Source: Clostridiales bacterium
GTDB lineage: Bacteria; Bacillota; Clostridia; Lachnospirales; Lachnospiraceae
Assembly: GCA_020859985.1 (NCBI GenBank)
Contig: JAJBVD010000026.1
Coordinates: 1-64,000 of the forward strand
Reading direction: 5' to 3'
Length of the DNA: 64,000 bases
Position 1 is the first letter of the stretch. Every line of letters starts with the position of its first letter. A model generated the notes under the pieces. That model was not told the origin of the DNA. It was given only the letters and a program-made list of their open reading frames with translations, and ran no database searches. Below, one piece after another: positions 1 to 64,000 of the stretch. The translations under genes and the position numbers were made by a program.

Positions 1-68
1 TGCTGCATAACACATCCACAATACTGATCAGCATGAAGAGCATGACGGATCTGTTAACAACATGACGG

Positions 69-1856
69 TCAGCTCACCCGCCCATGTTCTACGGAATATG
101 TTCTGTCAGCGATCCGCATGGTAGATTGCCGGTGGGAGACCAGTACGATGGTCTTGCCTTCCTGTTCTTCTTTCAGTGACCGCAGGATGACTGCTTCATT
201 CAGACTGTCGAGGTTGCTGGTTGGTTCGTCCAGCAATAAGAATGGCGCATCATGAAGAAACGCCCGCGCAAGCCCCAGACGCTGCCGTTCCCCACCGGAG
301 AGCGTGCTCCCAAGCTCGCCCACAGGGGTATCATATCCCTGGGGAAGCGTCATAATAAAATCATGGACGGATGCTTTTTTGCAGGCAGTCTCAATCTCCT
401 CGTCGGTGGCGTCCAGTCTGGCAATCCGCAGATTGTTGCGGATGCTGTCGTGGAAAAGATGCGTTTCCTGTGTGACGAAGCTTTCCATGTCGCGAAGGTC
501 TGTCGTATTCATCTGATCCACGGAGGTACCGGAAATCGCAATCTTTCCCTGATTTACCGTCCAGAAGCGCATCAGCAGCTTCAGTAGGGTAGACTTCCCG
601 CTGCCGCTTTTGCCGGTGATACCGATGATCTGATGCTCCGGGAAATCGACGGAGACATCCTGTAAAATGATTTCGGGTGAAGCTTCCATAGCCAGCGCAG
701 ATCTTTCCGTGGAAGTACCATCTGTTACGGAGCGAAAAGAATTTTGTGTGTTTTGCGTGTCCTCATAGGAAAAGGTTACGTGCTCTGCGGAAGCTCCGTG
801 AAAACGGACTTTTGGCTGGCCGGAAATCTCCTCGGTAACGGGCGATTCCTCCAGAATATCCAGCACCCGGTTGCCCGCCGCAAACGTGTTTTGCAGGGTA
901 CTGCCGAGAGCAGCCAGTGCGACTGCTGGGCCGAAGGAGGAAAAGAGTGCTATGGTAGGGATCAGTACCCCTGCCAAGGTTACCTTCCCCTGACAGAAGA
1001 GCGATGACGAGATAAAAAGCATCATGCAGTCAAAAAACAGAATGACGGTATTTGTCACAGCGCTGTTCAGCCCCTGATTTCGTTTCATCCGTTCCTCGTC
1101 TTTGGAAAGGGCGTCTGTCTGTGCGTTCATTTCTGCCAGGCGTTTGCTGCCCTGATGATACTGGATGGTTTCGGTAAGCCCGCGCATACTTTCCAGTACA
1201 AAGCTGGAGAGCTCGCCGGATTTTGTGCGGAACTGCATACCTGTATCTCCGCTTAAATGGGAGGCAGCCAGCGGAATGGCAATTCCAACCACCAGATATG
1301 CGGTCAGCGCCAGTAGTCCCAGTACCCAGTGAAAAGAGCCGATAAACAGACACAAAAGCACTGTGTACAAAAACGCGATGGCTGCCGGGGAGATGGTATG
1401 GGCGTAGAAGACTTCCAGAAGCTCGATATCTGAGGTGATGACGGAGATCAGGTCGCCTCTGTCGCGCCCTTCCAGCTTGGCCGGGCAGAGCTTCCGCAGT
1501 GCGCGGAACACCTTGTCACGGATCAGTGCCAGCAGCCTGAACGCAATAAAATGGTTGCAGGCCTGTTCCCCGTAGCGCAGCCCTGCCCGCAGGACGGCAA
1601 ACAGAATCACACAGGCAAAAACCGCGCCGAGCGGGAACGGCGTATCCATTCCCAGCAAGTCAAGCACGGCATAGCCGCCGAATACGGTAATGAAAGTGGC
1701 GCATAAGTGACCTGCCAATCCCATACAGATGGCCAGAATCATATATCCCGTCAGCGGTTTTACCAGGCCGATCAGCCGCAGCATTACGGTAAAACCACTT
1801 CTCTTTTTCAGCGTTTTGTTCTTTGGAATATTGTCCTTTAAGGCTTTGTTATTCAT
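69..1856 (-). CDS. CydC-like ABC exporter, fused permease and ATPase
   Basis: Half-size type I ABC exporter of about 595 residues: an N-terminal six-helix membrane domain followed by an ATPase domain. Walker A GKSGSGKST lies near residue 415, the signature LSGGERQRLGLARAF near 519, followed by LLLDEPTSNLD and a switch histidine in LVSHR. The segment DLISVITSDIELLEVFYAHT resembles CydC proteins. It follows a CydD-like gene by about 30 bp, so the two probably form a heterodimer. CydDC proteins export thiols or handle heme; the substrate here is not shown by sequence. A longer frame runs upstream to 2057 but overlaps the neighbour; the ATG at 1856 has a GGAAGGATGG ribosome site. Confidence 0.85.
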   Translation of the reverse strand: MNNKALKDNIPKNKTLKKRSGFTVMLRLIGLVKPLTGYMILAICMGLAGHLCATFITVFGGYAVLDLLGMDTPFPLGAVFACVILFAVLRAGLRYGEQACNHFIAFRLLALIRDKVFRALRKLCPAKLEGRDRGDLISVITSDIELLEVFYAHTISPAAIAFLYTVLLCLFIGSFHWVLGLLALTAYLVVGIAIPLAASHLSGDTGMQFRTKSGELSSFVLESMRGLTETIQYHQGSKRLAEMNAQTDALSKDEERMKRNQGLNSAVTNTVILFFDCMMLFISSSLFCQGKVTLAGVLIPTIALFSSFGPAVALAALGSTLQNTFAAGNRVLDILEESPVTEEISGQPKVRFHGASAEHVTFSYEDTQNTQNSFRSVTDGTSTERSALAMEASPEIILQDVSVDFPEHQIIGITGKSGSGKSTLLKLLMRFWTVNQGKIAISGTSVDQMNTTDLRDMESFVTQETHLFHDSIRNNLRIARLDATDEEIETACKKASVHDFIMTLPQGYDTPVGELGSTLSGGERQRLGLARAFLHDAPFLLLDEPTSNLDSLNEAVILRSLKEEQEGKTIVLVSHRQSTMRIADRTYSVEHGRVS

Positions 1857-1887
1857 GTTATTCACCATCCTTCCCACGGGTTTGTTC

Positions 1888-3900
1888 TCATCGAGGAGCA
1901 TTCCACACTTCGTGCGGGATATTTCCTTCGCAAAGCGAAATTTCATTGGCAGTTCCATATTTCTCCAGACTTTGCTGTGCCTTCCAGAGCGCGGCATAGC
2001 AGCCATCCTTTGCAAGAAGCGCTTCATGCTTCCCTTCCTCAACGACAACTCCGGCATCCATCACATAAATGCGGTCGGAATCTGTCACGTTCGCCAGGCG
2101 GTGAGAGATTAAGATTACCGTTTTTCGCTTCGCCAGGGCATGAATCTGTGCCATAATATCGTTTTCACTTTCCACATCGATATTGGAAGTGGCTTCGTCG
2201 AAAATATAAATCGGACTGTCATGGAGCAGTGCCCTTGCCAGCGCAAGCCGCTGCCGCTGTCCGCCGGAAAGGTTGCCGCCCTGTTCAGTCAGGCGGGTAT
2301 CCAGACCGTCTGCCATGTTTTCTTCATCTTTTTTGTTGGTTTTGCCAGCAAAACCCGTCTGCGAAGAGGAAGCATTTACCCTCAGAAAATCTGCCAGCTT
2401 TACCTGCTCAAGGACTTCCCACAGCTTTTCATCACTGGCATCCGGGTCGCCCATCAGAAGATTGTCGCGGACGGTACCCTTAAAGAGATAGCTCTGGTGA
2501 CTGACATAGGTAATGTTTTCCATCAGACTTTCTTCATTGATTTCGCGTAATTCTATACCTTCAATGCTGACGCTGCCCTGATAATTTCGATTCCGTCCCA
2601 TCAGGATGGAGGCAATCGTAGATTTGCCGCAGCCGGATTCCCCCACGATGGAAATAAAGCTTCCTCTGGGGAATTCCATATTAATTCCGTGCAGGACTTC
2701 CCGATCCGGTGCATGCTCTTGTACGTCTATCGTAATAGCAGCATCCGCCGATCCGTCAGCCGGATTATTCGCGGCGTGAACAGAGGATTTGCTGCTTTCA
2801 TTCTTTGCGGTGTGAACGGATGCTTTGTCACTTTCATCCTTCGCGGCAGGAACGGCTGATTCTGTGTGATAAGAAAATCGAAGCTCCCGCAGAACAATCG
2901 TTCCATCCGCTGGAGGTTCGCCCATTTTTTGTTCTGCTTCCGGCAAATCCAGCAGGCGAAAGATTTTGTCACTGGCAGCCATGCCGTTCATGGCGATGTG
3001 AAAGTAGGAGCCGAGCTGGCGCATGGGGAGAAAGAAATCCGCGCCAAGCAGAATAATGAGCAGACAGCCCGCAAGGCTGACATGCCCCGCCCGATATTGC
3101 GTAGCGGCCATGATGATACCCAGTGCCGCGCCGCCATAGGCGATAAAATCCATGATAGTGATAGAATTCAGCTGCATGGTCAGCACCTTCATGGTAATGC
3201 GGCGAAATTTTTCCGCCTCCTCATTCATTTCCTGCTGCTTAAATTCATCTGCCTGATAAATTTTCAGTGTGGTCAGACCCTGCAGGTTCTCCAGAAAGGT
3301 ATCGCCTAAGGCGGTATACTGTCCCCAGTATTTACTGAGCAGCTTTTTCGCCCAGGTCTGCACCGCTGCGATCGCCACCGGGATCAGCGGCACACATACC
3401 AGCAGGACAATGGCCGAGGGGACATTAAAGGTACATAGATAGACGAAGAGTGTCAGCGGAGCCAACATGGCATAAAAAAACTGAGGCAGATATGCGCCAA
3501 AATAGGTTTCCAGCTGATCCACACCCTCCACAGCTACCTGTACGACCTCGGATGTTTCTACCTGTTCATGATAAGAAGCACCCAGGCGCAATAGCTTTTC
3601 ATAAATATGCGCCCGCAGTGTTCGTTTGACAGCCTTTGATGAGAGGAAACTCATCCGCGACGCACCCAGCGTACAGACAAAGCGCACCACGATTGCTGCC
3701 AGAATGACTGCTATCGTGACCTGACCGGTCTGCTTGATCGTTATCCTGACTCCAGCCGTAAATAATTGCGCGAGGAATCTTGTGATGCCTGCCATCATGA
3801 CGATATTTGCCAATAACGAACACCATTGAAAGATCACATTCCCGATGATGTATTTCATGCTTCCGCTGACCGTACCGATCAGCCGTTTGTCGATCATCAT
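1888..3900 (-). CDS. CydD-like ABC exporter, fused permease and ATPase
   Basis: Type I ABC exporter half of 670 residues, presumed partner of the downstream CydC-like protein. Membrane helices fill about residues 15-310; Walker A GESGCGKST starts at residue 420, signature LSGGQRQRLALARAL near 544, then IFDEATSNID and ISHR. Two stretches are unusual: a linker at about 345-385 with imperfect repeats of the form A-K-(D/N)-E-S-x-K-x-S-V-H, and a charged insert (about 510-535) before the signature loop. The start at 3900 has AAGGAATT at a good distance. A strong promoter lies at 4085-4114. Confidence 0.85.
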   Translation of the reverse strand: MMIDKRLIGTVSGSMKYIIGNVIFQWCSLLANIVMMAGITRFLAQLFTAGVRITIKQTGQVTIAVILAAIVVRFVCTLGASRMSFLSSKAVKRTLRAHIYEKLLRLGASYHEQVETSEVVQVAVEGVDQLETYFGAYLPQFFYAMLAPLTLFVYLCTFNVPSAIVLLVCVPLIPVAIAAVQTWAKKLLSKYWGQYTALGDTFLENLQGLTTLKIYQADEFKQQEMNEEAEKFRRITMKVLTMQLNSITIMDFIAYGGAALGIIMAATQYRAGHVSLAGCLLIILLGADFFLPMRQLGSYFHIAMNGMAASDKIFRLLDLPEAEQKMGEPPADGTIVLRELRFSYHTESAVPAAKDESDKASVHTAKNESSKSSVHAANNPADGSADAAITIDVQEHAPDREVLHGINMEFPRGSFISIVGESGCGKSTIASILMGRNRNYQGSVSIEGIELREINEESLMENITYVSHQSYLFKGTVRDNLLMGDPDASDEKLWEVLEQVKLADFLRVNASSSQTGFAGKTNKKDEENMADGLDTRLTEQGGNLSGGQRQRLALARALLHDSPIYIFDEATSNIDVESENDIMAQIHALAKRKTVILISHRLANVTDSDRIYVMDAGVVVEEGKHEALLAKDGCYAALWKAQQSLEKYGTANEISLCEGNIPHEVWNAPR

Positions 3901-4035
3901 TTTTATAATTCCTTTCTTTCATTTTCTCGTTTTGTCTCAGTATTTTTCTTTTTCATCAGGCTATCTTTCCTTACTATATTATTTTCATGCAGAAAATGTT
4001 GTATGTTGTTTTATATTGACGCAAAAAAATAATAA

Positions 4036-4064
4036 TTGACTGATTTTTACATTTGTGTTAGGAT
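4036..4064 (+). promoter_or_regulatory. Candidate sigma-A promoter toward the DUF454 gene
   Basis: TTGACT at 4036-4041 and TAGGAT at 4059-4064 are separated by 17 bp. It points to the DUF454 gene at 4222. It sits back to back with the minus-strand promoter at 4085-4114, so one regulator bound between them could control both units. The bases TTAGGATTGCCT at 4059-4070 loosely resemble half of a DtxR/IdeR site; that is only a suggestion. Confidence 0.5.
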
Positions 4065-4084
4065 TGCCTTGCTTTGGTTAGATA

Positions 4085-4114
4085 AATATAACAAAAGATA
4101 GCCTTATCTGTCAA
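4085..4114 (-). promoter_or_regulatory. Promoter of the CydDC-like ABC operon
   Basis: Read on the minus strand: TTGACA (4114-4109), an 18-bp spacer, then TATATT (4090-4085). This leaves a 5' leader of roughly 180 nt before the ABC gene start at 3900. Confidence 0.55.
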
Positions 4115-4221
4115 CGGAAATTTGGGTTGTCTGGATGGAGCACCCTATTGCAATGACTCAGATGATGTGTCCGGATGGACGCCTCAATGGAATTGAAAGC
4201 GCAGAATCACAGGAGGATTTC

Positions 4222-4611
4222 ATGAGAGTAAAGAAGATAGTATACACAGTATTGGGATTTTTGTTTTTTGGATTAGGTGCGGTTGGCACGGTTCTTCCGA
4301 TTCTTCCAACCGTTCCTTTTTTATTGCTTGCGGCATTTTGTTTTGGAAAAAGCTCGGAAAAGCTGAACAGTTGGTTTAAGGGAACGAAGCTGTACAAAAA
4401 TAATCTGGAGACGTTTGTCAAAGGCGAGGGGATGACCATGAAGACGAAGCTGCGGATTGTCTGCACAGTGACGGCTATTATGGCACTTGGATTCGCCATG
4501 ATGTCGAGGGTTCCTGTGGGACGCGTAATTTTGGCTGTTGTATGGGTGTGTCATCTGCTGTATTTTTTCCTGGGTGTAAAAACGATCGAACCGCAGAAGG
4601 CAGAATTATAG
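4222..4611 (+). CDS. YbaN family (DUF454) inner membrane protein
   Basis: Small hydrophobic protein of 129 residues. The N-terminal pattern GFLFFGLGAVGTVLPILPTV followed by PFLLLAAFCF is diagnostic of the DUF454/YbaN family, and a second pair of helices sits at about residues 80-115. Function of the family is not established. The ATG at 4222 has AGGAGG five bases upstream; the frame is open further upstream but without a ribosome site. Divergent from the CydDC-like exporters, so a shared regulator is possible. Confidence 0.85.
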   Translation: MRVKKIVYTVLGFLFFGLGAVGTVLPILPTVPFLLLAAFCFGKSSEKLNSWFKGTKLYKNNLETFVKGEGMTMKTKLRIVCTVTAIMALGFAMMSRVPVGRVILAVVWVCHLLYFFLGVKTIEPQKAEL

Positions 4612-4660
4612 TTTCCGCTTTTGCGGCTGAAGTCGCTCCCGCACCCGTGCGGGCGGAAAC
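4611..4660 (+). other. Hairpin directly after the DUF454 stop codon
   Basis: GTTTCCGC at 4611-4618 pairs with GCGGAAAC at 4653-4660 and encloses CCCGCAC/GTGCGGG (4638-4653). No T-run follows, so it is not a classical terminator; it may protect or process the 3' end. The rest of 4661-4840 shows only a short open frame continuing to 4754, partly hydrophobic and without a start of its own. I do not call it a gene. Confidence 0.4.
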
Positions 4661-4867
4661 CATTTCGGATATTGTGGGAGCAAGCATTACTGTAATGGTA
4701 TTTGTAATCGTAATCGCTCCGGGACTGCGGGTGAAAATGAAGAAGGCTATATGATTTTGAGGCGGAAACGGGTTATGGCATAAGCTGACTAATTTGATGG
4801 ATGCAGAAACCGGAAAGGAAAAATGAATTATATAAGCGGAAACCGCATAGAATACCAGTAAACGTTT

Positions 4868-4900
4868 GCCCGGCTGCTGCACGGCGGCCGGGCATATTCT
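4868..4900 (+). terminator. Terminator-like hairpin in the left repeat
   Basis: GCCCGGC (4868-4874) pairs with GCCGGGC (4887-4893), followed by ATATTCTGTTT. The same hairpin occurs in the right repeat at 30889-30914. Confidence 0.5.
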
Positions 4901-5016
4901 GTTTGATGCGCAAAGACGGGCGAGTGATTTTTGCGACTGATGGCGCACCCGGATTGCGCAGGCGAGTATGAGGCAAAAGCCGCCTCCTGCTCGATTTTAT
5001 AGAGTGAGGTGTCTGC

Positions 5017-5427
5017 ATGGAAGATCAGAAGCTGGATAATCTGTTAAGTCTTGCGTTGGATGCGACAAATGAAGAACTGGAAAAATCAGAGGAACTGGAC
5101 GTAGGCTACGATAAAGGGGAACGGACCTGGGAGGTGATTGTGCGATACAGTGGCAGTTATCAGGAGCTTCTGGCTGCCCTTTTGGAAAATCCCGGGGCGA
5201 TGGAGAGGAGAGCGTGGGGCTATCCGGCGGCTACGCGATCCTGACCGGTACACGGAACCAGATCGAGGCGTTGGCGGCGCTTCCGCAGATCGAATATGTG
5301 GAAAAGCCCAGGCGTCTCTATTTTAGTGTGTCGATTGGAAGAACGGCCTCCTGCGTGTATGCACTGCAGACGGCTCCGTTTGAGCTGTTTGGGGAGGGCG
5401 TGCTGGTCGCGGTGATCGATTCGGGGG
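5017..5427 (+). pseudogene. Truncated, frameshifted Csp-like subtilase
   Basis: Starts like the intact subtilase at 30942 (MEDQKLDNLLSLALDATNEE) and retains its prodomain-like region. A tandem GGAGA duplication at 5202-5211 shifts the frame after about residue 65; the correct sequence resumes in another frame (GLSGGYAILTGTRNQIEALA) and runs to FGEGVLVAVIDSG, the catalytic-Asp motif. After 5427 the sequence is unrelated, so the catalytic His and Ser regions are absent. Clearly non-functional. Confidence 0.9.
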
Positions 5428-5732
5428 AGCGCGTTATAATGATGTCAGTTAGCAAGAACCCTGTAAATACAAGGGATTCCGCTGATTTAGTCCTACGAAA
5501 AGGCGCTTATGGGCGCGATGGTTTTAAGGTAGGACAGGCCTGTTTTATTAAAAAATCGAGCGAAAAAAGTGTGTTAACAGCAAAATAACTCAAATGAAAA
5601 ACCATGTTAACTAAATGCTATTTTCGCAAATGTATCAGTTTCGGGACTGAATTGGTTTCGGCACAATCCTTATGGAATATTGTGCTGCTGGCTGATTCGG
5701 TCCTTTTTTTATTTTTCTGTCGGGAGGAGGTG
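5428..5732 (+). other. Non-coding stretch after the subtilase breakpoint
   Basis: No gene recognised. It contains a near-palindrome CCCTGTAAATACAAGGG (about 5459-5475) and two GTTAAC sites about 30 bp apart (near 5574 and 5605). This could be the edge of an inserted segment, but no integrase or terminal repeat of a known element is visible. Confidence 0.35.
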
Positions 5733-5950
5733 ATGCAAACAGAAATTATGATGAAAAATACAGCCTGACTGTTGTAAGAGGAACAGGCTCTGATGGGGCT
5801 TTTAACAGAAGAGAAACGATTTCGATGTACATTACGATGATAATTTTGAAATTGAGAATGAAACATGCCGGCATTGACGGTTACCAGATTGATCAGGCAG
5901 AACTCGAACTGATGCGCAGGAATTTTGAAAAACTGAGAAAGGAAGGGTGA
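5733..5950 (+). pseudogene. Small hypothetical gene with probable frameshift
   Basis: A strong ribosome site (GGGAGGAGG) precedes ATG at 5733, but that frame stops after 12 codons at a run of five A's. The adjacent frame is open to 5950 and reads like protein (SLTVVRGTGSDGAFNRRE, then ISMYITMIILKLRMKHAGID). A single base change in the A-run would join the two into about 72 residues. The product is not recognised. Its stop is three bases before the next gene's ATG, suggesting a former operon. Confidence 0.45.
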
Positions 5951-5953
5951 GGT

Positions 5954-6399
5954 ATGAGAAAAGAATATATGGGTACGGTTGTGAAAATTATGGTGAGTAT
6001 CGCGCTGCAGATCGTTGCATTATCCGCACTGCGCATGGGCTGTATTCGTTTGGAGCAGGGCTGATCATTGCGGATATCCTTTATCTTTATGTGGTTATGA
6101 TATTGGATGTAAGAAAAAGTCTGGAGAAACGGATCTGCAGAAAATGCGGTACCGAGTTTGCCAGAAAGCTGAGAGTTTGCCCGGCGTGCGGGGAAGCATA
6201 CAGCGAGGCTGACATGGAGAAAGAATTCTCAGCGGTGATTGCAGGCGAAAATGAAAAGGAGACCGAGAAAAGCCCGGAGGAAATCAACAGGGACTATGAG
6301 CGGATCGAGGAAATGAATGTTGAAGCTGCGTTCGCTCTGAATGAATCTGATTTTGACGAGATTATCCGTGAAAAGCAGTTAAGGGATGACAGAGAGTAA
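5954..6399 (+). pseudogene. Frameshifted membrane zinc-ribbon protein
   Basis: The ATG at 5954 begins a hydrophobic protein (MRKEYMGTVVKIMVSIALQI), but its frame ends at 6061-6063. The continuation, GLIIADILYLYVVMILDV and a zinc ribbon CRKCGTEF...CPACGEAY, lies in a neighbouring frame to 6399. The shift falls between about 6020 and 6060 and is best explained by one lost base. The ancestral product would be a two-helix membrane protein with a cytoplasmic CxxC/CxxC ribbon and an acidic tail. Function unknown. Confidence 0.5.
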
Positions 6400-6423
6400 G
6401 AAGAAAAATGCAATATTATCAGC

Positions 6424-6455
6424 AGGAGCAGCCGAATGTGTTGCTCCTTTTCAGT
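6424..6455 (+). terminator. Rho-independent terminator
   Basis: AGGAGCA (6424-6430) pairs with TGCTCCT (6442-6448), followed by TTTTC. It would end the zinc-ribbon transcript. Confidence 0.6.
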
Positions 6456-6594
6456 TTGCGGAGGAAAGTATATTGCTGTCCTGAGGCAGAAAAATGGATG
6501 TTCGTCTTGTTTGTAGTGAAAGGGGCTGATATAATGGGGGCATCGGCAGGAAAAAACAAGCCGATATATCGGAATTTGGTGGGAGAGATTGTTT

Positions 6595-6969
6595 ATGAAA
6601 AGAGAATTAGGGGTTTCAAGGTGTGGGCTTGCTTGCTGCCTTTGCTCAGAAAACACCTACTGTTCAGGCTGTGATTCTGGAGAGTGCCCTGATAAAGACT
6701 GGTGCGAAAACAGAAAATGCTCCATAGAAAAGGGATTCAATCACTGCTATGAATGTTCCGAAAACTGTAGAAAAGGTATTTTGTCAAAAATAAAGCCATA
6801 TAGTTTTAGTCAGTTTATCAAAAGATACGGCGAAGAACGGTTGCTGGATTGTTTGGAGGAAAATGAAAAAAGGGGTATCCTTTATCATAAAGACGGAATT
6901 AACGGTGATTATGATAATTTCTCCGATGTGGAGCAACTGATAGAATTCATATTGACAGGTAAAAGATAA
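6595..6969 (+). CDS. DUF3795 cysteine-rich protein
   Basis: Protein of about 124 residues with a dense N-terminal cysteine cluster (RCGLACCLCSENTYCSGCDS, then further Cys pairs to about residue 60), as in the DUF3795 family, which is thought to bind metal. The C-terminal half is helical and charged. The ATG at 6595 has GGGAGAG seven bases upstream. Role unknown. Confidence 0.75.
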   Translation: MKRELGVSRCGLACCLCSENTYCSGCDSGECPDKDWCENRKCSIEKGFNHCYECSENCRKGILSKIKPYSFSQFIKRYGEERLLDCLEENEKRGILYHKDGINGDYDNFSDVEQLIEFILTGKR

Positions 6970-6993
6970 ATTCCAGTTTTTCGGTGAGATGTG

Positions 6994-7110
6994 ATGAAGG
7001 AACGAAAAGAGATATTGGACTACGGGATGACGCTGCCAGATGTGTATATGGACGCGCCGTTCCATAACAACAATTGGATCCTGCTTTCATTGATGGATGG
7101 GGTATGGTAG
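6994..7110 (+). pseudogene. N-terminal fragment of an MmcQ/YjbR family protein
   Basis: Thirty-eight codons starting MKERKEILDYGMTLPDVYMD, then APFHNNNWILLS, matching the start of MmcQ/YjbR (DUF419) DNA-binding-like proteins. Intact members run to about 110-120 residues; here the frame stops at 7110 and nothing recognisable follows. A remnant. Confidence 0.7.
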
Positions 7111-7134
7111 AATGCGAGGGTACACTTAAGTGTA
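7108..7134 (+). promoter_or_regulatory. Possible -10 box and palindromic operator before GNAT gene
   Basis: TAGAAT at 7108-7113 could be a -10 box, with only a weak -35. It is followed by a perfect 14-bp palindrome TACACTTAAGTGTA at 7121-7134, about 23 bases before the GNAT start. An operator is plausible but unproven. Confidence 0.35.
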
Positions 7135-7157
7135 AATCGGAATTTATGGAGGATATT

Positions 7158-7715
7158 ATGAATTACGAGCCAAAAGCGATATGCCTGAAAAACGGGCAAT
7201 CAGCATTTTTTCGTACCCCGTTTGTCACAGATTCTGAGGCGGCAGCCATGATGAAGTTTTTAAGCACATGTGCGGAGGAGACAGAGTTTATTATCCGTTA
7301 TCCTGAGGAGTGCACAGAAACGCCTGCGCAAGAGGCTGCATATCTGGACAACATCAACCAATCTGAGAACAGGCTTATGATTGTCTGCGAGATTGACGGC
7401 GAAATCGCTGGAAACTGTCAGATTGTATTTAACAATAAAATCAAAACGAGGCATCGAGCAGAGGTAATGATTGGTATTCTTCAAAACTATTGGGGGCTTG
7501 GAATTGGAACGGCAATGTTTGAGGAGATGATCCGAATTGCGGAAAGCAGGCAGGTGCGCCAGATCGAGCTGGAATATATCGAGGGAAACGAGCGGGGACG
7601 AAGACTGTATGAGAAGATGGGCTTCGTGCAGTACGGAGAACGTCCGGACGCGATTTGCTTCAAAGATGGAACGATGCGAAAAGAAATCCTGATGATACGA
7701 AAAATGTGTTCATGA
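7158..7715 (+). CDS. GNAT family N-acetyltransferase
   Basis: 185-residue acetyltransferase. The acetyl-CoA loop is ILQNYWGLGIGTAMFEEM (about residues 110-127), followed by the GNAT beta5/alpha4 pattern EYIEGNERGRRLYEKMGF. Substrate unknown; the family includes ribosomal-protein and small-molecule acetyltransferases. Start chosen at ATG 7158 with GGAGG five bases upstream. Confidence 0.85.
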   Translation: MNYEPKAICLKNGQSAFFRTPFVTDSEAAAMMKFLSTCAEETEFIIRYPEECTETPAQEAAYLDNINQSENRLMIVCEIDGEIAGNCQIVFNNKIKTRHRAEVMIGILQNYWGLGIGTAMFEEMIRIAESRQVRQIELEYIEGNERGRRLYEKMGFVQYGERPDAICFKDGTMRKEILMIRKMCS

Positions 7716-7800
7716 ATGGTGGCACTGAATGTTAAAGCAACTTCCAGTTTATAGTTGAATTGGATAGACTGAAAATGAAATTGAAGGGGAACTGCCGCAT

Positions 7801-8325
7801 ATGAAGAAAAACATGATTACTGCTACAGTAGTGTTCCTGCTGGCCGCAGTCATATTTAAAATTACATATGATTGTACTGGCATTTCGGCATTTTATTCCA
7901 TGATGGTAACCTTCGGCACTGTATTTTATCATTTTGGTATGCGGCTGGCAGTCGGAGGGATCGTCAATGCCAGATTTCATAACCGCATGAACTACAGGAG
8001 AAAGTGGTTCTGTGAAAAAAACTTTGAGAAAAATCTGTATAAGATGCTGAGGGTGAAAAAGTGGAAAGAACGGGTTCCAACGTTTAGTCCGGAAACTTTT
8101 ACATTCAAAAGGCATCAGGCGGAGGAGATAGTTCAGGCATCATGTCAGGCTGAAGTGGTGCATGAGATCATTATGGTTTTCAGCTTTGTGCCGTTGGTGT
8201 TTTCCATCTGGGCAGGCGATGTAGCAGTCTTTCTGATTACATCCTTTGCGGCGTGTCTTCTGGATCTTGTATTTGTGATTGTGCAGAGATTTAACCGTCC
8301 GAGACTGTTCCGTCTGATCCGGTAA
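7801..8325 (+). CDS. Small membrane protein, unknown function
   Basis: 174 residues with about four hydrophobic segments (near 5-22, 28-50, 120-140, 143-160) and a basic middle. The middle motif NLYKMLRVKKWKERVPTF recalls the W-K-x3-P region of small membrane acyltransferases such as the CrtO type, but the match is too thin for a functional name. The ATG at 7801 follows GAAGGGG. Confidence 0.65.
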   Translation: MKKNMITATVVFLLAAVIFKITYDCTGISAFYSMMVTFGTVFYHFGMRLAVGGIVNARFHNRMNYRRKWFCEKNFEKNLYKMLRVKKWKERVPTFSPETFTFKRHQAEEIVQASCQAEVVHEIIMVFSFVPLVFSIWAGDVAVFLITSFAACLLDLVFVIVQRFNRPRLFRLIR

Positions 8326-8415
8326 ATGCCCGATTCCACCCGGATTCTCCTTTTAAGGGGTGGAAATGCCAGTGATAAGCGGATAAGATTTCCTCAAAAA
8401 CAGGAGGAGTTTGTT

Positions 8416-8898
8416 ATGGATCAGATATTGATTGGTAGCTACATTGCACAGAAAAGAAAAGAGAAGAATATGACACAGGCGAAGCTGGCGGAGCGACTGG
8501 GTGTGTCGAACAAAACTGTTTCCAAATGGGAGACGGGAAAGTGTATGCCTGATTACAGCGTGATTGAACCGCTCTGCAGTGAACTGGAGATTACGGTTGC
8601 GGAACTGATGGATGGAGAGAACGCGGTGGATAACAGTGTGCGCACGTATGATGAAACGCAGATTTTAGATCTCATTAAGAGAACACAGATGCTTGAAAAG
8701 GATAAGAATATCCAGAATGGCGTCCTGTTGATCGTGATGGGAATTTCACTTCTTTTCCTGCATTATTGCGTTGGCAGTGATGAAGGAAGCATTGTAATGG
8801 ATTTTATTTCCGGCCTGCTTCTGGGAATCTCGATTCCGGTAATGCTGGTGGGCACATATGTGGCTGCAAGAGGAGCGGCAGAAAAAGCGGGGAAGTAA
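8416..8898 (+). CDS. XRE family regulator with C-terminal membrane helices
   Basis: 160 residues. The N-terminal helix-turn-helix (KNMTQAKLAERLGVSNKTVSKW) is typical of XRE/Cro repressors; two hydrophobic helices sit at about 103-120 and 130-150. Membrane-tethered XRE regulators of this kind are common in Clostridia, with targets unknown. ATG 8416 has AGGAGGAG upstream; an earlier in-frame ATG at 8326 lacks one. Confidence 0.8.
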   Translation: MDQILIGSYIAQKRKEKNMTQAKLAERLGVSNKTVSKWETGKCMPDYSVIEPLCSELEITVAELMDGENAVDNSVRTYDETQILDLIKRTQMLEKDKNIQNGVLLIVMGISLLFLHYCVGSDEGSIVMDFISGLLLGISIPVMLVGTYVAARGAAEKAGK

Positions 8899-8974
8899 AG
8901 GTAAGCGTTGGACATTAGATTTTCATTTACAGGGGCATTATAAGTACGAAATCGAAATTTGAAAAGGATACCAA

Positions 8975-9172
8975 ATGGCAGAAATAAATCAGAATGATAT
9001 CATAATTGATATTAGAAGGGTAGCCGTAAAACTAAATCAAAACAAATTGACAAAACAAGAGTATGCAGAAAATGGCGGCCGATATTCGTTTTCTTTTTTT
9101 GACGAGTATGAGGATGAAATTGGAAGCTTCGCAAATAATGTTGAGCTGGCAGGATTAAAATATATGGCGTAG
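8975..9172 (+). CDS. Small homing-endonuclease-associated-repeat protein
   Basis: 65 residues resembling one homing endonuclease associated repeat (RRVAVKLNQNKLTKQEYAEN, then GGRYS and ending AGL). Such repeats usually occur in longer proteins with HNH domains or several repeats, so this may be a fragment. AAGGA lies a few bases before the ATG. Confidence 0.5.
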   Translation: MAEINQNDIIIDIRRVAVKLNQNKLTKQEYAENGGRYSFSFFDEYEDEIGSFANNVELAGLKYMA

Positions 9173-9204
9173 CTTGTTGAAAAATCGGGATATGGAGGTA
9201 AGCG

Positions 9205-9705
9205 ATGAATAAAGAATTCAGAAGAAAAGATAGGGCTGTAACTGACATCAATCAAATCATCAAAATTATTGATCAGGCCAAAATCTTACATCTGGGGTTA
9301 GTTGATAGTGGATTCCCTTATATTGTTCCACTCCATTATGGATATGAATATGATAGCAATAGGGATATGTTTATTTTTTATATGCATGGTGCAAAAACAG
9401 GACGCAAGATTGAATTGCTCAGAAATAATTCCAATGTCTGTGTTGAACTTGAAACAGATGTAGAACTTGATTCTGCCGGTGACATCCCGTGTGAATATGG
9501 CTCTTTTTATTCATCTGTAATAGGACAAGGCTGTGCGTCAATAGTCGATGGTATAGAAGAGAAAAAAAGGGCATTAAATCTACTGATGGAGAATCAAACG
9601 GGAAGGACTTTTGAATTCACTGAAAAAATGGTGGCAGCTGTTGCTGTAATTAAGATAGAAATCAAGGAATATACGGCAAAAGCAAGAGTAAAAATGGCAC
9701 AGTAG
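9205..9705 (+). CDS. Pyridoxamine 5'-phosphate oxidase / NimA-like flavoprotein
   Basis: 166 residues matching the split-barrel FMN-binding family that includes 5-nitroimidazole resistance (Nim) proteins: MNKEFRRKDRAVTDINQIIK, a hydrophobic strand, VPLHYGYEYD, FYMHGAKTGRKIELLRNN, and CVELETD. Probably binds FMN and reduces a small substrate; drug resistance cannot be concluded from sequence. Ribosome site GGAGGTAAGCG before ATG. Confidence 0.8.
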   Translation: MNKEFRRKDRAVTDINQIIKIIDQAKILHLGLVDSGFPYIVPLHYGYEYDSNRDMFIFYMHGAKTGRKIELLRNNSNVCVELETDVELDSAGDIPCEYGSFYSSVIGQGCASIVDGIEEKKRALNLLMENQTGRTFEFTEKMVAAVAVIKIEIKEYTAKARVKMAQ

Positions 9706-9761
9706 CTGAAATTCCAGTTTATTGGTGCAGTCAGAGCCATGTTAGGGGAGATAAGCTAAAA

Positions 9762-10301
9762 ATGGGAAAAACTGTTCAGTATATTGTATATGCAGTAACG
9801 ATGTGCGTGATATATGCTGTGATTGGACATTTGAACAATCGTAACGGCACAGGCAGTGATTCCGGGCAGAGTGACGTGAACTATGTGGTGAAGATGCCTG
9901 CCGCGTTAAAATATGTTTATCTGGCTATGTTCGCAATGGGAATGATCTTATTTGCCTTTTTTACTATTTGTGGGATCAGGGGAATTCCGGAGATCACAGT
10001 TGGGCTTATCCGTTTTTCTCTGATTGTCGCCGCTATCGGGCTTCTGGTGATGATATGGGTTTCCTGTTGGAGAATTCGTGTGGATGGAAGTAATATGGAA
10101 ATCCATAAGCTGCTTCACAGAAGCCGGACCGTGTCCTTTTCAGAAATAGAGAAAGTGGAAATGACGAAAAAGTATCAGTTGGTTCTGTATAAAGATGGGA
10201 AAAAGCTAATAATCGTCGATTTGCTGGCGGATAATTATGAACGCCTGAAAAACAGTTTGGGGAATTATGGAAAGTTACAGGAAAGGAACGGGGGAGAATA
10301 A
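9762..10301 (+). CDS. Membrane protein with PH-like C-terminal domain
   Basis: 179 residues: helices near 6-24, 48-70 and 80-103, then a soluble beta-rich domain (WRIRVDGSNMEIHKLLHRSR, SFSEIEKVEM) like the PH-like domains of bacterial DUF membrane proteins. Function unknown. Two bases separate its stop from the next ATG, so the pair is co-transcribed. Confidence 0.65.
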   Translation: MGKTVQYIVYAVTMCVIYAVIGHLNNRNGTGSDSGQSDVNYVVKMPAALKYVYLAMFAMGMILFAFFTICGIRGIPEITVGLIRFSLIVAAIGLLVMIWVSCWRIRVDGSNMEIHKLLHRSRTVSFSEIEKVEMTKKYQLVLYKDGKKLIIVDLLADNYERLKNSLGNYGKLQERNGGE

Positions 10302-10303
10302 AT

Positions 10304-10759
10304 ATGTCCGACTTGCAATTTATAGCAGGGTTCTTTTGCCTGATCCTCGGTGTCCTGGCTGTGGTATTCCTCCTTGCATCCGTTCTGATTGCCAGAAGCG
10401 GGAAAAGGAAAGCAAGGGAATGCACAGTACCGGTAACAGCGGAAATCATAGAAATTCAGAAACGACGGATGGATCTTGATGCAGATGGGTCAAGAACATA
10501 TTCCTGGTTTCCAAAATACCGGTTTTGCTGGAACGGCAAGGATATGGAAATATTTGACAACACTGGCCACAGGGAAGGCTATCAGCAGGTGGGAAACCGG
10601 AAAACGTTATATGTTAATCCGGACAAGCCGGAAGATTTTTATGTAGAGGGCGACAGGCTGACGCGGACATTGGTTATCGTATTTCGGTTGGTTGTTATTG
10701 TCTTATTAGTGGCATTAGTGGCCGTATTTGCTATAGATCGAAAGATTATAACAGGCTGA
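10304..10759 (+). CDS. DUF3592-like membrane protein
   Basis: 151 residues with a helix at each end (about 5-28 and 122-143) enclosing an extracytoplasmic or cytoplasmic beta-rich domain: VPVTAEIIEIQKRR, then YRFCWNGKDM and LYVNPDKPEDFYV, characteristic of DUF3592. Role unknown. Probably an operon with the upstream PH-like membrane protein. Confidence 0.7.
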   Translation: MSDLQFIAGFFCLILGVLAVVFLLASVLIARSGKRKARECTVPVTAEIIEIQKRRMDLDADGSRTYSWFPKYRFCWNGKDMEIFDNTGHREGYQQVGNRKTLYVNPDKPEDFYVEGDRLTRTLVIVFRLVVIVLLVALVAVFAIDRKIITG

Positions 10760-10773
10760 TTGGGGAGAAAACA

Positions 10774-11337
10774 ATGTGTGGACGATATTACGTTGATGAT
10801 GATACGGTAGAAGAAATCCATCGGATTACGAAAAATGCGGATTTCCCAGTCAGAACCGGTGACATCCGGCCATCGGAGACAGCTGTCGTGCTCAATCAAA
10901 GAAGCGGTAAGCTGGCTGTGGAAAACATGGTCTGGGGTTATTCCGGCTATCAGGGCAAAAATCTGCTGATAAATGCAAGGTCGGAGGGAATACTGGAAAG
11001 ACGAACCTTTCGGGATGATATTCTCCTGCGTCGATGTGTGATTCCAGCAAAAGGATTTTATGAGTGGAGTTCGTCAAAAGAAAAATATTGGTTTGAGGAC
11101 GGCTCACCGTCCTTGTTTCTGGCAGGCTGTTTCAATGTGCAAAGGAAGTTTGTCATTATCACAACCAGTGCAAATGCTTCTGTTGTTCCCATCCATAGCC
11201 GTATGCCGTTGCTTTTGTCTGAAAACGAGCTGGAGGGATGGCTGTTTGATGAGGATTCGATGAAAACGGCACTGCAAAAAATACCGCAGCTGCTGAACCG
11301 GCGGACGGAATATGAGCAACTGTCATTCTTCCCTTAG
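10774..11337 (+). CDS. SOS response-associated peptidase family (YedK/HMCES-like)
   Basis: 187 residues starting MCGRYY, the hallmark of the SRAP family: Cys2, exposed after Met removal, forms a covalent bond with abasic sites in single-stranded DNA. Other conserved elements are NARSEG, RRCVIPAKGFYEW and the His-Arg-Met-Pro block (here HSRMP). Likely shields abasic DNA. It sits among unrelated accessory genes. Confidence 0.9.
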   Translation: MCGRYYVDDDTVEEIHRITKNADFPVRTGDIRPSETAVVLNQRSGKLAVENMVWGYSGYQGKNLLINARSEGILERRTFRDDILLRRCVIPAKGFYEWSSSKEKYWFEDGSPSLFLAGCFNVQRKFVIITTSANASVVPIHSRMPLLLSENELEGWLFDEDSMKTALQKIPQLLNRRTEYEQLSFFP

Positions 11338-11377
11338 TGAGAGAAGGCCAGTGCATACGAGAAAGATGGGGTAAATA

Positions 11378-11902
11378 GTGAGAACAGAGAATATTGTTGT
11401 TCGACAGGAAATAAAGTCAGATTATGCAGGAGTGTATCAGCTGGTTTCTGATGCGTTTGCTTCTGCAGAACAGACAGACGGGAATGAACAGGACTTAGTG
11501 GAAGCGCTAAGAAAGAGCGAGTCTTTTATTCCGAAACTTTCCCTTGTGGCGAAAATGGAGGGTGAACTGGCAGGACACATTCTTTTTACGAGAGTTAAAG
11601 TAGGTACCGATGAAGTGCTTGCTCTCGCGCCTCTTTCCGTGAAACCGAAGTTCCAGCGGATGGGGGTAGGAAGTGCACTGATCAGGACGGGACACCAGAT
11701 TGCGGCAGATATGGGGTATTCTTATTCTTTGGTGCTTGGAAGCGCGCAGTATTATCCGAGGTTTGGATATGCTCCGGCAGCAGAATATGGAATACAGGTA
11801 CCGGATGGTTTTCCTGCTGATTGCTTTATGGCAGCGAGACTGCGTGACGATGCCGAGCCGGTCTGCGGTGCTGTTATATACGCGAAGGAGTTTGAATTAT
11901 AA
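11378..11902 (+). CDS. GNAT family N-acetyltransferase (YhbS-like)
   Basis: 174 residues. Acetyl-CoA motif VKPKFQRMGVGSALIRTG (about 88-105), then VLGSAQYYPRFGYAPA, the typical YhbS-like ending. Substrate unknown. The start is GTG at 11378. Its stop overlaps the region just before the Smr gene, so the two are likely co-transcribed. Confidence 0.85.
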   Translation: MRTENIVVRQEIKSDYAGVYQLVSDAFASAEQTDGNEQDLVEALRKSESFIPKLSLVAKMEGELAGHILFTRVKVGTDEVLALAPLSVKPKFQRMGVGSALIRTGHQIAADMGYSYSLVLGSAQYYPRFGYAPAAEYGIQVPDGFPADCFMAARLRDDAEPVCGAVIYAKEFEL

Positions 11903-11903
11903 A

Positions 11904-12161
11904 ATGCTGACAGAACCGATTATTACAATAGATGTACACGGGATGAACGTTGATAAAGCACTGGATGCTGTTCATAAGAAAGTGGATGGCGCTGGGAACG
12001 CAGTGTATGAGGTTCGAGTCATTCACGGTTTTCATGGTGGTACACGCATACGCTCTGCTGTCAGAGAAGAGTTTGGCTATGGCCGGGAACCAAAAATAAA
12101 GCGGATACAGCCAGGGGACAATGAGGGAATTACCAGACTGATCCTTAAAGAATTGTTTTAA
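11904..12161 (+). CDS. Smr domain protein
   Basis: 85-residue stand-alone Smr domain, as at the C-terminus of MutS2: IDVHGMNVDKALDAVHKKVD, then VRVIHGFHGGTRIRSAVREEF. The conserved DVHG and HG-x-G-T-x-I-R are present. Smr domains nick or bind branched nucleic acid, and some act in ribosome rescue. The longer frame upstream is a shadow of the GNAT gene. Confidence 0.8.
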   Translation: MLTEPIITIDVHGMNVDKALDAVHKKVDGAGNAVYEVRVIHGFHGGTRIRSAVREEFGYGREPKIKRIQPGDNEGITRLILKELF

Positions 12162-12232
12162 TATTGTTAGAACAAAATAGAGGATGATGATTAGCATTCC
12201 ATATGAGAGTGGCTGCTTATAAATGCGAATGC

Positions 12233-12658
12233 TTAGGACAAGGCGATGTTTCGGATGAAAAGGTACGAAAACTCGATTGCCCGGCATGTGAGCGCTTCGC
12301 ACATATGTGGCGGGTCATTTTCGGAAAACCCACTGGGCCTTAATTCGCGGCAACGCAGGGAACCGAATTCCTGTTCGAATTCTTCTGCAAAATGATAGCA
12401 GATCTGCACGATTTCTTTTTCATCCATGTAGGAAGCAGAAAAATACAGCCCAATGAACATCAGCGTGCCTTCGACCAGACCACATTGAGCGCGATAGCCG
12501 CCAGCACCATGCATTCCCAGGGCAGCCGTATAGACATCTTTTCGGATGGGGAACTGAAACAGCTCGGACAAACAGGTAAGGGAGGTCCGGGCACAGTTCA
12601 TATCATACCGATAGTAAAGCTTATGTACTTTGTGCTGTATATATTCCCTGTATTCCAT
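12233..12658 (-). CDS. C_GCAxxG_C_C family protein (putative redox)
   Basis: 141 residues. GMHGAGGYRAQCGLVEGTLM corresponds to the central CGAxxGALM-like motif, followed by conserved Cys in CYHF, LRCREL, HMCEALTC. This family is associated with redox or metal proteins in anaerobes, with no defined reaction. An upstream ATG at 12688 lacks a ribosome site; 12658 follows CAGGGA. Convergent with the Smr gene. Confidence 0.75.
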   Translation of the reverse strand: MEYREYIQHKVHKLYYRYDMNCARTSLTCLSELFQFPIRKDVYTAALGMHGAGGYRAQCGLVEGTLMFIGLYFSASYMDEKEIVQICYHFAEEFEQEFGSLRCRELRPSGFSENDPPHMCEALTCRAIEFSYLFIRNIALS

Positions 12659-12805
12659 GGTTGTTCCCTGCCTTAAACATTTGTTCATATCTGCGAAATT
12701 TTGCCTGCTCGGTGTTTCCGACGCTTATCAGTTTATCAAATTATGGACAGGCAGGCAAATGTAATATCATGGGAAGAAAACATGGAATGAGATTGCAAAA
12801 AGGAT

Positions 12806-12834
12806 TTGACAACCATTGCTGCTTGCTTTAAGAT
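12806..12834 (+). promoter_or_regulatory. Strong sigma-A promoter of a structured RNA
   Basis: TTGACA at 12806-12811, exactly 17 bp, then TAAGAT at 12829-12834. Transcription would start near 12841 and reach the terminator at 13025-13067. Confidence 0.7.
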
Positions 12835-12840
12835 GAGGAT

Positions 12841-13067
12841 GACACATCATTTGAACTTCCACATTACAGGTGGTAGTTAGAAATTTTTATTCCGGCATTG
12901 AGTGGGCCGGGATTCAAATTTAGCAGGGAAACCTGCATTTTTATTGAAATGTCCCCTCGCGTTAACTCGGCGGCAGATCGAGCCGCCAATGAGAAGAATG
13001 CTTCGCATTGTGGCGGCTCTATATAAAGGCACTGATTATTTTATGAAAAAATAGTCGGTGCCTTTTT
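12841..13067 (+). ncRNA. Candidate structured non-coding RNA, about 230 nt
   Basis: Between a strong promoter and a strong terminator there is no convincing reading frame but a chain of stems. TTCCAC/GGTGG lies near 12856-12876. A long stem is formed by AAATTT..ATTCCGGC and GCCGGGAT..AAATTT (about 12881-12922). GCAGG-GAAA-CCTGC with a GNRA loop is at about 12924-12937. GAGCCGCCAATG pairs with CATTGTGGCGGCTC (about 12986-13021). I do not recognise the family: T-box, 6S, SRP, tmRNA and RNase P signatures are absent. It could be a free RNA or a leader for the gene at 13205. Confidence 0.5.
13025..13067 (+). terminator. Rho-independent terminator of the candidate RNA
   Basis: AAAGGCACTGATTATTTT (from 13025) pairs with AAAAAATAGTCGGTGCCTTT, then a T-run ending near 13067. 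A long stem with A/T-rich upper part. Confidence 0.8.
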
Positions 13068-13204
13068 GCGTTCATATGAACTTGTGTCAGGAGGAGGGAA
13101 GAGAGAACACTCGAATGAAACAAGAAATCGGAATGCGGCTACGGCTTATGGATGGTTAGCGTATTCGGCATTTCACATCATGAGAAAATGAAAGGAGGAA
13201 ACGA

Positions 13205-13429
13205 ATGAATATCAAAAAGAAAACCATTTATAAGTATGGCAGTGTCCGTCTGCCGCTGGAAACTGGAAGAACGGCATGGTACAACCAGAAGGGGTCCTGG
13301 AGGAATACCGATATCGTGGAACGGATACTGGTGATCGACGGGAATCATGTGGTGTTTGAGACGGCAAAATACCGGTATTGCATTGAGTTTCAGGAAAAAG
13401 AGCGTATGGCGATGGGGCTTGCGGCCTAA
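13205..13429 (+). CDS. Small hypothetical protein, 74 residues
   Basis: Basic, beta-rich small protein (IYKYGSVRLPLETGRTAWYN, ILVIDGNHVVFET) with an excellent ribosome site (AAAGGAGG, 8 bases before ATG). No family recognised. A 14-codon frame at about 13115-13159 just upstream also has a ribosome site and could be a leader peptide. Downstream is the promoter of the DUF3990 module. Confidence 0.55.
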   Translation: MNIKKKTIYKYGSVRLPLETGRTAWYNQKGSWRNTDIVERILVIDGNHVVFETAKYRYCIEFQEKERMAMGLAA

Positions 13430-13452
13430 GGGGATTTCCGGTGAAGTTTTGA

Positions 13453-13481
13453 TTGGAATACACGGGAATCTCTGTTATAAT
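13453..13481 (+). promoter_or_regulatory. Promoter of the DUF3990 / HTH module
   Basis: TTGGAA at 13453-13458, 17 bp, then a consensus TATAAT at 13476-13481, about 55 bases before the start codon. Confidence 0.65.
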
Positions 13482-13535
13482 CATTAAAAAAATGGATCAA
13501 AGGCATTGATACGGACAGAAATGGAGGTGCATGAA

Positions 13536-14216
13536 GTGGCACTGACTTTATACCATGGCTCTGAACATATCATTTCGGAACCACAGTATGGCAAAGGATC
13601 ATTTCATAATGACTATGGACGTGGCTTTTACTGTACGGAAAGCCTGGAGCTTGCAAAAGAATGGGCCTGCTCAAAGGGCGGAGACGGCTACGCAAATGCC
13701 TATCAGATGGATCTGGATGGGTTGAATGTCCTTCGCCTGAATGCACCGGAATATAATATTTTAAATTGGCTTGCTGTGCTGACGAGTAACCGAACCTATT
13801 GGGAGAAAAGCAGCATTTCGGAGACTGCAAAAAACTATCTGAAGGAAAACTTCCTGATTGACCTGAACGGATACGATGTCATAATCGGTTATCGGGCGGA
13901 TGACTCTTATTTTACTTTTGCCCAGAGTTTTGTGGCGAATACCATTTCCCTCCGGCAGTTGTCAGAAGCTATGAAGTTGGGAAAGCTTGGTGAGCAGGTG
14001 GTATTAAAAAGCCGCGAGGCATTCGCAAGGATATCTTTTACAGGTTCCGAGAAAGCAGATGGGACCGTTTATTTTGCTAAGAAAACGGAGCGAGACCGTA
14101 ATGCGCGGCAGGAATATCGGAAAAGGGTCAGGGAACAGGCGGATACTTCGGATCTGTACATGCTGGATATCATGAGGGAGGGAATCAAAAATGGTGATGC
14201 ACGCTTATTCCTTTGA
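13536..14216 (+). CDS. DUF3990 protein, putative ADP-ribosyltransferase-like toxin
   Basis: 226 residues. The start LTLYHGSEHIISEPQYGKGS and the block DYGRGFYCTESLELAKEWAC match DUF3990, a family with an ADP-ribosyltransferase-like fold that commonly sits beside small HTH or DUF3791 proteins. The H-G and Y-x-T-x(2)-L residues expected for NAD binding are visible. The downstream HTH gene overlaps its end by 26 bp, the usual layout of a toxin-antitoxin pair. Start chosen as GTG at 13536, eight bases after GGAGG. Confidence 0.7.
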   Translation: MALTLYHGSEHIISEPQYGKGSFHNDYGRGFYCTESLELAKEWACSKGGDGYANAYQMDLDGLNVLRLNAPEYNILNWLAVLTSNRTYWEKSSISETAKNYLKENFLIDLNGYDVIIGYRADDSYFTFAQSFVANTISLRQLSEAMKLGKLGEQVVLKSREAFARISFTGSEKADGTVYFAKKTERDRNARQEYRKRVREQADTSDLYMLDIMREGIKNGDARLFL

Positions 14217-14832
14217 ATATCTGGAGTCAGCACAGAAAAATCTGGGTGATATGCTTGATTTCGCCGTGAATACCTGCGGGCTTGGTCTGGAATCTTTTTA
14301 TCAGATGTTTCTTTCTTCATGTGTGGCAGAACAGTTTGGGAAAGGGAACCCGCGGTACGTGGCCGGAATGAACGGTGCGGAACTCGCATGGGAAGTGCTG
14401 GAGTTTGTTCGCCAGCCAATTCCGGATCAGGAAGCGGTTTTTTATCTGGATAAGTCTCCAGAATATTGGTGTGGCTGGAGCCTTGCATATTATCAGTGGG
14501 TTACCGGAAAGACCTTTCGGAAAATCGAACAGTTCATTTCGGCTGAGGAAGTATTGTGTATGTATCCAACCCATCATGAAGCGGATGTGGAACGGTTTTG
14601 TGAGACGATGGACGGACTGTTTCAGAAACGGCATACAGAACCTTACCTCAAATGGCGGCGCAAGCTCCTTGGCTTGTCGGTTGACGAGTTAAGTGAAGCT
14701 TCCGGAATAGACGCAAAACAGATTCACGCGATGGAAAAAGACTTTTCAAAGATCAACTCCGCTGCGTCTGAGGATGTGTGGCGTCTGGCTGTTGTGTTGA
14801 AATGCAGCGTGGAGGAACTTCTGGAAATCTGA
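14191..14832 (+). CDS. HTH-domain partner of DUF3990 toxin (putative antitoxin)
   Basis: 213 residues. An N-terminal helical domain (YLESAQKNLGDMLDFAVNTC, VAEQFGKGNPRYVAGMNG, AELAWEVLE) is typical of proteins paired with DUF3990; an HTH-like C-terminal part (KLLGLSVDELSEASGIDAKQ, VLKCSVEELLEI) resembles XRE repressors. Likely binds and neutralises the upstream protein and may repress the operon. Reading overlaps the DUF3990 stop. A clear terminator follows. Confidence 0.65.
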   Translation: MVMHAYSFEYLESAQKNLGDMLDFAVNTCGLGLESFYQMFLSSCVAEQFGKGNPRYVAGMNGAELAWEVLEFVRQPIPDQEAVFYLDKSPEYWCGWSLAYYQWVTGKTFRKIEQFISAEEVLCMYPTHHEADVERFCETMDGLFQKRHTEPYLKWRRKLLGLSVDELSEASGIDAKQIHAMEKDFSKINSAASEDVWRLAVVLKCSVEELLEI

Positions 14833-14902
14833 CCGGACAGGATTGTATCATAAATAAGAATGGGTTACCTGATTCGAAAAGCGGATTGAGACATGAAATA
14901 GC

Positions 14903-14943
14903 AAGGGCATCAAAATGCAGGAATGTTTTTTGATGTCCTTTTT
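14903..14943 (+). terminator. Rho-independent terminator after the DUF3990/HTH pair
   Basis: GGGCATCAAAA (14905-14915) pairs with TTTTGATGTCC (about 14927-14937) followed by TTTTTC. Confidence 0.75.
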
Positions 14944-14983
14944 CATGTATAAATTCAGGAACGCGAAAGGGGGAATTTATCAG

Positions 14984-15184
14984 ATGAAAGATTTTAACAT
15001 CATAATCGAAGAACACATTACGCAGGGATTTCTGTTATCCGCGAAAAGTTGGGAAGAAGCAGAGATGCTGGCAAAGAAAAAATATGACAATGGTGAACTT
15101 GTGGTCACGCCCGGAATTGTAACTGCACGATTGATGTCGGTTGCTGAAGAGGGGATGGATCATCAGGATTTTAGGGAATTTTAG
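14984..15184 (+). CDS. DpnD/PcfM-like small protein
   Basis: 66 residues: FNIIIEEHITQGFLLSAKSW, EEAEMLAKKKYDNGELVVTP, matching the short DpnD/PcfM family found on plasmids and integrative elements. Function unknown. The ATG at 14984 has GGGGGA upstream. Confidence 0.6.
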   Translation: MKDFNIIIEEHITQGFLLSAKSWEEAEMLAKKKYDNGELVVTPGIVTARLMSVAEEGMDHQDFREF

Positions 15185-15357
15185 AAAAAAGGAGACAGGG
15201 ATACAGAAGAAAGTAAGTTAGAAATAAATTAATAATTTTGGCTTAAAGTTAAGAATATTCACAAAACAATCACGATGTCTTATAAGTTTCAACACAACAC
15301 AGACATATTTCTTCTGTAGAGTAAACCTCATCAATCAGAGAAAGGAAGGACACTATT

Positions 15358-15606
15358 ATGAAGAAAAAATATTTGGCAGTTATGTTAGGAATGGCACTTT
15401 CCATCACTTCAATGAGTGTATTTGCAGAAGAAGAAACAGATGCGACAGAAGACATTGTGATAGTGGAGGAAGCAGAAGATGTCGAAGAAGCGGAAGAAAT
15501 GACCGGCCGGATTGATACCGTCAATGAGGATGGCAGTGTTGTGATTTCCATTGGGGAGATGGTGGAAGATGATGCAGATGAAACGGTAAGTGATACAGAA
15601 GCCTGA
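15358..15606 (+). CDS. Small secreted acidic protein
   Basis: 82 residues: a clear signal peptide (MKKKYLAVMLGMALSITSMS, cleavage likely after VFA) followed by a very acidic mature part of about 58 residues rich in Glu, Asp and Ala with a short beta-like segment (GRIDTVNEDGSVVISIG). Unknown function. Ribosome site GAAAGGAAGG. The 173-bp region upstream is AT-rich with nothing else recognised. Confidence 0.65.
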   Translation: MKKKYLAVMLGMALSITSMSVFAEEETDATEDIVIVEEAEDVEEAEEMTGRIDTVNEDGSVVISIGEMVEDDADETVSDTEA

Positions 15607-15632
15607 TTTTATATGGAAATTGTAATATGTAT

Positions 15633-15714
15633 TTGACTATTTTTTGAATCTGTACTAATATTTTCTATGACAAAGACGTTGCTGATACCCGCCTGGTATT
15701 ATGCGACGTTTTTT
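15633..15714 (+). promoter_or_regulatory. Promoter immediately followed by a terminator hairpin
   Basis: TTGACT (15633-15638), 17 bp, TAATAT (15656-15661). The predicted start is close to the foot of a stem (ACGTTGC..GATACC at 15676-15689 against GGTATTA..GCGACGT at 15695-15709) ending in TTTTTT at 15709-15714. Either a very early attenuator for the hydrolase gene at 15749, or simply the upstream gene's terminator with a chance promoter. Confidence 0.45.
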
Positions 15715-15748
15715 GCAATTACATGGAGAAGAATGGACAGGAGAGAAC

Positions 15749-16450
15749 ATGATGGCAAAGCGAAAAATAGCGGTGGTACCCTTGTGGGATGATGAAAAAG
15801 AAAGCATCTGGATGCTTCCCGGATACATGGATGGAATCAGGGATGCCGGGGCAATCCCAGTCATTCTTCCTTTATCCAGCAGCAAAGAGGACGTGCTGGA
15901 GTTATTTGACTTGTGTGACGGCCTGCTTATGACCGGCGGGCATGATGTCTCTCCTGCTTTATACCATCAGGAGAAAAAAGAAGCCTGCGGGCAGATTTGC
16001 CCGGCAAGGGATCAGATGGAACTCATACTGTATGATAACGCACTTGCAAACGAGAAACCCGTGCTCGGTATCTGCCGCGGCATTCAGCTGATCAATGTCC
16101 TGCAGGGTGGTACGCTTTATCAGGATCTGACGACAGAATATAAAAGCCCGGTTGAGCACCATATGAATCCGCCATATACCAATATTGCCCATACGGTTCA
16201 GATAAGAAAGGAATCTCCGCTGTATGATCTGCTGGGGATAGAAACTCTGGGAGTAAACAGCTACCACCATCAGGCAGTAAAGGAACTGGGGGCGGACCTT
16301 GAGGTCATGGCAGAATCTGAGGATGGACTGATAGAGGCTGTGTGCCATACGAAGCACAGATTTGCCTGGGCAGTTCAGTGGCATCCGGAATTTGATTATC
16401 ATGTGAATCCGGCCAGTAAAAGGATATTTGAGGCTTTTGTTAATTTTTAA
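15749..16450 (+). CDS. Gamma-glutamyl-gamma-aminobutyrate hydrolase family (PuuD-like)
   Basis: 233-residue class I glutamine-amidotransferase-like hydrolase. LLMTGGHDVSPALY, the nucleophile elbow GICRGIQLINVLQGGTLYQD (Cys about residue 106), VNSYHHQAVK and the catalytic WHPEFD are all present. Members cleave gamma-glutamyl compounds, e.g. in putrescine breakdown; no other polyamine gene is nearby, so the substrate is open. Start chosen at ATG 15749 after AGGAGAG. Confidence 0.85.
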   Translation: MMAKRKIAVVPLWDDEKESIWMLPGYMDGIRDAGAIPVILPLSSSKEDVLELFDLCDGLLMTGGHDVSPALYHQEKKEACGQICPARDQMELILYDNALANEKPVLGICRGIQLINVLQGGTLYQDLTTEYKSPVEHHMNPPYTNIAHTVQIRKESPLYDLLGIETLGVNSYHHQAVKELGADLEVMAESEDGLIEAVCHTKHRFAWAVQWHPEFDYHVNPASKRIFEAFVNF

Positions 16451-16503
16451 AGCCAAAGGCACTAAAACCGGCTTGTTCCGCTTGCTTTTATTGATGACAT
16501 GGG

Positions 16504-16518
16504 ATATACTTTGTATAT
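16504..16518. promoter_or_regulatory. Inverted repeat upstream of mazEF, possible operator
   Basis: ATATAC-TTT-GTATAT, a perfect 6-bp inverted repeat about 80 bp before the antitoxin gene. MazE/AbrB-type antitoxins bind such sites to autoregulate. Inference only. Confidence 0.4.
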
Positions 16519-16598
16519 ACCAACTATATAAAGCTAAAAGGGCAAATTTTGCATAACCGTCTGTTTTTTATTCAGATACTGAAGGGAGATGGAGGCAT

Positions 16599-16841
16599 AT
16601 GGTAGCACAGGTAAAAGCATGGGGGAACAGCCAGGGAATCCGCCTGTCGAAAGAGTTATTGGATTCGCTGGGGATTTATTTAAATGAGTATCTTGATGTG
16701 AAAGTGGTAAACGGAGATATTGTATTATCTAAGACGTTCCGACATAAGACACTGGAGGAGCGGGCTGCAGAGTATGGCGGTAAACTTGGCCCCTATGAGG
16801 AAATGTCATGGGGCGAGCCGAGCGGAAGGGAGATGTGGTAA
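16599..16841 (+). CDS. mazE: MazE-like AbrB-fold antitoxin
   Basis: 80 residues. The swapped-hairpin DNA-binding fold is evident: VKAWGNSQGIRLSKELLDSL then LDVKVVNGDIVLSK, identical in layout to MazE/PemI. The C-terminal tail (LGPYEEMSWGEPSGREMW) would bind the toxin. The toxin gene follows after four bases. Confidence 0.85.
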   Translation: MVAQVKAWGNSQGIRLSKELLDSLGIYLNEYLDVKVVNGDIVLSKTFRHKTLEERAAEYGGKLGPYEEMSWGEPSGREMW

Positions 16842-16845
16842 TATC

Positions 16846-17169
16846 ATGTTTCCAGTCTCGCAAGGGGATATTTTAAAAGTTGAAAATCTCTCTTTTCCGG
16901 TAGTTGTTGTCAGCAAGGATTTTTTCAACCAGTCAGAACAGATCATAGCCTGTCCGGTTCAGCGCAATGCTATGGCTGATCCGTTGCATATTCCTGTTAC
17001 ATGGAACGATACGCAGGGGGTTGTTCTGTGTGAGCAGTTGAAAATATTAGATCTGCGGGTTCGTGGTTACAAGAAGACAGGGGAACTGAAAATAGATAGT
17101 ATTATGGACATTACAGATGCTATCCAGAGTATTTTTGATTATTATCCTTCTGGCAGACAGGACAGTTGA
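16846..17169 (+). CDS. mazF: MazF/PemK family endoribonuclease toxin
   Basis: 107 residues: FPVSQGDILKVENLSFPVVV, then IACPVQRNAM, HIPVTWNDTQGVVLCEQLKI and LDLRVRGYKKTGELK match PemK/MazF toxins, which cut mRNA at short sequence motifs. Four bases after mazE. The gene ends five bases before the stop of a truncated flavodoxin gene on the other strand, so the module probably inserted there or was joined by a deletion. Confidence 0.85.
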   Translation: MFPVSQGDILKVENLSFPVVVVSKDFFNQSEQIIACPVQRNAMADPLHIPVTWNDTQGVVLCEQLKILDLRVRGYKKTGELKIDSIMDITDAIQSIFDYYPSGRQDS

Positions 17170-17174
17170 TTTAA

Positions 17175-17549
17175 TCACAATAGCAATGGAAACATGGGAA
17201 TATAGTTGTCCGGCATCTCCACCTTAAAAGCAGCACTCAGTTCCATTTCCTTTTTGCTTAGTATGTCTCTCAGGGTTTCCTCTGCCGTTCCGCAGCTTTT
17301 ACCGCAGGTGAAAATCGCAAATATATAGCAGCCGTCTGGTATATTCTTTATAACTAGATTCTCCAGAAATTCAGCAACCGCATATGCCATATTAAAAATA
17401 TAGGTAGGGCAGACGAAGCCAAGGAGCGGATCTCCTTTGGCATCCACCTCCGCGATCTGCTTCTTCATCATATCATTGATGGAGCATAATTCGCTGTTCG
17501 TTATAGAAGCTATTTTTTCCGCGCAGTATTTGCTGTTGCCTGTACCTGA
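17175..17549 (-). pseudogene. Flavodoxin-domain (EFR1-like) gene fragment
   Basis: On the minus strand the frame opens inside the FMN-binding loop (YSGTGNSKYCAEKIASI), then GFVCPTYIFNMAYAVAEFLE, IFAIFTCGKSCGTAEETL and MPDNYIPMFP. These are the conserved steps of the flavodoxin part of EFR1-type ferrodoxins. The start codon with the first strand is missing, and so is the C-terminal 4Fe-4S part. Truncated at both ends. Confidence 0.7.
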
Positions 17550-17661
17550 ATATCGGGAGGTTCCGCCTCGGGTTGAATATTCGCTTACTCCAATTGGAAC
17601 GAAATTTATTCCCGTTTTAGAAGCCCTTGAACAATGGGCGCTTGAGTATAATGCGAAGTAA
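17548..17661 (+). pseudogene. C-terminal fragment of an HxlR family regulator
   Basis: About 37 codons reading EYREVPPRVEYSLTPIGTKF, then IPVLEALEQWALEY. This is the wing and C-terminal helix of HxlR-type winged-helix regulators; the recognition helix is missing. It joins directly, in opposite orientation, the 5'-truncated flavodoxin gene. Confidence 0.75.
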
Positions 17662-17801
17662 ACATTTTATCTAATATTGTTGTAGAAATTGTTGATATAT
17701 TATGTGATAAATTTAGCTAATGTACTATGCTGGCAGGTTTCAACGGTAGGCTTTTAAGCGATTTAACATTGTGGCGAAAGAATTGTTTCAAAGGTGAAAA
17801 C

Positions 17802-18985
17802 ATGATTAGTGAACAATATATTCTTATGCATTTTACTACTTTGACAGGGGCATTGTTTCGTGCATTTGACATGTCGGGCAAATATAAAAATACAAGTGAT
17901 ATATTCCTCGAAAAAGATCCAGTTATTAAGGATCAAAGATTATTTCGTGCGCTTTTATCTCAGGCAAGAGAAGGGGCCTGCGAATTCTATTTTGATGATT
18001 CGTTCTATTATATTACATTTATTAATCAAGTAACGATATACATTGCAGGACCAGTTTCTGATATAAACATATCTTTAAAAAAACAAGAAGAGTATTATCA
18101 AATGCATGGAGTCAAAGAGGGGAATGAAATCCCGGTTATCACATATGAGAAGTCTATAGAATATTTGACTTTTTTTATGGACTTATTTCCGGGCAGGAGT
18201 TGATTCCTGAGATGATATTTCAAAGTGCTATGTCACAAAAAAAATTGGATGAAACAGTTCGAAAACAAAGAGTTCAATACGAATTAGAGAGTTCAGAAAA
18301 CGGCAAATATCATTATACTTATCAAATGGAATTAGAGGCTCAGCATTACTGGGAGACAGGAAAAATAGGAGAGCTTACTTTTGATTCTGGAAAGATGAAT
18401 ACGGACTCATATGGAGTTATGGCAAATCAATATAGTAAGCAATATGAATATGAATGCGTATGTACGATTGCTTTATTGACAAGAAATGCAATTAGAGCAG
18501 GTGTGCTGGAAATGCGATCTTATGGACTAAGTGACATTATATTACAGCAGCTTGCAGATGCAAAAAATATTATGGAAATGAAGGCAATTATGGATAAGGG
18601 GCTGTCGCTTTTTCAAGAAGAAATAAAGATGGTACAGGAAAGAAGAAAGGGAAGTATATATATTGAAAAGACAAAGAACTATATTGCTAAAAATATTTTT
18701 AAAAAAATAGGAACACGTGAAGTTGCAAATGAACTTGGACTTAATTCAGATTACTTATCTCGATTATTTAAGAAAGAGGAAGGGATGACATTAACACATT
18801 ATATTCAGGTTGAAAAGATAGAAGCTGCGTGTAATATGTTAAAGTATTCAGAGCAGCCAATTGCATTTATCTCAGAATATATGAATATATCGCCGCAAAG
18901 TTATTTTACAAAAATTTTTAAAAAAATAAAAGGCGTCTCACCAAAGGCGTATCGGATAAAATATCAGAAAGAATTGTTTAATTAG
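17802..18985 (+). pseudogene. AraC family regulator, frameshifted at a G-run
   Basis: Two frames make one AraC-type regulator of about 394 residues. The first (17802-18203) ends ITYEKSIEYLTFFMDLFPGR and stops; the second continues with GQELIPEMIFQSAMS and ends in a classical AraC DNA-binding domain (REVANELGLNSDYLSRLFKK, ISEYMNISPQSYFTKIFKK). The join is at GGG 18191-18193, where one extra G would restore the frame. It sits just upstream of the GH3 operon and is its likely activator. Either inactivated, or a sequence error. A terminator follows. Confidence 0.75.
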
Positions 18986-18986
18986 T

Positions 18987-19027
18987 AAAAAACAGGGAAT
19001 GACAATAAAAGTCTTCCCTGTTTTTTT
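18987..19027 (+). terminator. Rho-independent terminator after the AraC gene
   Basis: AAAAAACAGGGAA (18987-18999) pairs with TTCCCTGTTTTTTT (19014-19027). Confidence 0.85.
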
Positions 19028-19087
19028 GATGCACAGGGCTGCGTAAGGAATTATTCCCCCTATCCGATTGATTTATAGATATTCAAG

Positions 19088-19117
19088 TCAGAAAAATATA
19101 AATTATATCAGAAAAAT
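19088..19117 (+). promoter_or_regulatory. Direct repeat before the GH3 operon, possible AraC operator
   Basis: TCAGAAAAAT occurs at 19088-19097 and again at 19108-19117, exactly 20 bp apart, about two helical turns. AraC-type activators bind such direct repeats upstream of the -35 region. TTCAAC..17 bp..TAGTAT just upstream of the gene could be the promoter. Confidence 0.45.
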
Positions 19118-19195
19118 TACATACAGGAATCCGAAAACATCTTATAGTGTTTTCAACGAAACGAATTGAAATCATAGTATGAGAAGGGGGATTTT

Positions 19196-21449
19196 ATGGA
19201 CGTAAAAGAGATCCTTTTACAAATGACTTTGGAAGAAAAAGCACAAATGTGTAGTGGAGCAGACTTTTGGCGTGCAAAAGGAATTGATAAATATGGAATT
19301 CCTTCATTAATGCTTAGCGATGGCCCTCATGGCCTCCGAAAACAGGAAGGGGAGACAGATCATTTAGGAATAAAAAGTATTAAGTCTGTTTGCTTCCCGG
19401 CTGGCTGCACTGTGGCATCTTCTTTTGACAGAAATATTATGCAATTACTGGGAGAAACATTGGGCGAAGAATGTCAGGCCGAAAACGTGGACATTTTGCT
19501 GGGGCCTGCGATTAATGTGAAAAGATCTCCTTTGTGTGGTAGAAATTTTGAGTATTTATCAGAAGATCCAGTTGTTGCCGGAGAGTTATCGGCAGCGTAT
19601 ATAAAGGGTATTCAGGGGAAAGGTATAGGAGCATGCCCTAAGCATTTTTTTGCATATAATCAGGAAAAGAGACGAATGAATTCCAGCTCAAATATGACAG
19701 AAAGGACAGCCCGGGAAATATATTTAAATGGATTTGAACGGATGGTGAAAAAATCAAAGCCATGGTCGATTATGTCTGCTTATAATCAGATCAACGGAGT
19801 ATATGCATCCGAGCAAAAAAAATATTTGACAGATGTGCTAAGAAAGGAATGGGGATTTGATGGATTTGTAGTCAGCGATTGGGGGGCGGTCAATGATATT
19901 GTTAAGGATATAAAAGCCGGATTAAATTTGGAGATGCCGTATGTTGGAGAATTTAGCGCAAATCAAATCATCGAAGCTGTAAAAAATGGAAAGCTTTCTG
20001 AGGAACGATTAAATGAAGTGGTAGAGCAGCTTTTAAATGTTATCTTGAAATCCAGGGAATTAAAAAAAGATAAAAAGGCCTTTGATAGAAAAAAGGATCA
20101 TGAGATTGCAAGAAAGATTGCTTCGGAAGGTATGATTCTTCTGAAAAATAAAGGTTCACTTCCTTTGAAACGAAGCGAAAATATACTGTTTGTCGGAGAA
20201 TTCGCGGAGCGTCCAAGATATCAAGGTGGGGGGGAGTTCACATATCAACGCTTTTCATGTAGACAGTGCTGTGATGAATGCACCAGAGGGAGTACAGTAT
20301 TCAAAGGGATATGAAATTGGTCATGATAATGTGCAGGAAAAACTGGTGCAGGAAGCTTTAGATAAAGCGAAAAATGCAGAGAAGATTGTTGTTTTTGCAG
20401 GACTTCCAGATTCTTATGAATCAGAGGGATATGATAGAACACACATGAAGCTGCCAGAAAATCAGAATGATCTGATCAATAAGCTGGTTAAGACAGGAAA
20501 GAAAATTGTAGTAGTGCTGCATAATGGTTCGCCGGTTGAGATGCCATGGGTAGAGGATGTAGATGCTATCTTAGAAACTTATCTCGGTGGAGAAGCTGTT
20601 GGAAAAGCAACAATCGATGTGTTATATGGTGATGTGAATCCAAGCGGACATCTGGCAGAGAGCTTTCCTATCCGTTTACAGGACAATCCATCTTATCTGA
20701 GCTTTGGCGGAGAAAAGGGACAAGTTAATTATCAGGAAGGAGTCTTTGTAGGATATCGTTATTATGATTCAAAAGAGATGGATTTATTATTCCCATTTGG
20801 GCATGGCTTATCGTATACAACTTTTTCTTTTGAAGATTTACAGATAAGCCGCAATAAATTCTCTGTAGATGCAGAGACAACAATCGATGTAATGTTCACA
20901 ATAAAAAATACGGGAAAATGTTTTGGGAAAGAGGTTGTACAGTTATACGTAGCTCCGTTAGATGGAGAGACCATTCGTCCCGTACATGAGCTTAAAGCAT
21001 TTGAAAAAATTGCATTATTTCCAGGCGAAAGCAAAGAAATTCATTTTTCATTGGTTAGCAGGGATTTTGCATATTATGAAGAATCTATAGCAGATTGGTA
21101 TGTAGAATCAGGAAATTATGAGATTCAGATTGGTAATTCATCGCGTAATATTCTATTGCGTGAAAGGGTAGAAGTTCAGAATTCGAAAAAACTGCCGGTG
21201 ACGATTACATTAGATAGTCCAGTAAGTGATGTTATGAAAACGACAAAAGGCAGAGAAGTTTTTGAATCAATGGTAAAGGGCATGATCTACTCAGACGAAG
21301 ATGCAAAGCAGGCAGCTGAAACCATGAGCATACAGATGATAGAAGAGATGATGGCAGATATGCCTGTCAGAGCAATGGCCATGTTTAGCGGTGGTGCTTT
21401 TAAGCAGGAAGATGCGATCGCACTTATAAGTCAAATCAATGAATCGTAA
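19196..21449 (+). pseudogene. GH3 beta-glycosidase 1, frameshifted at a seven-G run
   Basis: Family 3 glycoside hydrolase of about 750 residues in two frames. The first (19196-20314) carries the (beta/alpha)8 domain: LMLSDGPHGLRKQ, INVKRSPLCGRNFEYLSEDP, CPKHFFAYNQE, catalytic nucleophile Asp228 in VVSDWG. The second (to 21449) has SYESEGYDR, SGHLAESFP, GHGLSYTTFSF and a fibronectin-like end. At GGGGGGG 20228-20234, six G's would give the continuous RYQGGGSSHINAF expected for GH3. Beta-glucosidase or xylosidase activity is likely; substrate unproven. First gene of the operon. Confidence 0.8.
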
Positions 21450-21470
21450 AAACGACGAGGAGGAAAATTG

Positions 21471-23975
21471 ATGAATACGCGAATTTCACTGGCAAGAGAA
21501 ATAGCTCAGGAATCAATTGTTTTGTTGAAAAATGAAGATCATATCTTACCATTTATCAAAGGAACAAAAATTGCATTGTTTGGACGCACTCAGTATGACA
21601 CAGTAATTGGTGGTGGTGGTTCCGGAGCTTCTTATACGGATAAATCTTTACAAATAGTAGATGAATTTAAGAAATCAGCATTTGAACTGGATCCATCTAT
21701 ACTTGCTTTTTATCAAGAGCAACAAAGAATGGAGAAAGAATTAAATGCAAAAGAATCAGCATCTAAGCAGGATGTGATGAGGCAACTGGCTGGATTGGTC
21801 GCAAGTGGAGCAATTTACGATATCTTTGGCAGATATGAAGCGCAGAAGCCAGAGCCAATTCCTACCGGGCAGTGTTTGGAGGACAGTAAAGCAGAAACAG
21901 CAGTTATCGTGATTGGCAGAACTTGTGGTGGGGAAGAATGTGACCGTCACATACAGGATGATTATTATCTAACAGAGTCCGAAAAACAGTTAGTAAACCT
22001 TGTTACACATAGATATCAGGATATTGTTGTTATACTCAACATAAATGGAGCTTGTGATACAAGATGGATTCAGCAGTATCCGCAGATTAAAGCAGTCCTT
22101 TTTATGGGAAGCTGTGGAGAACAGGGAGCAGGTGCACTATTAGACATTTTAAGCGGCAATGTCAGCCCGTCTGGTAAATTGTCACAGACATTTGCGAACT
22201 GCTATGAGGATTATCCATCGTCGGCACATTTTTCTGAGGATAAGGACGGTGCAATAAAAGATTATGCTTACTATGGATTGTCCGCGGAGGAGAATGGAAG
22301 CTGTGGATATGCAATTTCTCCGGTTTCTCTGTATCAGGAGAGAATTTATGTTGGATATCGATATTTTGATACCTTTAACAAAGATGTGATGTTTTCATTT
22401 GGCCATGGTTTATCCTATGCAGAGTTTTCATTAAAGTTAACAGAATGTGAAATGAAGGAAAATTGCTTCTGTTCAGAAATAAAGGTGACGAATCTGTCTG
22501 AGAGATACGCTGGGAAAGAAGTGATTCAGGCATATATTTCAAAGCCGGAACACAAATTGGATCAGCCCCTGCATGAGTTGAAAGCATACGCCAAGACAAA
22601 ATGCTTAAAGCCGGGAGAGTCACAGATTCTCAATTTGGAGATACCATTTATAGAATTGGCATCATTTGATGAGAACACATCCTGTTATGTGATAGAACAG
22701 GGAAATTATGTGCTCTCTATCGGAAGTAGTCTGACAGAAGCGAAACCTTGTGCAGTGATTCAGGTGAGTGATCAGATAATAACAGAATGCGTGACAGCGG
22801 ATATTGGATTATCTAAGTGTAATCGTGGGAAATTAAAAATTTTATCTAAAAAACAGTCAGAGAAGATATGTAATCAGATGACTGATCAGCAAACCACGAC
22901 TACAGGAATCATGCTGAATTTAAAAGAAAAAAATATCAGCAAACAGGATATAAAAGCACAGAGTTTTGACTTATATAAAGAGGCAGTGCCATCGACTATA
23001 ACAGATGTAATGGATGGTAAGGTCAGTGTAGAAGAATTTGTAAATCAGATGTCAATGGAAGAACTGGCTGTTATGTGTAATGGGTATGGACCCGGGCTTC
23101 CATTTGGCGGGATAGGGGCAGAAACACCTTCTACGATTACTGACCAGAATGGAAATGAAATTGCATATGGATCTCATAAGACGGCTATATCTGGATATAT
23201 GAGTCCTGCAATCAAAAAATATGAAATCAAATCAATTGGCTATAAGGATGGTCCATCTTCTGTAGGCGGCGTAGCATGGCCTACCGGAATGATGCTTGGA
23301 TGTTGTTTTAATGAGGAACTATTGGAAAGATTTGGATATGCAATAGGACAGGAAACAGTAGATATTGGCATTCAGAGCTGGCTGGCGCCCGGCCTGAACA
23401 TTATTCGAAATCCAATACAGGGAAGAGCATTTGAATATTTTTCAGAAGATCCTTTTGTGGTTGGAAAAACAGGAATTGCAATTTGCCGCGGAGCAATGCA
23501 GCACAAAGGATTAACTGCTTGTCCAAAACATTTTGCTCTGAATGAACAGGAAACCTATCGAAGAGGTAGTGGAAAGAAAAATATTGATGCAGTGGATTCT
23601 ATCGTGGATGCCAGAACCGCCAGAGAGATATATCTTAAGCCATTTGAAATGGTTGTAAAGGAAGTAAAACCAAAGACACTCATGACTTCTTTTAATAAGA
23701 TTAATGGATGTTTTGCAGCGGCAAATAAGGTATTATGCCAGGATATTCTGCGGGGAGAGTGGGGATATGATGGAATAGTTATCACAGATTGGGGGGATAT
23801 GGATGTAGTAGTCGATGGCGCAGATGCAGTAGCAGCAGGAAATGATGTTGTGATGCCAGGAGGTCCGCCAGTAATCGGCCAAGTGCTCAGAGGATATGAG
23901 GAAGGTCGCGTTACTTTGGAAGAGCTGAGAACTGCTGTTGCTCATGTGGTTAATGTATTAGTATCTTTAAGTTAA
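21471..23975 (+). CDS. GH3 beta-glycosidase 2 with permuted domain order
   Basis: 834 residues. Domains occur in the order C-terminal GH3 alpha/beta domain (SLAREIAQESIVLLKNEDHI, about 5-330), fibronectin-like domain (GHGLSYAEFSL onward), then the catalytic (beta/alpha)8 barrel (GPSSVGG, LNIIRNPIQGRAFEYFSEDP, ACPKHFALNEQ, nucleophile Asp773 in VITDWGD). This inverted order is known from some rumen beta-glucosidases (Ruminococcus albus, Butyrivibrio fibrisolvens). Begins 21 bases after the first GH3 gene with a GAGGAGG site. Confidence 0.85.
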   Translation: MNTRISLAREIAQESIVLLKNEDHILPFIKGTKIALFGRTQYDTVIGGGGSGASYTDKSLQIVDEFKKSAFELDPSILAFYQEQQRMEKELNAKESASKQDVMRQLAGLVASGAIYDIFGRYEAQKPEPIPTGQCLEDSKAETAVIVIGRTCGGEECDRHIQDDYYLTESEKQLVNLVTHRYQDIVVILNINGACDTRWIQQYPQIKAVLFMGSCGEQGAGALLDILSGNVSPSGKLSQTFANCYEDYPSSAHFSEDKDGAIKDYAYYGLSAEENGSCGYAISPVSLYQERIYVGYRYFDTFNKDVMFSFGHGLSYAEFSLKLTECEMKENCFCSEIKVTNLSERYAGKEVIQAYISKPEHKLDQPLHELKAYAKTKCLKPGESQILNLEIPFIELASFDENTSCYVIEQGNYVLSIGSSLTEAKPCAVIQVSDQIITECVTADIGLSKCNRGKLKILSKKQSEKICNQMTDQQTTTTGIMLNLKEKNISKQDIKAQSFDLYKEAVPSTITDVMDGKVSVEEFVNQMSMEELAVMCNGYGPGLPFGGIGAETPSTITDQNGNEIAYGSHKTAISGYMSPAIKKYEIKSIGYKDGPSSVGGVAWPTGMMLGCCFNEELLERFGYAIGQETVDIGIQSWLAPGLNIIRNPIQGRAFEYFSEDPFVVGKTGIAICRGAMQHKGLTACPKHFALNEQETYRRGSGKKNIDAVDSIVDARTAREIYLKPFEMVVKEVKPKTLMTSFNKINGCFAAANKVLCQDILRGEWGYDGIVITDWGDMDVVVDGADAVAAGNDVVMPGGPPVIGQVLRGYEEGRVTLEELRTAVAHVVNVLVSLS

Positions 23976-24042
23976 AGTTGTATTCCTGAAAAATCGTACG
24001 CGGTGAGAACCGATATTCTATGGGGAGTACATATTATGGTAG

Positions 24043-24085
24043 CACTATAAATTAATTAACACTATAAATCAACAAACACTATTAT
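24043..24085 (+). repeat. 17-bp tandem repeat before the symporter gene
   Basis: CACTATAAATTAATTAA (24043-24059) and CACTATAAATCAACAAA (24060-24076), then a partial CACTATTAT, ending at the ribosome site. AT-rich; may affect translation or bind a regulator. Confidence 0.55.
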
Positions 24086-24096
24086 GGAGGTTAACT

Positions 24097-25407
24097 ATGA
24101 AAGAAAAGAAAAAAACCAAAGGCGTCTTACCATTCAGTCTGGGAAGTGCGGCAAATACTGTCAGTTATGTGATGGTTTCCAATCTTACTTATTGCCTGAC
24201 TAATAGCGCAGGAATGACGGCGGCAGTCGTAGGAATGATCTTTTTGATCAGCCGATTGTTTGATGGGGTTACGGATATCATTGCAGGTTTCATTATTGAT
24301 CATACCAATACAAAGTGGGGAAAAGCGAGACCATTTGATTTGGTCGCAATTCCAATGTGGATTTTTATTATTTTCAGCTTTAGTGTTCCCAATATTTCTA
24401 ATATAGGAAAAATCGTTTGGGTTTTCCTGACCTATAATCTGAGCCAGTCTGTGTGTTATACACTGGTTATGGGTGCGAATGCAGTCAGAGTGAAGAGAAG
24501 TTTTGCAGAAGAAGACAGAGTAAGTGCGATTTCGGTTGCGTCATTTATATCGATGATCTTTTCACTGGTAGTTGCAACTCTGTTTCCAATTTTGGTACAG
24601 ATTTTCCAGTTCCAGTCGCATGGTTGGACTATTATTGCTTCAGTTATCGCGGTACCAGCCATTATCGCCAGTCTGCTTCAGTTTTTCTTTTTAAAGGAGT
24701 TAGATGGGGATTATGAGGAAGAAAACGTACAGGCAGCTGACAATGTTAATTTTGTGGAAGGAATAAAGCTGTTATTTAAGAATCCATATGTATTTGTCTC
24801 AGGCCTTGCCTTCATGATGATTTCAATCAACAATGGTACCACAAGTGTCTCGAATAATTATTGCCAGTATGTGCTGGGAAATATCTCACTGGGATCTGTT
24901 ATCAGCTTGCTCTCAATCGTTGGTATGGCTTGTGTTCTCGTAATGCCGCTTCTTACAAATAAATTAGGAACTAAGCGCATGGTTATGCTGGGTTTTGCGC
25001 TGATTGCAGTTTTTCAGCTTGCCAAGTTGGTAAGACCATATAGTGTAATATGGTTGGCAATTTGCAGTATTTTTGCATCTGCCGGAGCCGTTTTTGTATC
25101 TGGTATGAAAAATATCATCAATATCGAATGTATGAATTATGGAAAGAAAAAAACAGGTGTAGAGATTGAAGGTTTATATTCAAGCGTAAACTGCTTTGTA
25201 GATAAGATTGGTTTAGGTCTCGGTTCTTTCTTGCTTGGAATTATCCTTCAGCTGGGACATTATGATGGCACACAGTTAACTCAGACGGCAAGCGCTATAT
25301 TCTCAATTAAGTTTGCATATGCGGTCCTGCCAGCTATATGTGGACTGATTGGATTTGTAGTGATGCATTTCTACAATGAGAAAAAGGTAAAGGTGGCAGC
25401 GGAATGA
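24097..25407 (+). CDS. GPH-type sugar:cation symporter (MFS)
   Basis: 436 residues with about 12 hydrophobic segments. The GPH/MelB signature is present at about 50-80: LFDGVTDIIAGFIIDHTNT, KWGKARPF. Presumably brings in the glycoside or oligosaccharide processed inside the cell by the GH3 enzymes, none of which has a signal peptide. The next GH3 gene starts within its stop (ATGA overlap), showing translational coupling. Confidence 0.85.
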   Translation: MKEKKKTKGVLPFSLGSAANTVSYVMVSNLTYCLTNSAGMTAAVVGMIFLISRLFDGVTDIIAGFIIDHTNTKWGKARPFDLVAIPMWIFIIFSFSVPNISNIGKIVWVFLTYNLSQSVCYTLVMGANAVRVKRSFAEEDRVSAISVASFISMIFSLVVATLFPILVQIFQFQSHGWTIIASVIAVPAIIASLLQFFFLKELDGDYEEENVQAADNVNFVEGIKLLFKNPYVFVSGLAFMMISINNGTTSVSNNYCQYVLGNISLGSVISLLSIVGMACVLVMPLLTNKLGTKRMVMLGFALIAVFQLAKLVRPYSVIWLAICSIFASAGAVFVSGMKNIINIECMNYGKKKTGVEIEGLYSSVNCFVDKIGLGLGSFLLGIILQLGHYDGTQLTQTASAIFSIKFAYAVLPAICGLIGFVVMHFYNEKKVKVAAE

Positions 25408-27608
25408 GATTCGTAGATAAAATCGATGAATTGACCCTGGATGAAAAGGTTTTATTACTTCAGGCAAAAAATAACTGGTCTTTAAATGGTGTGGAGAGGT
25501 TAGGAATACCATCTATTGTGCTGACAGACGGACCAAGCGGCGTGAGATTAACCGCAGAGGATGAAAGAGGAACTATTCCAGCCACTGCCGGGCCAACAGA
25601 AGCAATCCTGTCCTCGAGCTGGGATACAGAGCTGGTCCGTAAAATCGGGAAAATGTATGCCGAGGAGTGTCATTATCTGAATGTGGGAATCTTATTGGGA
25701 CCTGGTATCAATGTCAAACGATCCCCATTGGCCGGTCGAAACTTTGAATACTATTCAGAGGATCCGTTTTTATCCGGAACCCTTGCGAGTGCTATGATCC
25801 AAAGTGTGCAGGAAGAAGGTATTGGAACCAGTTTAAAACATTTTGTGGCCAATGATCAGGAAACCAGAAGATTTACATCAAATGCAACTGTGGATGAGAG
25901 AACTCTTCGGGAATTATTGTTGAAACCATTTGAAATCGCAATCAGAGAAGCAAAGCCATGGACAATCATGGGGGCTTATCCGAAGCTTCGGGGAAAACAT
26001 TGCTGCGAGAATGCTTATTTGCTGAAAACAATTCTCCGAGATCAATTTGGGTTTGATGGAGTAATCCTTTCAGACTGGGCAGCTACCAGACACAAGGTGG
26101 CTTCGCATCAAAATGGATTGGATCTGGAAACTGGTTCTTTTGACAGCTTTGATGAATTAAAGACAGCTGTCGAAAATGGTGAAATTTCAATGGATGTCAT
26201 TGATGAGCATGTAAGGCATGTACTTGAGCTGATCCAGAAGGTTGTAGATGGGAAGAAAGAGGTTGAGATTGACTGGGATGCACACCATAAAATCGCGCAG
26301 GAAGCAGCAAGAGAGTCTATCGTTTTATTAAAAAATGAAGATGATATTTTGCCGCTAAGAACCACCGATCATGTCGCTGTGATTGGCAAGTTTGCTAGGT
26401 CACCTCATTTTTCTGGTGGAGGAAGCTCTGCAATTAATCCCAAAAATCTGGATGTTCCATTTGCATGGATACAAAGTTATGCTAAGGCGGATTTTGCGTT
26501 GGGATATGACTCGGAAGAAGAGAAGGAAGAACTGGTCAAAGAAGCCTGCGAAATCGCAAAGAATAAGGATGCTGTCATTGTATTTATTGGGACGACAGAA
26601 ATCACAGAGTCTGAAGGATCAGACCGCACAAGATTGAAACTGTCAGAAAGTCAGATTAAACTGGTCGAAAAGCTGTATTCTGTAAATCAGAATGTCATCC
26701 TCATAAACCAGAGTGGTTCTGCAGTAGAACTGTCGCATCTGGAAACGATGGCGAAAGGGATTTTCCATATGGGACTGGCTGGTGAAGGGGGCGGAAGAGC
26801 TATCGCTGATTTGCTTTTTGGAAAGGCGATCCCATCGGGTAAGCTGACAGAAACATTCCCTGTTTGTATCGAGAATACACCTGCCTATCCATTTTTCCCT
26901 GGCGTGGGAAATGAAATCGTATATCAGGAGGAACTGCTGCAAGGATATCGTTACTATGATACAAAGAGAATTGCACCACAGTATGAGTTTGGCTTTGGAT
27001 TATCTTATACGCAATTTTCATATAGCAATCTCAGAGTATCAGCTGAAAAAATTACTGATGATCAGACATTATCTGTATCGGTAGATATTACGAACATTGG
27101 AACTGTAGCTGGTAAGGAAATCATTCAGTTATATGTAAAGGATTTAGAAAGCTTTTATTATAGACCGGAAAAGGAGTTAAAGGGTTACCAAAAAGTAATG
27201 CTTGCTCCGGGTGAGATCCGGACAGTTGTCTTCCGGTTGGATCAGGAAGCCTTTGCATATTATTTGCCGAATCTGGATCAGTTTGCAGTGGAAACAGGAG
27301 AGTTTGAAATTCTGGTTGGAGCTTCTTCCAGGGATATCCGGCTCAGCCAAAAAGTATTTGTCAAATCCAGTATAGATGTCAGACCACTTCTGGAAGAGAG
27401 TAATACGATTGGGGAGTTTTATAATGATGACAGATATCATGATATCACGAAAGGCATTCTTGATCAGTTAACTATTGTGGAAAATTCAGAACTCTTTCCA
27501 ATCGCGGCCGGAATCACACTGTCTGATTTTCACCGCTTCCTCAGGTATTTCCAAGTCCCAGATGAGCAGGGGATTGCTATGGAAAAAATGATTCTTGGTT
27601 TGGCGTAG
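25404..27608 (+). CDS. GH3 beta-glycosidase 3
   Basis: 734 residues in the usual order. Barrel domain: VLTDGPSGVRLT, INVKRSPLAGRNFEYYSEDP, LKHFVANDQETRR, nucleophile Asp224 in VILSDWA. Second domain: SIVLLKNEDDILPL, GGGSSAINP, and ITESEGSDR with the probable acid/base Glu. It ends with a fibronectin-like domain (GFGLSYTQFSY onward). No signal peptide, so cytoplasmic. Intact, unlike the first GH3 of the operon. Terminated by the hairpin at 27651. Confidence 0.88.
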   Translation: MRFVDKIDELTLDEKVLLLQAKNNWSLNGVERLGIPSIVLTDGPSGVRLTAEDERGTIPATAGPTEAILSSSWDTELVRKIGKMYAEECHYLNVGILLGPGINVKRSPLAGRNFEYYSEDPFLSGTLASAMIQSVQEEGIGTSLKHFVANDQETRRFTSNATVDERTLRELLLKPFEIAIREAKPWTIMGAYPKLRGKHCCENAYLLKTILRDQFGFDGVILSDWAATRHKVASHQNGLDLETGSFDSFDELKTAVENGEISMDVIDEHVRHVLELIQKVVDGKKEVEIDWDAHHKIAQEAARESIVLLKNEDDILPLRTTDHVAVIGKFARSPHFSGGGSSAINPKNLDVPFAWIQSYAKADFALGYDSEEEKEELVKEACEIAKNKDAVIVFIGTTEITESEGSDRTRLKLSESQIKLVEKLYSVNQNVILINQSGSAVELSHLETMAKGIFHMGLAGEGGGRAIADLLFGKAIPSGKLTETFPVCIENTPAYPFFPGVGNEIVYQEELLQGYRYYDTKRIAPQYEFGFGLSYTQFSYSNLRVSAEKITDDQTLSVSVDITNIGTVAGKEIIQLYVKDLESFYYRPEKELKGYQKVMLAPGEIRTVVFRLDQEAFAYYLPNLDQFAVETGEFEILVGASSRDIRLSQKVFVKSSIDVRPLLEESNTIGEFYNDDRYHDITKGILDQLTIVENSELFPIAAGITLSDFHRFLRYFQVPDEQGIAMEKMILGLA

Positions 27609-27650
27609 ATACGGAGATGCTGTCATAGGAGCGCTCTATGACACGAATAG

Positions 27651-27697
27651 AAAAACCAGCAGTAATTGATAAAGTATCAGTTGCTGCTGGTTTATTT
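27651..27697 (+). terminator. Terminator of the GH3/symporter operon
   Basis: AAACCAGCAG (27653-27662) pairs with CTGCTGGTTT (27684-27693) followed by ATTTT. A second small hairpin (TGTCATAG/CTATGACA) precedes it. Confidence 0.75.
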
Positions 27698-27727
27698 TGT
27701 AATAGGAAAGTTCGATTTTTCGTAGCC

Positions 27728-27762
27728 AATCAGTACCACCGGCTTAGCCGGTGGTACTGATT
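27728..27762. repeat. Perfect 16-bp palindrome with TTA loop
   Basis: AATCAGTACCACCGGC and GCCGGTGGTACTGATT flank TTA. It lies between the GH3 operon and a convergent Abi remnant. Could be a bidirectional terminator or a REP-like / IS200-type imprint; no transposase is present. Confidence 0.6.
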
Positions 27763-27867
27763 TTAAAAGAGGGACCGATTTTGGCCTCCATTTCGTTAAG
27801 GAGGACTGTGCGGAATGCATTGCGCAGGTAAGTGTAATTAAAATGATTGATATTACGCCAAAAGCCG

Positions 27868-28167
27868 TTATTGCTGTATAAGTGAACGCAGATGGCGTTC
27901 AATCTCAAGCAGATATTTAAAAAACAATTCTCTTAAATTTGCATCAAAATCATAGAGGGCAACGATTTCTTCAAAAGTTGTCCCTGATTTATATGTTTTT
28001 GTGAAAGGGATACGAAACAGATGCTTATATCCGCCGATTAATGGAAAATATCCAATCCGTTCCAGAGTATTCTTCGCAAAGTCAGCGTCCTGAATGATGA
28101 TATTTTTTTCTGATGATAATATATATAATTGATGCTCAAAATCTGAGAATGCTTTTACTTTCGCCAT
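27868..28167 (-). pseudogene. Abi_2 (AbiD/AbiF) family protein, truncated
   Basis: The frame gives about 99 residues of the N-terminal part of an abortive-infection Abi_2 protein: MAKVKAFSDFEHQLYILSSE, IGYFPLIGGYKHLF, EEIVALYDFDANLRELFFKY, LLEIERHLRSL. Intact members are near 300 residues. Just past the stop, the adjacent frame reads INHFNYTYLRNAF, resembling the next conserved block, so the gene seems frameshifted with internal loss. A good ribosome site (AGGAG) precedes the start, and the leader carries an abiF-like RNA. Confidence 0.7.
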
Positions 28168-28185
28168 AACGTACTCCTGATATGT

Positions 28186-28253
28186 AAAAGAGGGAGAGAC
28201 CCGAAGGCTCTCCCCCGGCCGCGGGCTTCGCAAGTTTCCGCAACACGATCACT
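28186..28253 (-). ncRNA. abiF-like small RNA upstream of the Abi gene
   Basis: On the minus strand, between a strong promoter and the Abi start, lies a compact RNA. It contains GCGGAAACTTGCGAAGCC, GCGGCCGG and a stable hairpin GGGAGAGCC-TTCG-GGTCTCTCCC ending in TCTTTT at 28186. A structured RNA with terminal hairpin directly before an Abi_2 gene fits the known abiF RNA motif. Assignment is from context and layout, not from a covariance search. Confidence 0.55.
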
Positions 28254-28259
28254 GAACAT

Positions 28260-28288
28260 ACTATAGTAAACTGTGGCCGGTTTGTCAA
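28260..28288 (-). promoter_or_regulatory. Strong promoter of the abiF-like RNA
   Basis: Minus strand: consensus TTGACA (28288-28283), exactly 17 bp, then TATAGT (28265-28260). Confidence 0.75.
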
Positions 28289-28492
28289 CAGGAGGGATGA
28301 ATATTCCACCGGAGATGTTGCCATAATGCCGCTTTTGTTTACTATGAAGTCCATGCTTAGTATATGAGGGAAAGCGGGAAATGATTCACAGGTTTTCTTA
28401 ACCTCTTATCTTTCTCTGATACCATTTAAAATGAATGCAACAGTTCTTCAGAAATATTAATGAAAATGTAATAGAAAGACATGAAAAAGAAA

Positions 28493-28521
28493 TTGACAAA
28501 TAATTAACGATATGGTAAATT
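28493..28521 (+). promoter_or_regulatory. Promoter of the riboswitch / SPFH transcript
   Basis: TTGACA (28493-28498), 17 bp, TAAATT (28516-28521). Starts transcription just before the aptamer-like region. Confidence 0.7.
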
Positions 28522-28528
28522 TCATCCC

Positions 28529-28651
28529 ATCAAGAGGGAGTAGTTGGCTGGACAGCTTTCGAACCGTCAGGACTGCAATGCAACAGCGTTGTACGGGTAG
28601 GATTAAAAACGAGACTTTTGTTACGATTTGTAGCAGAAGTCTTTTTCTTTT
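28529..28651 (+). promoter_or_regulatory. Candidate yybP-ykoY (Mn2+) riboswitch with terminator
   Basis: The leader has GAGGGAGTAG near its 5' end and CGAGACTTTTG near its 3' end, the paired conserved ends of yybP-ykoY aptamers, with CCGTCAGGACTGC between. P1 would be CAAGAG (28531-28536) with CTTTTG (28615-28620). AGACTTTTGTTAC (28612-28624) alternatively pairs with GTAGCAGAAGTCT (28630-28642) before TTTTCTTTT, a perfect 13-bp terminator. The two helices are mutually exclusive: ligand binding would prevent termination, as expected for an ON switch. Family assignment by eye. Confidence 0.55.
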
Positions 28652-28669
28652 GGCAAAAAAGGAGGCGAG

Positions 28670-28711
28670 ATGGGAAAACGCCAAAAGGATTTGGATTTTT
28701 GCAGGAAGTAA
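28670..28711 (+). CDS. Possible 13-residue leader peptide
   Basis: ATG at 28670 preceded by AAAAAAGGAGG; reads MGKRQKDLDFCRK and stops 48 bases before the SPFH gene. It may be a translated leader or the start of a lost gene. Confidence 0.3.
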   Translation: MGKRQKDLDFCRK

Positions 28712-28759
28712 AGATTACCAGGCCAACGAATACAATACACCAAATGAAGGAGAAAGATT

Positions 28760-29716
28760 ATGACTACGATTTTAGCTTACATAGGGATTGGATTAATTAT
28801 CAGCGGCATTGTATTTATCGCAGTGCTCACAGTAAAAAAACAGCAGCAAAAACGTTCCATCGGTGTAGCGGCAGCCGTTTTAGGTGCAGTGATATTTATC
28901 TTCGCGAATTCGTTCGTGATCATACCGACCGGATATGCCGGTGTCAAAACCACATTTGGGCAGATCAGTGAAGCATCCGTCCCAAACGGGTTTAACTGGA
29001 AGGCTCCGTTTATCCAGTCGATCAAGCAGGTAAACTGCAAACAGCAGGACCTTACCTTCAATGGGGAGATATGGTCGGAGACATCGAACCGTACCGCGGT
29101 ATATTATGACGGTGTTACGGTTACATACCAGATCAGCTCCGGGAAGGCCGCATGGATCTACGCGAATGTTTCAAGTTATGAGAATAACATGGTAACTCAG
29201 AGCCTGGTGGCATCATCCATCAAATCCAGCAGTAAAACGCTTTCGGATGAGGATGCGACCAACCGCAGCGTGATCGAGCCGCTTACGCAGGAGAACCTGC
29301 AGTCTGCCTTAAATGAAAAATACGGGGAGGGCGTTATCATGGTGAACAAGGTGACGATTTCCAATGCGGATTTTGAGGACAGCTACAACGAGGCGATCGC
29401 GGCAAAACAGACTGCCCAGCTTGCTTATGAGCAGCAGCAGATTGAAAACCAGAAAAACATTGAAGCTGCCGAGGCAGAAGCAACGGTGAAGAAAACGCAG
29501 GCACAGGCCGAGGCGGATGCGGCAGTGATACAGGCGCAGGGTGAGGCAGAAGCAAACGAGCTTCTGAATGATTCCCTCTCCGAGAAGATCCTGCTGCAGA
29601 TGTATCTGGAAAAATGGGACGGCGTGCTCCCGAAAGTGACTTCGGATGGTTCCGGTATGATACTGGACATCGGCTCCCTTACGGAAACCGCGCAGACGGA
29701 GACAGAAGAGGAGTAA
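28760..29716 (+). CDS. SPFH/prohibitin family membrane protein
   Basis: 318 residues. Two N-terminal helices (about 5-25, 35-52), an SPFH/band-7 domain (FVIIPTGYAGVKTTFGQISE, VNCKQQDLTF, VTVTYQIS), and a long Ala/Glu/Gln coiled coil (about 200-275) typical of prohibitin-like scaffolds. Such proteins oligomerise at membranes and organise proteases or transporters. Its leader holds a candidate Mn2+ riboswitch, suggesting metal-responsive expression. A terminator follows. Confidence 0.85.
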   Translation: MTTILAYIGIGLIISGIVFIAVLTVKKQQQKRSIGVAAAVLGAVIFIFANSFVIIPTGYAGVKTTFGQISEASVPNGFNWKAPFIQSIKQVNCKQQDLTFNGEIWSETSNRTAVYYDGVTVTYQISSGKAAWIYANVSSYENNMVTQSLVASSIKSSSKTLSDEDATNRSVIEPLTQENLQSALNEKYGEGVIMVNKVTISNADFEDSYNEAIAAKQTAQLAYEQQQIENQKNIEAAEAEATVKKTQAQAEADAAVIQAQGEAEANELLNDSLSEKILLQMYLEKWDGVLPKVTSDGSGMILDIGSLTETAQTETEEE

Positions 29717-29793
29717 GAGGGTAATACATTCTTTAACCATTGCCAACCGGTATAATCTGTAGTTAAACCATTATTATAAGCGGTAAACGCAAT

Positions 29794-29842
29794 AAAAAGG
29801 ATTCCGACTAATGATTCATTAGGACGGAATCCTTTGTCTTTG
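29794..29842 (+). terminator. Terminator after the SPFH gene
   Basis: AAAGGATTCCG (29796 region) with CTAATGA/CATTAG inside and CGGAATCCTTT (29825-29835), then GTCTTTG. Long, nearly perfect stem; may serve both strands. Confidence 0.75.
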
Positions 29843-29883
29843 ATGAACTCTTTGCATATGGATGAAAAGATCCCCCCTTTTAT

Positions 29884-30651
29884 TTAACTGAACACATCTA
29901 TTTTTAACTGTTCCCATGCATCCTCATGTTCCACGTAATATAATGGGCAGGATTTTCCACTCACATCGTAATGGCGGAGGATATCTTCCTCTGATAAATG
30001 ATACATCTGGCACAGGGTACGAAGCAGCCGGATCAGAGAAGAATATGTTTCGGAAGTAAAAGCACCGTCTTCGCCTGGATGACAGCATTCGATGGAAATC
30101 GTGTCATAGTTCCGGTTATTCGAGCAGTAGGCAACCTCATCCATAGGCACACATTGAAGGATTTCGCCGTCAAGCCCGATGATGAAATGGCTGCTTGCGT
30201 AGGCATCGCCCGATGTCGCAAGCCCTGCAAAATAGCTTCGGTTTTCTTCCGCTGTTGTTCCGGGATTTCCAACATAATGTACAACAACTGCATTGATCTG
30301 CTCTATCTGAATCCCGGGTCTGGAATACTGGTTTTCCGGGAGCAGGGAGATTGTTACCCAGTCTTTATTAAGTAAGGGAACCGGTTTGCCGGAATCCAAA
30401 CGGAAATTATGGATTAGAAATACAAGCAGGAGCAGCACAGTACATCCGGAGAGGATGGCCGTAATTCTTCGCCGTAAGAATCGCTGACGTGCAATTTTCC
30501 ATTGTGGCTTTGGCTTGCGCGAGAAAATATGCTTGTCAAATTCGTCCGGCGAATCATTTCTACCATTTTGAGAAACGCTGTCTATATTATAAGGGTGGTC
30601 ATTTGTGCCTGTACTGTCACTTGGGTTTTTCTCCTGATATTTGTAATTCAT
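29884..30651 (-). CDS. N-acetylmuramoyl-L-alanine amidase (amidase_2), membrane-anchored
   Basis: 255 residues. A basic cytoplasmic N-terminus (about 1-62), one transmembrane helix (AILSGCTVLLLLVFLIHNF), then an amidase_2 domain: zinc His in AVVVHYVGNP, SSHFIIGLDGEI, DTISIECCHPG and HYDVSGKSCP with the second zinc His and Cys. It would cut the amide between muramic acid and L-Ala at the outer face. Ribosome site GAGGAGG before ATG. Confidence 0.85.
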   Translation of the reverse strand: MNYKYQEKNPSDSTGTNDHPYNIDSVSQNGRNDSPDEFDKHIFSRKPKPQWKIARQRFLRRRITAILSGCTVLLLLVFLIHNFRLDSGKPVPLLNKDWVTISLLPENQYSRPGIQIEQINAVVVHYVGNPGTTAEENRSYFAGLATSGDAYASSHFIIGLDGEILQCVPMDEVAYCSNNRNYDTISIECCHPGEDGAFTSETYSSLIRLLRTLCQMYHLSEEDILRHYDVSGKSCPLYYVEHEDAWEQLKIDVFS

Positions 30652-30718
30652 GAACGTTCCTCCTCGATTGATTTTATTTTATCATCGGAGAACGATTAAT
30701 TTCGGAACTTTTTCTTAA

Positions 30719-30871
30719 GAGTATGCTGCGGATACAGATCCGGTATTCCTTCTTGAAAGTGCGGTTACTCTTCTGGATTCCGACCCGGAGACAAACCGTT
30801 CTGCCGCAAAAAGTCTGCTTGAAAGTGCGGCGCGAACTCTGGCAGAGACAAATGCTTCGAAAACCGCATAG
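30719..30871 (+). pseudogene. 3' end fragment of an unrecognised gene
   Basis: Fifty codons ending in TAG at 30871, with no start (a stop lies directly before): reads DPVFLLESAVTLLDSDPETN then RSAAKSLLESAARTLAETN. It looks like a genuine acidic helical C-terminus. Its last ten bases are the first of the right-hand subtilase repeat, so it probably once preceded the subtilase gene. Product unknown. Confidence 0.45.
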
Positions 30872-31347
30872 AATACCAATAAACGTTTGCCCGGCAGCTG
30901 CACGGTGGCCGGGCATATTCTGTTCTATGAGGCGAGGCGGTATGGAAGATCAGAAGCTGGATAATCTGCTGAATCTTGCGTTGGATGCGACGAAGGAAGA
31001 ACTGGAAAAATCAGAAGAACTGGACGTGGGTTATGATCAGGGGGAGCGGACTTGGGAGGTGATCGTGCGTTACAGCGGCAGTTATCAGGAGCTGCTGGCC
31101 GTACTTCCGGCAGACCCCGGATCAATGGAGAGCGTGGGGCTTTCCGGCGGCTACGCGATCCTGACCGCTACCCGGAATCAGATCGAGGCGTTGGCGGCGC
31201 TTCCGCAGATCGAATATGTGGAAAAGCCCAGGCGCCTCTATTTTAGTGTGTCGATCGGAAGAACGGCCTCCTGCGTGTATGCACTGCAGACGGCCCCGTA
31301 TGACCTGTTCGGGGAGGGCGTGCTGGTCGCGGTGATTGATTCCGGGG
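30862..31347 (+). repeat. Right copy of the long direct repeat
   Basis: Partner of 4841-5427. Contains the GCCCGGC/GCCGGGC hairpin (30889-30914) and the first 135 codons of the intact subtilase. It lacks the extra leader bases and the GGAGA duplication of the left copy. Confidence 0.85.
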
Positions 31348-32966
31348 TGGATTATTTTCATCCGGATTTCCGAAAAGAAGACGGGACTACGCGTATCCGG
31401 GCAATCTGGGACCAGAGCGCAGTGCTGCCTGCGGACAGAGTGCAGGAAGCAGCGGATGATGGGGTGACGAATGGTGAGATAGCAGCGGATGCCGGGGCAA
31501 CGAATGGTGAGACAGCAAATGGCGAGTCCACAGATTATCTGGAAGAAGCTGGCGGGGAGATCGGTAATTGGGATGAACAGAAGAGAGCAGGAAAAGAAGC
31601 GGGGCAGCTCGGCCATATTCCGGCTGGTTTTACGCGCGGCGTGGAATATACGCAGGAGGACATCAACGCCGCGCTGGCGGCCGGCTCCCGCGAGGCGGGG
31701 CTGGCACTGGTGCCGGAGCAGGATGCAAGCGGTCATGGGACGGAGGTGCTCGGCATCGCGGCGGGCAACGGACGCGCTTCCGGCAATCCGTACCGCGGCA
31801 TTGCTGCGAAAAGCGATATTCTGGTGGTGAAGCTTGGCACGCCGCGGCCGGATGGATTTCCGAGCACGACGGAGCTGATGCAGGCCGTCGAATATGTGGT
31901 ACGAAAAGCGGAAGAGTTTGCGCAGCCGGTGGCGATCAATTTAAGCTTTGGCAATGTGTACGGCTCTCACCGTGGAAGTTCGCTTGTAGAGACGTACATT
32001 GATATGATGGCGCAGCGGGGGCGGAATGTGATCGTTGCCGGAACGGGAAATGAGGGGAATACCGGAGGGCATGTGTCGGGGAGGCTGAGCAATTCTGCTT
32101 CTGACGCGAATGACTCTGTTCAGACAGGCCGGGGAACCGCAGATTTTGCAGGGAACAGTGCCGCGGCGGCTTCTGCTGCGGACGAATCGGTTGTGATTGA
32201 ATTCCTCATCAGCGATTTCGAGCCCGCCATGAACCTGCAGATCTGGAAAAATTACGCGGATGAATTTGACATCATCATTGAACATCCCAACGGGCGGACA
32301 GCCGGACCGTTTGGGGAGGAGACTGGAACGGTCCGTTACCGGCTCGGATTTACAACGCTTCTGGTCTACTATGGCGAGCCTGCTCCTTATCAGGCGGAGC
32401 AGGAGATTTACATTGATTTTGTGCCGGAGGAGGAATATATCGACAGCGGTATCTGGCGGATTTTGCTGCGGCCGAGGCGAATTGTCTCAGGCGACTATTC
32501 CGTCTGGATGCCGGACGGCCGCGCGAGAAATGAAAACACGCGTTTCCTTGCACCAACGCCGGATACCACCATGACAATTCCATCAACGGCCGCGCGGGTC
32601 ATTGCGGTCGGCGCTTATGATGCGCGTCTGGATTCCTTTGCGCCCTTTTCCGGCCGCGGCTGGCCGGATACGCCGTATCTCAACCGGCCGGATCTGGTAG
32701 CTCCCGGCGTGGAGGTTACCACTACCGCTGTCGGTGGCGGTTATGTAAATGTCTCCGGTACTTCTTTTGCCGCGCCGTTCGTGACCGGTTCTGCCGCTCT
32801 TTTGATGGAGTGGGGCATCCTTCGCGGGAAAGATTCGTATCTATACGGAGAAAAGGTGCGGGCGTACCTGCACCGCGGCGCACGGCAGCTGCCCGGCTTC
32901 ACACAGTGGCCGAATAACCAGGCCGGATACGGGGCGCTGTGCGTGCGGGACAGTCTGTCGGTGTGA
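30942..32966 (+). CDS. Csp-like S8 family serine protease
   Basis: 674 residues. A prodomain-like N-terminus (about 1-115, ending IEYVEKPRRLYFSVS) and a subtilisin fold with a full triad: Asp133 in VAVIDSGVDYFHPDF, His265 in ASGHGTEVLGIAAG, Ser608 in VSGTSFAAPFVTG. Insertions include an acidic stretch (about 165-210) with imperfect TNGE repeats and a jelly-roll-like part typical of clostridial Csp proteases that process spore cortex hydrolase precursors. No signal peptide. The frame is open 219 bases upstream, but that part spans the hairpin and gene fragment. Confidence 0.88.
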   Translation: MEDQKLDNLLNLALDATKEELEKSEELDVGYDQGERTWEVIVRYSGSYQELLAVLPADPGSMESVGLSGGYAILTATRNQIEALAALPQIEYVEKPRRLYFSVSIGRTASCVYALQTAPYDLFGEGVLVAVIDSGVDYFHPDFRKEDGTTRIRAIWDQSAVLPADRVQEAADDGVTNGEIAADAGATNGETANGESTDYLEEAGGEIGNWDEQKRAGKEAGQLGHIPAGFTRGVEYTQEDINAALAAGSREAGLALVPEQDASGHGTEVLGIAAGNGRASGNPYRGIAAKSDILVVKLGTPRPDGFPSTTELMQAVEYVVRKAEEFAQPVAINLSFGNVYGSHRGSSLVETYIDMMAQRGRNVIVAGTGNEGNTGGHVSGRLSNSASDANDSVQTGRGTADFAGNSAAAASAADESVVIEFLISDFEPAMNLQIWKNYADEFDIIIEHPNGRTAGPFGEETGTVRYRLGFTTLLVYYGEPAPYQAEQEIYIDFVPEEEYIDSGIWRILLRPRRIVSGDYSVWMPDGRARNENTRFLAPTPDTTMTIPSTAARVIAVGAYDARLDSFAPFSGRGWPDTPYLNRPDLVAPGVEVTTTAVGGGYVNVSGTSFAAPFVTGSAALLMEWGILRGKDSYLYGEKVRAYLHRGARQLPGFTQWPNNQAGYGALCVRDSLSV

Positions 32967-33017
32967 GAGCATGCGGGAAAAAGCTAAGGCGGACCGGAGA
33001 ATGAACCGAGATTATGG

Positions 33018-33045
33018 TTGCTGTTCTGTATTTTTGTGGTAAAAT
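33018..33045 (+). promoter_or_regulatory. Candidate promoter of the MATE / GH42 unit
   Basis: TTGCTG (33018-33023), 16 bp, TAAAAT (33040-33045). Confidence 0.45.
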
Positions 33046-33104
33046 GTGGCATAGTGAAAAGCAGAAGATGACTGCTGTTTATTCTGACAGAAAGAGGAGT
33101 ACTC

Positions 33105-34478
33105 ATGCCGAACGCAAAAGAACAGTCTATAGATGCGCAGAAAGCAGAATTATTTGAGCGGATGCCGATCCCGCAGGCGGTCATGCAAATGGCTGTTCCC
33201 ACGGTACTCAGCTCTCTGGTTATGGTGATTTATAATCTGGCCGATACGTATTTTGTAGGGATGCTGAATGACCCTGTTGAAAATGCAGCCGTTACGCTGG
33301 CGGCTCCGGTGCTGCTGGCATTTAACGCCATTATTAATCTTTTTGGCGTGGGCGGATCCAGCCTGATGAGCCGCTATCTGGGGAAAAAAGAATATGCGGC
33401 GGTGCGAAAAAGCTCCGCAGTCAGCTTTTATTGTGCTCTGGGATTTTCTATCCTGTTTTCACTGGCGGCGGGACTTTTTCATACACAGCTGCTGGCAATT
33501 CTGGGAACCGCCGCGGATACTGAAGCGGCCACCTGGGAGTATTTGCGCTGGACGACTCTTTGCGGCGCGGTCCCGGCGATCATGAACGTGGTTCTGGCAA
33601 ATCTGGTGCGCTCAGAGGGTGCGTCCCTGCATGCCAGTATCGGCACGATGAGCGGCTGCCTGCTGAATATCGTTCTTGATCCTGTGTTTATCCTTCCTGC
33701 GGGACTGGGCATGGGGGCCGCGGGCGCGGGTCTTGCCACATTCCTTTCAAATTGCGTGGCCTGCGTTTATTTTTTCATCTTATTGTGGATACGCCGCCGG
33801 ACAACCATGGTCTGCGTAAATCCGCGCGTATTTGCCTTTGAACCGGAGATCTTCAAGGGAATCTGCGCGGTCGGGATTCCCGCCGCGATCCAGAACCTGC
33901 TGAATGTGACCAGTATGACGGTGCTTAATAATTTTACCTCCTCCTACGGCTCCAATGCAGTAGCGGCCATGGGAATTTCTCAGAAGATTAATATGATACC
34001 CATGTATATTGCCATGGGAGTATCCCAGGGGGTTATGCCTCTGGTCGGCTATAATTACGCCAGCGGAAACCGGGAGCGCATGAAAAAAGCAGTCACCTTT
34101 ACCGCAAGGATCAGTGTTTCTTTTATCCTGCTGGTGACAGTATTTTACTATGTTGGTGCAGAGGGGCTGATCCGCCTGTTTATGAAAAATGAGGAGGTTG
34201 TGGCGTATGGCAGCCGTTTCCTTCATGGAATGTGCATTGGTACGGTGTTCCTGACGGTGGATTTTCTGGCTGTGGGTGTATTTCAGGCATGTGGGATGGG
34301 GAAAAAGTCTCTTATTTTCGCCATCTTAAGAAAAATTGTTCTGGAAATCCCTGCGCTGTTTCTTTTGAACAGGCTCTGGCCGCTGTATGGCCTTGCCTAC
34401 GCACAGACCTGCGCGGAAGTGGTGCTGGCCATAGCGGCAGTGATCCTGCTGCAAAGGATGTTTCGTGAGACAAAGTGA
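33105..34478 (+). CDS. MATE family efflux transporter
   Basis: 457 residues, about 12 transmembrane helices in two related halves. MATE signatures: PTVLSSLVMVIYNLADTYFV at about 31-50 and, in the second half, PAAIQNLLNVTSMTVLNNF; GVSQGVMPLVGYNYASG is strongly conserved. Exports drugs or metabolites against Na+ or H+; substrate unknown. The beta-galactosidase gene follows after about 37 bp. Confidence 0.9.
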   Translation: MPNAKEQSIDAQKAELFERMPIPQAVMQMAVPTVLSSLVMVIYNLADTYFVGMLNDPVENAAVTLAAPVLLAFNAIINLFGVGGSSLMSRYLGKKEYAAVRKSSAVSFYCALGFSILFSLAAGLFHTQLLAILGTAADTEAATWEYLRWTTLCGAVPAIMNVVLANLVRSEGASLHASIGTMSGCLLNIVLDPVFILPAGLGMGAAGAGLATFLSNCVACVYFFILLWIRRRTTMVCVNPRVFAFEPEIFKGICAVGIPAAIQNLLNVTSMTVLNNFTSSYGSNAVAAMGISQKINMIPMYIAMGVSQGVMPLVGYNYASGNRERMKKAVTFTARISVSFILLVTVFYYVGAEGLIRLFMKNEEVVAYGSRFLHGMCIGTVFLTVDFLAVGVFQACGMGKKSLIFAILRKIVLEIPALFLLNRLWPLYGLAYAQTCAEVVLAIAAVILLQRMFRETK

Positions 34479-34515
34479 GCAACTGGATTTCTTTATGGGA
34501 GGCAAGGACGGCTTT

Positions 34516-36795
34516 ATGAGGAAAAAACAGAATTTTCAATGGAATGAAATGACGATGGGTACCTGCTATTATCCGGAGCACTGGCCCAAAGAGCTGTGGG
34601 CGTCGGATCTGGAGAGGATGCTTGCGACCGGGATTACGGTTATCCGTATCGCAGAGTTTGCCTGGAATAAGGTAGAGCCGCAGGAGGGTGTTTTCACATA
34701 CGGTTTTTTTGATGAATTTCTGGATCTTTGTCAGGAGAAGGGAATGAAGGTCATATTCGGCACGCCATCGGCCACGCCGCCCGTCTGGCTGACGGAGAAA
34801 TATCCGGAGGTATTAAACTGCGATGAAGCGGGAGTGGCCTACCGGCACGGCGGGAGGCGACATTACAATTATAATTCGCCGAAATACCTTGAACTGGTAT
34901 CCCGGATTGTAGAAAAGCTTGGAGCGCATTATGGAAAACACCCGGCGATCGTCGGCTGGCAGATTGACAACGAGATTAACTGCGAGACGAGCGAATTTCA
35001 TTCGGAGGCGGATTCCGCCGCTTTTCGCGTGTTCCTGAAAGAAAAGTACGGGACGCTGGAGGCGCTGAACGAGGCGTGGGGGACAGCCTTCTGGAACCAG
35101 ACCTACACGGACTGGGAGCAGATTTACGTGATGCGTCCGCTTTTGAATCAGGGCTACAATCCGCATCAGCATCTGGATTACTATCGGTTTATCTCCGGGA
35201 GCGCTGTTTCTTTTTGCCGGATGCAGGCGGAGATTCTGCGGAAATACAAAAAGGATGGAGATTTTATCACGACCAACGGAATATTCTGGAATATGGATAA
35301 CCATCAGATGGAGGACGAATGTCTGGACGTCTATACATATGATTCCTATCCGAGCTTTGCTTACGGGCTTGACAGGGAGCCGTTTTGCGAGAGTGACCTG
35401 AACGACCGCCGTTGGAATAAAAATCTGACTGAGACACGCTCCGTCTGTCCGCATTTTGGTATTATGGAGCAGCAGTCCGGCGCGAACGGCTGGACGACTC
35501 GTATGGAAGGCCCCGCGCCGCGGCCGGGGCAGCTCTCCTTATGGGCAATGCAGAGCGTCGCGCAGGGAGCGGATTATATTTCGTTTTTCCGCTGGCGTAC
35601 CTGCACTTTCGGCACAGAGATTTACTGGCATGGTATTCTGGATTATGACAATCGGGATAATCGGAAGCTCGCTGAGGTGAAGGATTTTTATCAGAAATTC
35701 AAAAAGCTGGATGCGCTTTGCGGGGCGGATTTTGTAGCCGCGTTCGGACTATTAAAGGATTATGATAACGAATGGGATACCAATGCGGATTCCTGGCACC
35801 GGCGTGTGGCGCACGCCAGCGAGGAAGCAATCTTTGAAATGGCCGAGCGGACGCACACGCCATACGACAGTGTATATCTGCGTGGAGGAATGCCCTCTCA
35901 CGAGTATTTGGCGGCAGGCAGTACCGCTCATTCAGAGAATGCTTCGTATGGGGCCGGCGCTGGAGAAACGACTGTAGAGGACCTGCTTGCCTATCCGGTG
36001 CTCATCTACCCGCATCCGGTGATCATGACGAAAGAGCGGGCTGACCTGCTGAAACAGTATGTGGAGCAGGGCGGTACGCTGATCCTCGGCTGCCGCAGCG
36101 GCTACAAGCAGGAGAACGGAAAGTGCGTTATGCTTCCGCAGCCGGGGCTCTTAAGGGATCTGACCGGCTCGGATGTGCGTGATTTCACTTTCGCCAGTCC
36201 GGCGGAGGGGCCGGTGTACGCGGCGTGGAATTTGAACGAAATGCTGCCGGAAGCAACCGGGAATATGTCGGCTGAAAAATCGGACACCAGGCAATCGAAG
36301 GAATCCGGTGCTGTGCTGTCGCTTGCTGATTGTGAGGCTGTCTGCAAAGAGAATTTAAGCGGTAAAACACCGGACAGCGTGCAGACAGAGATGCCTCTCT
36401 TCCACGACATCATGGAACCGGCCGATCCGGACGCGAAGGTGCTGGCGCGCTACACCGGCAGCTATTACGCGGGAAAGGCCGCGGCGGTCGAAAAAAAGAC
36501 CGGCAAGGGCCGCACAATTCACCTGGGCGGTGTTTTTACGCAGGAGAATCTAGAACTGCTTCTTAAATATGCAGGTGTGCTTTCTCCATTTGATTCCCTG
36601 ATCCAGGCGCCGGATGGCGTGGATCTCGTGCAGCGGAAAAAAGACGGAAAGACATGGCTCTTCGCCCTGAACTTTAAATCCTCTTCGCAGAAAATCGTGC
36701 TCGGACAGAAGATGCGGCGGGTGTTTGCGGGGAACGATGTCATGGGAGAGATTGAACTTGCTCCGTATGAGACGGAGGTCTTTGAATTGTTGTAA
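34516..36795 (+). CDS. GH42 beta-galactosidase
   Basis: 759 residues. Barrel domain with GTCYYPEHWP, RIAEFAWNKVEPQEG, GTPSATPPVWLTEKYPEVL; acid/base Glu153 in WQIDNEINC; nucleophile Glu318 in FGIMEQQSG. Then a trimerisation domain (YPVLIYPHPVIMTKERADLL) and a C-terminal beta domain. Cytoplasmic, no signal peptide. An inserted low-complexity segment lies at about 575-640. Hydrolyses beta-galactosides, possibly plant or host oligosaccharides. Start at 34516 follows AAGGA; a longer frame begins inside the MATE gene. Confidence 0.92.
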   Translation: MRKKQNFQWNEMTMGTCYYPEHWPKELWASDLERMLATGITVIRIAEFAWNKVEPQEGVFTYGFFDEFLDLCQEKGMKVIFGTPSATPPVWLTEKYPEVLNCDEAGVAYRHGGRRHYNYNSPKYLELVSRIVEKLGAHYGKHPAIVGWQIDNEINCETSEFHSEADSAAFRVFLKEKYGTLEALNEAWGTAFWNQTYTDWEQIYVMRPLLNQGYNPHQHLDYYRFISGSAVSFCRMQAEILRKYKKDGDFITTNGIFWNMDNHQMEDECLDVYTYDSYPSFAYGLDREPFCESDLNDRRWNKNLTETRSVCPHFGIMEQQSGANGWTTRMEGPAPRPGQLSLWAMQSVAQGADYISFFRWRTCTFGTEIYWHGILDYDNRDNRKLAEVKDFYQKFKKLDALCGADFVAAFGLLKDYDNEWDTNADSWHRRVAHASEEAIFEMAERTHTPYDSVYLRGGMPSHEYLAAGSTAHSENASYGAGAGETTVEDLLAYPVLIYPHPVIMTKERADLLKQYVEQGGTLILGCRSGYKQENGKCVMLPQPGLLRDLTGSDVRDFTFASPAEGPVYAAWNLNEMLPEATGNMSAEKSDTRQSKESGAVLSLADCEAVCKENLSGKTPDSVQTEMPLFHDIMEPADPDAKVLARYTGSYYAGKAAAVEKKTGKGRTIHLGGVFTQENLELLLKYAGVLSPFDSLIQAPDGVDLVQRKKDGKTWLFALNFKSSSQKIVLGQKMRRVFAGNDVMGEIELAPYETEVFELL

Positions 36796-36812
36796 CGTGA
36801 AGATGTGAGAGA

Positions 36813-36848
36813 AACAAAGAAGGGGGCGAGCCAGCCCCCTTCTTTGTT
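36813..36848. terminator. Bidirectional terminator
   Basis: AACAAAGAAGGGGGC (36813-36827) pairs perfectly with GCCCCCTTCTTTGTT (36834-36848). Lies between convergent genes and can act on both strands. Confidence 0.85.
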
Positions 36849-36919
36849 ATCCGCTTGTGCACAGTCTGGTTTCAGGCTGTGCTGCCTGCCGCAATCCTAA
36901 ATTTCCTGAATTGTGATTT

Positions 36920-37936
36920 TTACTCTGCGTCATCTTCTGTGCCCGTCAGCTCGTCCGCGATATCCTCAAGGCTTTCCGCTTCGCCGGAAGCGACTGCTTC
37001 CAGTGCTTCGCTTGGAACCGTGATCGCTTCCACCGCTTCGTCGGAGAAGGTGTATGTCATGGACAGATCATTGATGACGAGCTCCACGGTGGTCGTGGTA
37101 TCAGAATCTTCACTGTCAAAATATCCTGCCGCAAAAGAGGTTACGTAAGAGTTAATGGAGGTCAGATCCGTGTCGTTCAGGTCAATGATGAGAGCGGCCG
37201 GAAGATATGTGGCTGTATCGATGTAGTAATAGAGATTGATCTTCAGACCGTCCAGCAGCTCCTCGATCAGGCTGACAGTCTCATCGTCGAGTCCCAGCTC
37301 ATCCGAGGCTTCTGTGCCGACCAGCTCCTCGGTCTTGTCGATGACCGTGCGCAGGTTCGAGGAATCAATGACGGCCGAAAGCAGATAGCACTCAGTGCCC
37401 TCATACTCCTCTGCCTCGTCATCCAGTTCCCAGGTAAGCCCCAGATCCTCCATCTGGCTGTAATCGATGGAGGATGAAAGATCAAGCAGGGACAGCATAT
37501 TGAATTCGTCCGCGGAGACGGAGCTGTAGGTCCAGGTACCCTCACCCTCTTCATCGGAGGCAGAGTCTTCTGTGTATGCATAGGTATCAACGGTCTCATC
37601 GCTGCTGATCATATAAGTCTTTACAATGATATCCTCATCTACGCCAAAAGTGGACAGGGTCACAACACCGTCCACCGATGCGGCAAACGGGTCCATAATG
37701 GCCTGAATGTCAAAATCTGCGTCCGCGAGGACTGCGATCGAGGATGTCGTCTCGCCGTCTCCGATATCGATGGAGAGGTCGCAGTTCAGTGTAAAATTCG
37801 AAGAGGTACTTTCTAAAGAGGCTGAATTCTCAGATACTTTTTCCAGAATGCTCTCAGCTGTTTCGGCGCTGTCAAAACCGCAGAGCATAGAAGCTGCGCC
37901 CAGTACCGATAACAGGAATAACATTTTTTTTCTCAT
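36920..37936 (-). CDS. Secreted acidic (lipo)protein, unknown function
   Basis: 338 residues. Signal peptide MRKKMLFLLSVLGAASMLCG; the Cys after SML may be lipidated, though Leu at -1 is unusual for a lipobox. The mature part is very acidic and Ser/Thr-rich. Blocks such as LADADFDIQAIMDPFAASVD and INLYYYIDTATYLPAALIID resemble the LolA/LppX-like fold of clostridial DUF6612-type lipoproteins. No enzyme motif. Own transcript; a repeat hairpin lies upstream. Confidence 0.7.
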   Translation of the reverse strand: MRKKMLFLLSVLGAASMLCGFDSAETAESILEKVSENSASLESTSSNFTLNCDLSIDIGDGETTSSIAVLADADFDIQAIMDPFAASVDGVVTLSTFGVDEDIIVKTYMISSDETVDTYAYTEDSASDEEGEGTWTYSSVSADEFNMLSLLDLSSSIDYSQMEDLGLTWELDDEAEEYEGTECYLLSAVIDSSNLRTVIDKTEELVGTEASDELGLDDETVSLIEELLDGLKINLYYYIDTATYLPAALIIDLNDTDLTSINSYVTSFAAGYFDSEDSDTTTTVELVINDLSMTYTFSDEAVEAITVPSEALEAVASGEAESLEDIADELTGTEDDAE

Positions 37937-37991
37937 AGCTTTCCGATCCTTTCTTTTTTTTTGCTGCCTGTCTGCCGGGCGGTTCCTTTTC

Positions 37992-38025
37992 TATGATATG
38001 GGAAACGTCGTTCCCTATATCATAA
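37992..38025 (-). repeat. Palindromic repeat, TATGATAT family, copy 1
   Basis: TATGATATGGGAAAC..GTTCCCTATATCATAAAA forms a hairpin. A second copy is at 47160-47195. Confidence 0.6.
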
Positions 38026-38235
38026 AACCCTCCGGGGCGCTGGCAATGTTCCGCAAAAGTATAGCATTTTGGTTCAACCATGTCCATAGAGGAAATCTGG
38101 AATTTATAATAAAATTCGATGCTGCTCTGAACAGAGCAGCAGGCCACAGACATATGACGAATTTTGCGATAAATATTTCTTGAATAAAAAGGGGGCGGAG
38201 AGTACAATAGGTCTGCCGAAGGGAGAACGCATTTT

Positions 38236-39627
38236 ATGAACTATACAGAAGCGGTGGATTACATAGAAAGTACACCGAAATTTACGAAAAAGAACGGGCC
38301 GGAAAATACCCGTGAGCTGCTGGAACGGATCGGACATCCCGAACGGGAGATGAAGGTGATCCATGTGGCCGGAACAAATGGAAAGGGCAGTGTCTGCGCG
38401 TTTTTAGCATCAATGCTTAAGACTGCGGGAAAGCATGTGGGACTGTTTACCTCACCGCATCTGGTGGAGATTACAGAGCGCTTTGAGATTGACGGGGAGC
38501 AGGTTTCCCATGAAACGTTTGCCTGTGCGCTGACGCGCGTGCTGGAAGTGACAAAGGAAATGATCGCGGACGGGTTCGCGCATCCGGCGTATTTTGAGCT
38601 GCTGTTTGCGGCGGGGCTTCTGATCTTCAGGGAGGCCGGCGTCGAATATCTGGTGCTGGAAACCGGGCTTGGCGGACGTCTTGACGCGACCAATCTCGTG
38701 GAGCATCCGATCGCCTGCGTGATCACGAGTATCAGTCTGGACCATATGGAATATCTGGGCGATACCGTGACAAAGATTGCCGGAGAGAAGGCGGGCATTA
38801 TCAAAGAGGGGGTGCCTGTGATCTATGACGGGCGGAATCCGGAGGCGGCCGCAGTGATCGCTCATACGGCCGCGGCTATGCACGCGAAGGCTTATCGCTA
38901 TGACGAGTCGATGAGTCAAATACTGGGAAAAACGGATAAAAGCATTGATTTTCTGCTGAATTGCGGTTATGATGAGAAAATAAAAGTGACGGTGCCGTAT
39001 CTGGCGCCTTACCAGGTGGTAAACAGTTCCCTGGCGCTGATGGCTCTGCGGGTGATCGATCCGGAGCATTCCATCAGTACGGAACAGGCCGTGGAAGGGA
39101 TCGCGAAAACGCGCTGGCCCGGACGGATGGAGACCGTGCTGCCGGGCGTGGTGCTCGACGGCGCGCACAATGCGGACGGGATTTCGGAATTCATCCGCAC
39201 GGTGCAGAGTGTGCAGGGGAAGCCGCAGCGGTCAGATGCCGGCCTGCCTGTGCAGGCACAGCAGATGACGGAGGCTGCATCAGATCAGGCGAAGCCGCGC
39301 AGAGTTACACTTTTATTTTCTGCGGTATCGGATAAGGAATACGGGAAAATGATCCGGGAGATCTGCGAGGGTATGCAGCTTTCTGCTGTAGTGGTGACGC
39401 AGGTCGGAGGTTTGCGGGTTGTTCCGGCCGACCGGCTGGCGGACGCGTTCCGGAGCTGTCTGGATTGCGCTTCTCCCGTTTTCGTGGAGACAGATGTGCG
39501 GGAAGCCTTTGAGACGGCACTGCGTTTGAAGGAGGATGGGATGCTGTTTTGTGTCGGGTCGCTGTATCTGGTGGGGGAACTGAAGGCGATCCTGCAAACA
39601 GACAGGCAGGACAGTGCCGCAGAGTGA
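38236..39627 (+). CDS. folC: Folylpolyglutamate synthase / dihydrofolate synthase
   Basis: 463 residues of the Mur ligase superfamily. ATP loop HVAGTNGKGSVCAFLASML (about 44-62), FTSPHLVEITERF, LETGLGGRLDATN, ITSISLDHMEYLG and LDGAHNADGI are the ordered FolC motifs. Adds gamma-linked glutamates to folates (and possibly Glu to dihydropteroate). A variable insertion around residue 335-355 is rich in Gln/Ala. The small ORF at 39667 follows after about 40 bp. Confidence 0.95.
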   Translation: MNYTEAVDYIESTPKFTKKNGPENTRELLERIGHPEREMKVIHVAGTNGKGSVCAFLASMLKTAGKHVGLFTSPHLVEITERFEIDGEQVSHETFACALTRVLEVTKEMIADGFAHPAYFELLFAAGLLIFREAGVEYLVLETGLGGRLDATNLVEHPIACVITSISLDHMEYLGDTVTKIAGEKAGIIKEGVPVIYDGRNPEAAAVIAHTAAAMHAKAYRYDESMSQILGKTDKSIDFLLNCGYDEKIKVTVPYLAPYQVVNSSLALMALRVIDPEHSISTEQAVEGIAKTRWPGRMETVLPGVVLDGAHNADGISEFIRTVQSVQGKPQRSDAGLPVQAQQMTEAASDQAKPRRVTLLFSAVSDKEYGKMIREICEGMQLSAVVVTQVGGLRVVPADRLADAFRSCLDCASPVFVETDVREAFETALRLKEDGMLFCVGSLYLVGELKAILQTDRQDSAAE

Positions 39628-39666
39628 TACTTTGCGGCTGGCCATTGGTATAGTAGAGGAGTACAT

Positions 39667-39825
39667 ATGATTAATTATGAGGAGGAGCTGAAAAAGTTCC
39701 ACACCAGCATGGATGTCAATGAAGCCGAGGACGCGATCTACAGCCGCGACCTGACAGATATGAGCGACATTCTTAAGGAGATGCTCAGAGAGGAAAAGAA
39801 GAACAGAAAGCAGGGAAGCCGATGA
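39667..39825 (+). CDS. Small charged protein, 52 residues, coupled to next gene
   Basis: ATG at 39667 after AGAGGAG. Very charged helical product (MINYEEELKKFHTSMDVNEA, DAIYSRDLTDMSDILKEMLR). Its TGA overlaps the ATG of the TPR gene (ATGA), so the two are translationally coupled and probably work together. No family recognised. Confidence 0.65.
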   Translation: MINYEEELKKFHTSMDVNEAEDAIYSRDLTDMSDILKEMLREEKKNRKQGSR

Positions 39826-41447
39826 AGTGTATTTACTGCAGCACTGCCCTTGGCGTCTCTGACTACTGTCCGGGCTGCGGGGCGGATATTTCGATCCAGA
39901 AGCGGATCGGGCGCATCTCGAATCTTCTTTATAATGAAGGGCTGGAAAAGGCGCGGGTCAGAGATATGGAAGGAGCTATCACCTGTCTGAAACGCAGTCT
40001 GAAATTTTACAAAGGCAATACGGATGCCCGTAATCTGCTCGGTCTGTGTTATTATGAGACGGGCGAGGCCGTTGCGGCGCTCTGTGAGTGGGTCATCAGC
40101 AAAAATCTCCAGTCGGAGGACAATCTGGCGGACTATTTTATCGACCAGATGCAGAACAATAAAAACAAGCTGGACTCAATCAATCAGACGATCCGCAAAT
40201 ACAATCAGTCTGTCATGTACTGCAGGGAAGACAACGAGGATATGGCGATCATCCAGCTGAAAAAGGTGATTAGCCACAATCCCAGGCTGGTGAAGGCCTA
40301 TCAGCTTCTGGCGCTGCTGTACATGAAGAGGCAGGAGTATGGGCGCTCCAGAAAGCTGCTCAAAAAGGCGGTGCAGATTGACGCGACGAATACAACGACG
40401 CTGCGCTATCTGCAGGAGATTGAGACAGCGACCGGAAAAAGTACGAATTTAAGCCGGAGACGCAAGCGCTATGAAAAAGAAGGAGAGGACGAGCAGGTCT
40501 CCGGGACGCTCCGGTATCTGAGCGGGAATGAGATGATCATTCAGCCCACGACATTCCGCGACAGTTCAACGATTGCGACTTTTATCAATATCATTCTGGG
40601 AATCCTGCTGGGCGGCGCGATCGTGTGGTTTTTGATTGTACCGGCGAGCCGGCAGACGGCAAATGACAACGCGAACCGTCAGGTGACGGAAGCGAACGCC
40701 AAGCTTGCCACGGTGCAGGTACAGGCGGAGGAGCTGCAGGAAGAGATAGACGGCTATGAGGATCAGATCGCGGAGGCGGAAGAGGACCGGGACGCGGCGC
40801 TTGCAAAGGTAGACAGCTATGAGGAGCTTCTGGCGATTGCGGACCTTTATGTGAGCGGCAGTGAATCAGCGGCTGCCGAGCAGATTCTTGAACTGAGCGC
40901 AGATGCATTTGAGGGAAACGCCCTGTCGCTTTATGAATCTTTAAGCAGCGCGGTATCCGCGAGCCTGTTTACAGAATACTACAATGCAGGCACGACGGCC
41001 TATGTGCAGAAGGATTATCAGACCGCCGCGGAGAATCTGGCAAAAGCCGTGGAAGCAGATCCGGACCGGGAGCAGTCGAATCATTACAACGCATTGCTCT
41101 ATCTGGGGATGGCTTATTACTATCTGGGCGACCGGGACAGCGCGGATGAGATATTTAACCAGATTATCGAATATTATCCGTCCAACGCGTCGATTGTAGA
41201 AGGCTATATTTCCTCTTCTTCCTCAGGAGATACGACTTCCAACACGCTGGATTTAAGCGGCCTTGGCGACGCGGCAACGGACGTTACGACGACAACGGAT
41301 ACGACTGGCGATACCACAGACGACGGTTCGACCGACACCAGCGATGACATTACGATCTACAATGACAGTACGACTTCCTCGGAAGTGGTGTGGACGGATC
41401 CGACGACCGGGATTTCGTACGACGCGTCCGGGAATATAGTAAACTAG
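39822..41447 (+). CDS. Zinc-ribbon / TPR membrane protein
   Basis: 541 residues. Zinc ribbon CIYC..CPGC at the N-terminus (3-19), TPR helices to about 205 (EGAITCLKRSLKFYKGNTDA, MAIIQLKKVISHNPRLVKAY), one membrane helix (IATFINIILGILLGGAIVWF, about 250), a coiled coil (about 285-325), a second TPR block outside (YVQKDYQTAAENLAKAVEAD, DRDSADEIFNQIIEYYPSN), and a Thr/Asp/Ser-rich tail. Likely a scaffold spanning the membrane. It sits just before the spoIIA operon, but any sporulation role is a guess. Confidence 0.75.
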   Translation: MKCIYCSTALGVSDYCPGCGADISIQKRIGRISNLLYNEGLEKARVRDMEGAITCLKRSLKFYKGNTDARNLLGLCYYETGEAVAALCEWVISKNLQSEDNLADYFIDQMQNNKNKLDSINQTIRKYNQSVMYCREDNEDMAIIQLKKVISHNPRLVKAYQLLALLYMKRQEYGRSRKLLKKAVQIDATNTTTLRYLQEIETATGKSTNLSRRRKRYEKEGEDEQVSGTLRYLSGNEMIIQPTTFRDSSTIATFINIILGILLGGAIVWFLIVPASRQTANDNANRQVTEANAKLATVQVQAEELQEEIDGYEDQIAEAEEDRDAALAKVDSYEELLAIADLYVSGSESAAAEQILELSADAFEGNALSLYESLSSAVSASLFTEYYNAGTTAYVQKDYQTAAENLAKAVEADPDREQSNHYNALLYLGMAYYYLGDRDSADEIFNQIIEYYPSNASIVEGYISSSSSGDTTSNTLDLSGLGDAATDVTTTTDTTGDTTDDGSTDTSDDITIYNDSTTSSEVVWTDPTTGISYDASGNIVN

Positions 41448-41493
41448 TAACTATTCAGAACAGCAGCAAACAGGTAGAGAAACCCAGAAGTAT

Positions 41494-41534
41494 GGGAGAG
41501 CGCAGAAGGGAATGCCCCGGCGCTCTCCTTTTCT
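41494..41534 (+). terminator. Terminator before the spoIIA operon
   Basis: GGAGAGCGC (41495-41503) pairs with GCGCTCTCC (41520-41528), followed by TTTTCTG. Confidence 0.75.
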
Positions 41535-41601
41535 GCGTTGTTTTGTCTGCCGGAAGACGTAAGGAATTGTAATGCTGCAGGGGCAGTAGGAGGGGATTTT
41601 T

Positions 41602-41922
41602 ATGGATTCTGTATTTACGATCGTCGGTACGACGATGACCATACATTTGCCGGAGGAGATCGACCATTACACATCGGACAGGCTCTGCACTGAGGCTGAC
41701 CGGCTGGTACTGAGAAAGCACATCCGCTGTATTGTATTTGATTTTGCGCGGACGGAGTTTATGGACAGCTCCGGTATCGGGATGCTGATCGGCCGTTATA
41801 AGAGAATGCGTTTTATGGGAGGCACAGTGGCGGCGGCGAATGTCGGGGAGCGCACAAAGCGGATGCTCGAGCTCTCCGGTATCGGTAAAATTATGGACAT
41901 CTATGAAGGGATGCCGTCGTAA
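41602..41922 (+). CDS. spoIIAA: Anti-anti-sigma factor SpoIIAA
   Basis: 106-residue STAS protein. The phosphorylation loop MDSSGIGMLIGRYK places the regulatory serine at 56 or 57. In the dephosphorylated form it releases SigF from SpoIIAB in the forespore; SpoIIE, also in this window, removes the phosphate. First gene of the spoIIAA-spoIIAB-sigF cluster. Confidence 0.93.
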   Translation: MDSVFTIVGTTMTIHLPEEIDHYTSDRLCTEADRLVLRKHIRCIVFDFARTEFMDSSGIGMLIGRYKRMRFMGGTVAAANVGERTKRMLELSGIGKIMDIYEGMPS

Positions 41923-41934
41923 GGGCAGTGAAAA

Positions 41935-41963
41935 AGTAAGACGGCTTACGTCGTTAACCATAA
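41935..41963 (+). repeat. Repeat hairpin between spoIIAA and spoIIAB
   Basis: AGTAAGACGGCTTACGTCG then TTAACCATAA. It matches, with a few changes, the right end of the MITE-like element at 55848-55875. It enlarges the usually tight spoIIAA-spoIIAB gap to about 117 bp. Confidence 0.55.
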
Positions 41964-42039
41964 AATAAAGTGAGGCGGCTGCGTTCGAAACGCAAAAGGG
42001 CAAAGGAAGAAAACACAGCCGGGAAAGGGGAGAATAAAG

Positions 42040-42540
42040 ATGCAGCAAAATGAAATGAAACTGGAATTTGACAGCCGCTCCTGCAACGAGAGCTTTGCGC
42101 GGGTGACGGTTGCGGCGTTTATGACGCAGCTTAATCCTACGCTGGAGGAGGTGGCGGATGTCAAGACTGCCGTCTCCGAGGCGGTCACGAACGCGATCAT
42201 TCATGCGTATAAAAGGAACTTTCAAAATGACACGGAAAGCGCTGCAGATAAAATATGGATCACCTGCCGCATACGGGACGGCATTCTGCAGGTGGAAGTG
42301 CGGGATGACGGCTGCGGTATCACGGATGTAAAGCGTGCAATGGAGCCGTTCTTCACGACGGAGAAGGAAAACGATCATTCCGGGATGGGATTTGCGTTTA
42401 TGGAGGCGTTTATGGATACGCTGCAGGTGGAGTCCTCGCCGGGAAAGGGTACCTGTGTGTGCATGAGCAAACGGATCGGGCGGGAATCAGGGCAGGTTTC
42501 GGTTCCGCTGACAAACAGACTTTTGGAAACAAGGGGGTAG
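42040..42540 (+). CDS. spoIIAB: Anti-sigma F factor / serine kinase SpoIIAB
   Basis: 166 residues, GHKL ATPase fold: N-box EAVTNAIIHAYKR, G1 box VRDDGCGITD, then EKENDHSGMGFAFMEAFMD. It binds SigF and phosphorylates SpoIIAA. The C-terminus is about 15-20 residues longer than in B. subtilis. Eleven bases separate it from sigF. Confidence 0.93.
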   Translation: MQQNEMKLEFDSRSCNESFARVTVAAFMTQLNPTLEEVADVKTAVSEAVTNAIIHAYKRNFQNDTESAADKIWITCRIRDGILQVEVRDDGCGITDVKRAMEPFFTTEKENDHSGMGFAFMEAFMDTLQVESSPGKGTCVCMSKRIGRESGQVSVPLTNRLLETRG

Positions 42541-42551
42541 AGGACGAAGGA

Positions 42552-43277
42552 ATGGAACGGACCCTTGCACTGATCGGAAAAGCTCACAAAGGGGACAAAG
42601 AAGCCAGAGCACAGCTGGCGGAGGAAAATATGGGGCTGGTATATACCGTTGTGCGGCGGTTTGCGGGCCGTGGATGCGACTACGAGGATCTGGTGCAGAT
42701 CGGAAGCATCGGTCTTCTGAAAGCGATTGACAATTTTAATGATTCCTTTGATGTGCGTTTTTCTACGTATGCGGTTCCGATGATCGCCGGGGAGATCCGT
42801 CGCTTTTTGCGGGATGATGGCCTGATCCGAGTGAGCCGGCTTCTCAAAGAAACGGCTGCACGGGCTATGCATGCGCGGGAGGAGCTGGAGCAGAGAGGCG
42901 TGGCGGAACCGACGATGGAAAAGCTCGCGCTTGCGACAGGAGTCAGCCCGGAGGAGCTGGTGATGGCATTGGACGCTGCCGCCGATGTTGAATCTCTGAA
43001 CCAGACGATTTATCAGGGAGACGGTACGCCGGTGCTTTTGGAGGATCGTCTGCCGGACGGGCAGGACCGTCACGAAGACCTGCTGAACCATATGCTGCTG
43101 AACCAGCTGCTGGGATCGCTTGCGCCGGACGAACGCAGGCTCATCCGGATGCGTTATTTTGAAGAGATGACACAGGTGCAGGTTGCTGCCCGCCTTGGCA
43201 TGACACAGGTGCAGGTGTCCCGTGCAGAAAAACGGATCCTGCGGCGGATGCGGGAAGCAGGAAGCCGTGCCTCATGA
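42552..43277 (+). CDS. sigF: RNA polymerase sigma-F factor
   Basis: 241 residues. Region 2 (YEDLVQIGSIGLLKAIDNFN, FSTYAVPMIAGEIRRFLRDD), region 3 and region 4 (RYFEEMTQVQVAARLGMTQV, QVSRAEKRILRRMR) are intact and the length fits sporulation sigma factors. Directs forespore transcription. The longer frame upstream overlaps spoIIAB; the start at 42552 has GAGGACGAAGGA before it. Confidence 0.93.
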   Translation: MERTLALIGKAHKGDKEARAQLAEENMGLVYTVVRRFAGRGCDYEDLVQIGSIGLLKAIDNFNDSFDVRFSTYAVPMIAGEIRRFLRDDGLIRVSRLLKETAARAMHAREELEQRGVAEPTMEKLALATGVSPEELVMALDAAADVESLNQTIYQGDGTPVLLEDRLPDGQDRHEDLLNHMLLNQLLGSLAPDERRLIRMRYFEEMTQVQVAARLGMTQVQVSRAEKRILRRMREAGSRAS

Positions 43278-43368
43278 GGCATTATTACTATTCACAGCTG
43301 CGTTGTGAATGTAACGAAGCATTCGCCTTTCATTTCATATTTTTAGTCCGCTTCTCATAAGATAGCTT

Positions 43369-43395
43369 GTAGCTGTGAAAGCACGAAACAGTTAC
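43369..43395 (+). repeat. 27-bp palindromic repeat, copy 1
   Basis: GTAGCTGTGAAAG..AACAGTTAC. Member of the GTAACTG/CAGTTAC family described under findings. Confidence 0.65.
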
Positions 43396-43448
43396 GATAG
43401 CGAATCAGAAAACAGTGGATGTCAGGCTGTCTATGGGGAGGGCGCGGC

Positions 43449-44426
43449 ATGAACGACAGAGCTTTGAAGGTATTGGAGCAGTATGAACTGGATGTTACCG
43501 GCACCAGACGCGGGCGGGGGTGCTGGTATCTTGATACACCTGAAGGTACGGGTATTTTAAGTGAGTACGCGGGGACAGAAAACAGAGCCCTGTTCCAGAA
43601 TCTCGTGATGGGGGCCGTCTGTGAGGGCGGATACAGGAACGTGGATGTGATTTTACCCAACAAAGAGGGTCTTCTGGTCTCTAAAGACTGGGAAGAAAAT
43701 CGTTATGTGGTAAAGAAATGGTATCCGGGCCGTGAATGTGACCCTTCGAACGAGGCGGAGGTGCTGAGGGCGGTGGAGAATCTTGCGCGTCTGCATTGTC
43801 TGATGAGATTAAAGGAAGAAAATGACTGTTATGCCGCACGGCCGCCGTTGGAAGAGCTGCGCGCGTGGAACGCACAGCTGCGCAAGATTCGCACGTTTGT
43901 GCGCACCAGGCAGAAAAAAAGCGCGTTTGAACAGCTTTTTCTGGATTCCTATGATCAATATCTGCAGCAGGCGACGGAGGCTCTCTCACAGCTTTCCCGC
44001 GTGAACGACCTTCTGGAAGAGCTGCGGGAGGATAAAAAAGGCTGTGTCTGCCATGGGGATTACAGCCACCACCATGTCCTGATCTGCGGCTATGAGATCG
44101 CGACGACGAATTTTGACTGCTGCCGCTTTGATTTTCAGGTGAATGATCTGTACCGTTTCATGCGCAAGATTCTGGAAAAACACGACTGGAACACACGTCT
44201 TGGGATGCGTATGCTGGAGAGCTATGGACGGGTGCGTCCGCTTTCACATACGGAACGCAGACTGCTTTATGTGCGGATGCTGTATCCGGAGAAATTCCGC
44301 AAGCTGGCCGGCACCTATTATGGCGGAAGTAAGGCCTGGATTTCCCGTCAGTACTCGGATAAGCTGGTGAAAATGAATCGTCAGGAAAAAGCGCGGGCCG
44401 GGTTCCTGAAGCTGTTGGAAGCGTGA
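43449..44426 (+). CDS. CotS-like spore coat / kinase-fold protein
   Basis: 325 residues with an aminoglycoside-phosphotransferase-like fold typical of CotS/YutH coat proteins: VLEQYELDVTGTRRGRGCWY at the start, the catalytic-loop-like CVCHGDYSHHHVLI, then FDCCRFDFQVNDLYRFMRK. HGDYSHHH replaces the usual HGDxxxxN, and the metal-binding Asp is replaced (TTNFDC), so catalysis is doubtful. Located after sigF. ATG 43449 has GGAGGG upstream. Confidence 0.75.
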   Translation: MNDRALKVLEQYELDVTGTRRGRGCWYLDTPEGTGILSEYAGTENRALFQNLVMGAVCEGGYRNVDVILPNKEGLLVSKDWEENRYVVKKWYPGRECDPSNEAEVLRAVENLARLHCLMRLKEENDCYAARPPLEELRAWNAQLRKIRTFVRTRQKKSAFEQLFLDSYDQYLQQATEALSQLSRVNDLLEELREDKKGCVCHGDYSHHHVLICGYEIATTNFDCCRFDFQVNDLYRFMRKILEKHDWNTRLGMRMLESYGRVRPLSHTERRLLYVRMLYPEKFRKLAGTYYGGSKAWISRQYSDKLVKMNRQEKARAGFLKLLEA

Positions 44427-44595
44427 TCAGAGGCTGAAATGGCATAAAACCGGTTAAGCTGTGACTTATAACGGCAGCATATGAAAAAAGGCGTAAAATA
44501 GCGGAAAAGCGGTTTTCATTTCAAAGAAAAGCTGATATAATCCTTTATCATGACTGGTCGGAGGCAATGCCGGATACAGCACAGGATGCGGCAAA

Positions 44596-44622
44596 GAAAC
44601 TGTGAAGGTACGGAACAGTTAC
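44596..44622 (+). repeat. 27-bp palindromic repeat, copy 2
   Basis: GAAACTGTGAAGG..AACAGTTAC, upstream of the phospho-sugar mutase gene. Confidence 0.65.
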
Positions 44623-44687
44623 GGGAATACCGTTTTCACAGGAAGGGGTGTGGCAGACTTCCGATACATAATTTAGGAGGAATTCAG

Positions 44688-46430
44688 ATGGAAGCGTACA
44701 GAAAAGCTTATGAGGAATGGCTTTCCAATCCGTATTTTGACGAGGCAACCAAAGCGGAGCTTAAGGCCATTGAGAACGATGAGAACGAGATTAAAGAGAG
44801 ATTTTACACGGAGCTGGCGTTCGGCACGGCAGGCCTGCGCGGTATTATCGGCGCGGGTACGAACCGCATGAACAAATATGTCGTACAGAAGGCGACGCAG
44901 GGACTGGCGAATTACATCAACAAAGCCTGCAATGACCCGCAGAAGAAAGCGGTAGCGATCGCGTATGACTCCCGTCACATGTCGCCGGAGTTCGCAGATT
45001 TTGCGGCGCTGACACTGGCTGCGAACGGTATCAAGGCGTATGTGTTTGAGTCTCTGCGCCCGACGCCGGAGCTGTCTTTTGCGGTGCGTGAGCTGGGCTG
45101 CATCGCCGGTATCAATATCACCGCCAGCCACAATCCGCCGGAATACAATGGCTACAAGGTATACTGGGAGGACGGCGCGCAGATCACGCCGCCTCACGAT
45201 ACCGGTATCATGGCCGAGGTGAAGGCCATCACGGACTATACGGCTGCAAAGACGATGGAGAAAGAAGCGGCGGTCGCGGCCGGCCTCTACGAGGTGATCG
45301 GGGAGAAGATTGACGATGCGTTTATCGGTTGCCTGAAGAAGCTGGTGCTTCATCCGGAGACCATTGAGCAGGAGAGTAAGAATCTGAAGATCGTCTATAC
45401 GCCGCTGCACGGTACGGGCAACATCCCGGCGCGCCGTGTGCTGAAGGAGCTTGGCTTTGAGAACGTTTATGTGGTACCGGAGCAGGAGCTGCCGGACGGC
45501 GATTTCCCGACAGTCAGCTACCCGAACCCGGAGGCGGACGAGGCATTTGATCTGGGACTGAAGCTGGCGAAGGAGATTGACGCGGAGCTGGTACTGGCGA
45601 CCGATCCGGACGCGGACCGTCTCGGTGTGCGTGTGAAGGATTCGAAGACCGGCGAGTATCATACCCTGACCGGCAATATGTCCGGCTGCCTGCTGGCAGA
45701 TTATGAGATCGGCCAGAGAAAAGCGCTCAAAGGACTTCCGGAGGACGGCGTCCTGATCAAGACCATCGTGACGACGAACATGGCGGACGCGATCGCAAAA
45801 TACTATGGGACAGGCCTCATTGAAGTGCTGACCGGTTTCAAATACATTGGACAGCAGATTCTGGGCTTTGAGCAGAGCGGAAAAGGCACCTACCTGTTTG
45901 GCTTTGAGGAGAGCTATGGCTGCCTGATCGGCACGCATGCCCGTGACAAGGATGCGATTGTGGCGGTGATGGCGCTGGCGGAGGCTGCCGCTTTCTATAA
46001 GGCACAGGGAAAGACGCTCTGGGATGCGATGATCGAACTGTATGAGCGCTATGGTTACTATAAGGATGATATCAAGTCCATCACGTTAAAGGGCATGGAA
46101 GGTCTGCAGAAGATTCAGGAGATCCTGGAGACCCTGCGGAAGAATCCGCCGACAGAGATCGGCGGCTATAAGGTTGTCTCCGCGCGTGACTACAAGGCGG
46201 ATACGATCACGGACATCGCGACCGGCGAAGTGAAGCCGACCGGTCTTCCGAATTCGAATGTGCTTTACTATGACCTTACGGACTCAGCGTGGTTATGTGT
46301 GCGTCCGTCCGGTACGGAGCCGAAGGTAAAGTTCTACTATGGTGTCAAGGGTACCTCTCTTGAGGACGCGGATGCGAAGTCAGCTGCGCTCGGCGAACAG
46401 GTATTGGCAATGATCAACTCCATGCTGTAA
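44688..46430 (+). CDS. Phospho-sugar mutase (phosphoglucomutase / phosphomannomutase type)
   Basis: 580 residues. Substrate-entry GTAGLRGIIGAGTNRMN, catalytic Ser147 in NITASHNPPEYNGYKVYW, metal loop ATDPDADRLGVRV, sugar-specificity loop FGFEESYG, and phosphate-binding RPSGTEPKVKFY are all present. Same length and layout as PgcA-type alpha-phosphoglucomutases of Firmicutes; interconverts hexose 1- and 6-phosphates. Start at 44688 after TTAGGAGG. A TATAAT box at 44536-44541 probably serves it. Confidence 0.93.
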   Translation: MEAYRKAYEEWLSNPYFDEATKAELKAIENDENEIKERFYTELAFGTAGLRGIIGAGTNRMNKYVVQKATQGLANYINKACNDPQKKAVAIAYDSRHMSPEFADFAALTLAANGIKAYVFESLRPTPELSFAVRELGCIAGINITASHNPPEYNGYKVYWEDGAQITPPHDTGIMAEVKAITDYTAAKTMEKEAAVAAGLYEVIGEKIDDAFIGCLKKLVLHPETIEQESKNLKIVYTPLHGTGNIPARRVLKELGFENVYVVPEQELPDGDFPTVSYPNPEADEAFDLGLKLAKEIDAELVLATDPDADRLGVRVKDSKTGEYHTLTGNMSGCLLADYEIGQRKALKGLPEDGVLIKTIVTTNMADAIAKYYGTGLIEVLTGFKYIGQQILGFEQSGKGTYLFGFEESYGCLIGTHARDKDAIVAVMALAEAAAFYKAQGKTLWDAMIELYERYGYYKDDIKSITLKGMEGLQKIQEILETLRKNPPTEIGGYKVVSARDYKADTITDIATGEVKPTGLPNSNVLYYDLTDSAWLCVRPSGTEPKVKFYYGVKGTSLEDADAKSAALGEQVLAMINSML

Positions 46431-46456
46431 AAGGGCGGAACTTTTGGTGAAACTTC

Positions 46457-46485
46457 TTGACAAACGATTTATTACATTATATAAA
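46457..46485 (+). promoter_or_regulatory. Promoter of the HU / rqcP unit
   Basis: TTGACA (46457-46462), 17 bp, TATAAA (46480-46485). Gives a leader of roughly 150 nt; another TATAAT lies at 46554-46559 but has no clear -35. Confidence 0.65.
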
Positions 46486-46644
46486 TAGTAGCGGGGCGCG
46501 CCTGGGACATGTTCCGCTTTTACAGAAGAGCTGGGACAGACCATACCGCACTTTATAATTGGCATGAAATATGGGTTTCAGTTTAATGAGACAGGCGGCC
46601 GCGAGGTTTCAGAAAATACAGAATTATTTACAGGAGGAATCAAA

Positions 46645-46920
46645 ATGAACAGAACAGAACTGGTTGCAGCGATCGCAGAGAAGACCGAGTTATCAAAGAA
46701 GGATTCAGAGAAGGCACTGAAGGCTTTCACGGATGTAGTAGCGGAGCAGCTTAAGAGCGGCGAGAAGATTCAGCTGGTTGGCTTTGGTACTTTTGAAGTA
46801 GCTACCCGCCCGGAGAGAGAAGGAAGAAATCCGCAGACTGGCGAGACAATGAAGATTGCGGCTTCTAAGACTCCGAAGTTCAAAGCCGGAAAAGCTCTGA
46901 AGGACGTTGTAAACGGCTGA
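46645..46920 (+). CDS. hup: HU family DNA-binding protein
   Basis: 91 residues: MNRTELVAAIAEKTELSKKD, then LVGFGTFEVATRPEREGRNP (the DNA-intercalating arm) and PKFKAGKALKDVVN. Histone-like dimer that bends DNA. The start with AGGAGG seven bases upstream is clear. Confidence 0.95.
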   Translation: MNRTELVAAIAEKTELSKKDSEKALKAFTDVVAEQLKSGEKIQLVGFGTFEVATRPEREGRNPQTGETMKIAASKTPKFKAGKALKDVVNG

Positions 46921-46924
46921 TCGG

Positions 46925-47164
46925 ATGCGTCTGGATAAATATCTGAAGGTGTCGAGGCTGATCAAGCGCAGGACTGTGGCAAACGAGGCGTGTGACGCAG
47001 GACGTGTGCTCGTCAACGGTAAGGCGGCGAAAGCATCCGTGGCCGTGAAACCGGGAGATGTGATAGAGATCGGATTCGGCTCCAGGACCGTGAAGGTCGA
47101 AGTGGTATCCGTGGCGGAGACCGTCAAGAAAGAGGCGGCTGCAGAGATGTACCGTTATTTATGA
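46925..47164 (+). CDS. rqcP: RqcP/YabO family S4 RNA-binding protein
   Basis: 79 residues, nearly all an S4 domain: MRLDKYLKVSRLIKRRTVAN, GRVLVNGKAAKASVAVKPGD. RqcP stabilises tRNA in the RqcH ribosome quality-control pathway that adds Ala tails to stalled peptides. Four bases after HU, as in other Firmicutes. Confidence 0.9.
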   Translation: MRLDKYLKVSRLIKRRTVANEACDAGRVLVNGKAAKASVAVKPGDVIEIGFGSRTVKVEVVSVAETVKKEAAAEMYRYL

Positions 47165-47195
47165 TATAGGAAATTTCATTCCCCATGTCATAAAA
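47160..47195 (+). repeat. Palindromic repeat, TATGATAT family, copy 2
   Basis: TATGATATAGGAAATTTC then ATTCCCCATGTCATAAAA; overlaps the rqcP stop codon. Same family and flanking CTCCG as 37992-38025. Confidence 0.6.
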
Positions 47196-47261
47196 CGCTC
47201 CGCGAAGATGCGCTAAGGCGTATTCTTTTAGGTTCCCTACAGGATTCATGTGTGAATATAC

Positions 47262-47305
47262 AGACTGAACATTTATGCCACAGGGATAGATGTTCAGTCT
47301 TTTTC
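47262..47305 (+). terminator. Terminator after rqcP
   Basis: AGACTGAACAT (47262-47272) pairs with ATGTTCAGTCT (47290-47300), followed by TTTTC. Confidence 0.8.
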
Positions 47306-47415
47306 GTGCGCCCACATAAGGAAGCAAAAACGCAGGTAAAAATACCGGTTTTCGGTTCTGTAAGTCCGGGGATTTTCATATACTTACAGCAAGGCGATTG
47401 CATCCGGAGAGCAGG

Positions 47416-47694
47416 ATGGAAGAAAAAAAGAATGAAAGACCACACAGCATTTCGTGGAGAGACAGAGCGGAGGGCGTTGTGACAGGCGTGACGGACGTCC
47501 TTTCTTTTGACGAAAATACCGTAGTGCTTCAGACCGGACAGGGAATGCTGACGGTGAAAGGAAAAGACCTTCATATCGGACGGCTTGAACTTTCTCAGGG
47601 CGAAGTGAAAATGCGCGGCAGTGTAGAGAGCATCCTTTATTCCGGCAGCAATCCTGCAAAAAAAGGCAGCCTTATCAGGAGGATGTTTCAATGA
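47416..47694 (+). CDS. yabP: Sporulation protein YabP
   Basis: 92 residues: RAEGVVTGVTDVLSFDENTV, TGQGMLTVKGKDLHIGRLEL, GEVKMRGSVESILYS match YabP/YqfC, a small beta-rich sporulation protein family made in the mother cell. Its stop overlaps the yabQ start (ATGA). Start taken as ATG 47416; a TTG six codons upstream is an alternative. Confidence 0.88.
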   Translation: MEEKKNERPHSISWRDRAEGVVTGVTDVLSFDENTVVLQTGQGMLTVKGKDLHIGRLELSQGEVKMRGSVESILYSGSNPAKKGSLIRRMFQ

Positions 47695-48266
47695 GCAATG
47701 TGATACGGCAGGAGACTGCCGTATTTTTGCTTTTTACTCTGCATGGCGCCGGACTGACAATGCTTTATGATATCCTGCGTGCGCTGCGGCGAAGCGTACA
47801 TCATTCCCTGCTTTTACTGTCTTTTGAGGATTTCCTGTTTTGGATGACGGCCGGATTTTTGACATTTTATCTGGCGTTTCGCAGCTCAGACGGAGCTGTT
47901 CGCGGTTACGCCGTTATCGGAATGCTGTTGGGATTTTTGCTGTATCATTTTACACTGAGCCCGTTTATCGTGCGTGTGCTTTCTGTACTGTTTCGTTTTT
48001 TGCTGCGCCTGTGGAGCACATTTTTTCATCTGTTTGTCAGGATTCTGTGCACGGCGGCACGGCCATGTCGGATTCTGTGGGGATTTATCCAAAAAAATTG
48101 TAAAATTTGTAAGAAAAGAATTGAAATTGCTCGAAAAAAAGCTTACAATAACAAAAATAAGTCTCAGGATTGTGAGGGGAAAACCTGTGAGACGAAAACG
48201 GGAATATTGAATCACAGATGTAAGGTGAAGACATTCCGGAAAAAGAATAAGCTTTATAAGGGGTAA
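47691..48266 (+). CDS. yabQ: Sporulation membrane protein YabQ
   Basis: 191 residues with four hydrophobic segments in the first 125 (TAVFLLFTLHGAGLTMLYDI, FLFWMTAGFLTFYLAFRSSD) and a basic, Lys-rich tail. YabQ is needed for spore cortex formation. Coupled to yabP by overlap. Confidence 0.88.
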   Translation: MSNVIRQETAVFLLFTLHGAGLTMLYDILRALRRSVHHSLLLLSFEDFLFWMTAGFLTFYLAFRSSDGAVRGYAVIGMLLGFLLYHFTLSPFIVRVLSVLFRFLLRLWSTFFHLFVRILCTAARPCRILWGFIQKNCKICKKRIEIARKKAYNNKNKSQDCEGKTCETKTGILNHRCKVKTFRKKNKLYKG

Positions 48267-48272
48267 ACAAAG

Positions 48273-48575
48273 ATGGCAGGACGGAAAAAACAGCTCAGCA
48301 TGGGGAATCGCTTTGGTATGTATGCCATTGCGATTATTGTTTTTGTGATGCTTGTGGCGCTTCTGTCGCAGAGCTGGTCACTTCGGGCGGAGAATGCTGC
48401 TTATGCGGCGCAGATTGATGATCTGCAGCAGGAGCTTCAAGACGAGGAAGTCCGCGCGGAGGAGATCGACGAGCTTAGCGAGTATCTGAATTCCGATGAG
48501 TATATTGAGAAGCTGGCCAGAGAGAAGCTGGGGCTGGTGTATGAGGACGATGTGATTTATCGCGCTGAAAAATAA
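48273..48575 (+). CDS. divIC: Septum formation initiator (DivIC/FtsL family)
   Basis: 100 residues: cytoplasmic basic start, one helix (GMYAIAIIVFVMLVALLSQS), a leucine-zipper-like coiled coil (about 40-75), then the conserved YIEKLAREKLGLVYEDDVIY. Part of the divisome with FtsB/FtsL/DivIB. Six bases after yabQ. A terminator follows. Confidence 0.9.
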   Translation: MAGRKKQLSMGNRFGMYAIAIIVFVMLVALLSQSWSLRAENAAYAAQIDDLQQELQDEEVRAEEIDELSEYLNSDEYIEKLAREKLGLVYEDDVIYRAEK

Positions 48576-48613
48576 CAGATTTACAGGAACGGACAATTCA
48601 CAGATTTTATCAG

Positions 48614-48646
48614 GACGCGGAATAACTCCGCGTTCTTTTTTCTTTT
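48614..48646 (+). terminator. Terminator after divIC
   Basis: GACGCGGA (48614-48621) pairs with TCCGCGTTC (48627-48635), then TTTTTTC. Confidence 0.8.
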
Positions 48647-48663
48647 TCAGATCTTTCCAGATT

Positions 48664-48696
48664 TTGACATATCCCGCGCACGCAGAGTGGTATGAT
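48664..48696 (+). promoter_or_regulatory. 21-bp-spaced promoter of spoIIE, likely Spo0A-activated
   Basis: TTGACA (48664-48669) and TATGAT (48691-48696) are exactly 21 bp apart. B. subtilis spoIIE and spoIIG have similarly overspaced sigma-A promoters that work only with phosphorylated Spo0A bound at the -35. TTTGACA at 48663-48669 matches the 0A box (TTCGACA) at six of seven positions. Confidence 0.55.
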
Positions 48697-48720
48697 GAGA
48701 AGCCATAACCATGAAAACGC

Positions 48721-48747
48721 GAAACAGTGAAGATACGAAACTGCTGC
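48721..48747 (+). repeat. 27-bp palindromic repeat, compensated variant
   Basis: GAAACAGTGAAGATACG then AAACTGCTG. Relative to the family, ACTGT/ACAGT is replaced by CAGT/ACTG, keeping pairing. In the spoIIE leader. Confidence 0.45.
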
Positions 48748-48835
48748 GAAGACGCTAAGCCGGAGGGCAGGTTTATCGTATCGGGAAGGATGAATCACAG
48801 CGGAGCCATGGAAAGGATGGAGGGGAGAATGGAAG

Positions 48836-50293
48836 ATGGGAGAATGGATACAGCCGGAACAGGAGCAGATGGAGCAGTATGCGGACGCGTTTTTTTCGCT
48901 GGCAGAGCTGTTCGGAAAGCTGCCATGTCAAAAGGAAAGACTGGGAGATGAGGAGCTGCAGGAGCTGTTTGAGGATGTAAAGGACCGGGCGTGCGCAGAC
49001 TGCAAAAACGCTGGGGACTGTTGGGGCGGTGCATATTTTGAACATTGCAGGATGATGTATGAACTTTTAAGGGAGATGGAACAGAGCGGGAGTTTTTCCG
49101 CGGAACAGAGAGCGCTTTTGAAGGTGAAATGTGAACGGCCGGGCCAGTTGATGCTGGCGCTCCGCACCGGCTACGAGGAGGCGCGCACAAATCTGCTCTG
49201 GAGCAATCGTATGCTGGAGCAGAGACGGGCGGCGGGCGAGCAGATCGCTCAGACGGCGGCGCTCTTAAAGAGAACTGCGGAAGGATTCTCCTGTCTGCCG
49301 CAGTCGGAAGAACGCATTGCGGGACGGCTGAAAAGAGAATTGCGGTTTTTGAATGTGGAACTGGATTCCATCCGGGCATTTCGGCAGGAACCGGACAGAC
49401 AGGAATACTATCTGACGGTTCATTTACCGGCAAAAAACATCAGATGGAGACGGCCGGGCAGCGGATTTCGGACAGGAGCAGGCGCGGGAATCGCACGTTA
49501 TGAGCGGGGAAGCGTGGTATCTGCGCGCTCTGTGGCCGAGGCGCTCTCTGTGTGCTGCCAGGAAAGGATGCGGCCTGCCTTCAACTGCAGGGCAGCTGTC
49601 ACAGCGGAGCCGATGCTGTTTCATTTTGTACCGGACACAAAATATCAGTTTTTCTGCGGCGTTTCGCATATTACGAAAGCGGGGGAGCTGGTATCAGGCG
49701 ACAATTATACGCTGCTTCAGAAGGATACGGGCAAGGTGGTGATGAGCCTTGCGGACGGCATGGGTTCCGGCACGGCGGCAAATCTCGAAAGCGAAAAGGT
49801 GATTGAACTGCTGGAGCAGTTTCTTGCCGCAGGGTTTCCGCAGGAGACAGCGGTGCGGCTTTTGAATTCCGGCATACTGCTGCAGAACAATACCCCGATT
49901 TTTTCCACAATTGACTTATGCATGGTTGACTTATATAATGCCAGATGTGATATGATGAAATCAGGGGCTGCGGCTTCATTTATTCGAAAAAACGGGCAGA
50001 TTGAGGTGATCCGCGCAAACGCGTTTCCGACCGGCGTGCTGCAGCAGTCGGACTATGAGAGCCTGCACCGGCAGCTGGAGCCGGGAGACAATATTATCAT
50101 GATGACGGATGGTGTGCTGGACGCGATGCCGGGTGAAGATCATGAACAGGCGATGGCCGAGCTGATCATCCACACCCTGACGCGCAATGCACAGGAGTAC
50201 GCGAGACGGCTGATGGAGCGGGTGTATCTGATGCAGGAATCCGGCGCGCGGGACGATATGACCATTCTGGTCGGCTCCATCTGGGAAAAATAA
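48836..50293 (+). CDS. spoIIE: SpoIIE-type PP2C phosphatase lacking a membrane domain
   Basis: 485 residues. The C-terminal half is a SpoIIE phosphatase: VSGDNYTLLQKDTGKVVMSL, ADGMGSGTAANLESEKVIEL, FSTIDLCMVDLYN, ARDDMTILVG, with metal-binding Asp residues. The N-terminal part is a Cys-containing helical regulatory region (CADCKNAGDCWGG). No hydrophobic helix is visible, whereas B. subtilis SpoIIE (over 800 residues) has ten. Identity rests on position between divIC and tilS and on the domain. Would dephosphorylate SpoIIAA. Confidence 0.85.
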   Translation: MGEWIQPEQEQMEQYADAFFSLAELFGKLPCQKERLGDEELQELFEDVKDRACADCKNAGDCWGGAYFEHCRMMYELLREMEQSGSFSAEQRALLKVKCERPGQLMLALRTGYEEARTNLLWSNRMLEQRRAAGEQIAQTAALLKRTAEGFSCLPQSEERIAGRLKRELRFLNVELDSIRAFRQEPDRQEYYLTVHLPAKNIRWRRPGSGFRTGAGAGIARYERGSVVSARSVAEALSVCCQERMRPAFNCRAAVTAEPMLFHFVPDTKYQFFCGVSHITKAGELVSGDNYTLLQKDTGKVVMSLADGMGSGTAANLESEKVIELLEQFLAAGFPQETAVRLLNSGILLQNNTPIFSTIDLCMVDLYNARCDMMKSGAAASFIRKNGQIEVIRANAFPTGVLQQSDYESLHRQLEPGDNIIMMTDGVLDAMPGEDHEQAMAELIIHTLTRNAQEYARRLMERVYLMQESGARDDMTILVGSIWEK

Positions 50294-50398
50294 GGCCGGC
50301 GAAGCCGGGCATCCGAATTGCTGCCTTGCCAGACGGGAAAAGGGAACAACCGGTATCGGTACAGGATGGCCGGACAGAGATAAAAGCCGGAAGAAATC

Positions 50399-50454
50399 AA
50401 AACAAATAAAGAATAAAACAAATAAAGAACAAAACAAATAAAGAATAAAACAAA
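50399..50454 (+). repeat. 16-bp tandem repeat before tilS
   Basis: AAAACAAATAAAGAAT occurs at 50399-50414, 50415-50430 (last base C) and 50431-50446, with a partial fourth unit. It ends next to the tilS ribosome site. Confidence 0.85.
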
Positions 50455-50468
50455 AAGACGGAGAGAAG

Positions 50469-52004
50469 ATGGACGACCTGCTGCGAAGCGTTTTTCACAC
50501 AATAGAAGAGTATCATATGATCGGGCCGGGGATGCGTGTCATCGCCGGCGTCTCCGGCGGCGCGGATTCCGTCTGTCTTCTGCATGTGCTGCGGCAGTAT
50601 CGCCGGGAGCTTCCTTTTGACCTGCTTGTGGTACATGTGGAGCACGGCCTGCGCGGACAGGAAAGTCTTGATGATGCGGCGTTTGTACAGAAGCTGTGTG
50701 CCGGATGGGAAATTCCCTGCCGTGTGGAGACAGCCAATGTGCACCGGCGAGTGGAAGAAGAGAGCCTTACGGTTGAGGAGGCGGCGCGAATGGAACGCTA
50801 CCGGATTTTTGAAGAGATCGGCAGCAAGTGGAATGCCGACCGTATTGCCGTAGCGCACAACCGGAATGACCAGGCGGAGACCGTGCTCTGGAATCTGACA
50901 CGCGGAAGCGGTCTGAATGGCCTGGGCGGGATCCGCCCCGTGCAGGGGAACCGGATCCGTCCGCTTCTTTTTACAGCGCGGACCGATATTGAGGCATATC
51001 TGAAAAAAGCGGGCCTCATCTGGCGGACGGACCGCACAAATCTGGAAGGCGATTATACAAGAAACCGCATCCGCCTTTCCCTGCTTCCGCAGATGGAAGA
51101 ACAGCTGAATCCGCAGGCGTCGCGGCACATCGCTGAGGCTGCGGACAAGCTGCGTGATGTGCAGGAGTATATTGACCGGATGACAGATGAGGCTGCCGCG
51201 CGGTGTATTGTTACAGGATGTGAAAACACGAAGCAGCGGGCGCTGGCGGAAAAACCTTCTGTAGTGATCCGGCTGGAAGCGTACAAGAAAGAGGAAGGCC
51301 TAATCCGGCAGGAGCTGCTGAAGCGTGCGATTGAGATGAAAAGTGGTTTAAAAGATATTGGCGCGGTTCACATTCGAATGCTGGAGGAGCTTGCGGACAT
51401 GGACTGCGGGAAACGTTGTGATCTGCCAGGCGGTATCCTTGCGGTGCGGGAGAACGGAATTCTGCGGCTTCGGGAACGTGAGCCGGAACCTGTATGCTTC
51501 GGGGGCGGGCCAGACTATGCACGGATTACCTCCCGGATAGACGAAAATGCAGGGAATGAGAAAACGTCTGTTGGGGAACGCATGGCCGTCGGACTTTTGG
51601 TTCCGGGCTGTACTGCATTCGGCGGAGACTTTGGCGGGACATCTGACCGGATGTCCATGACAACGGAGTTGATGCCCAATGTACCGGAACTCAAAAAATA
51701 TTTTTTGGAAGAAAAAAAGTATACGAAATGGATTTCCTATGATACAATAAAAAATAATTTGCTTTTGCGGACCAGACGGCCCGGCGATTATCTGGTGATA
51801 AACGCGCAGGGCGGAACGAAAAAGCTGAAGGACTATCTGATCGATCAGAAGATCCCGCGGGATATGCGGGACCGGATTCTTTTGCTGGCAGACGGATCGC
51901 ACATCCTCTGGGTGATCGGATGGCGGATCAGCGAGGCGGCAAAGGTCACGGACGAGACGCAGATGGTGCTGAAGGTTTCTGTGGTACAAGGAGATAAACG
52001 ATGA
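50469..52004 (+). CDS. tilS: tRNA(Ile)-lysidine synthase
   Basis: 511 residues. PP-loop AGVSGGADSVCLLHVL (about 26-41), VVHVEHGLRGQESLDDAAFV, AVAHNRNDQAETVLWNLTRG, GLNGLGGI, and the C-terminal domains ending in TKWISYDTIKNNLLLRTRRP, GDYLVINAQGGTKKLKDYLI. Converts C34 of the AUA-reading tRNA to lysidine; essential. Overlaps hpt by 4 bp. Confidence 0.93.
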   Translation: MDDLLRSVFHTIEEYHMIGPGMRVIAGVSGGADSVCLLHVLRQYRRELPFDLLVVHVEHGLRGQESLDDAAFVQKLCAGWEIPCRVETANVHRRVEEESLTVEEAARMERYRIFEEIGSKWNADRIAVAHNRNDQAETVLWNLTRGSGLNGLGGIRPVQGNRIRPLLFTARTDIEAYLKKAGLIWRTDRTNLEGDYTRNRIRLSLLPQMEEQLNPQASRHIAEAADKLRDVQEYIDRMTDEAAARCIVTGCENTKQRALAEKPSVVIRLEAYKKEEGLIRQELLKRAIEMKSGLKDIGAVHIRMLEELADMDCGKRCDLPGGILAVRENGILRLREREPEPVCFGGGPDYARITSRIDENAGNEKTSVGERMAVGLLVPGCTAFGGDFGGTSDRMSMTTELMPNVPELKKYFLEEKKYTKWISYDTIKNNLLLRTRRPGDYLVINAQGGTKKLKDYLIDQKIPRDMRDRILLLADGSHILWVIGWRISEAAKVTDETQMVLKVSVVQGDKR

Positions 52005-52528
52005 AGGAAAAAGTGGAAATCCTGCTCTCGGAGCAGGAGGTTGACCGGCGGATTGAGGAGATTGCGGGACAGATCAGCAGAGATTACGCGGGGAAAGAGG
52101 TGCATCTTATCTGCGTGCTCAAGGGCGCTGTCTTTTTTATGTGTGAGCTGGCAAAACGGATCACGGTGCCGGTGACCATGGATTTCATGTCGGTGAGCAG
52201 CTATGGCAACGATACGAAGTCCAGCGGGGTGGTGAAGATCGTGAAGGATCTGGATGAGCCGCTCGACGGCAAGAATGTGCTGATCGTGGAAGATATCATA
52301 GATTCCGGCCGGACATTAAGCTATCTGATCGAGATCCTGAAAAAGAGAAATCCGGCTTCAGTGCGCCTGTGCACGCTTCTGGACAAGCCGGAGCGGCGGA
52401 TCACGCAGGTTGCGGTGGACTATACCTGCTTCAATATTCCGGATGAATTTGTCGTAGGGTATGGACTGGATTATGCGCAGAAGTACCGGAACCTGCCGTT
52501 CATCGGGGTAGTGACATTCTCAGACTGA
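52001..52528 (+). CDS. hpt: Hypoxanthine phosphoribosyltransferase
   Basis: 175 residues. PRPP loop VLIVEDIIDSGRTLSYLIE, conserved LICVLKGAVFFMCELAKRI and VSSYGNDTKSSG, ending FVVGYGLDYAQKYRNLPFIG. Salvages hypoxanthine and guanine. Starts inside the tilS stop (ATGA), the arrangement conserved in Firmicutes. Confidence 0.94.
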   Translation: MKEKVEILLSEQEVDRRIEEIAGQISRDYAGKEVHLICVLKGAVFFMCELAKRITVPVTMDFMSVSSYGNDTKSSGVVKIVKDLDEPLDGKNVLIVEDIIDSGRTLSYLIEILKKRNPASVRLCTLLDKPERRITQVAVDYTCFNIPDEFVVGYGLDYAQKYRNLPFIGVVTFSD

Positions 52529-52582
52529 GTGTACATAACTGCTGTCGGCGGATACGGATACGAGATTTAAAATAGACTTTTC

Positions 52583-52618
52583 CCTCGTAACTGTGAAAGT
52601 GCTGAACAGTTACGAGGG
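52583..52618. repeat. 27-bp palindromic repeat with extended arms
   Basis: CCCTCGTAACTGT..ACAGTTACGAGGG: the family core plus five extra complementary bases on each side, making a very stable hairpin directly before ftsH. Confidence 0.7.
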
Positions 52619-52650
52619 CGGTGAATAAGACAGACAGGAGATGCAAAAAG

Positions 52651-54465
52651 TTGACAAAAAACGCGAAAGGGATCGGACTTTATCTGGCGGGCGTCCTGAT
52701 CATTCTGATCCTTCTTATGACGTTCCGCGGCGGGATGGAAGCCGCGCAGACGTGGAACAGCAGTGAGCTGAATGAGGCTCTGGAAAATGATGAGGTTGCG
52801 GCTGTTACTATCACGCCCAACGAGGAGACACCGACCGGTTCCCTGAAGATTGTGCTGAAGACGGGCGACGTCCACTACGTGAATGTCCTGAATGTCGAGA
52901 CCGTGGCGGAGGAGCTGGAGGCCTATGACTCCATCGAACTGGAGATTGAGGACGTGGAGCGCGAAAGCGTGGTGCTGACATGGCTGTTTCCGACCGTGAT
53001 CATCTGTGTGGTGATGATTATGATGTTCACGATGATGAACCGGCAGGCGGGCGGCGGCAATTCCCGGATGATGAATTTCGGCAAAAGCAGGGCAAAGATG
53101 ATCTCTCCGGACGCAAAACGGGTGACCTTTGAGAATGTAGCCGGATTAAAAGAAGAAAAAGAGGATCTGGAGGAGATTATTTCCTTCTTGAAGGAGCCGG
53201 ACCGCTTTGTCAAGATTGGTGCGCGCATTCCCAAGGGTGTAATCCTTGTGGGACCTCCGGGTACCGGTAAGACGCTGCTTGCCAAAGCAGTCGCCGGAGA
53301 GGCGGGCGTGCCGTTTTTCTCCATATCCGGTTCGGACTTTGTGGAAATGTTTGTCGGCGTAGGTGCGTCGCGCGTGCGCGATCTGTTTGAGGAGGCAAAA
53401 AAGCATCAGCCGTGTATCGTCTTTATCGATGAGATCGACGCGGTCGCAAGACGGCGCGGTACCGGCATGGGCGGCGGTCACGATGAGCGTGAGCAGACGC
53501 TGAACCAGCTGCTGGTGGAGATGGACGGCTTTGGCGTCAATGAGGGCATTATCGTGATGGCGGCGACGAACCGTGTAGATATCCTTGACCCGGCTATCCT
53601 GCGTCCGGGACGCTTCGACCGCCAGGTATCGGTGGGCCGGCCGGATATCAAAGGCCGGGAGGAGATTCTGGAGGTGCATTCAAAGGGCAAGCCGCTGGCG
53701 GACGATGTGGATCTGAAAGAGACCGCGCGCACGACGGCAGGCTTTACGGGTGCAGATCTGGAGAACCTGATGAATGAGGCGGCTATCATGGCTGCGAAGG
53801 AAAAGCGCGCCTATATCTGCCAGTCAGACATCAACCGCGCGTTTATCAAGGTCGGGATCGGCGCAGAGAAAAAGAGCCGCGTGATCTCCGAGAAGGAAAA
53901 GCGGATTACCGCTTACCATGAGTCAGGACATGCCATCCTGTTTCATTTGCTGCCGGATGTCGGACCGGTGCATACGGTTTCCATTATACCGACCGGGCGC
54001 GGCGCAGCCGGCTACACGATGCCTCTTCCGGAAAAGGATGAGATGTTCAATACGAAGGGGCAGATGGAGCAGAACATCATCGTCAGCCTCGGCGGCCGTG
54101 TCGCGGAGGAGCTGATCATCGGAGACGTGACGACCGGCGCGTCACAGGATATCAAGCAGGCGACCGCGATCGCCCGCGCGATGGTGACGAAATACGGCAT
54201 GTCGGAGAAAGTCGGCCTGATCAATTACGACAATGAAGACGATCAGGTATTCATCGGAAGAGACCTTGCGCACGCCCGCGCGTACGGAGAGAAGATCACA
54301 TCCCTGATTGATGAGGAAGTGAAGCGCATTGTCGATGAGTCACATGAAAAAGCGCGTGAGATGATTTCGGCGCACATTGATGTGCTCCACGCGAGCGCGG
54401 CGCTGCTGATCGAGAAGGAAAAAATCGGCAGGGAAGAATTCGAGGCGCTTTTTGAGACGGAGTGA
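52651..54465 (+). CDS. ftsH: ATP-dependent zinc metalloprotease FtsH
   Basis: 604 residues. Two membrane helices (about 7-23 and 112-128) flank an extracytoplasmic domain. AAA+ core: Walker [12 protein letters not shown], Walker [16 protein letters not shown], second region of homology [20 protein letters not shown]. Protease: zinc motif HESGH. Degrades membrane and short-lived proteins. Start uncertain: TTG 52651 has AGGAG ten bases upstream; GTG 52621 in the same frame lacks a good site and abuts the repeat hairpin. Confidence 0.93.
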
Positions 54466-54470
54466 GGAAC

Positions 54471-55058
54471 ATGGCGAAGCACAATGCCCGCAACACCCGC
54501 AGCCGCATCGTTTCGGCGGCCTGGGAGCTGTTTTACGAGAATGGATATGATGAGACGACGGTGGACGAGATCGTAGAACGCTCTGGGACATCAAAGGGCT
54601 CCTTTTATCATTATTTCGCGGGGAAGGACGCCCTGCTTTCGTCTCTGTCCACACTGTTCGATGAAAAATATGAGGAGCTGAACAAAGACATTCCCGAAGA
54701 TATGACCAGCTTTGACCAGCTGATCTACCTGAACCGTGAACTGTTTTTCATGATAGAGAATTCCATATCGCTGGATCTGCTCGCCAGACTGCTCTCCACA
54801 CAGCTGGTCACGACGAGCGAGAAGCATCTGATGGATCAGAACCGTTATTACTTCCGTTTGCTTCGCAAGATCTGTCTGGACGGGCAGAAGAAGGGCGAGC
54901 TGAGGGACGACATTTCCGTCAACGAGATGGTGCGTACTTACGCGCTGCAGGAGCGGGCGATGATGTATGATTGGTGCATCTGCGGCGGGAATTATTCACT
55001 GAGCCAGTATTCCTCCACGCAGCTGCCGCTGCTGCTAGGATATCTGCGAAAAACCTAG
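54471..55058 (+). CDS. TetR family transcriptional regulator
   Basis: 195 residues. HTH TVDEIVERSGTSKGSFYHYF preceded by RIVSAAWELFYENGYDETTV is textbook TetR; the ligand-binding C-terminal domain is not recognisable to a family. Begins five bases after ftsH, so probably read with it. Targets unknown. Confidence 0.88.
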   Translation: MAKHNARNTRSRIVSAAWELFYENGYDETTVDEIVERSGTSKGSFYHYFAGKDALLSSLSTLFDEKYEELNKDIPEDMTSFDQLIYLNRELFFMIENSISLDLLARLLSTQLVTTSEKHLMDQNRYYFRLLRKICLDGQKKGELRDDISVNEMVRTYALQERAMMYDWCICGGNYSLSQYSSTQLPLLLGYLRKT

Positions 55059-55408
55059 TCTTCGCTTTGCGTTATTGCTTTTACACAAAATGCGTATAAT
55101 TGCGAAATATCATTTGACGTAGTTTCCCATACTCTGTCAATATCAATAGCACCGTAGTTGTGCGCAAAGATATTTCGCATTCCTTTGACAGCGGGCCAGT
55201 AAATCTGCTCTCTTGTCTTCAGCCTGAAATCATCAGATAGATGCCCGGTAAGCTCACCTATTTGTAATAGACTCATACAAACGGAATTGCGATAATCCCG
55301 ATCGCTTTCGAATATTGCTTTGTCGTTTCCAAAGCGATTAACTGTATTTTGAATATCCAGACAATAATCTCTGATATGTTCTAAAACATCAACATCCATC
55401 TTTTTCAT
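55055..55408 (-). CDS. hepT: HepT-like HEPN RNase toxin (DUF86)
   Basis: About 117 residues. The HEPN active-site motif R-x4-H-x-Y is present as RNIFAHNY, with LLQIGELTGHLSDDF upstream, as in HepT. The Tyr is the site adenylylated by MntA to silence the toxin. It overlaps the end of the MntA gene. Start chosen at ATG 55408, but 55399 or 55423 are possible. Its last bases overlap the TetR stop. Confidence 0.82.
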   Translation of the reverse strand: MKKMDVDVLEHIRDYCLDIQNTVNRFGNDKAIFESDRDYRNSVCMSLLQIGELTGHLSDDFRLKTREQIYWPAVKGMRNIFAHNYGAIDIDRVWETTSNDISQLYAFCVKAITQSED

Positions 55409-55721
55409 AGATAAGCTTTTCATCCTCTCTGATATTGGAAACGAATTTACGTGTCCTGTCAACGTTCGCCTTATGTTCGAGTGCTTCTGTGGTTACAAGA
55501 TCAATGGGTTTCTTTAAAGCCGTGCTTAATTCATCGTATAATTTGCCAAGTGCAAAAATTCCTTTAAACTGGCCGCCTTCAATACGAATATCTATGTCAC
55601 TGTCCAAAGAGGCTTCTCCTCTGGCATAAGAACCGAACAGCCAGGCTCTGTTTATACCAAAGGAAAGAAATATTGGCTTCACGATATTCTTAATTTCCTG
55701 TTCTGCGTAAATTTCACTCAT
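55389..55721 (-). CDS. mntA: MntA-like nucleotidyltransferase antitoxin
   Basis: 110 residues, minimal nucleotidyltransferase fold. WLFGSYARGEASLDSDIDIR contains the GSYARG and DxD motifs required for catalysis; KKPIDLVTTEAL follows. It blocks HepT by transferring AMP units to the HEPN tyrosine. The two genes overlap, antitoxin first. The MITE-like element begins about 30 bp upstream. Confidence 0.85.
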   Translation of the reverse strand: MSEIYAEQEIKNIVKPIFLSFGINRAWLFGSYARGEASLDSDIDIRIEGGQFKGIFALGKLYDELSTALKKPIDLVTTEALEHKANVDRTRKFVSNIREDEKLIYEKDGC

Positions 55722-55751
55722 TTTATCACGCCCTTCATCTGTCTGATTGTT

Positions 55752-55875
55752 TTATAGTGAATGACAAAATTCTTTTGTCATTCACTATAACTGATGCACA
55801 CAGACGCGCATGGAATGGCTGCTTTGCAGCCTCGTGTCTGGCGCAAAGTAAAACGACTTACGTCGTTTACTATAA
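55752..55875. mobile_element. MITE-like element, 124 bp
   Basis: Left end: TTATAGTGAATGACAAAA (55752-55769), loop TTC, and its perfect complement to 55790. Right end, read inward: TTATAGTAAACGAC, matching 12 of the 14 left-end bases TTATAGTGAATGAC. A middle hairpin with CAGAC/GTCTG lies between. No coding capacity. The inverted ends suggest a non-autonomous element, but no target duplication is certain. Confidence 0.5.
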
Positions 55876-56150
55876 TTTAGTATATCTTATTAATGAATCC
55901 GACGCAAGGAAAATTAAAAGAATATGACGAACGAGAATTATAATTATTGATTTATGAATTGTATAAAATTAAATACATTAATTAGTCTAATAAATAAATG
56001 CATAAAATAAGCAGAATTTCCATAAAAAAATAAAACGATTTTTAAATTTAGTATAGACTTCATTCTGTATTGCAGTCTATTTTTCGTGGGTGTATACTGT
56101 CTCTTAATTGCGGCCTGAGAAAAATCGATGGAGGCAGCTGTGTGTTTCTG
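55876..56150. other. AT-rich gap upstream of putP
   Basis: No gene. Very AT-rich to about 56070, with several TATAAA/TATAGA-like hexamers but no convincing -35/-10 pair. The putP promoter is probably here. Confidence 0.5.
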
Positions 56151-56177
56151 GTAACTGTGGAGGTACTGAACAGTTTC
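56151..56177 (+). repeat. 27-bp palindromic repeat, copy in putP leader
   Basis: GTAACTGTGGAGG..AACAGTTTC; the last bases weaken the pairing. Confidence 0.6.
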
Positions 56178-56234
56178 TGTTTCTGAACAGCTGCCGATTC
56201 AGAGCAGCAGGCTGATGGAAAGAGGAGGAACATT

Positions 56235-57767
56235 ATGGATTCAAGGAGTATTTTGGTTCTGGCAACAATGATCGTGTATCTGGTCGGGGTAGTCGGGATC
56301 GGCGTCTGGTTCTCCAGATCGAACAAATCTTCCGGCGACTTTTATCTGGGCGGCCGGAAGCTTGGACCGTTGGTGACGGCGATGAGTGCCGAGGCGTCGG
56401 ATATGAGCTCGTGGCTGCTGATGGGACTGCCGGGCGTGGCGCTGCTCGCGGGCGTACCGGAGGCGGTTTGGACCGCGATTGGTCTGGCAGTCGGTACCTG
56501 GCTGAACTGGTTTTTTGTGGCGAAGCCGATCCGTCACTATTCACAGCACATTGGCGCGACGACGATCCCGGAATTCTTTTCCAAACGCTATCACGACGAC
56601 AAACACATCCTGTCGCTGATCGCAGCGGTCGTCATTGTCGTATTTTTCGTGCCGTACACCGCATCCGGCTTCAATGCCTGCGGTACACTGTTTTCCAGTC
56701 TGTTCGGTGTGAACTATCTGACAGCGATGCTGATCTCAGCGGTAGTCATTACCCTGTATACGACGCTGGGCGGCTTCATGGCGGCTTCTACTTCGGACTT
56801 TGTGCAATCCATCGTGATGACGATCGCGCTGATCGTTGTTGTGTTCTTTGGAATTAACGCAGCCGGCGGCTGGTCGGCGGTCGTATCGAATGCGCAGTCT
56901 CTGCCGGGCTATCTGAACCTGACGCAGGGCTATGACGCAGCAACCGGTGCGGCGGCATCCTATGGTCCTCTGACCATTGTATCTACGCTGGCATGGGGGC
57001 TTGGCTATTTCGGAATGCCGCACATCCTGCTGCGGTTTATGGCGATCGAGGATCCGAAGAAGCTTCCGCTTTCCCGCCGTGTTGCGACCGTGTGGGTCGT
57101 GATTTCTATGGGCATAGCGGTTTTGATTGGTATCATTGGAAACGCGATGATCAGTGCGGGAGCCCTGGAAGCGCTGTCTTCCTCTGATTCCCAGAGGATC
57201 GTCATTAAGATCGCGGAGCTGATCAGCACGCACGGCGTCCTTCCGGCGATCGTGGCGGGCGTGATCCTCTCCGGTATCATGGCAGCGACGATGTCCACGG
57301 CGGATTCACAGCTGCTGGCGGCTTCCTCCAGTGTCTCACAGGATATTGTCCGTGATACCCTTGGCGTGAAGCTTTCGGATAAGGCACAGATCATTATCGC
57401 GCGGTGCACCGTTGTGGCGGTTGCTGTGATCGCGATGATCTGGGCCAGAAATGAGGGCTCAGTGTTTTCCATCGTCTCATTTGCATGGGCGGGCTTCGGC
57501 GCGGCGTTCGGTCCTGTCGTTCTGCTGGCTCTGTTCTGGAAGAGAAGCAATAAATGGGGCGCGATCACCGGCATGATCGCCGGCGGCGCGATGGTATTCA
57601 TCTGGGAATATGTCATCAGCCCGCTGGGCGGTATATTTGCCATCTATGAGCTGCTTCCGGCATTCCTGATCGCGATCGTGGTGGATGTGGTCGTGAGTCT
57701 TGCGACCGGCGCACCGGATAAAGCGATCGAGAAGGAATTCGACGAAGTGGCCGCGATGAAGGACTGA
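56235..57767 (+). CDS. putP: Sodium/proline symporter
   Basis: 510 residues, about 13 transmembrane helices, SSS family. Conserved: FYLGGRKLGPLVTAMSAEAS (about 36-55), ASDMSSWLLMGLPGVAL, the family signature near FGMPHILLRFMAIEDPKKLP, and MAATMSTADSQLLAASSSVS. Strong match to PutP. Imports proline with Na+, as nutrient or osmoprotectant. Monocistronic, with repeat hairpin upstream and terminator downstream. Confidence 0.92.
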   Translation: MDSRSILVLATMIVYLVGVVGIGVWFSRSNKSSGDFYLGGRKLGPLVTAMSAEASDMSSWLLMGLPGVALLAGVPEAVWTAIGLAVGTWLNWFFVAKPIRHYSQHIGATTIPEFFSKRYHDDKHILSLIAAVVIVVFFVPYTASGFNACGTLFSSLFGVNYLTAMLISAVVITLYTTLGGFMAASTSDFVQSIVMTIALIVVVFFGINAAGGWSAVVSNAQSLPGYLNLTQGYDAATGAAASYGPLTIVSTLAWGLGYFGMPHILLRFMAIEDPKKLPLSRRVATVWVVISMGIAVLIGIIGNAMISAGALEALSSSDSQRIVIKIAELISTHGVLPAIVAGVILSGIMAATMSTADSQLLAASSSVSQDIVRDTLGVKLSDKAQIIIARCTVVAVAVIAMIWARNEGSVFSIVSFAWAGFGAAFGPVVLLALFWKRSNKWGAITGMIAGGAMVFIWEYVISPLGGIFAIYELLPAFLIAIVVDVVVSLATGAPDKAIEKEFDEVAAMKD

Positions 57768-57870
57768 TGTGACGGGAGTATTGCCGCACAGTAAAGTTCT
57801 ACATGGGAAATGACAGGAAAGAAACAGAAGCGGCTGTTTTCAGGAAAAAGAATAAGCTAATAAGAAAGTG

Positions 57871-57915
57871 GAGGCAGCTCTGCGTTGCAATACAACGGAA
57901 GCTGTCTCTTCTTTT
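57871..57915 (+). terminator. Terminator after putP
   Basis: GAGGCAGCT (57871-57879) pairs with AGCTGTCTC (57900-57908), with GTTG/CAAC inside, followed by TTCTTTT. Confidence 0.65.
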
Positions 57916-57979
57916 GTAAAAAATGTGCAAAACAGAGACTGAAAATCTGCCGGAGAATATGAACACTTTATAAAAAGTA

Positions 57980-58008
57980 TTGAAAATCAGACGGGAATTC
58001 GTTATTAT
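57980..58008 (+). promoter_or_regulatory. Candidate promoter of the Pel-like locus
   Basis: TTGAAA (57980-57985), 17 bp, TATTAT (58003-58008). A tandem CATGATATAGA repeat follows at 58061-58082 in the leader. Confidence 0.55.
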
Positions 58009-58060
58009 GAAAAGACACGATGAAAAAAAGCAGGAATGACGTGCTGCCGTTTCTGCTGCT

Positions 58061-58082
58061 CATGATATAGACATGATATAGA
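58061..58082 (+). repeat. 11-bp tandem direct repeat in the pelD leader
   Basis: CATGATATAGA at 58061-58071 and again at 58072-58082, 45 bp before the start codon. Confidence 0.7.
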
Positions 58083-58127
58083 AAAGATACCGGGGAGTGT
58101 GAGGAACCGTAAGGGGCGGAAGATACT

Positions 58128-60305
58128 ATGGATGTATTGCTGGTTGGCGGCGCAAGCAGTCTGATGAATGCCATGATCGACAAACTGAATAAAGAAGGTC
58201 ATCGGATTTATGTGCTGACAGAGCATCGTTTTCGAAGCCCTCAGAACCGGAAGGTCTTTGAATACTATTATTTTCCGTATGACAGCGATTGTCTGAAGGA
58301 AGTGTTTGAGAGCATCAATCCACAGCTGATCCTCTGTATGGGGGCGTTTGATATCAATTATGACTGGACGGATACGCGCAAGGAGTCGGTCCGGTATTCG
58401 CTTGGCATCACGAATATTCTGACAGCGTTTGCGGCTCGTGAAAAAGGGAGACTGGTCTATCTTTCCTCAGATGAGGTGTACGGTGATTCTTATACGGTCA
58501 ATATTACAGAAGATACACCGGCGAGCGCGCGCGGCTTTCGGGCGATGGTGCTGGCACAGATGGAGCAGCAGTGCAAAAATTACAGCCGCCAGATGGATAT
58601 TGATGCGGTCGTGCTGCGGCTGGATCATCTGTATGCCGTGCCGCGCAAGGCCAGAGACTGCACGCATATCGGCGCGAAAATGTGTATTGAGGGGCTGAAG
58701 AGCGGAAAAATATCCGCTTCCGACCGTTACCAGCTTTCCATGCTGCATCTTCAGGACGCAGTGGATTTTATCTATCAGGTGTGTGCCTGTGAGTCGCATC
58801 AGAAGCCATTGTATAACCTTTCGTCATCAAAGATGATCTCGCAGATGGAGATTGCGCAGATCCTGCGCGATACACTCGGAGGAGATACGGAAATTGAGGA
58901 CAATTCCGTCGGCAGCGTGCACCGGGTCGTGCTCTCCAATGAAGCCTTTGCGTCGGAGTTTCACCAGTCTATCCGGCACGAGCCGCAGGAGACGTTCGCG
59001 CAGATGGCGACCTATATGAAAAAGCATCGGAACGCGTTTCTCACCGCGGATGGCGTCAGCGACAATTTCCTGAACCGCTTCCTCGGGAAATCAGCGTCGC
59101 TGTTCTGGGCGCTGCTGCCGTTTGCAGAGAATCTGATCTGCTTTATCCCGTTTTTTATGCTGAACAACCGTGCGACGGACAGCAAGTATTTTGCGAAGCT
59201 GGATTTTTACCTGCTTTATGTTTTATTGTTTGCTATCGTTCACGGGCAGCAGCAGGCAACGTTTTCCGCGCTGCTGTCTATTCTGGGCTATGTCTTCCGT
59301 CAGATGTATAACCGCAGCGGATTTGAAGTGCTGATGGATTATAATACCTATGTTTGGATCGCGCAGCTGTTTATCATCGGCCTGATCGTGGGTTATATGA
59401 AAGACCGGCTGAATGTGATGCAGGAGGAAAACCGGCAGGAGATGCACTACATGGAAGGCCGGCTGGATGATATTTCGGACATCAATACCAGCAATGCCAA
59501 GATGAAGAATCTGCTGGCTGATCAGATCATCAACGAGGAAGACAGTCTGGGAAAGGTCTATGAGGTCACGTCCCGCCTGAATAATTATGAGCCGGAGGAA
59601 GTGCTGTTCTACGCGGCGGATATTGTGGCAAAGCTGATGGGGAGCAAGGATGTGGCGATTTATACGATTGCCAACCGCTCATATGCGCGCCTTTATTCAT
59701 CGACCTCGACGCAGGCACGGGTGATGGGAAAATCCATTCAGTATACGGAAATGGACGATCTCTCGGAAGCGCTGAAGGAGCGGCGCGTGTATATCAATAA
59801 GAAGCTGGACGAGCGCTATCCGATGATGGCGTACGCGATTTATTCTGAGGATGAGATGCAGCTGATCCTGATGGTGTGGGGGCTTCCCTGGGAGCGCATG
59901 ACGCTCGCCCAGGCGGATACCTTAAGCGTCATCAGCGATCTGATCCAGAATGCAGTGCTGCGCGCGAACCGTTATCTGGAAGCGCTGGAGGACCGGCGGT
60001 ATATCAGCGGTACGCCGATCATGGAGGAGGAATCCTTTACCAAGCTGGTGCGGGCATATCTTGCCGCGCAGACGCAGGGGCTTACCGAATGTGCGCTGGT
60101 CGCGATCGATACCGGAGAATTTGCGATAGAGGAGGCGGCTGTAAAAGTACGGGGCGTGTTCCGGCAGACGGATTACCTCGGCGAGATGAACGGAAAGCTG
60201 TATCTGCTTTTGTCCAATGCGACCGAACAGGACGCGGGATTTGTTCTGGAACGAATCCGCAAGCTGGAGATGGACGCGCACGTGCAGAAGGGAATCGATC
60301 TGTAG
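58128..60305 (+). CDS. pelD: SDR-PelD fusion: c-di-GMP receptor of a Pel-like locus
   Basis: 725 residues. Residues 1 to about 300 are an epimerase-like SDR (LLVGGASSLMNAMIDKLNKE, YLSSDEVYGD) in which the catalytic Tyr-x3-Lys is missing (FRAMVLAQME). Then four hydrophobic helices (about 325-425), a coiled coil, a GAF-like domain (about 470-620) and a degenerate GGDEF domain. The latter keeps the inhibitory-site RxxD (RQTD, 679-682), but the active site reads NGKLY instead of GGDEF. This matches PelD, the c-di-GMP-binding activator of Pel exopolysaccharide synthesis. PelE-like gene follows. Confidence 0.8.
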   Translation: MDVLLVGGASSLMNAMIDKLNKEGHRIYVLTEHRFRSPQNRKVFEYYYFPYDSDCLKEVFESINPQLILCMGAFDINYDWTDTRKESVRYSLGITNILTAFAAREKGRLVYLSSDEVYGDSYTVNITEDTPASARGFRAMVLAQMEQQCKNYSRQMDIDAVVLRLDHLYAVPRKARDCTHIGAKMCIEGLKSGKISASDRYQLSMLHLQDAVDFIYQVCACESHQKPLYNLSSSKMISQMEIAQILRDTLGGDTEIEDNSVGSVHRVVLSNEAFASEFHQSIRHEPQETFAQMATYMKKHRNAFLTADGVSDNFLNRFLGKSASLFWALLPFAENLICFIPFFMLNNRATDSKYFAKLDFYLLYVLLFAIVHGQQQATFSALLSILGYVFRQMYNRSGFEVLMDYNTYVWIAQLFIIGLIVGYMKDRLNVMQEENRQEMHYMEGRLDDISDINTSNAKMKNLLADQIINEEDSLGKVYEVTSRLNNYEPEEVLFYAADIVAKLMGSKDVAIYTIANRSYARLYSSTSTQARVMGKSIQYTEMDDLSEALKERRVYINKKLDERYPMMAYAIYSEDEMQLILMVWGLPWERMTLAQADTLSVISDLIQNAVLRANRYLEALEDRRYISGTPIMEEESFTKLVRAYLAAQTQGLTECALVAIDTGEFAIEEAAVKVRGVFRQTDYLGEMNGKLYLLLSNATEQDAGFVLERIRKLEMDAHVQKGIDL

Positions 60306-60428
60306 AAGGCACGGCTGGCCGCGGAGTATATACAAGCCGCAGGGGGCTGGCTGGCAGCGGATGTATCTGTATTAAGGAAACAGTTCAGGAAAAAGAGTGC
60401 CGTCGGGACAGAAAGGAGGTACAGCCGG

Positions 60429-61403
60429 ATGTGGGAGAGTTTTCGGAGCGTTTTGCGAGGCATCGAGCAGACAATACTGCTGCAGATACCGCGCTGGTTT
60501 GTACTTATGCTTGTCATAAATACGTTGGTCTCCCTGCTGTATCTGATTCTGGGACTTATTCTGCGCAGAAAAAAAGAGGGCGCCGCACAGTACCTGATCA
60601 ATACGGTTGTCATGCTGCTCTGTCCGGTGGTGGGTCCCCTGTTTTATATTTTTGGAACTTTTTTCCGGCATGCTCTGATGCGCCGCGAAGTCGATCTCAG
60701 TGATGTCATGTTCAGCAAACAGAGGATTCATTCTCTTTTGCTGGCAGATGTGGAAAAAGAGAGCAATCTGGTGCCGATGGAGGAGGCTCTGGCGGTCAGT
60801 GACAAGGCAAGTCTGCGCGGCCTGATGCTTAATGTAATCCGGGGGGATATCCAGAATTCACTGGCCTCGATCGCGCTGGCCTTAAACAGCGAGGACTCGG
60901 AGACGTCCCATTATGCGGCCTCTGTACTGCGGGACCAGCTGAATGATTTCCGTGCCTACGTACAGAAGCTTTACACACAGATCAAAGAGGCAAGAGAAGC
61001 AGGCGAAGGTGCCGCGGAAGAGGCGGCGCTTCTGATTACTTATATGGATCAGGTACTGGCGCAGCATGTCTTTACCGGACTGGAGCAGGAGACCTTTGTC
61101 CGGGAGATGGATGAAGTGTGTGAAATCCTGTATCAGGAGAAGCCGGGCGCGATGGAGAGCGATTTTTGTGAATCGGTTGTGCTGCGCCTGACGGAGATAG
61201 GGGAATATGACCGGGCGGAAGAATGGTGCGGCCGTGCGATCACGCTGTATCCGGAGCAGCTGTCCTCCTATACCAGCCGTATGAAGCTTTATTTCAGCGC
61301 CGGCTGGAAGGAAAAGTTTTTTGCGGCGCTGGAAGAGATCAGGCATTCCGACATCGTCATTGACAATGAGACGCTGGAGCTGATCCGTATGTTCAGCGCG
61401 TAG
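60429..61403 (+). CDS. pelE: PelE-like membrane TPR protein
   Basis: 324 residues. Two N-terminal helices (FVLMLVINTLVSLLYLILGL, TVVMLLCPVVGPLFYIFGTF) and a helical, TPR-like cytoplasmic part (SDKASLRGLMLNVIRGDIQN, EWCGRAITLYPEQLSSYTSR). Length, topology and position right after PelD fit PelE, a scaffold of the Pel synthase complex. Assignment rests on context. Ribosome site AGGAGGT before ATG. Confidence 0.7.
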   Translation: MWESFRSVLRGIEQTILLQIPRWFVLMLVINTLVSLLYLILGLILRRKKEGAAQYLINTVVMLLCPVVGPLFYIFGTFFRHALMRREVDLSDVMFSKQRIHSLLLADVEKESNLVPMEEALAVSDKASLRGLMLNVIRGDIQNSLASIALALNSEDSETSHYAASVLRDQLNDFRAYVQKLYTQIKEAREAGEGAAEEAALLITYMDQVLAQHVFTGLEQETFVREMDEVCEILYQEKPGAMESDFCESVVLRLTEIGEYDRAEEWCGRAITLYPEQLSSYTSRMKLYFSAGWKEKFFAALEEIRHSDIVIDNETLELIRMFSA

Positions 61404-61493
61404 GCGTAAAACGATTCCGAACAGTACCTCGCAATCGCTGCGAGGGAGCAATAAACAGACCGGAAAAGAGAAGGAAAGAAGGAGGATGACGGT

Positions 61494-63821
61494 ATGTCCA
61501 TGACGGTGCTGACAATCTTACAGTTTAGTGCCACGCTGTTCTGGTACCTTGTGCTGACGACGGGCATCCCTGCGCTGATCTTTTCCCGGAAGGTCTCCGG
61601 ATTCAGCCTGTCTGTCCGGTTTTTCTTTTATCTGCTGGTGGGAAATTTTTCCCTGATGAATCTGGTCTTTGCGCTGCAGCTGCTCCATATTTCGAACCGG
61701 GTGACGCTGACGCTTGGCACCATTGTGATGTACATGGTGATGGATCGCCTGAATAACCGCAGGGACTGGCGCTCTCCTCTTAATGCGTTAGTGAGGGTCC
61801 TGGAGCTTTATTTTGACGGACAGATGAAAACGCGCACCTTTTTTCTGCGAATCTTTCGTTTTATCGGGAAGCAGATCCGTCGCGGATTCTGCTTCATCGG
61901 CGCAAAGATAAAGGGAAGGGAGATGGAATGGATCGCGTTCGCCGCAGTGTCGGCGCTGATCCTCTGGCAATATGGCTGGAACCTGATCACAAACTACGCG
62001 TATTGTGCCTCTGATATCGTTGTCCATAACTACTGGATCAACAGCATGAGCCAGGGAGAAATTTTTGTGGCGGGCGTTTATCCATTTGGCTTTCACTGCA
62101 TCATCTATTATCTCCACGCGGTGATCGGGCTGGACACGTATGTGCTGCTGCGGGTATTTTATCTGGTGCAGACCTTTCTGGTTTATTTTTCTCTGCTGAC
62201 ATTTTTGAAGATCTGCTGTAAAAATCGTTATATTCCCTATATCGGCGTGCTGATATACGCGGGGCCCGGCATTCTGGCCGATGCGACGCGCTGGCGTTTC
62301 TGTGCCTCACTGCCGCAGGAATTCGGCATGGTCTTTATTCTGCCGTCGATTTTCTTTCTCTATCTTTTCTTCCAAAAAAAAGAGCAGGAATTAAGACTGT
62401 CGGCTGAGGAGACGGATTCGAACGCTGCGGCGAAGCCGAAGGACTCTTTCCTGTGTCTTGTGGCGTTCGGCATCGCCTTTTCCATGACGATTTCCGCTCA
62501 TTTTTATAATACGATGATCGCAGGAATCTTCTGTGCTGCCATAGCAGTTGGATACGGCTTCCGACTATTTCGAAAAAAATATTTCGGACGGGTTATGCTT
62601 ACTGGTATTTTGAGTGTGTTTCTTGCCATTCTTCCAATGGGGATCGCGGTAGCGATGGGGACACCGCTGGAGGGCTCACTGCAGTGGGGCATGAATATCA
62701 TCAGCACCGGCAGCGAGGAAGAGGAATCCGTGACGGAGACGGAAAGCGAGGAGGCGACGGAAGCGGAGAGCAGCGCCTCGTTGGAAAATTCGCGGTCAGA
62801 CGCAACGAAGACCACCTCCTCCGGCATGGCGGCCGGCGCAGGCTCCATCCTGTCTGCTCTGTGGGAGCGCGCTGCGGGCGTGGTGGAAGTGATTCAGGCA
62901 GAGATTAAGTACTATGTGCTGAAGGTTGATTATTATGAGTGCTCCATTGCATTCCTTATCCTGATGGCAGCTGTCCCGGCGCTGGGGGCACTGCTGCTTT
63001 TGTCCCGCAGATGGAGGGAGTATGGCGCAAGGATGCTTTCTACGGGACTGTGTCTGGATATGCTGGGTGTGCTGCTCTCGGCGGAAGAGCTGGGACTGCC
63101 TGCTCTGATGGACGGGTCGCGCTGCTCCATCTTCTTTGTGTTTCTCTCAGTGGCTGCCCTTACATTGCTGTTGGATGTACTGTGGCATTTTCTGACTGCA
63201 TGGATCAGGAACGGCAGAGTGAAAAACACAGCGCTTCTGCTCTGCGTTGTGCTGGCTTCTGCCGTTACGCTGCAGAGCGGCCTGGTGGACCGGGTAGAGG
63301 TTCAGGCGGTCTATGGGACCAATGGGGCAGTGACTTGCCTTACGAATATCATCCGGGATAATAAGGATTTTACCTGGACAATCTGCTCTGCAAATGACGA
63401 GCTGCGCATGGGGGAGGATCATGGATATCATTATGAGATCAGTGATTTCCTGTACGCAATGGAGAACTCCGGAGAGCTTGCGAATATTATCATACCGACG
63501 CAGTACGTGTATTTCTTTATTGAAAAGGTGCCGATTGATTACTACATTTCCGGCTATGGGAACAGCGGCCAGTCCATATCGGAGGAGGGAGCCGAACGGC
63601 TTCTTCCGTATGGCTCCAGCTCGGTGATCTATCAGCTGGAGAACCGGTGGATCATGATGTCACGTATGTATTACTGGGCGCAGGCTTTTATGGAGCTGTA
63701 CCCGAATGAGTTTCAGGTTTATTATGAGACGGATGAATTTGTCTGCTACTATATTGAGCAGAACACGTATTATCTGTACAATTTTGCCATCGACTACGGG
63801 TATAATAATGTGCTCACGTAA
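61494..63821 (+). CDS. Large polytopic membrane protein, GT-C-like, in Pel-like locus
   Basis: 775 residues with roughly 13 hydrophobic segments. The first large loop, YCASDIVVHNYWINSMSQGE then VYPFGFHCIIYYLHAV, has the acidic pair, His and YPxGFH pattern of GT-C/DUF6541-type polyprenol-sugar glycosyltransferases. A long Glu/Ser/Thr-rich loop (about 400-445) and a C-terminal extracytoplasmic domain rich in Tyr follow. Not one of the classical Pel proteins I know; it may add a sugar or modify the polymer. Exact reaction unknown. Confidence 0.6.
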   Translation: MSMTVLTILQFSATLFWYLVLTTGIPALIFSRKVSGFSLSVRFFFYLLVGNFSLMNLVFALQLLHISNRVTLTLGTIVMYMVMDRLNNRRDWRSPLNALVRVLELYFDGQMKTRTFFLRIFRFIGKQIRRGFCFIGAKIKGREMEWIAFAAVSALILWQYGWNLITNYAYCASDIVVHNYWINSMSQGEIFVAGVYPFGFHCIIYYLHAVIGLDTYVLLRVFYLVQTFLVYFSLLTFLKICCKNRYIPYIGVLIYAGPGILADATRWRFCASLPQEFGMVFILPSIFFLYLFFQKKEQELRLSAEETDSNAAAKPKDSFLCLVAFGIAFSMTISAHFYNTMIAGIFCAAIAVGYGFRLFRKKYFGRVMLTGILSVFLAILPMGIAVAMGTPLEGSLQWGMNIISTGSEEEESVTETESEEATEAESSASLENSRSDATKTTSSGMAAGAGSILSALWERAAGVVEVIQAEIKYYVLKVDYYECSIAFLILMAAVPALGALLLLSRRWREYGARMLSTGLCLDMLGVLLSAEELGLPALMDGSRCSIFFVFLSVAALTLLLDVLWHFLTAWIRNGRVKNTALLLCVVLASAVTLQSGLVDRVEVQAVYGTNGAVTCLTNIIRDNKDFTWTICSANDELRMGEDHGYHYEISDFLYAMENSGELANIIIPTQYVYFFIEKVPIDYYISGYGNSGQSISEEGAERLLPYGSSSVIYQLENRWIMMSRMYYWAQAFMELYPNEFQVYYETDEFVCYYIEQNTYYLYNFAIDYGYNNVLT

Positions 63822-63847
63822 CTGTTCAGTACCTTCGCAGTTACGTG
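63815..63847. repeat. 27-bp palindromic repeat, inverted copy, extended arms
   Basis: CACGTAACTGTTC..GCAGTTACGTG, overlapping the stop region of the upstream gene; reverse orientation relative to the other copies. May act as its terminator. Confidence 0.65.
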
Positions 63848-64000
63848 CTCATATCCCTTTAATCATTACATGAGAAAACGACAGCCGGAGTGTTGTGCCT
63901 GAAAAGGCTCTGGGAACAGGGTGGTGCATCAATGTGCCTGACTGCGGGATTCCCGGATTTATGAGCAACCGGCAGAAGACAGGAAAGGAGGAACGTCCGG
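63848..64000 (+). other. Leader of a gene starting past the window edge
   Basis: No frame of note. The last bases include GGAAAGGAGGAACG, a strong ribosome site, so the next gene of the Pel-like locus should start just after base 64000. Confidence 0.5.

Follow-up and report, generated by a model that had tools for sequence, protein, structure and literature searches.

Extended PelD proteins were described in streptococci, clostridia and actinobacteria by Whitfield 2020 (PMC7112168), with epimerase domains that carry altered cofactor and catalytic residues; the same paper notes possibly functional PelD epimerase domains in Brevibacillus, and suggests for the altered ones a role other than epimerisation. 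PelD proteins have also been sorted into four classes (Whitfield and Howell 2021, as cited in PMC12345266). The degenerate-SDR architecture of PelD is thus already published (2020; PMC7112168), and the PelD encoded in the window studied here (the whole analysed stretch of DNA, 64,000 nucleotides) fits the published degenerate-SDR subgroup with GGDEF: it has the SDR fold, altered cofactor and catalytic residues, and a retained GGDEF domain. It shares the SDR-TM-GAF arrangement in a Gram-positive pel locus with the published proteins, for which the passages cited here give the GGDEF domain as missing in streptococci only. PelD by itself, with its subgroup already described, resolves nothing new; the locus is what merits further work. 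Compared with the published loci as described, it has a GT-C glycosyltransferase gene instead of CotH, VTC and DUF4956 genes, and its deacetylase homologue lacks the active-site residues.

Several other systems are close to this locus. The PelD of Bacillus cereus ATCC 10987 likewise combines TM, GAF and degenerate GGDEF parts with an RxxD motif and a third arginine, but it has no SDR domain and its partner PelADA is an active deacetylase; ours differs on both points. PelX, a UDP-GlcNAc C4-epimerase (we take PDB entries 6wjb and 6wj9 to be PelX), is a separate active enzyme with NAD bound, whereas our SDR domain is without the cofactor and catalytic residues. Roseburia pel loci, in the text and S7 Fig legend of Whitfield 2020, have pel genes beside GT1, GT2 and NTase genes and possibly belong to the same subtype as ours; in this comparison by description, that text and legend mention neither a GT-C gene nor loss of the deacetylase site. 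Whether the clustered pel genes of Roseburia make Pel was left open there (PMC7112168), a caution that applies to our locus too. At the level of titles and the beginnings of abstracts, the literature yielded no GT-C gene or dead deacetylase in a pel locus, and PMC11841053 was the sole match for GT-C together with Pel polysaccharide.

PelD, its I-site and its neighbours

The features of the locus are as follows (numbers after the word contig lie past the window).

58128..60305, + strand: pelD, 725 aa; degenerate SDR, membrane helices, GAF-like and degenerate GGDEF domains (reading frame, Pfam, alignment, AlphaFold model)
58128..59027, + strand: extended-SDR fold, residues 1-300; R138/L142 in place of the triad Tyr/Lys, GxxGxxG and the NAD acid lost
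59067..59435, + strand: membrane helices, probably four, residues 314-436 (secondary structure of the model; hydropathy script, 325-343 only)
59541..59987, + strand: GAF-like domain, residues 472-620 (model; Pfam GAF in some relatives, none in this protein)
60021..60287, + strand: degenerate GGDEF domain, residues 632-720 (model; tail profile matches GGDEF chains)
60162..60173, + strand: I-site motif RQTD, residues 679-682; R and D invariant in 46/46 rows
60189..60203, + strand: NGKLY, residues 688-692, at the GGDEF signature position, without a cyclase site
60252..60254, + strand: R709, which by order and spacing corresponds to the third c-di-GMP arginine (R402 in P. aeruginosa, R395 in B. 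cereus); Arg in 45/46 rows, Lys in one
60429..61403, + strand: pelE-like gene, 324 aa, two predicted membrane helices (position and synteny; no Pfam family)
61494..63821, + strand: GT-C-fold membrane glycosyltransferase, 775 aa (model, fold comparison, alignment; no Pfam or NCBIfam name)
contig 64001-65968 (L002 4002-5969), just past the window: DUF2194 protein in the PelA position, 655 aa
contig 66015-67526: PelF (NF038011, 363.7 bits against a cut-off of 100)
contig 67563-69137: PelG (PF16933, 502.7 bits against a cut-off of 29)

PelF and PelG, whose absence downstream of the window the earlier note had named as a refutation, are both present and were called by scores over the cut-offs, while PelE was called by position and synteny; PelF exceeds its NCBIfam equivalog cut-off well and keeps the EX7E motif. 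At E ≤ 1, the 725-aa protein matched no Pfam or NCBIfam model named for PelD, and the tail profile brought up no solved PelD in the PDB, so the identity of PelD rests on architecture, the RxxD motif and synteny. On this sequence evidence we read the frame as encoding PelD, part of a synthase of the Pel type, as the earlier note had proposed.

The domain anatomy read by the earlier note was borne out, and its coordinates and residue numbers are exact, since RQTD and NGKLY lie where it had placed them. Its epimerase-like N-terminus without Tyr-x3-Lys corresponds to a Pfam Epimerase match on residues 3-220 (E = 2.7e-16). The AlphaFold model, which was built with 46 aligned relatives (mean pLDDT 84.7, pTM 0.48), has an alpha/beta domain over the SDR part, a GAF-like alpha/beta domain within the limits given above, and a GGDEF-like domain at 634-719. 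Its helices 314-349, 360-372, 374-392 and 405-469 (a long helix that runs on to 469) would fit four membrane passes, as the note had it, and a simple hydropathy script flagged a single segment among the four. GAF and GGDEF Pfam matches are absent from our protein at E ≤ 1; among relatives, GAF is clearly matched in some (L094, 1.8e-10), and GGDEF at E ≤ 0.1 in four out of 46. The profile of the cytoplasmic tail matched GGDEF chains only in the PDB (best 6khu, E = 2.4e-4).

True GGDEF domains have the spacing RxxD-x5-GGDEF, and the spacing from RQTD to NGKLY is the same. The motif goes beyond a chance occurrence: seven columns are invariant in the 46 PelDs of the same family, and R679 and D682 are two of them; in a 54-row alignment, RxxD is present in all 53 rows that reach the site (one sequence, L057, is broken before it). 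The third c-di-GMP arginine is known from the P. aeruginosa and B. cereus proteins (PMC7112168). In the genome that carries our locus, ten reading frames give 11 GGDEF matches, and EAL is matched four times. The claim of an I-site that is intact and suited to c-di-GMP is thus upheld as far as residues and the presence of c-di-GMP enzymes can indicate. PelD, probably as a dimer, would bind c-di-GMP via RQTD and R709; a c-di-GMP-driven shift of the GAF and GGDEF domains would then make the PelD-PelE-PelF-PelG complex active, by the mechanism of characterised PelDs (PMC8461298, PMC7112168), and the activated complex would polymerise and export a hexosamine polymer, which would leave through PelG. 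An Rfam scan of 54000-64000 gave no c-di-GMP riboswitch ahead of pelD (there was one chance snoRNA match, E = 0.82).

Type A and type B loci

PelD is common in this family: its TM-GAF-GGDEF part was matched in 54 out of 299 genomes, our own included. One named relative (L003) is 86% identical to our PelD, and the family of the 46 PelDs is taken as Lachnospiraceae from it; a scan for related loci returned a single relative. A search over the phylum matched 124 out of 398 genomes, with many weak matches, most of them over the C-terminal half only. Nine of the strongest of these loci were used in one comparison (one of them, L095, is split between frames, and one piece was used unchanged), and eight in the tree.

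The 46-row alignment was made without 13 extended, broken, short or fragment reading frames (L014, L021, L023, L029, L031, L033, L050, L051, L052, L057, L058, L060 and L072) and without second copies of the same genes (L001, L004, L061-L071 and L073); the 54-row alignment did include L014, L021, L023, L029, L050-L052 and L057. Two gene orders were seen, after which we named types A and B, and the tree of PelD tails separates them: a branch supported at 100/97 sets off the 29 type A rows, our PelD among them, and the 17 type B rows have 87/83, which falls under the star of the tool. The bootstrap of this tree had not settled. Gene counts are for 18 type A loci, each read over at least 12 kb, and 20 type B loci, and exclude L051, L052, L060 and L072 (short contigs or PelD fragments). 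PelDs from 15 of these type A loci and 17 of these type B loci are in the tree; for the remaining loci, similarity or layout decided the type. The sole type B locus that was scanned with Pfam (L038) encodes DUF2194, PelF, PelG, CotH, VTC, DUF4956 and DUF4832, which is the published layout; CotH, VTC and DUF4956 are absent from the ten downstream proteins scanned at our own locus. Our locus belongs to a distinct pel subtype, type A, which looks under-described.

The GT-C gene sets the two types apart: it is found in 18/18 type A and 0/20 type B loci. It is full or cut by the edge in 17 of the 18 type A stretches, and in the remaining one (G107:C22) a copy lies at 6870-9233, outside the stretch first read. 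In most type A loci it comes after pelE, and it is about 10 kb from pelD in three (L062, L065 and L073). When whole genomes were searched, it was found in 6/6 with type A loci (three of these had given a row to the search model), in 0/19 with type B loci and in 0/16 without a PelD match, so that in these 41 genomes no copy of the transferase lies farther than about 10 kb from pel genes of type A. Its product has no named family in Pfam or NCBIfam; the model and fold comparison place it in the GT-C fold, with large rmsd values and low Foldseek TM-scores (the best match was 0.39 by model length). D174, in an SDxxVH motif, is invariant in 14/14 sequences and is the putative acidic residue of the first outer loop. 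Most type A loci add a GT2 similar to polyprenyl-phosphate-sugar synthases and a small DUF2304 membrane protein; each was not found in five of the 18 stretches, some of which end early. The GT2 scored 68.5 bits with the model of the polyprenyl-phosphate GalNAc synthase PpgS, under the cut-off of 370, a likeness only.

The deacetylase homologue also differs between the types. The active-site residues of B. cereus PelADA are D262, D263, H350, H354, R458 and H488; activity of the H350, H354 and H488 mutants was undetectable, and biofilm requires the activity (PMC13254593). Equivalent positions were assigned by motif order and near-constant offsets, with the B. cereus sequence itself outside the alignment, and types A and B were aligned on two anchors (YPVxN ahead of the Asp pair, E-x-G ahead of the first His). 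Type B DUF2194 proteins have DDHHRH at the six positions in 18/18, a count over 18 of the 20 loci; L045 and L046 were left out because BLAST detected no DUF2194-matching reading frame above 500 aa. In type A, at most one of the six residues is kept in any of the 18 proteins. Our 655-aa protein has V, N, S, T, I and W there, and thus lacks the Asp-Asp, HxxxH, Arg and His pattern of an active PelA deacetylase (CE4/18/21-like). With its metal and acid/base residues gone, the type A homologue looks dead. A search for a second DUF2194 protein in our genome gave none besides this one match, a limited negative since at least one protein of type A (in G270) escapes the family model.

Some reading frames among these loci are unusual. 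The PelG-matching ones of three type B loci (L042, L047 and L054) are 1086-1091 aa, about twice the usual length, and perhaps are fused to the product of the next gene. Two short ones (L060 6978-7802, 274 aa; L072 10121-11089, 322 aa) hold the GAF-GGDEF part of PelD only, 44-46% identical to ours; the other pel genes had no BLAST match in the stretch read, and the genome of the former (G163) has a full PelD too.

The SDR domain

The columns of the SDR triad Tyr and Lys, anchored without gaps at E146, hold R138 and L142 in our PelD, and Tyr is at position 138 in none of the 46 rows (the structure-alignment rows, VIA, span the SDR part of PelD only). The third Gly of GxxGxxG is Met, and the Ser-Tyr-x3-Lys of an active extended SDR or PelX-like epimerase is missing. 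These losses extend over the 29 type A PelDs: the third Gly is replaced in all; where an acidic residue should follow strand 2, 26 rows have Thr and no row an acidic residue; the equivalent of GalE N99 has become Tyr or Phe in 29/29; the UDP-contact Asn is His in 18 (and Asn in four); and the UDP-contact Arg is Phe, Ile, Leu or Val in 23. The NAD and UDP contact positions are taken from GalE. An intact-SDR PelD of the same phylum (L090), used as a control, retains every one of these contacts. Another relative (L092, 241-2370) has GxxGxxG, the Asp, the N99 equivalent and Tyr in its SDR domain, with Ser and Lys gone, and by these residues may be an NAD-binding, non-catalytic intermediate.

The earlier note had suggested NAD(H) or a nucleotide-sugar as what the dead SDR may sense, so that PelD could integrate c-di-GMP with precursor supply. 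The fold speaks for it, being that of UDP-sugar epimerases with PelX among the matches of the structure comparison, as does L092, which retains the NAD motif though its catalytic residues are lost. But most or all type A rows have substitutions in the NAD loop and at the acidic residue, the N99 equivalent and the UDP Asn and Arg, which L090 keeps, and the UDP-contact columns are no better conserved than the remaining domain (2.10 bits against a mean of 2.21; 1617 out of 5000 random draws were as low). Sensing of this kind is therefore unsupported, and we regard it as quite improbable. A pocket rebuilt for another, perhaps anionic, ligand is also unlikely, though less so: a basic residue replaces the Tyr (position 138 is Arg or Lys in 25/29 type A and 13/17 type B rows) together with T31 (26/29 in type A), G32, Y90 (Tyr or Phe in 29/29) and H167, and the type A NAD-contact columns are conserved above the domain average (1.73 versus 2.21 bits; 3/5000 draws as low). 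Core-strand control columns, however, are conserved more still (1.51 bits, 1/5000 draws), the NAD-contact columns of type B show no effect (2094/5000), and the test is partly circular, because the contact list was set down after the conservation table had been seen. A first test of pocket conservation had looked strong, with position sets picked after the data were seen; with a fuller contact list and the core-strand control, it is not separable from conservation of the fold. By its residues the SDR part of PelD is a pseudo-enzyme, derived most simply from an epimerase once fused to PelD. With the usual NAD and UDP-sugar contacts gone, and Tyr/Lys too, it may have been retained to dock or scaffold the cytoplasmic complex.

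The product of type A loci

B. cereus and P. aeruginosa need an active deacetylase to produce Pel (PMC13254593), in contrast to a well-supported clade that lacks that site in 18/18 loci. It is probable, in our judgement, that type A combines a c-di-GMP-gated PelD, a pseudo-SDR that serves as scaffold, a deacetylase homologue with an inactive site, and a Pel-like polymer decorated by the GT-C enzyme. We infer that this polymer would stay undeacetylated and receive, on the outer side of the membrane, a sugar that a lipid-linked donor supplies. Deacetylation, the step taken in B. cereus and probably in type B, would in type A probably give way to glycosylation, as in three-component extracytoplasmic glycosylation systems (PMC11127046). 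Those systems likewise have a GT-C transferase and a polyprenyl-phosphate-sugar synthase; as described there, their acceptor is O antigen and their flippase a MATE protein, whereas here the acceptor would be the putative PelFG product, the synthase is a GT2 by likeness only, and DUF2304 as the flippase is a guess. The pseudo-deacetylase and pseudo-SDR may persist as structural parts. We offer only tentatively, and with some doubt, the fuller proposal that Lachnospiraceae make a c-di-GMP-gated, Pel-derived glycan in which GT-C side-chain glycosylation has replaced extracellular deacetylation and the SDR and PelA pseudo-enzymes hold the synthase together.

Loss of active-site residues in two proteins of the locus might also be read as decay, but the reading frames are full-length, the I-site is invariant over the 29 type A rows, the gene set is recurrent and a GT-C gene was gained in 18/18 loci, which makes decay very improbable. 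That the polymer of type A loci is unrelated to Pel (a capsule, or similar to teichoic acid), with PelDEFG borrowed to synthesise it, deserves more weight and is still rather unlikely: the possibility was raised for Roseburia loci in larger clusters (Whitfield 2020, PMC7112168), the deacetylase that Pel requires looks dead and more glycosyltransferases lie downstream, but PelF, with its EX7E motif, and PelG score far over the cut-offs for their families. If the account with a decorated Pel-like polymer is true, the PelDEFG machine can run without deacetylation, a Pel-like polymer may be branched and carry no charge, and a 'pel' annotation in these bacteria should not be equated with cationic Pel.

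Two further observations concern the surroundings of the pel genes. An 855-aa protein downstream of them (L002 16706-19273) joins GT2 and NTP_transf_5 nucleotidyltransferase domains. Elsewhere in the window, at 55055-55721 on the − strand, a gene for a HepT-like ribonuclease (PF01934, 60 bits) overlaps one for a small nucleotidyltransferase (PF18765/PF01909), which we take to be a HEPN-MNT toxin-antitoxin layout.
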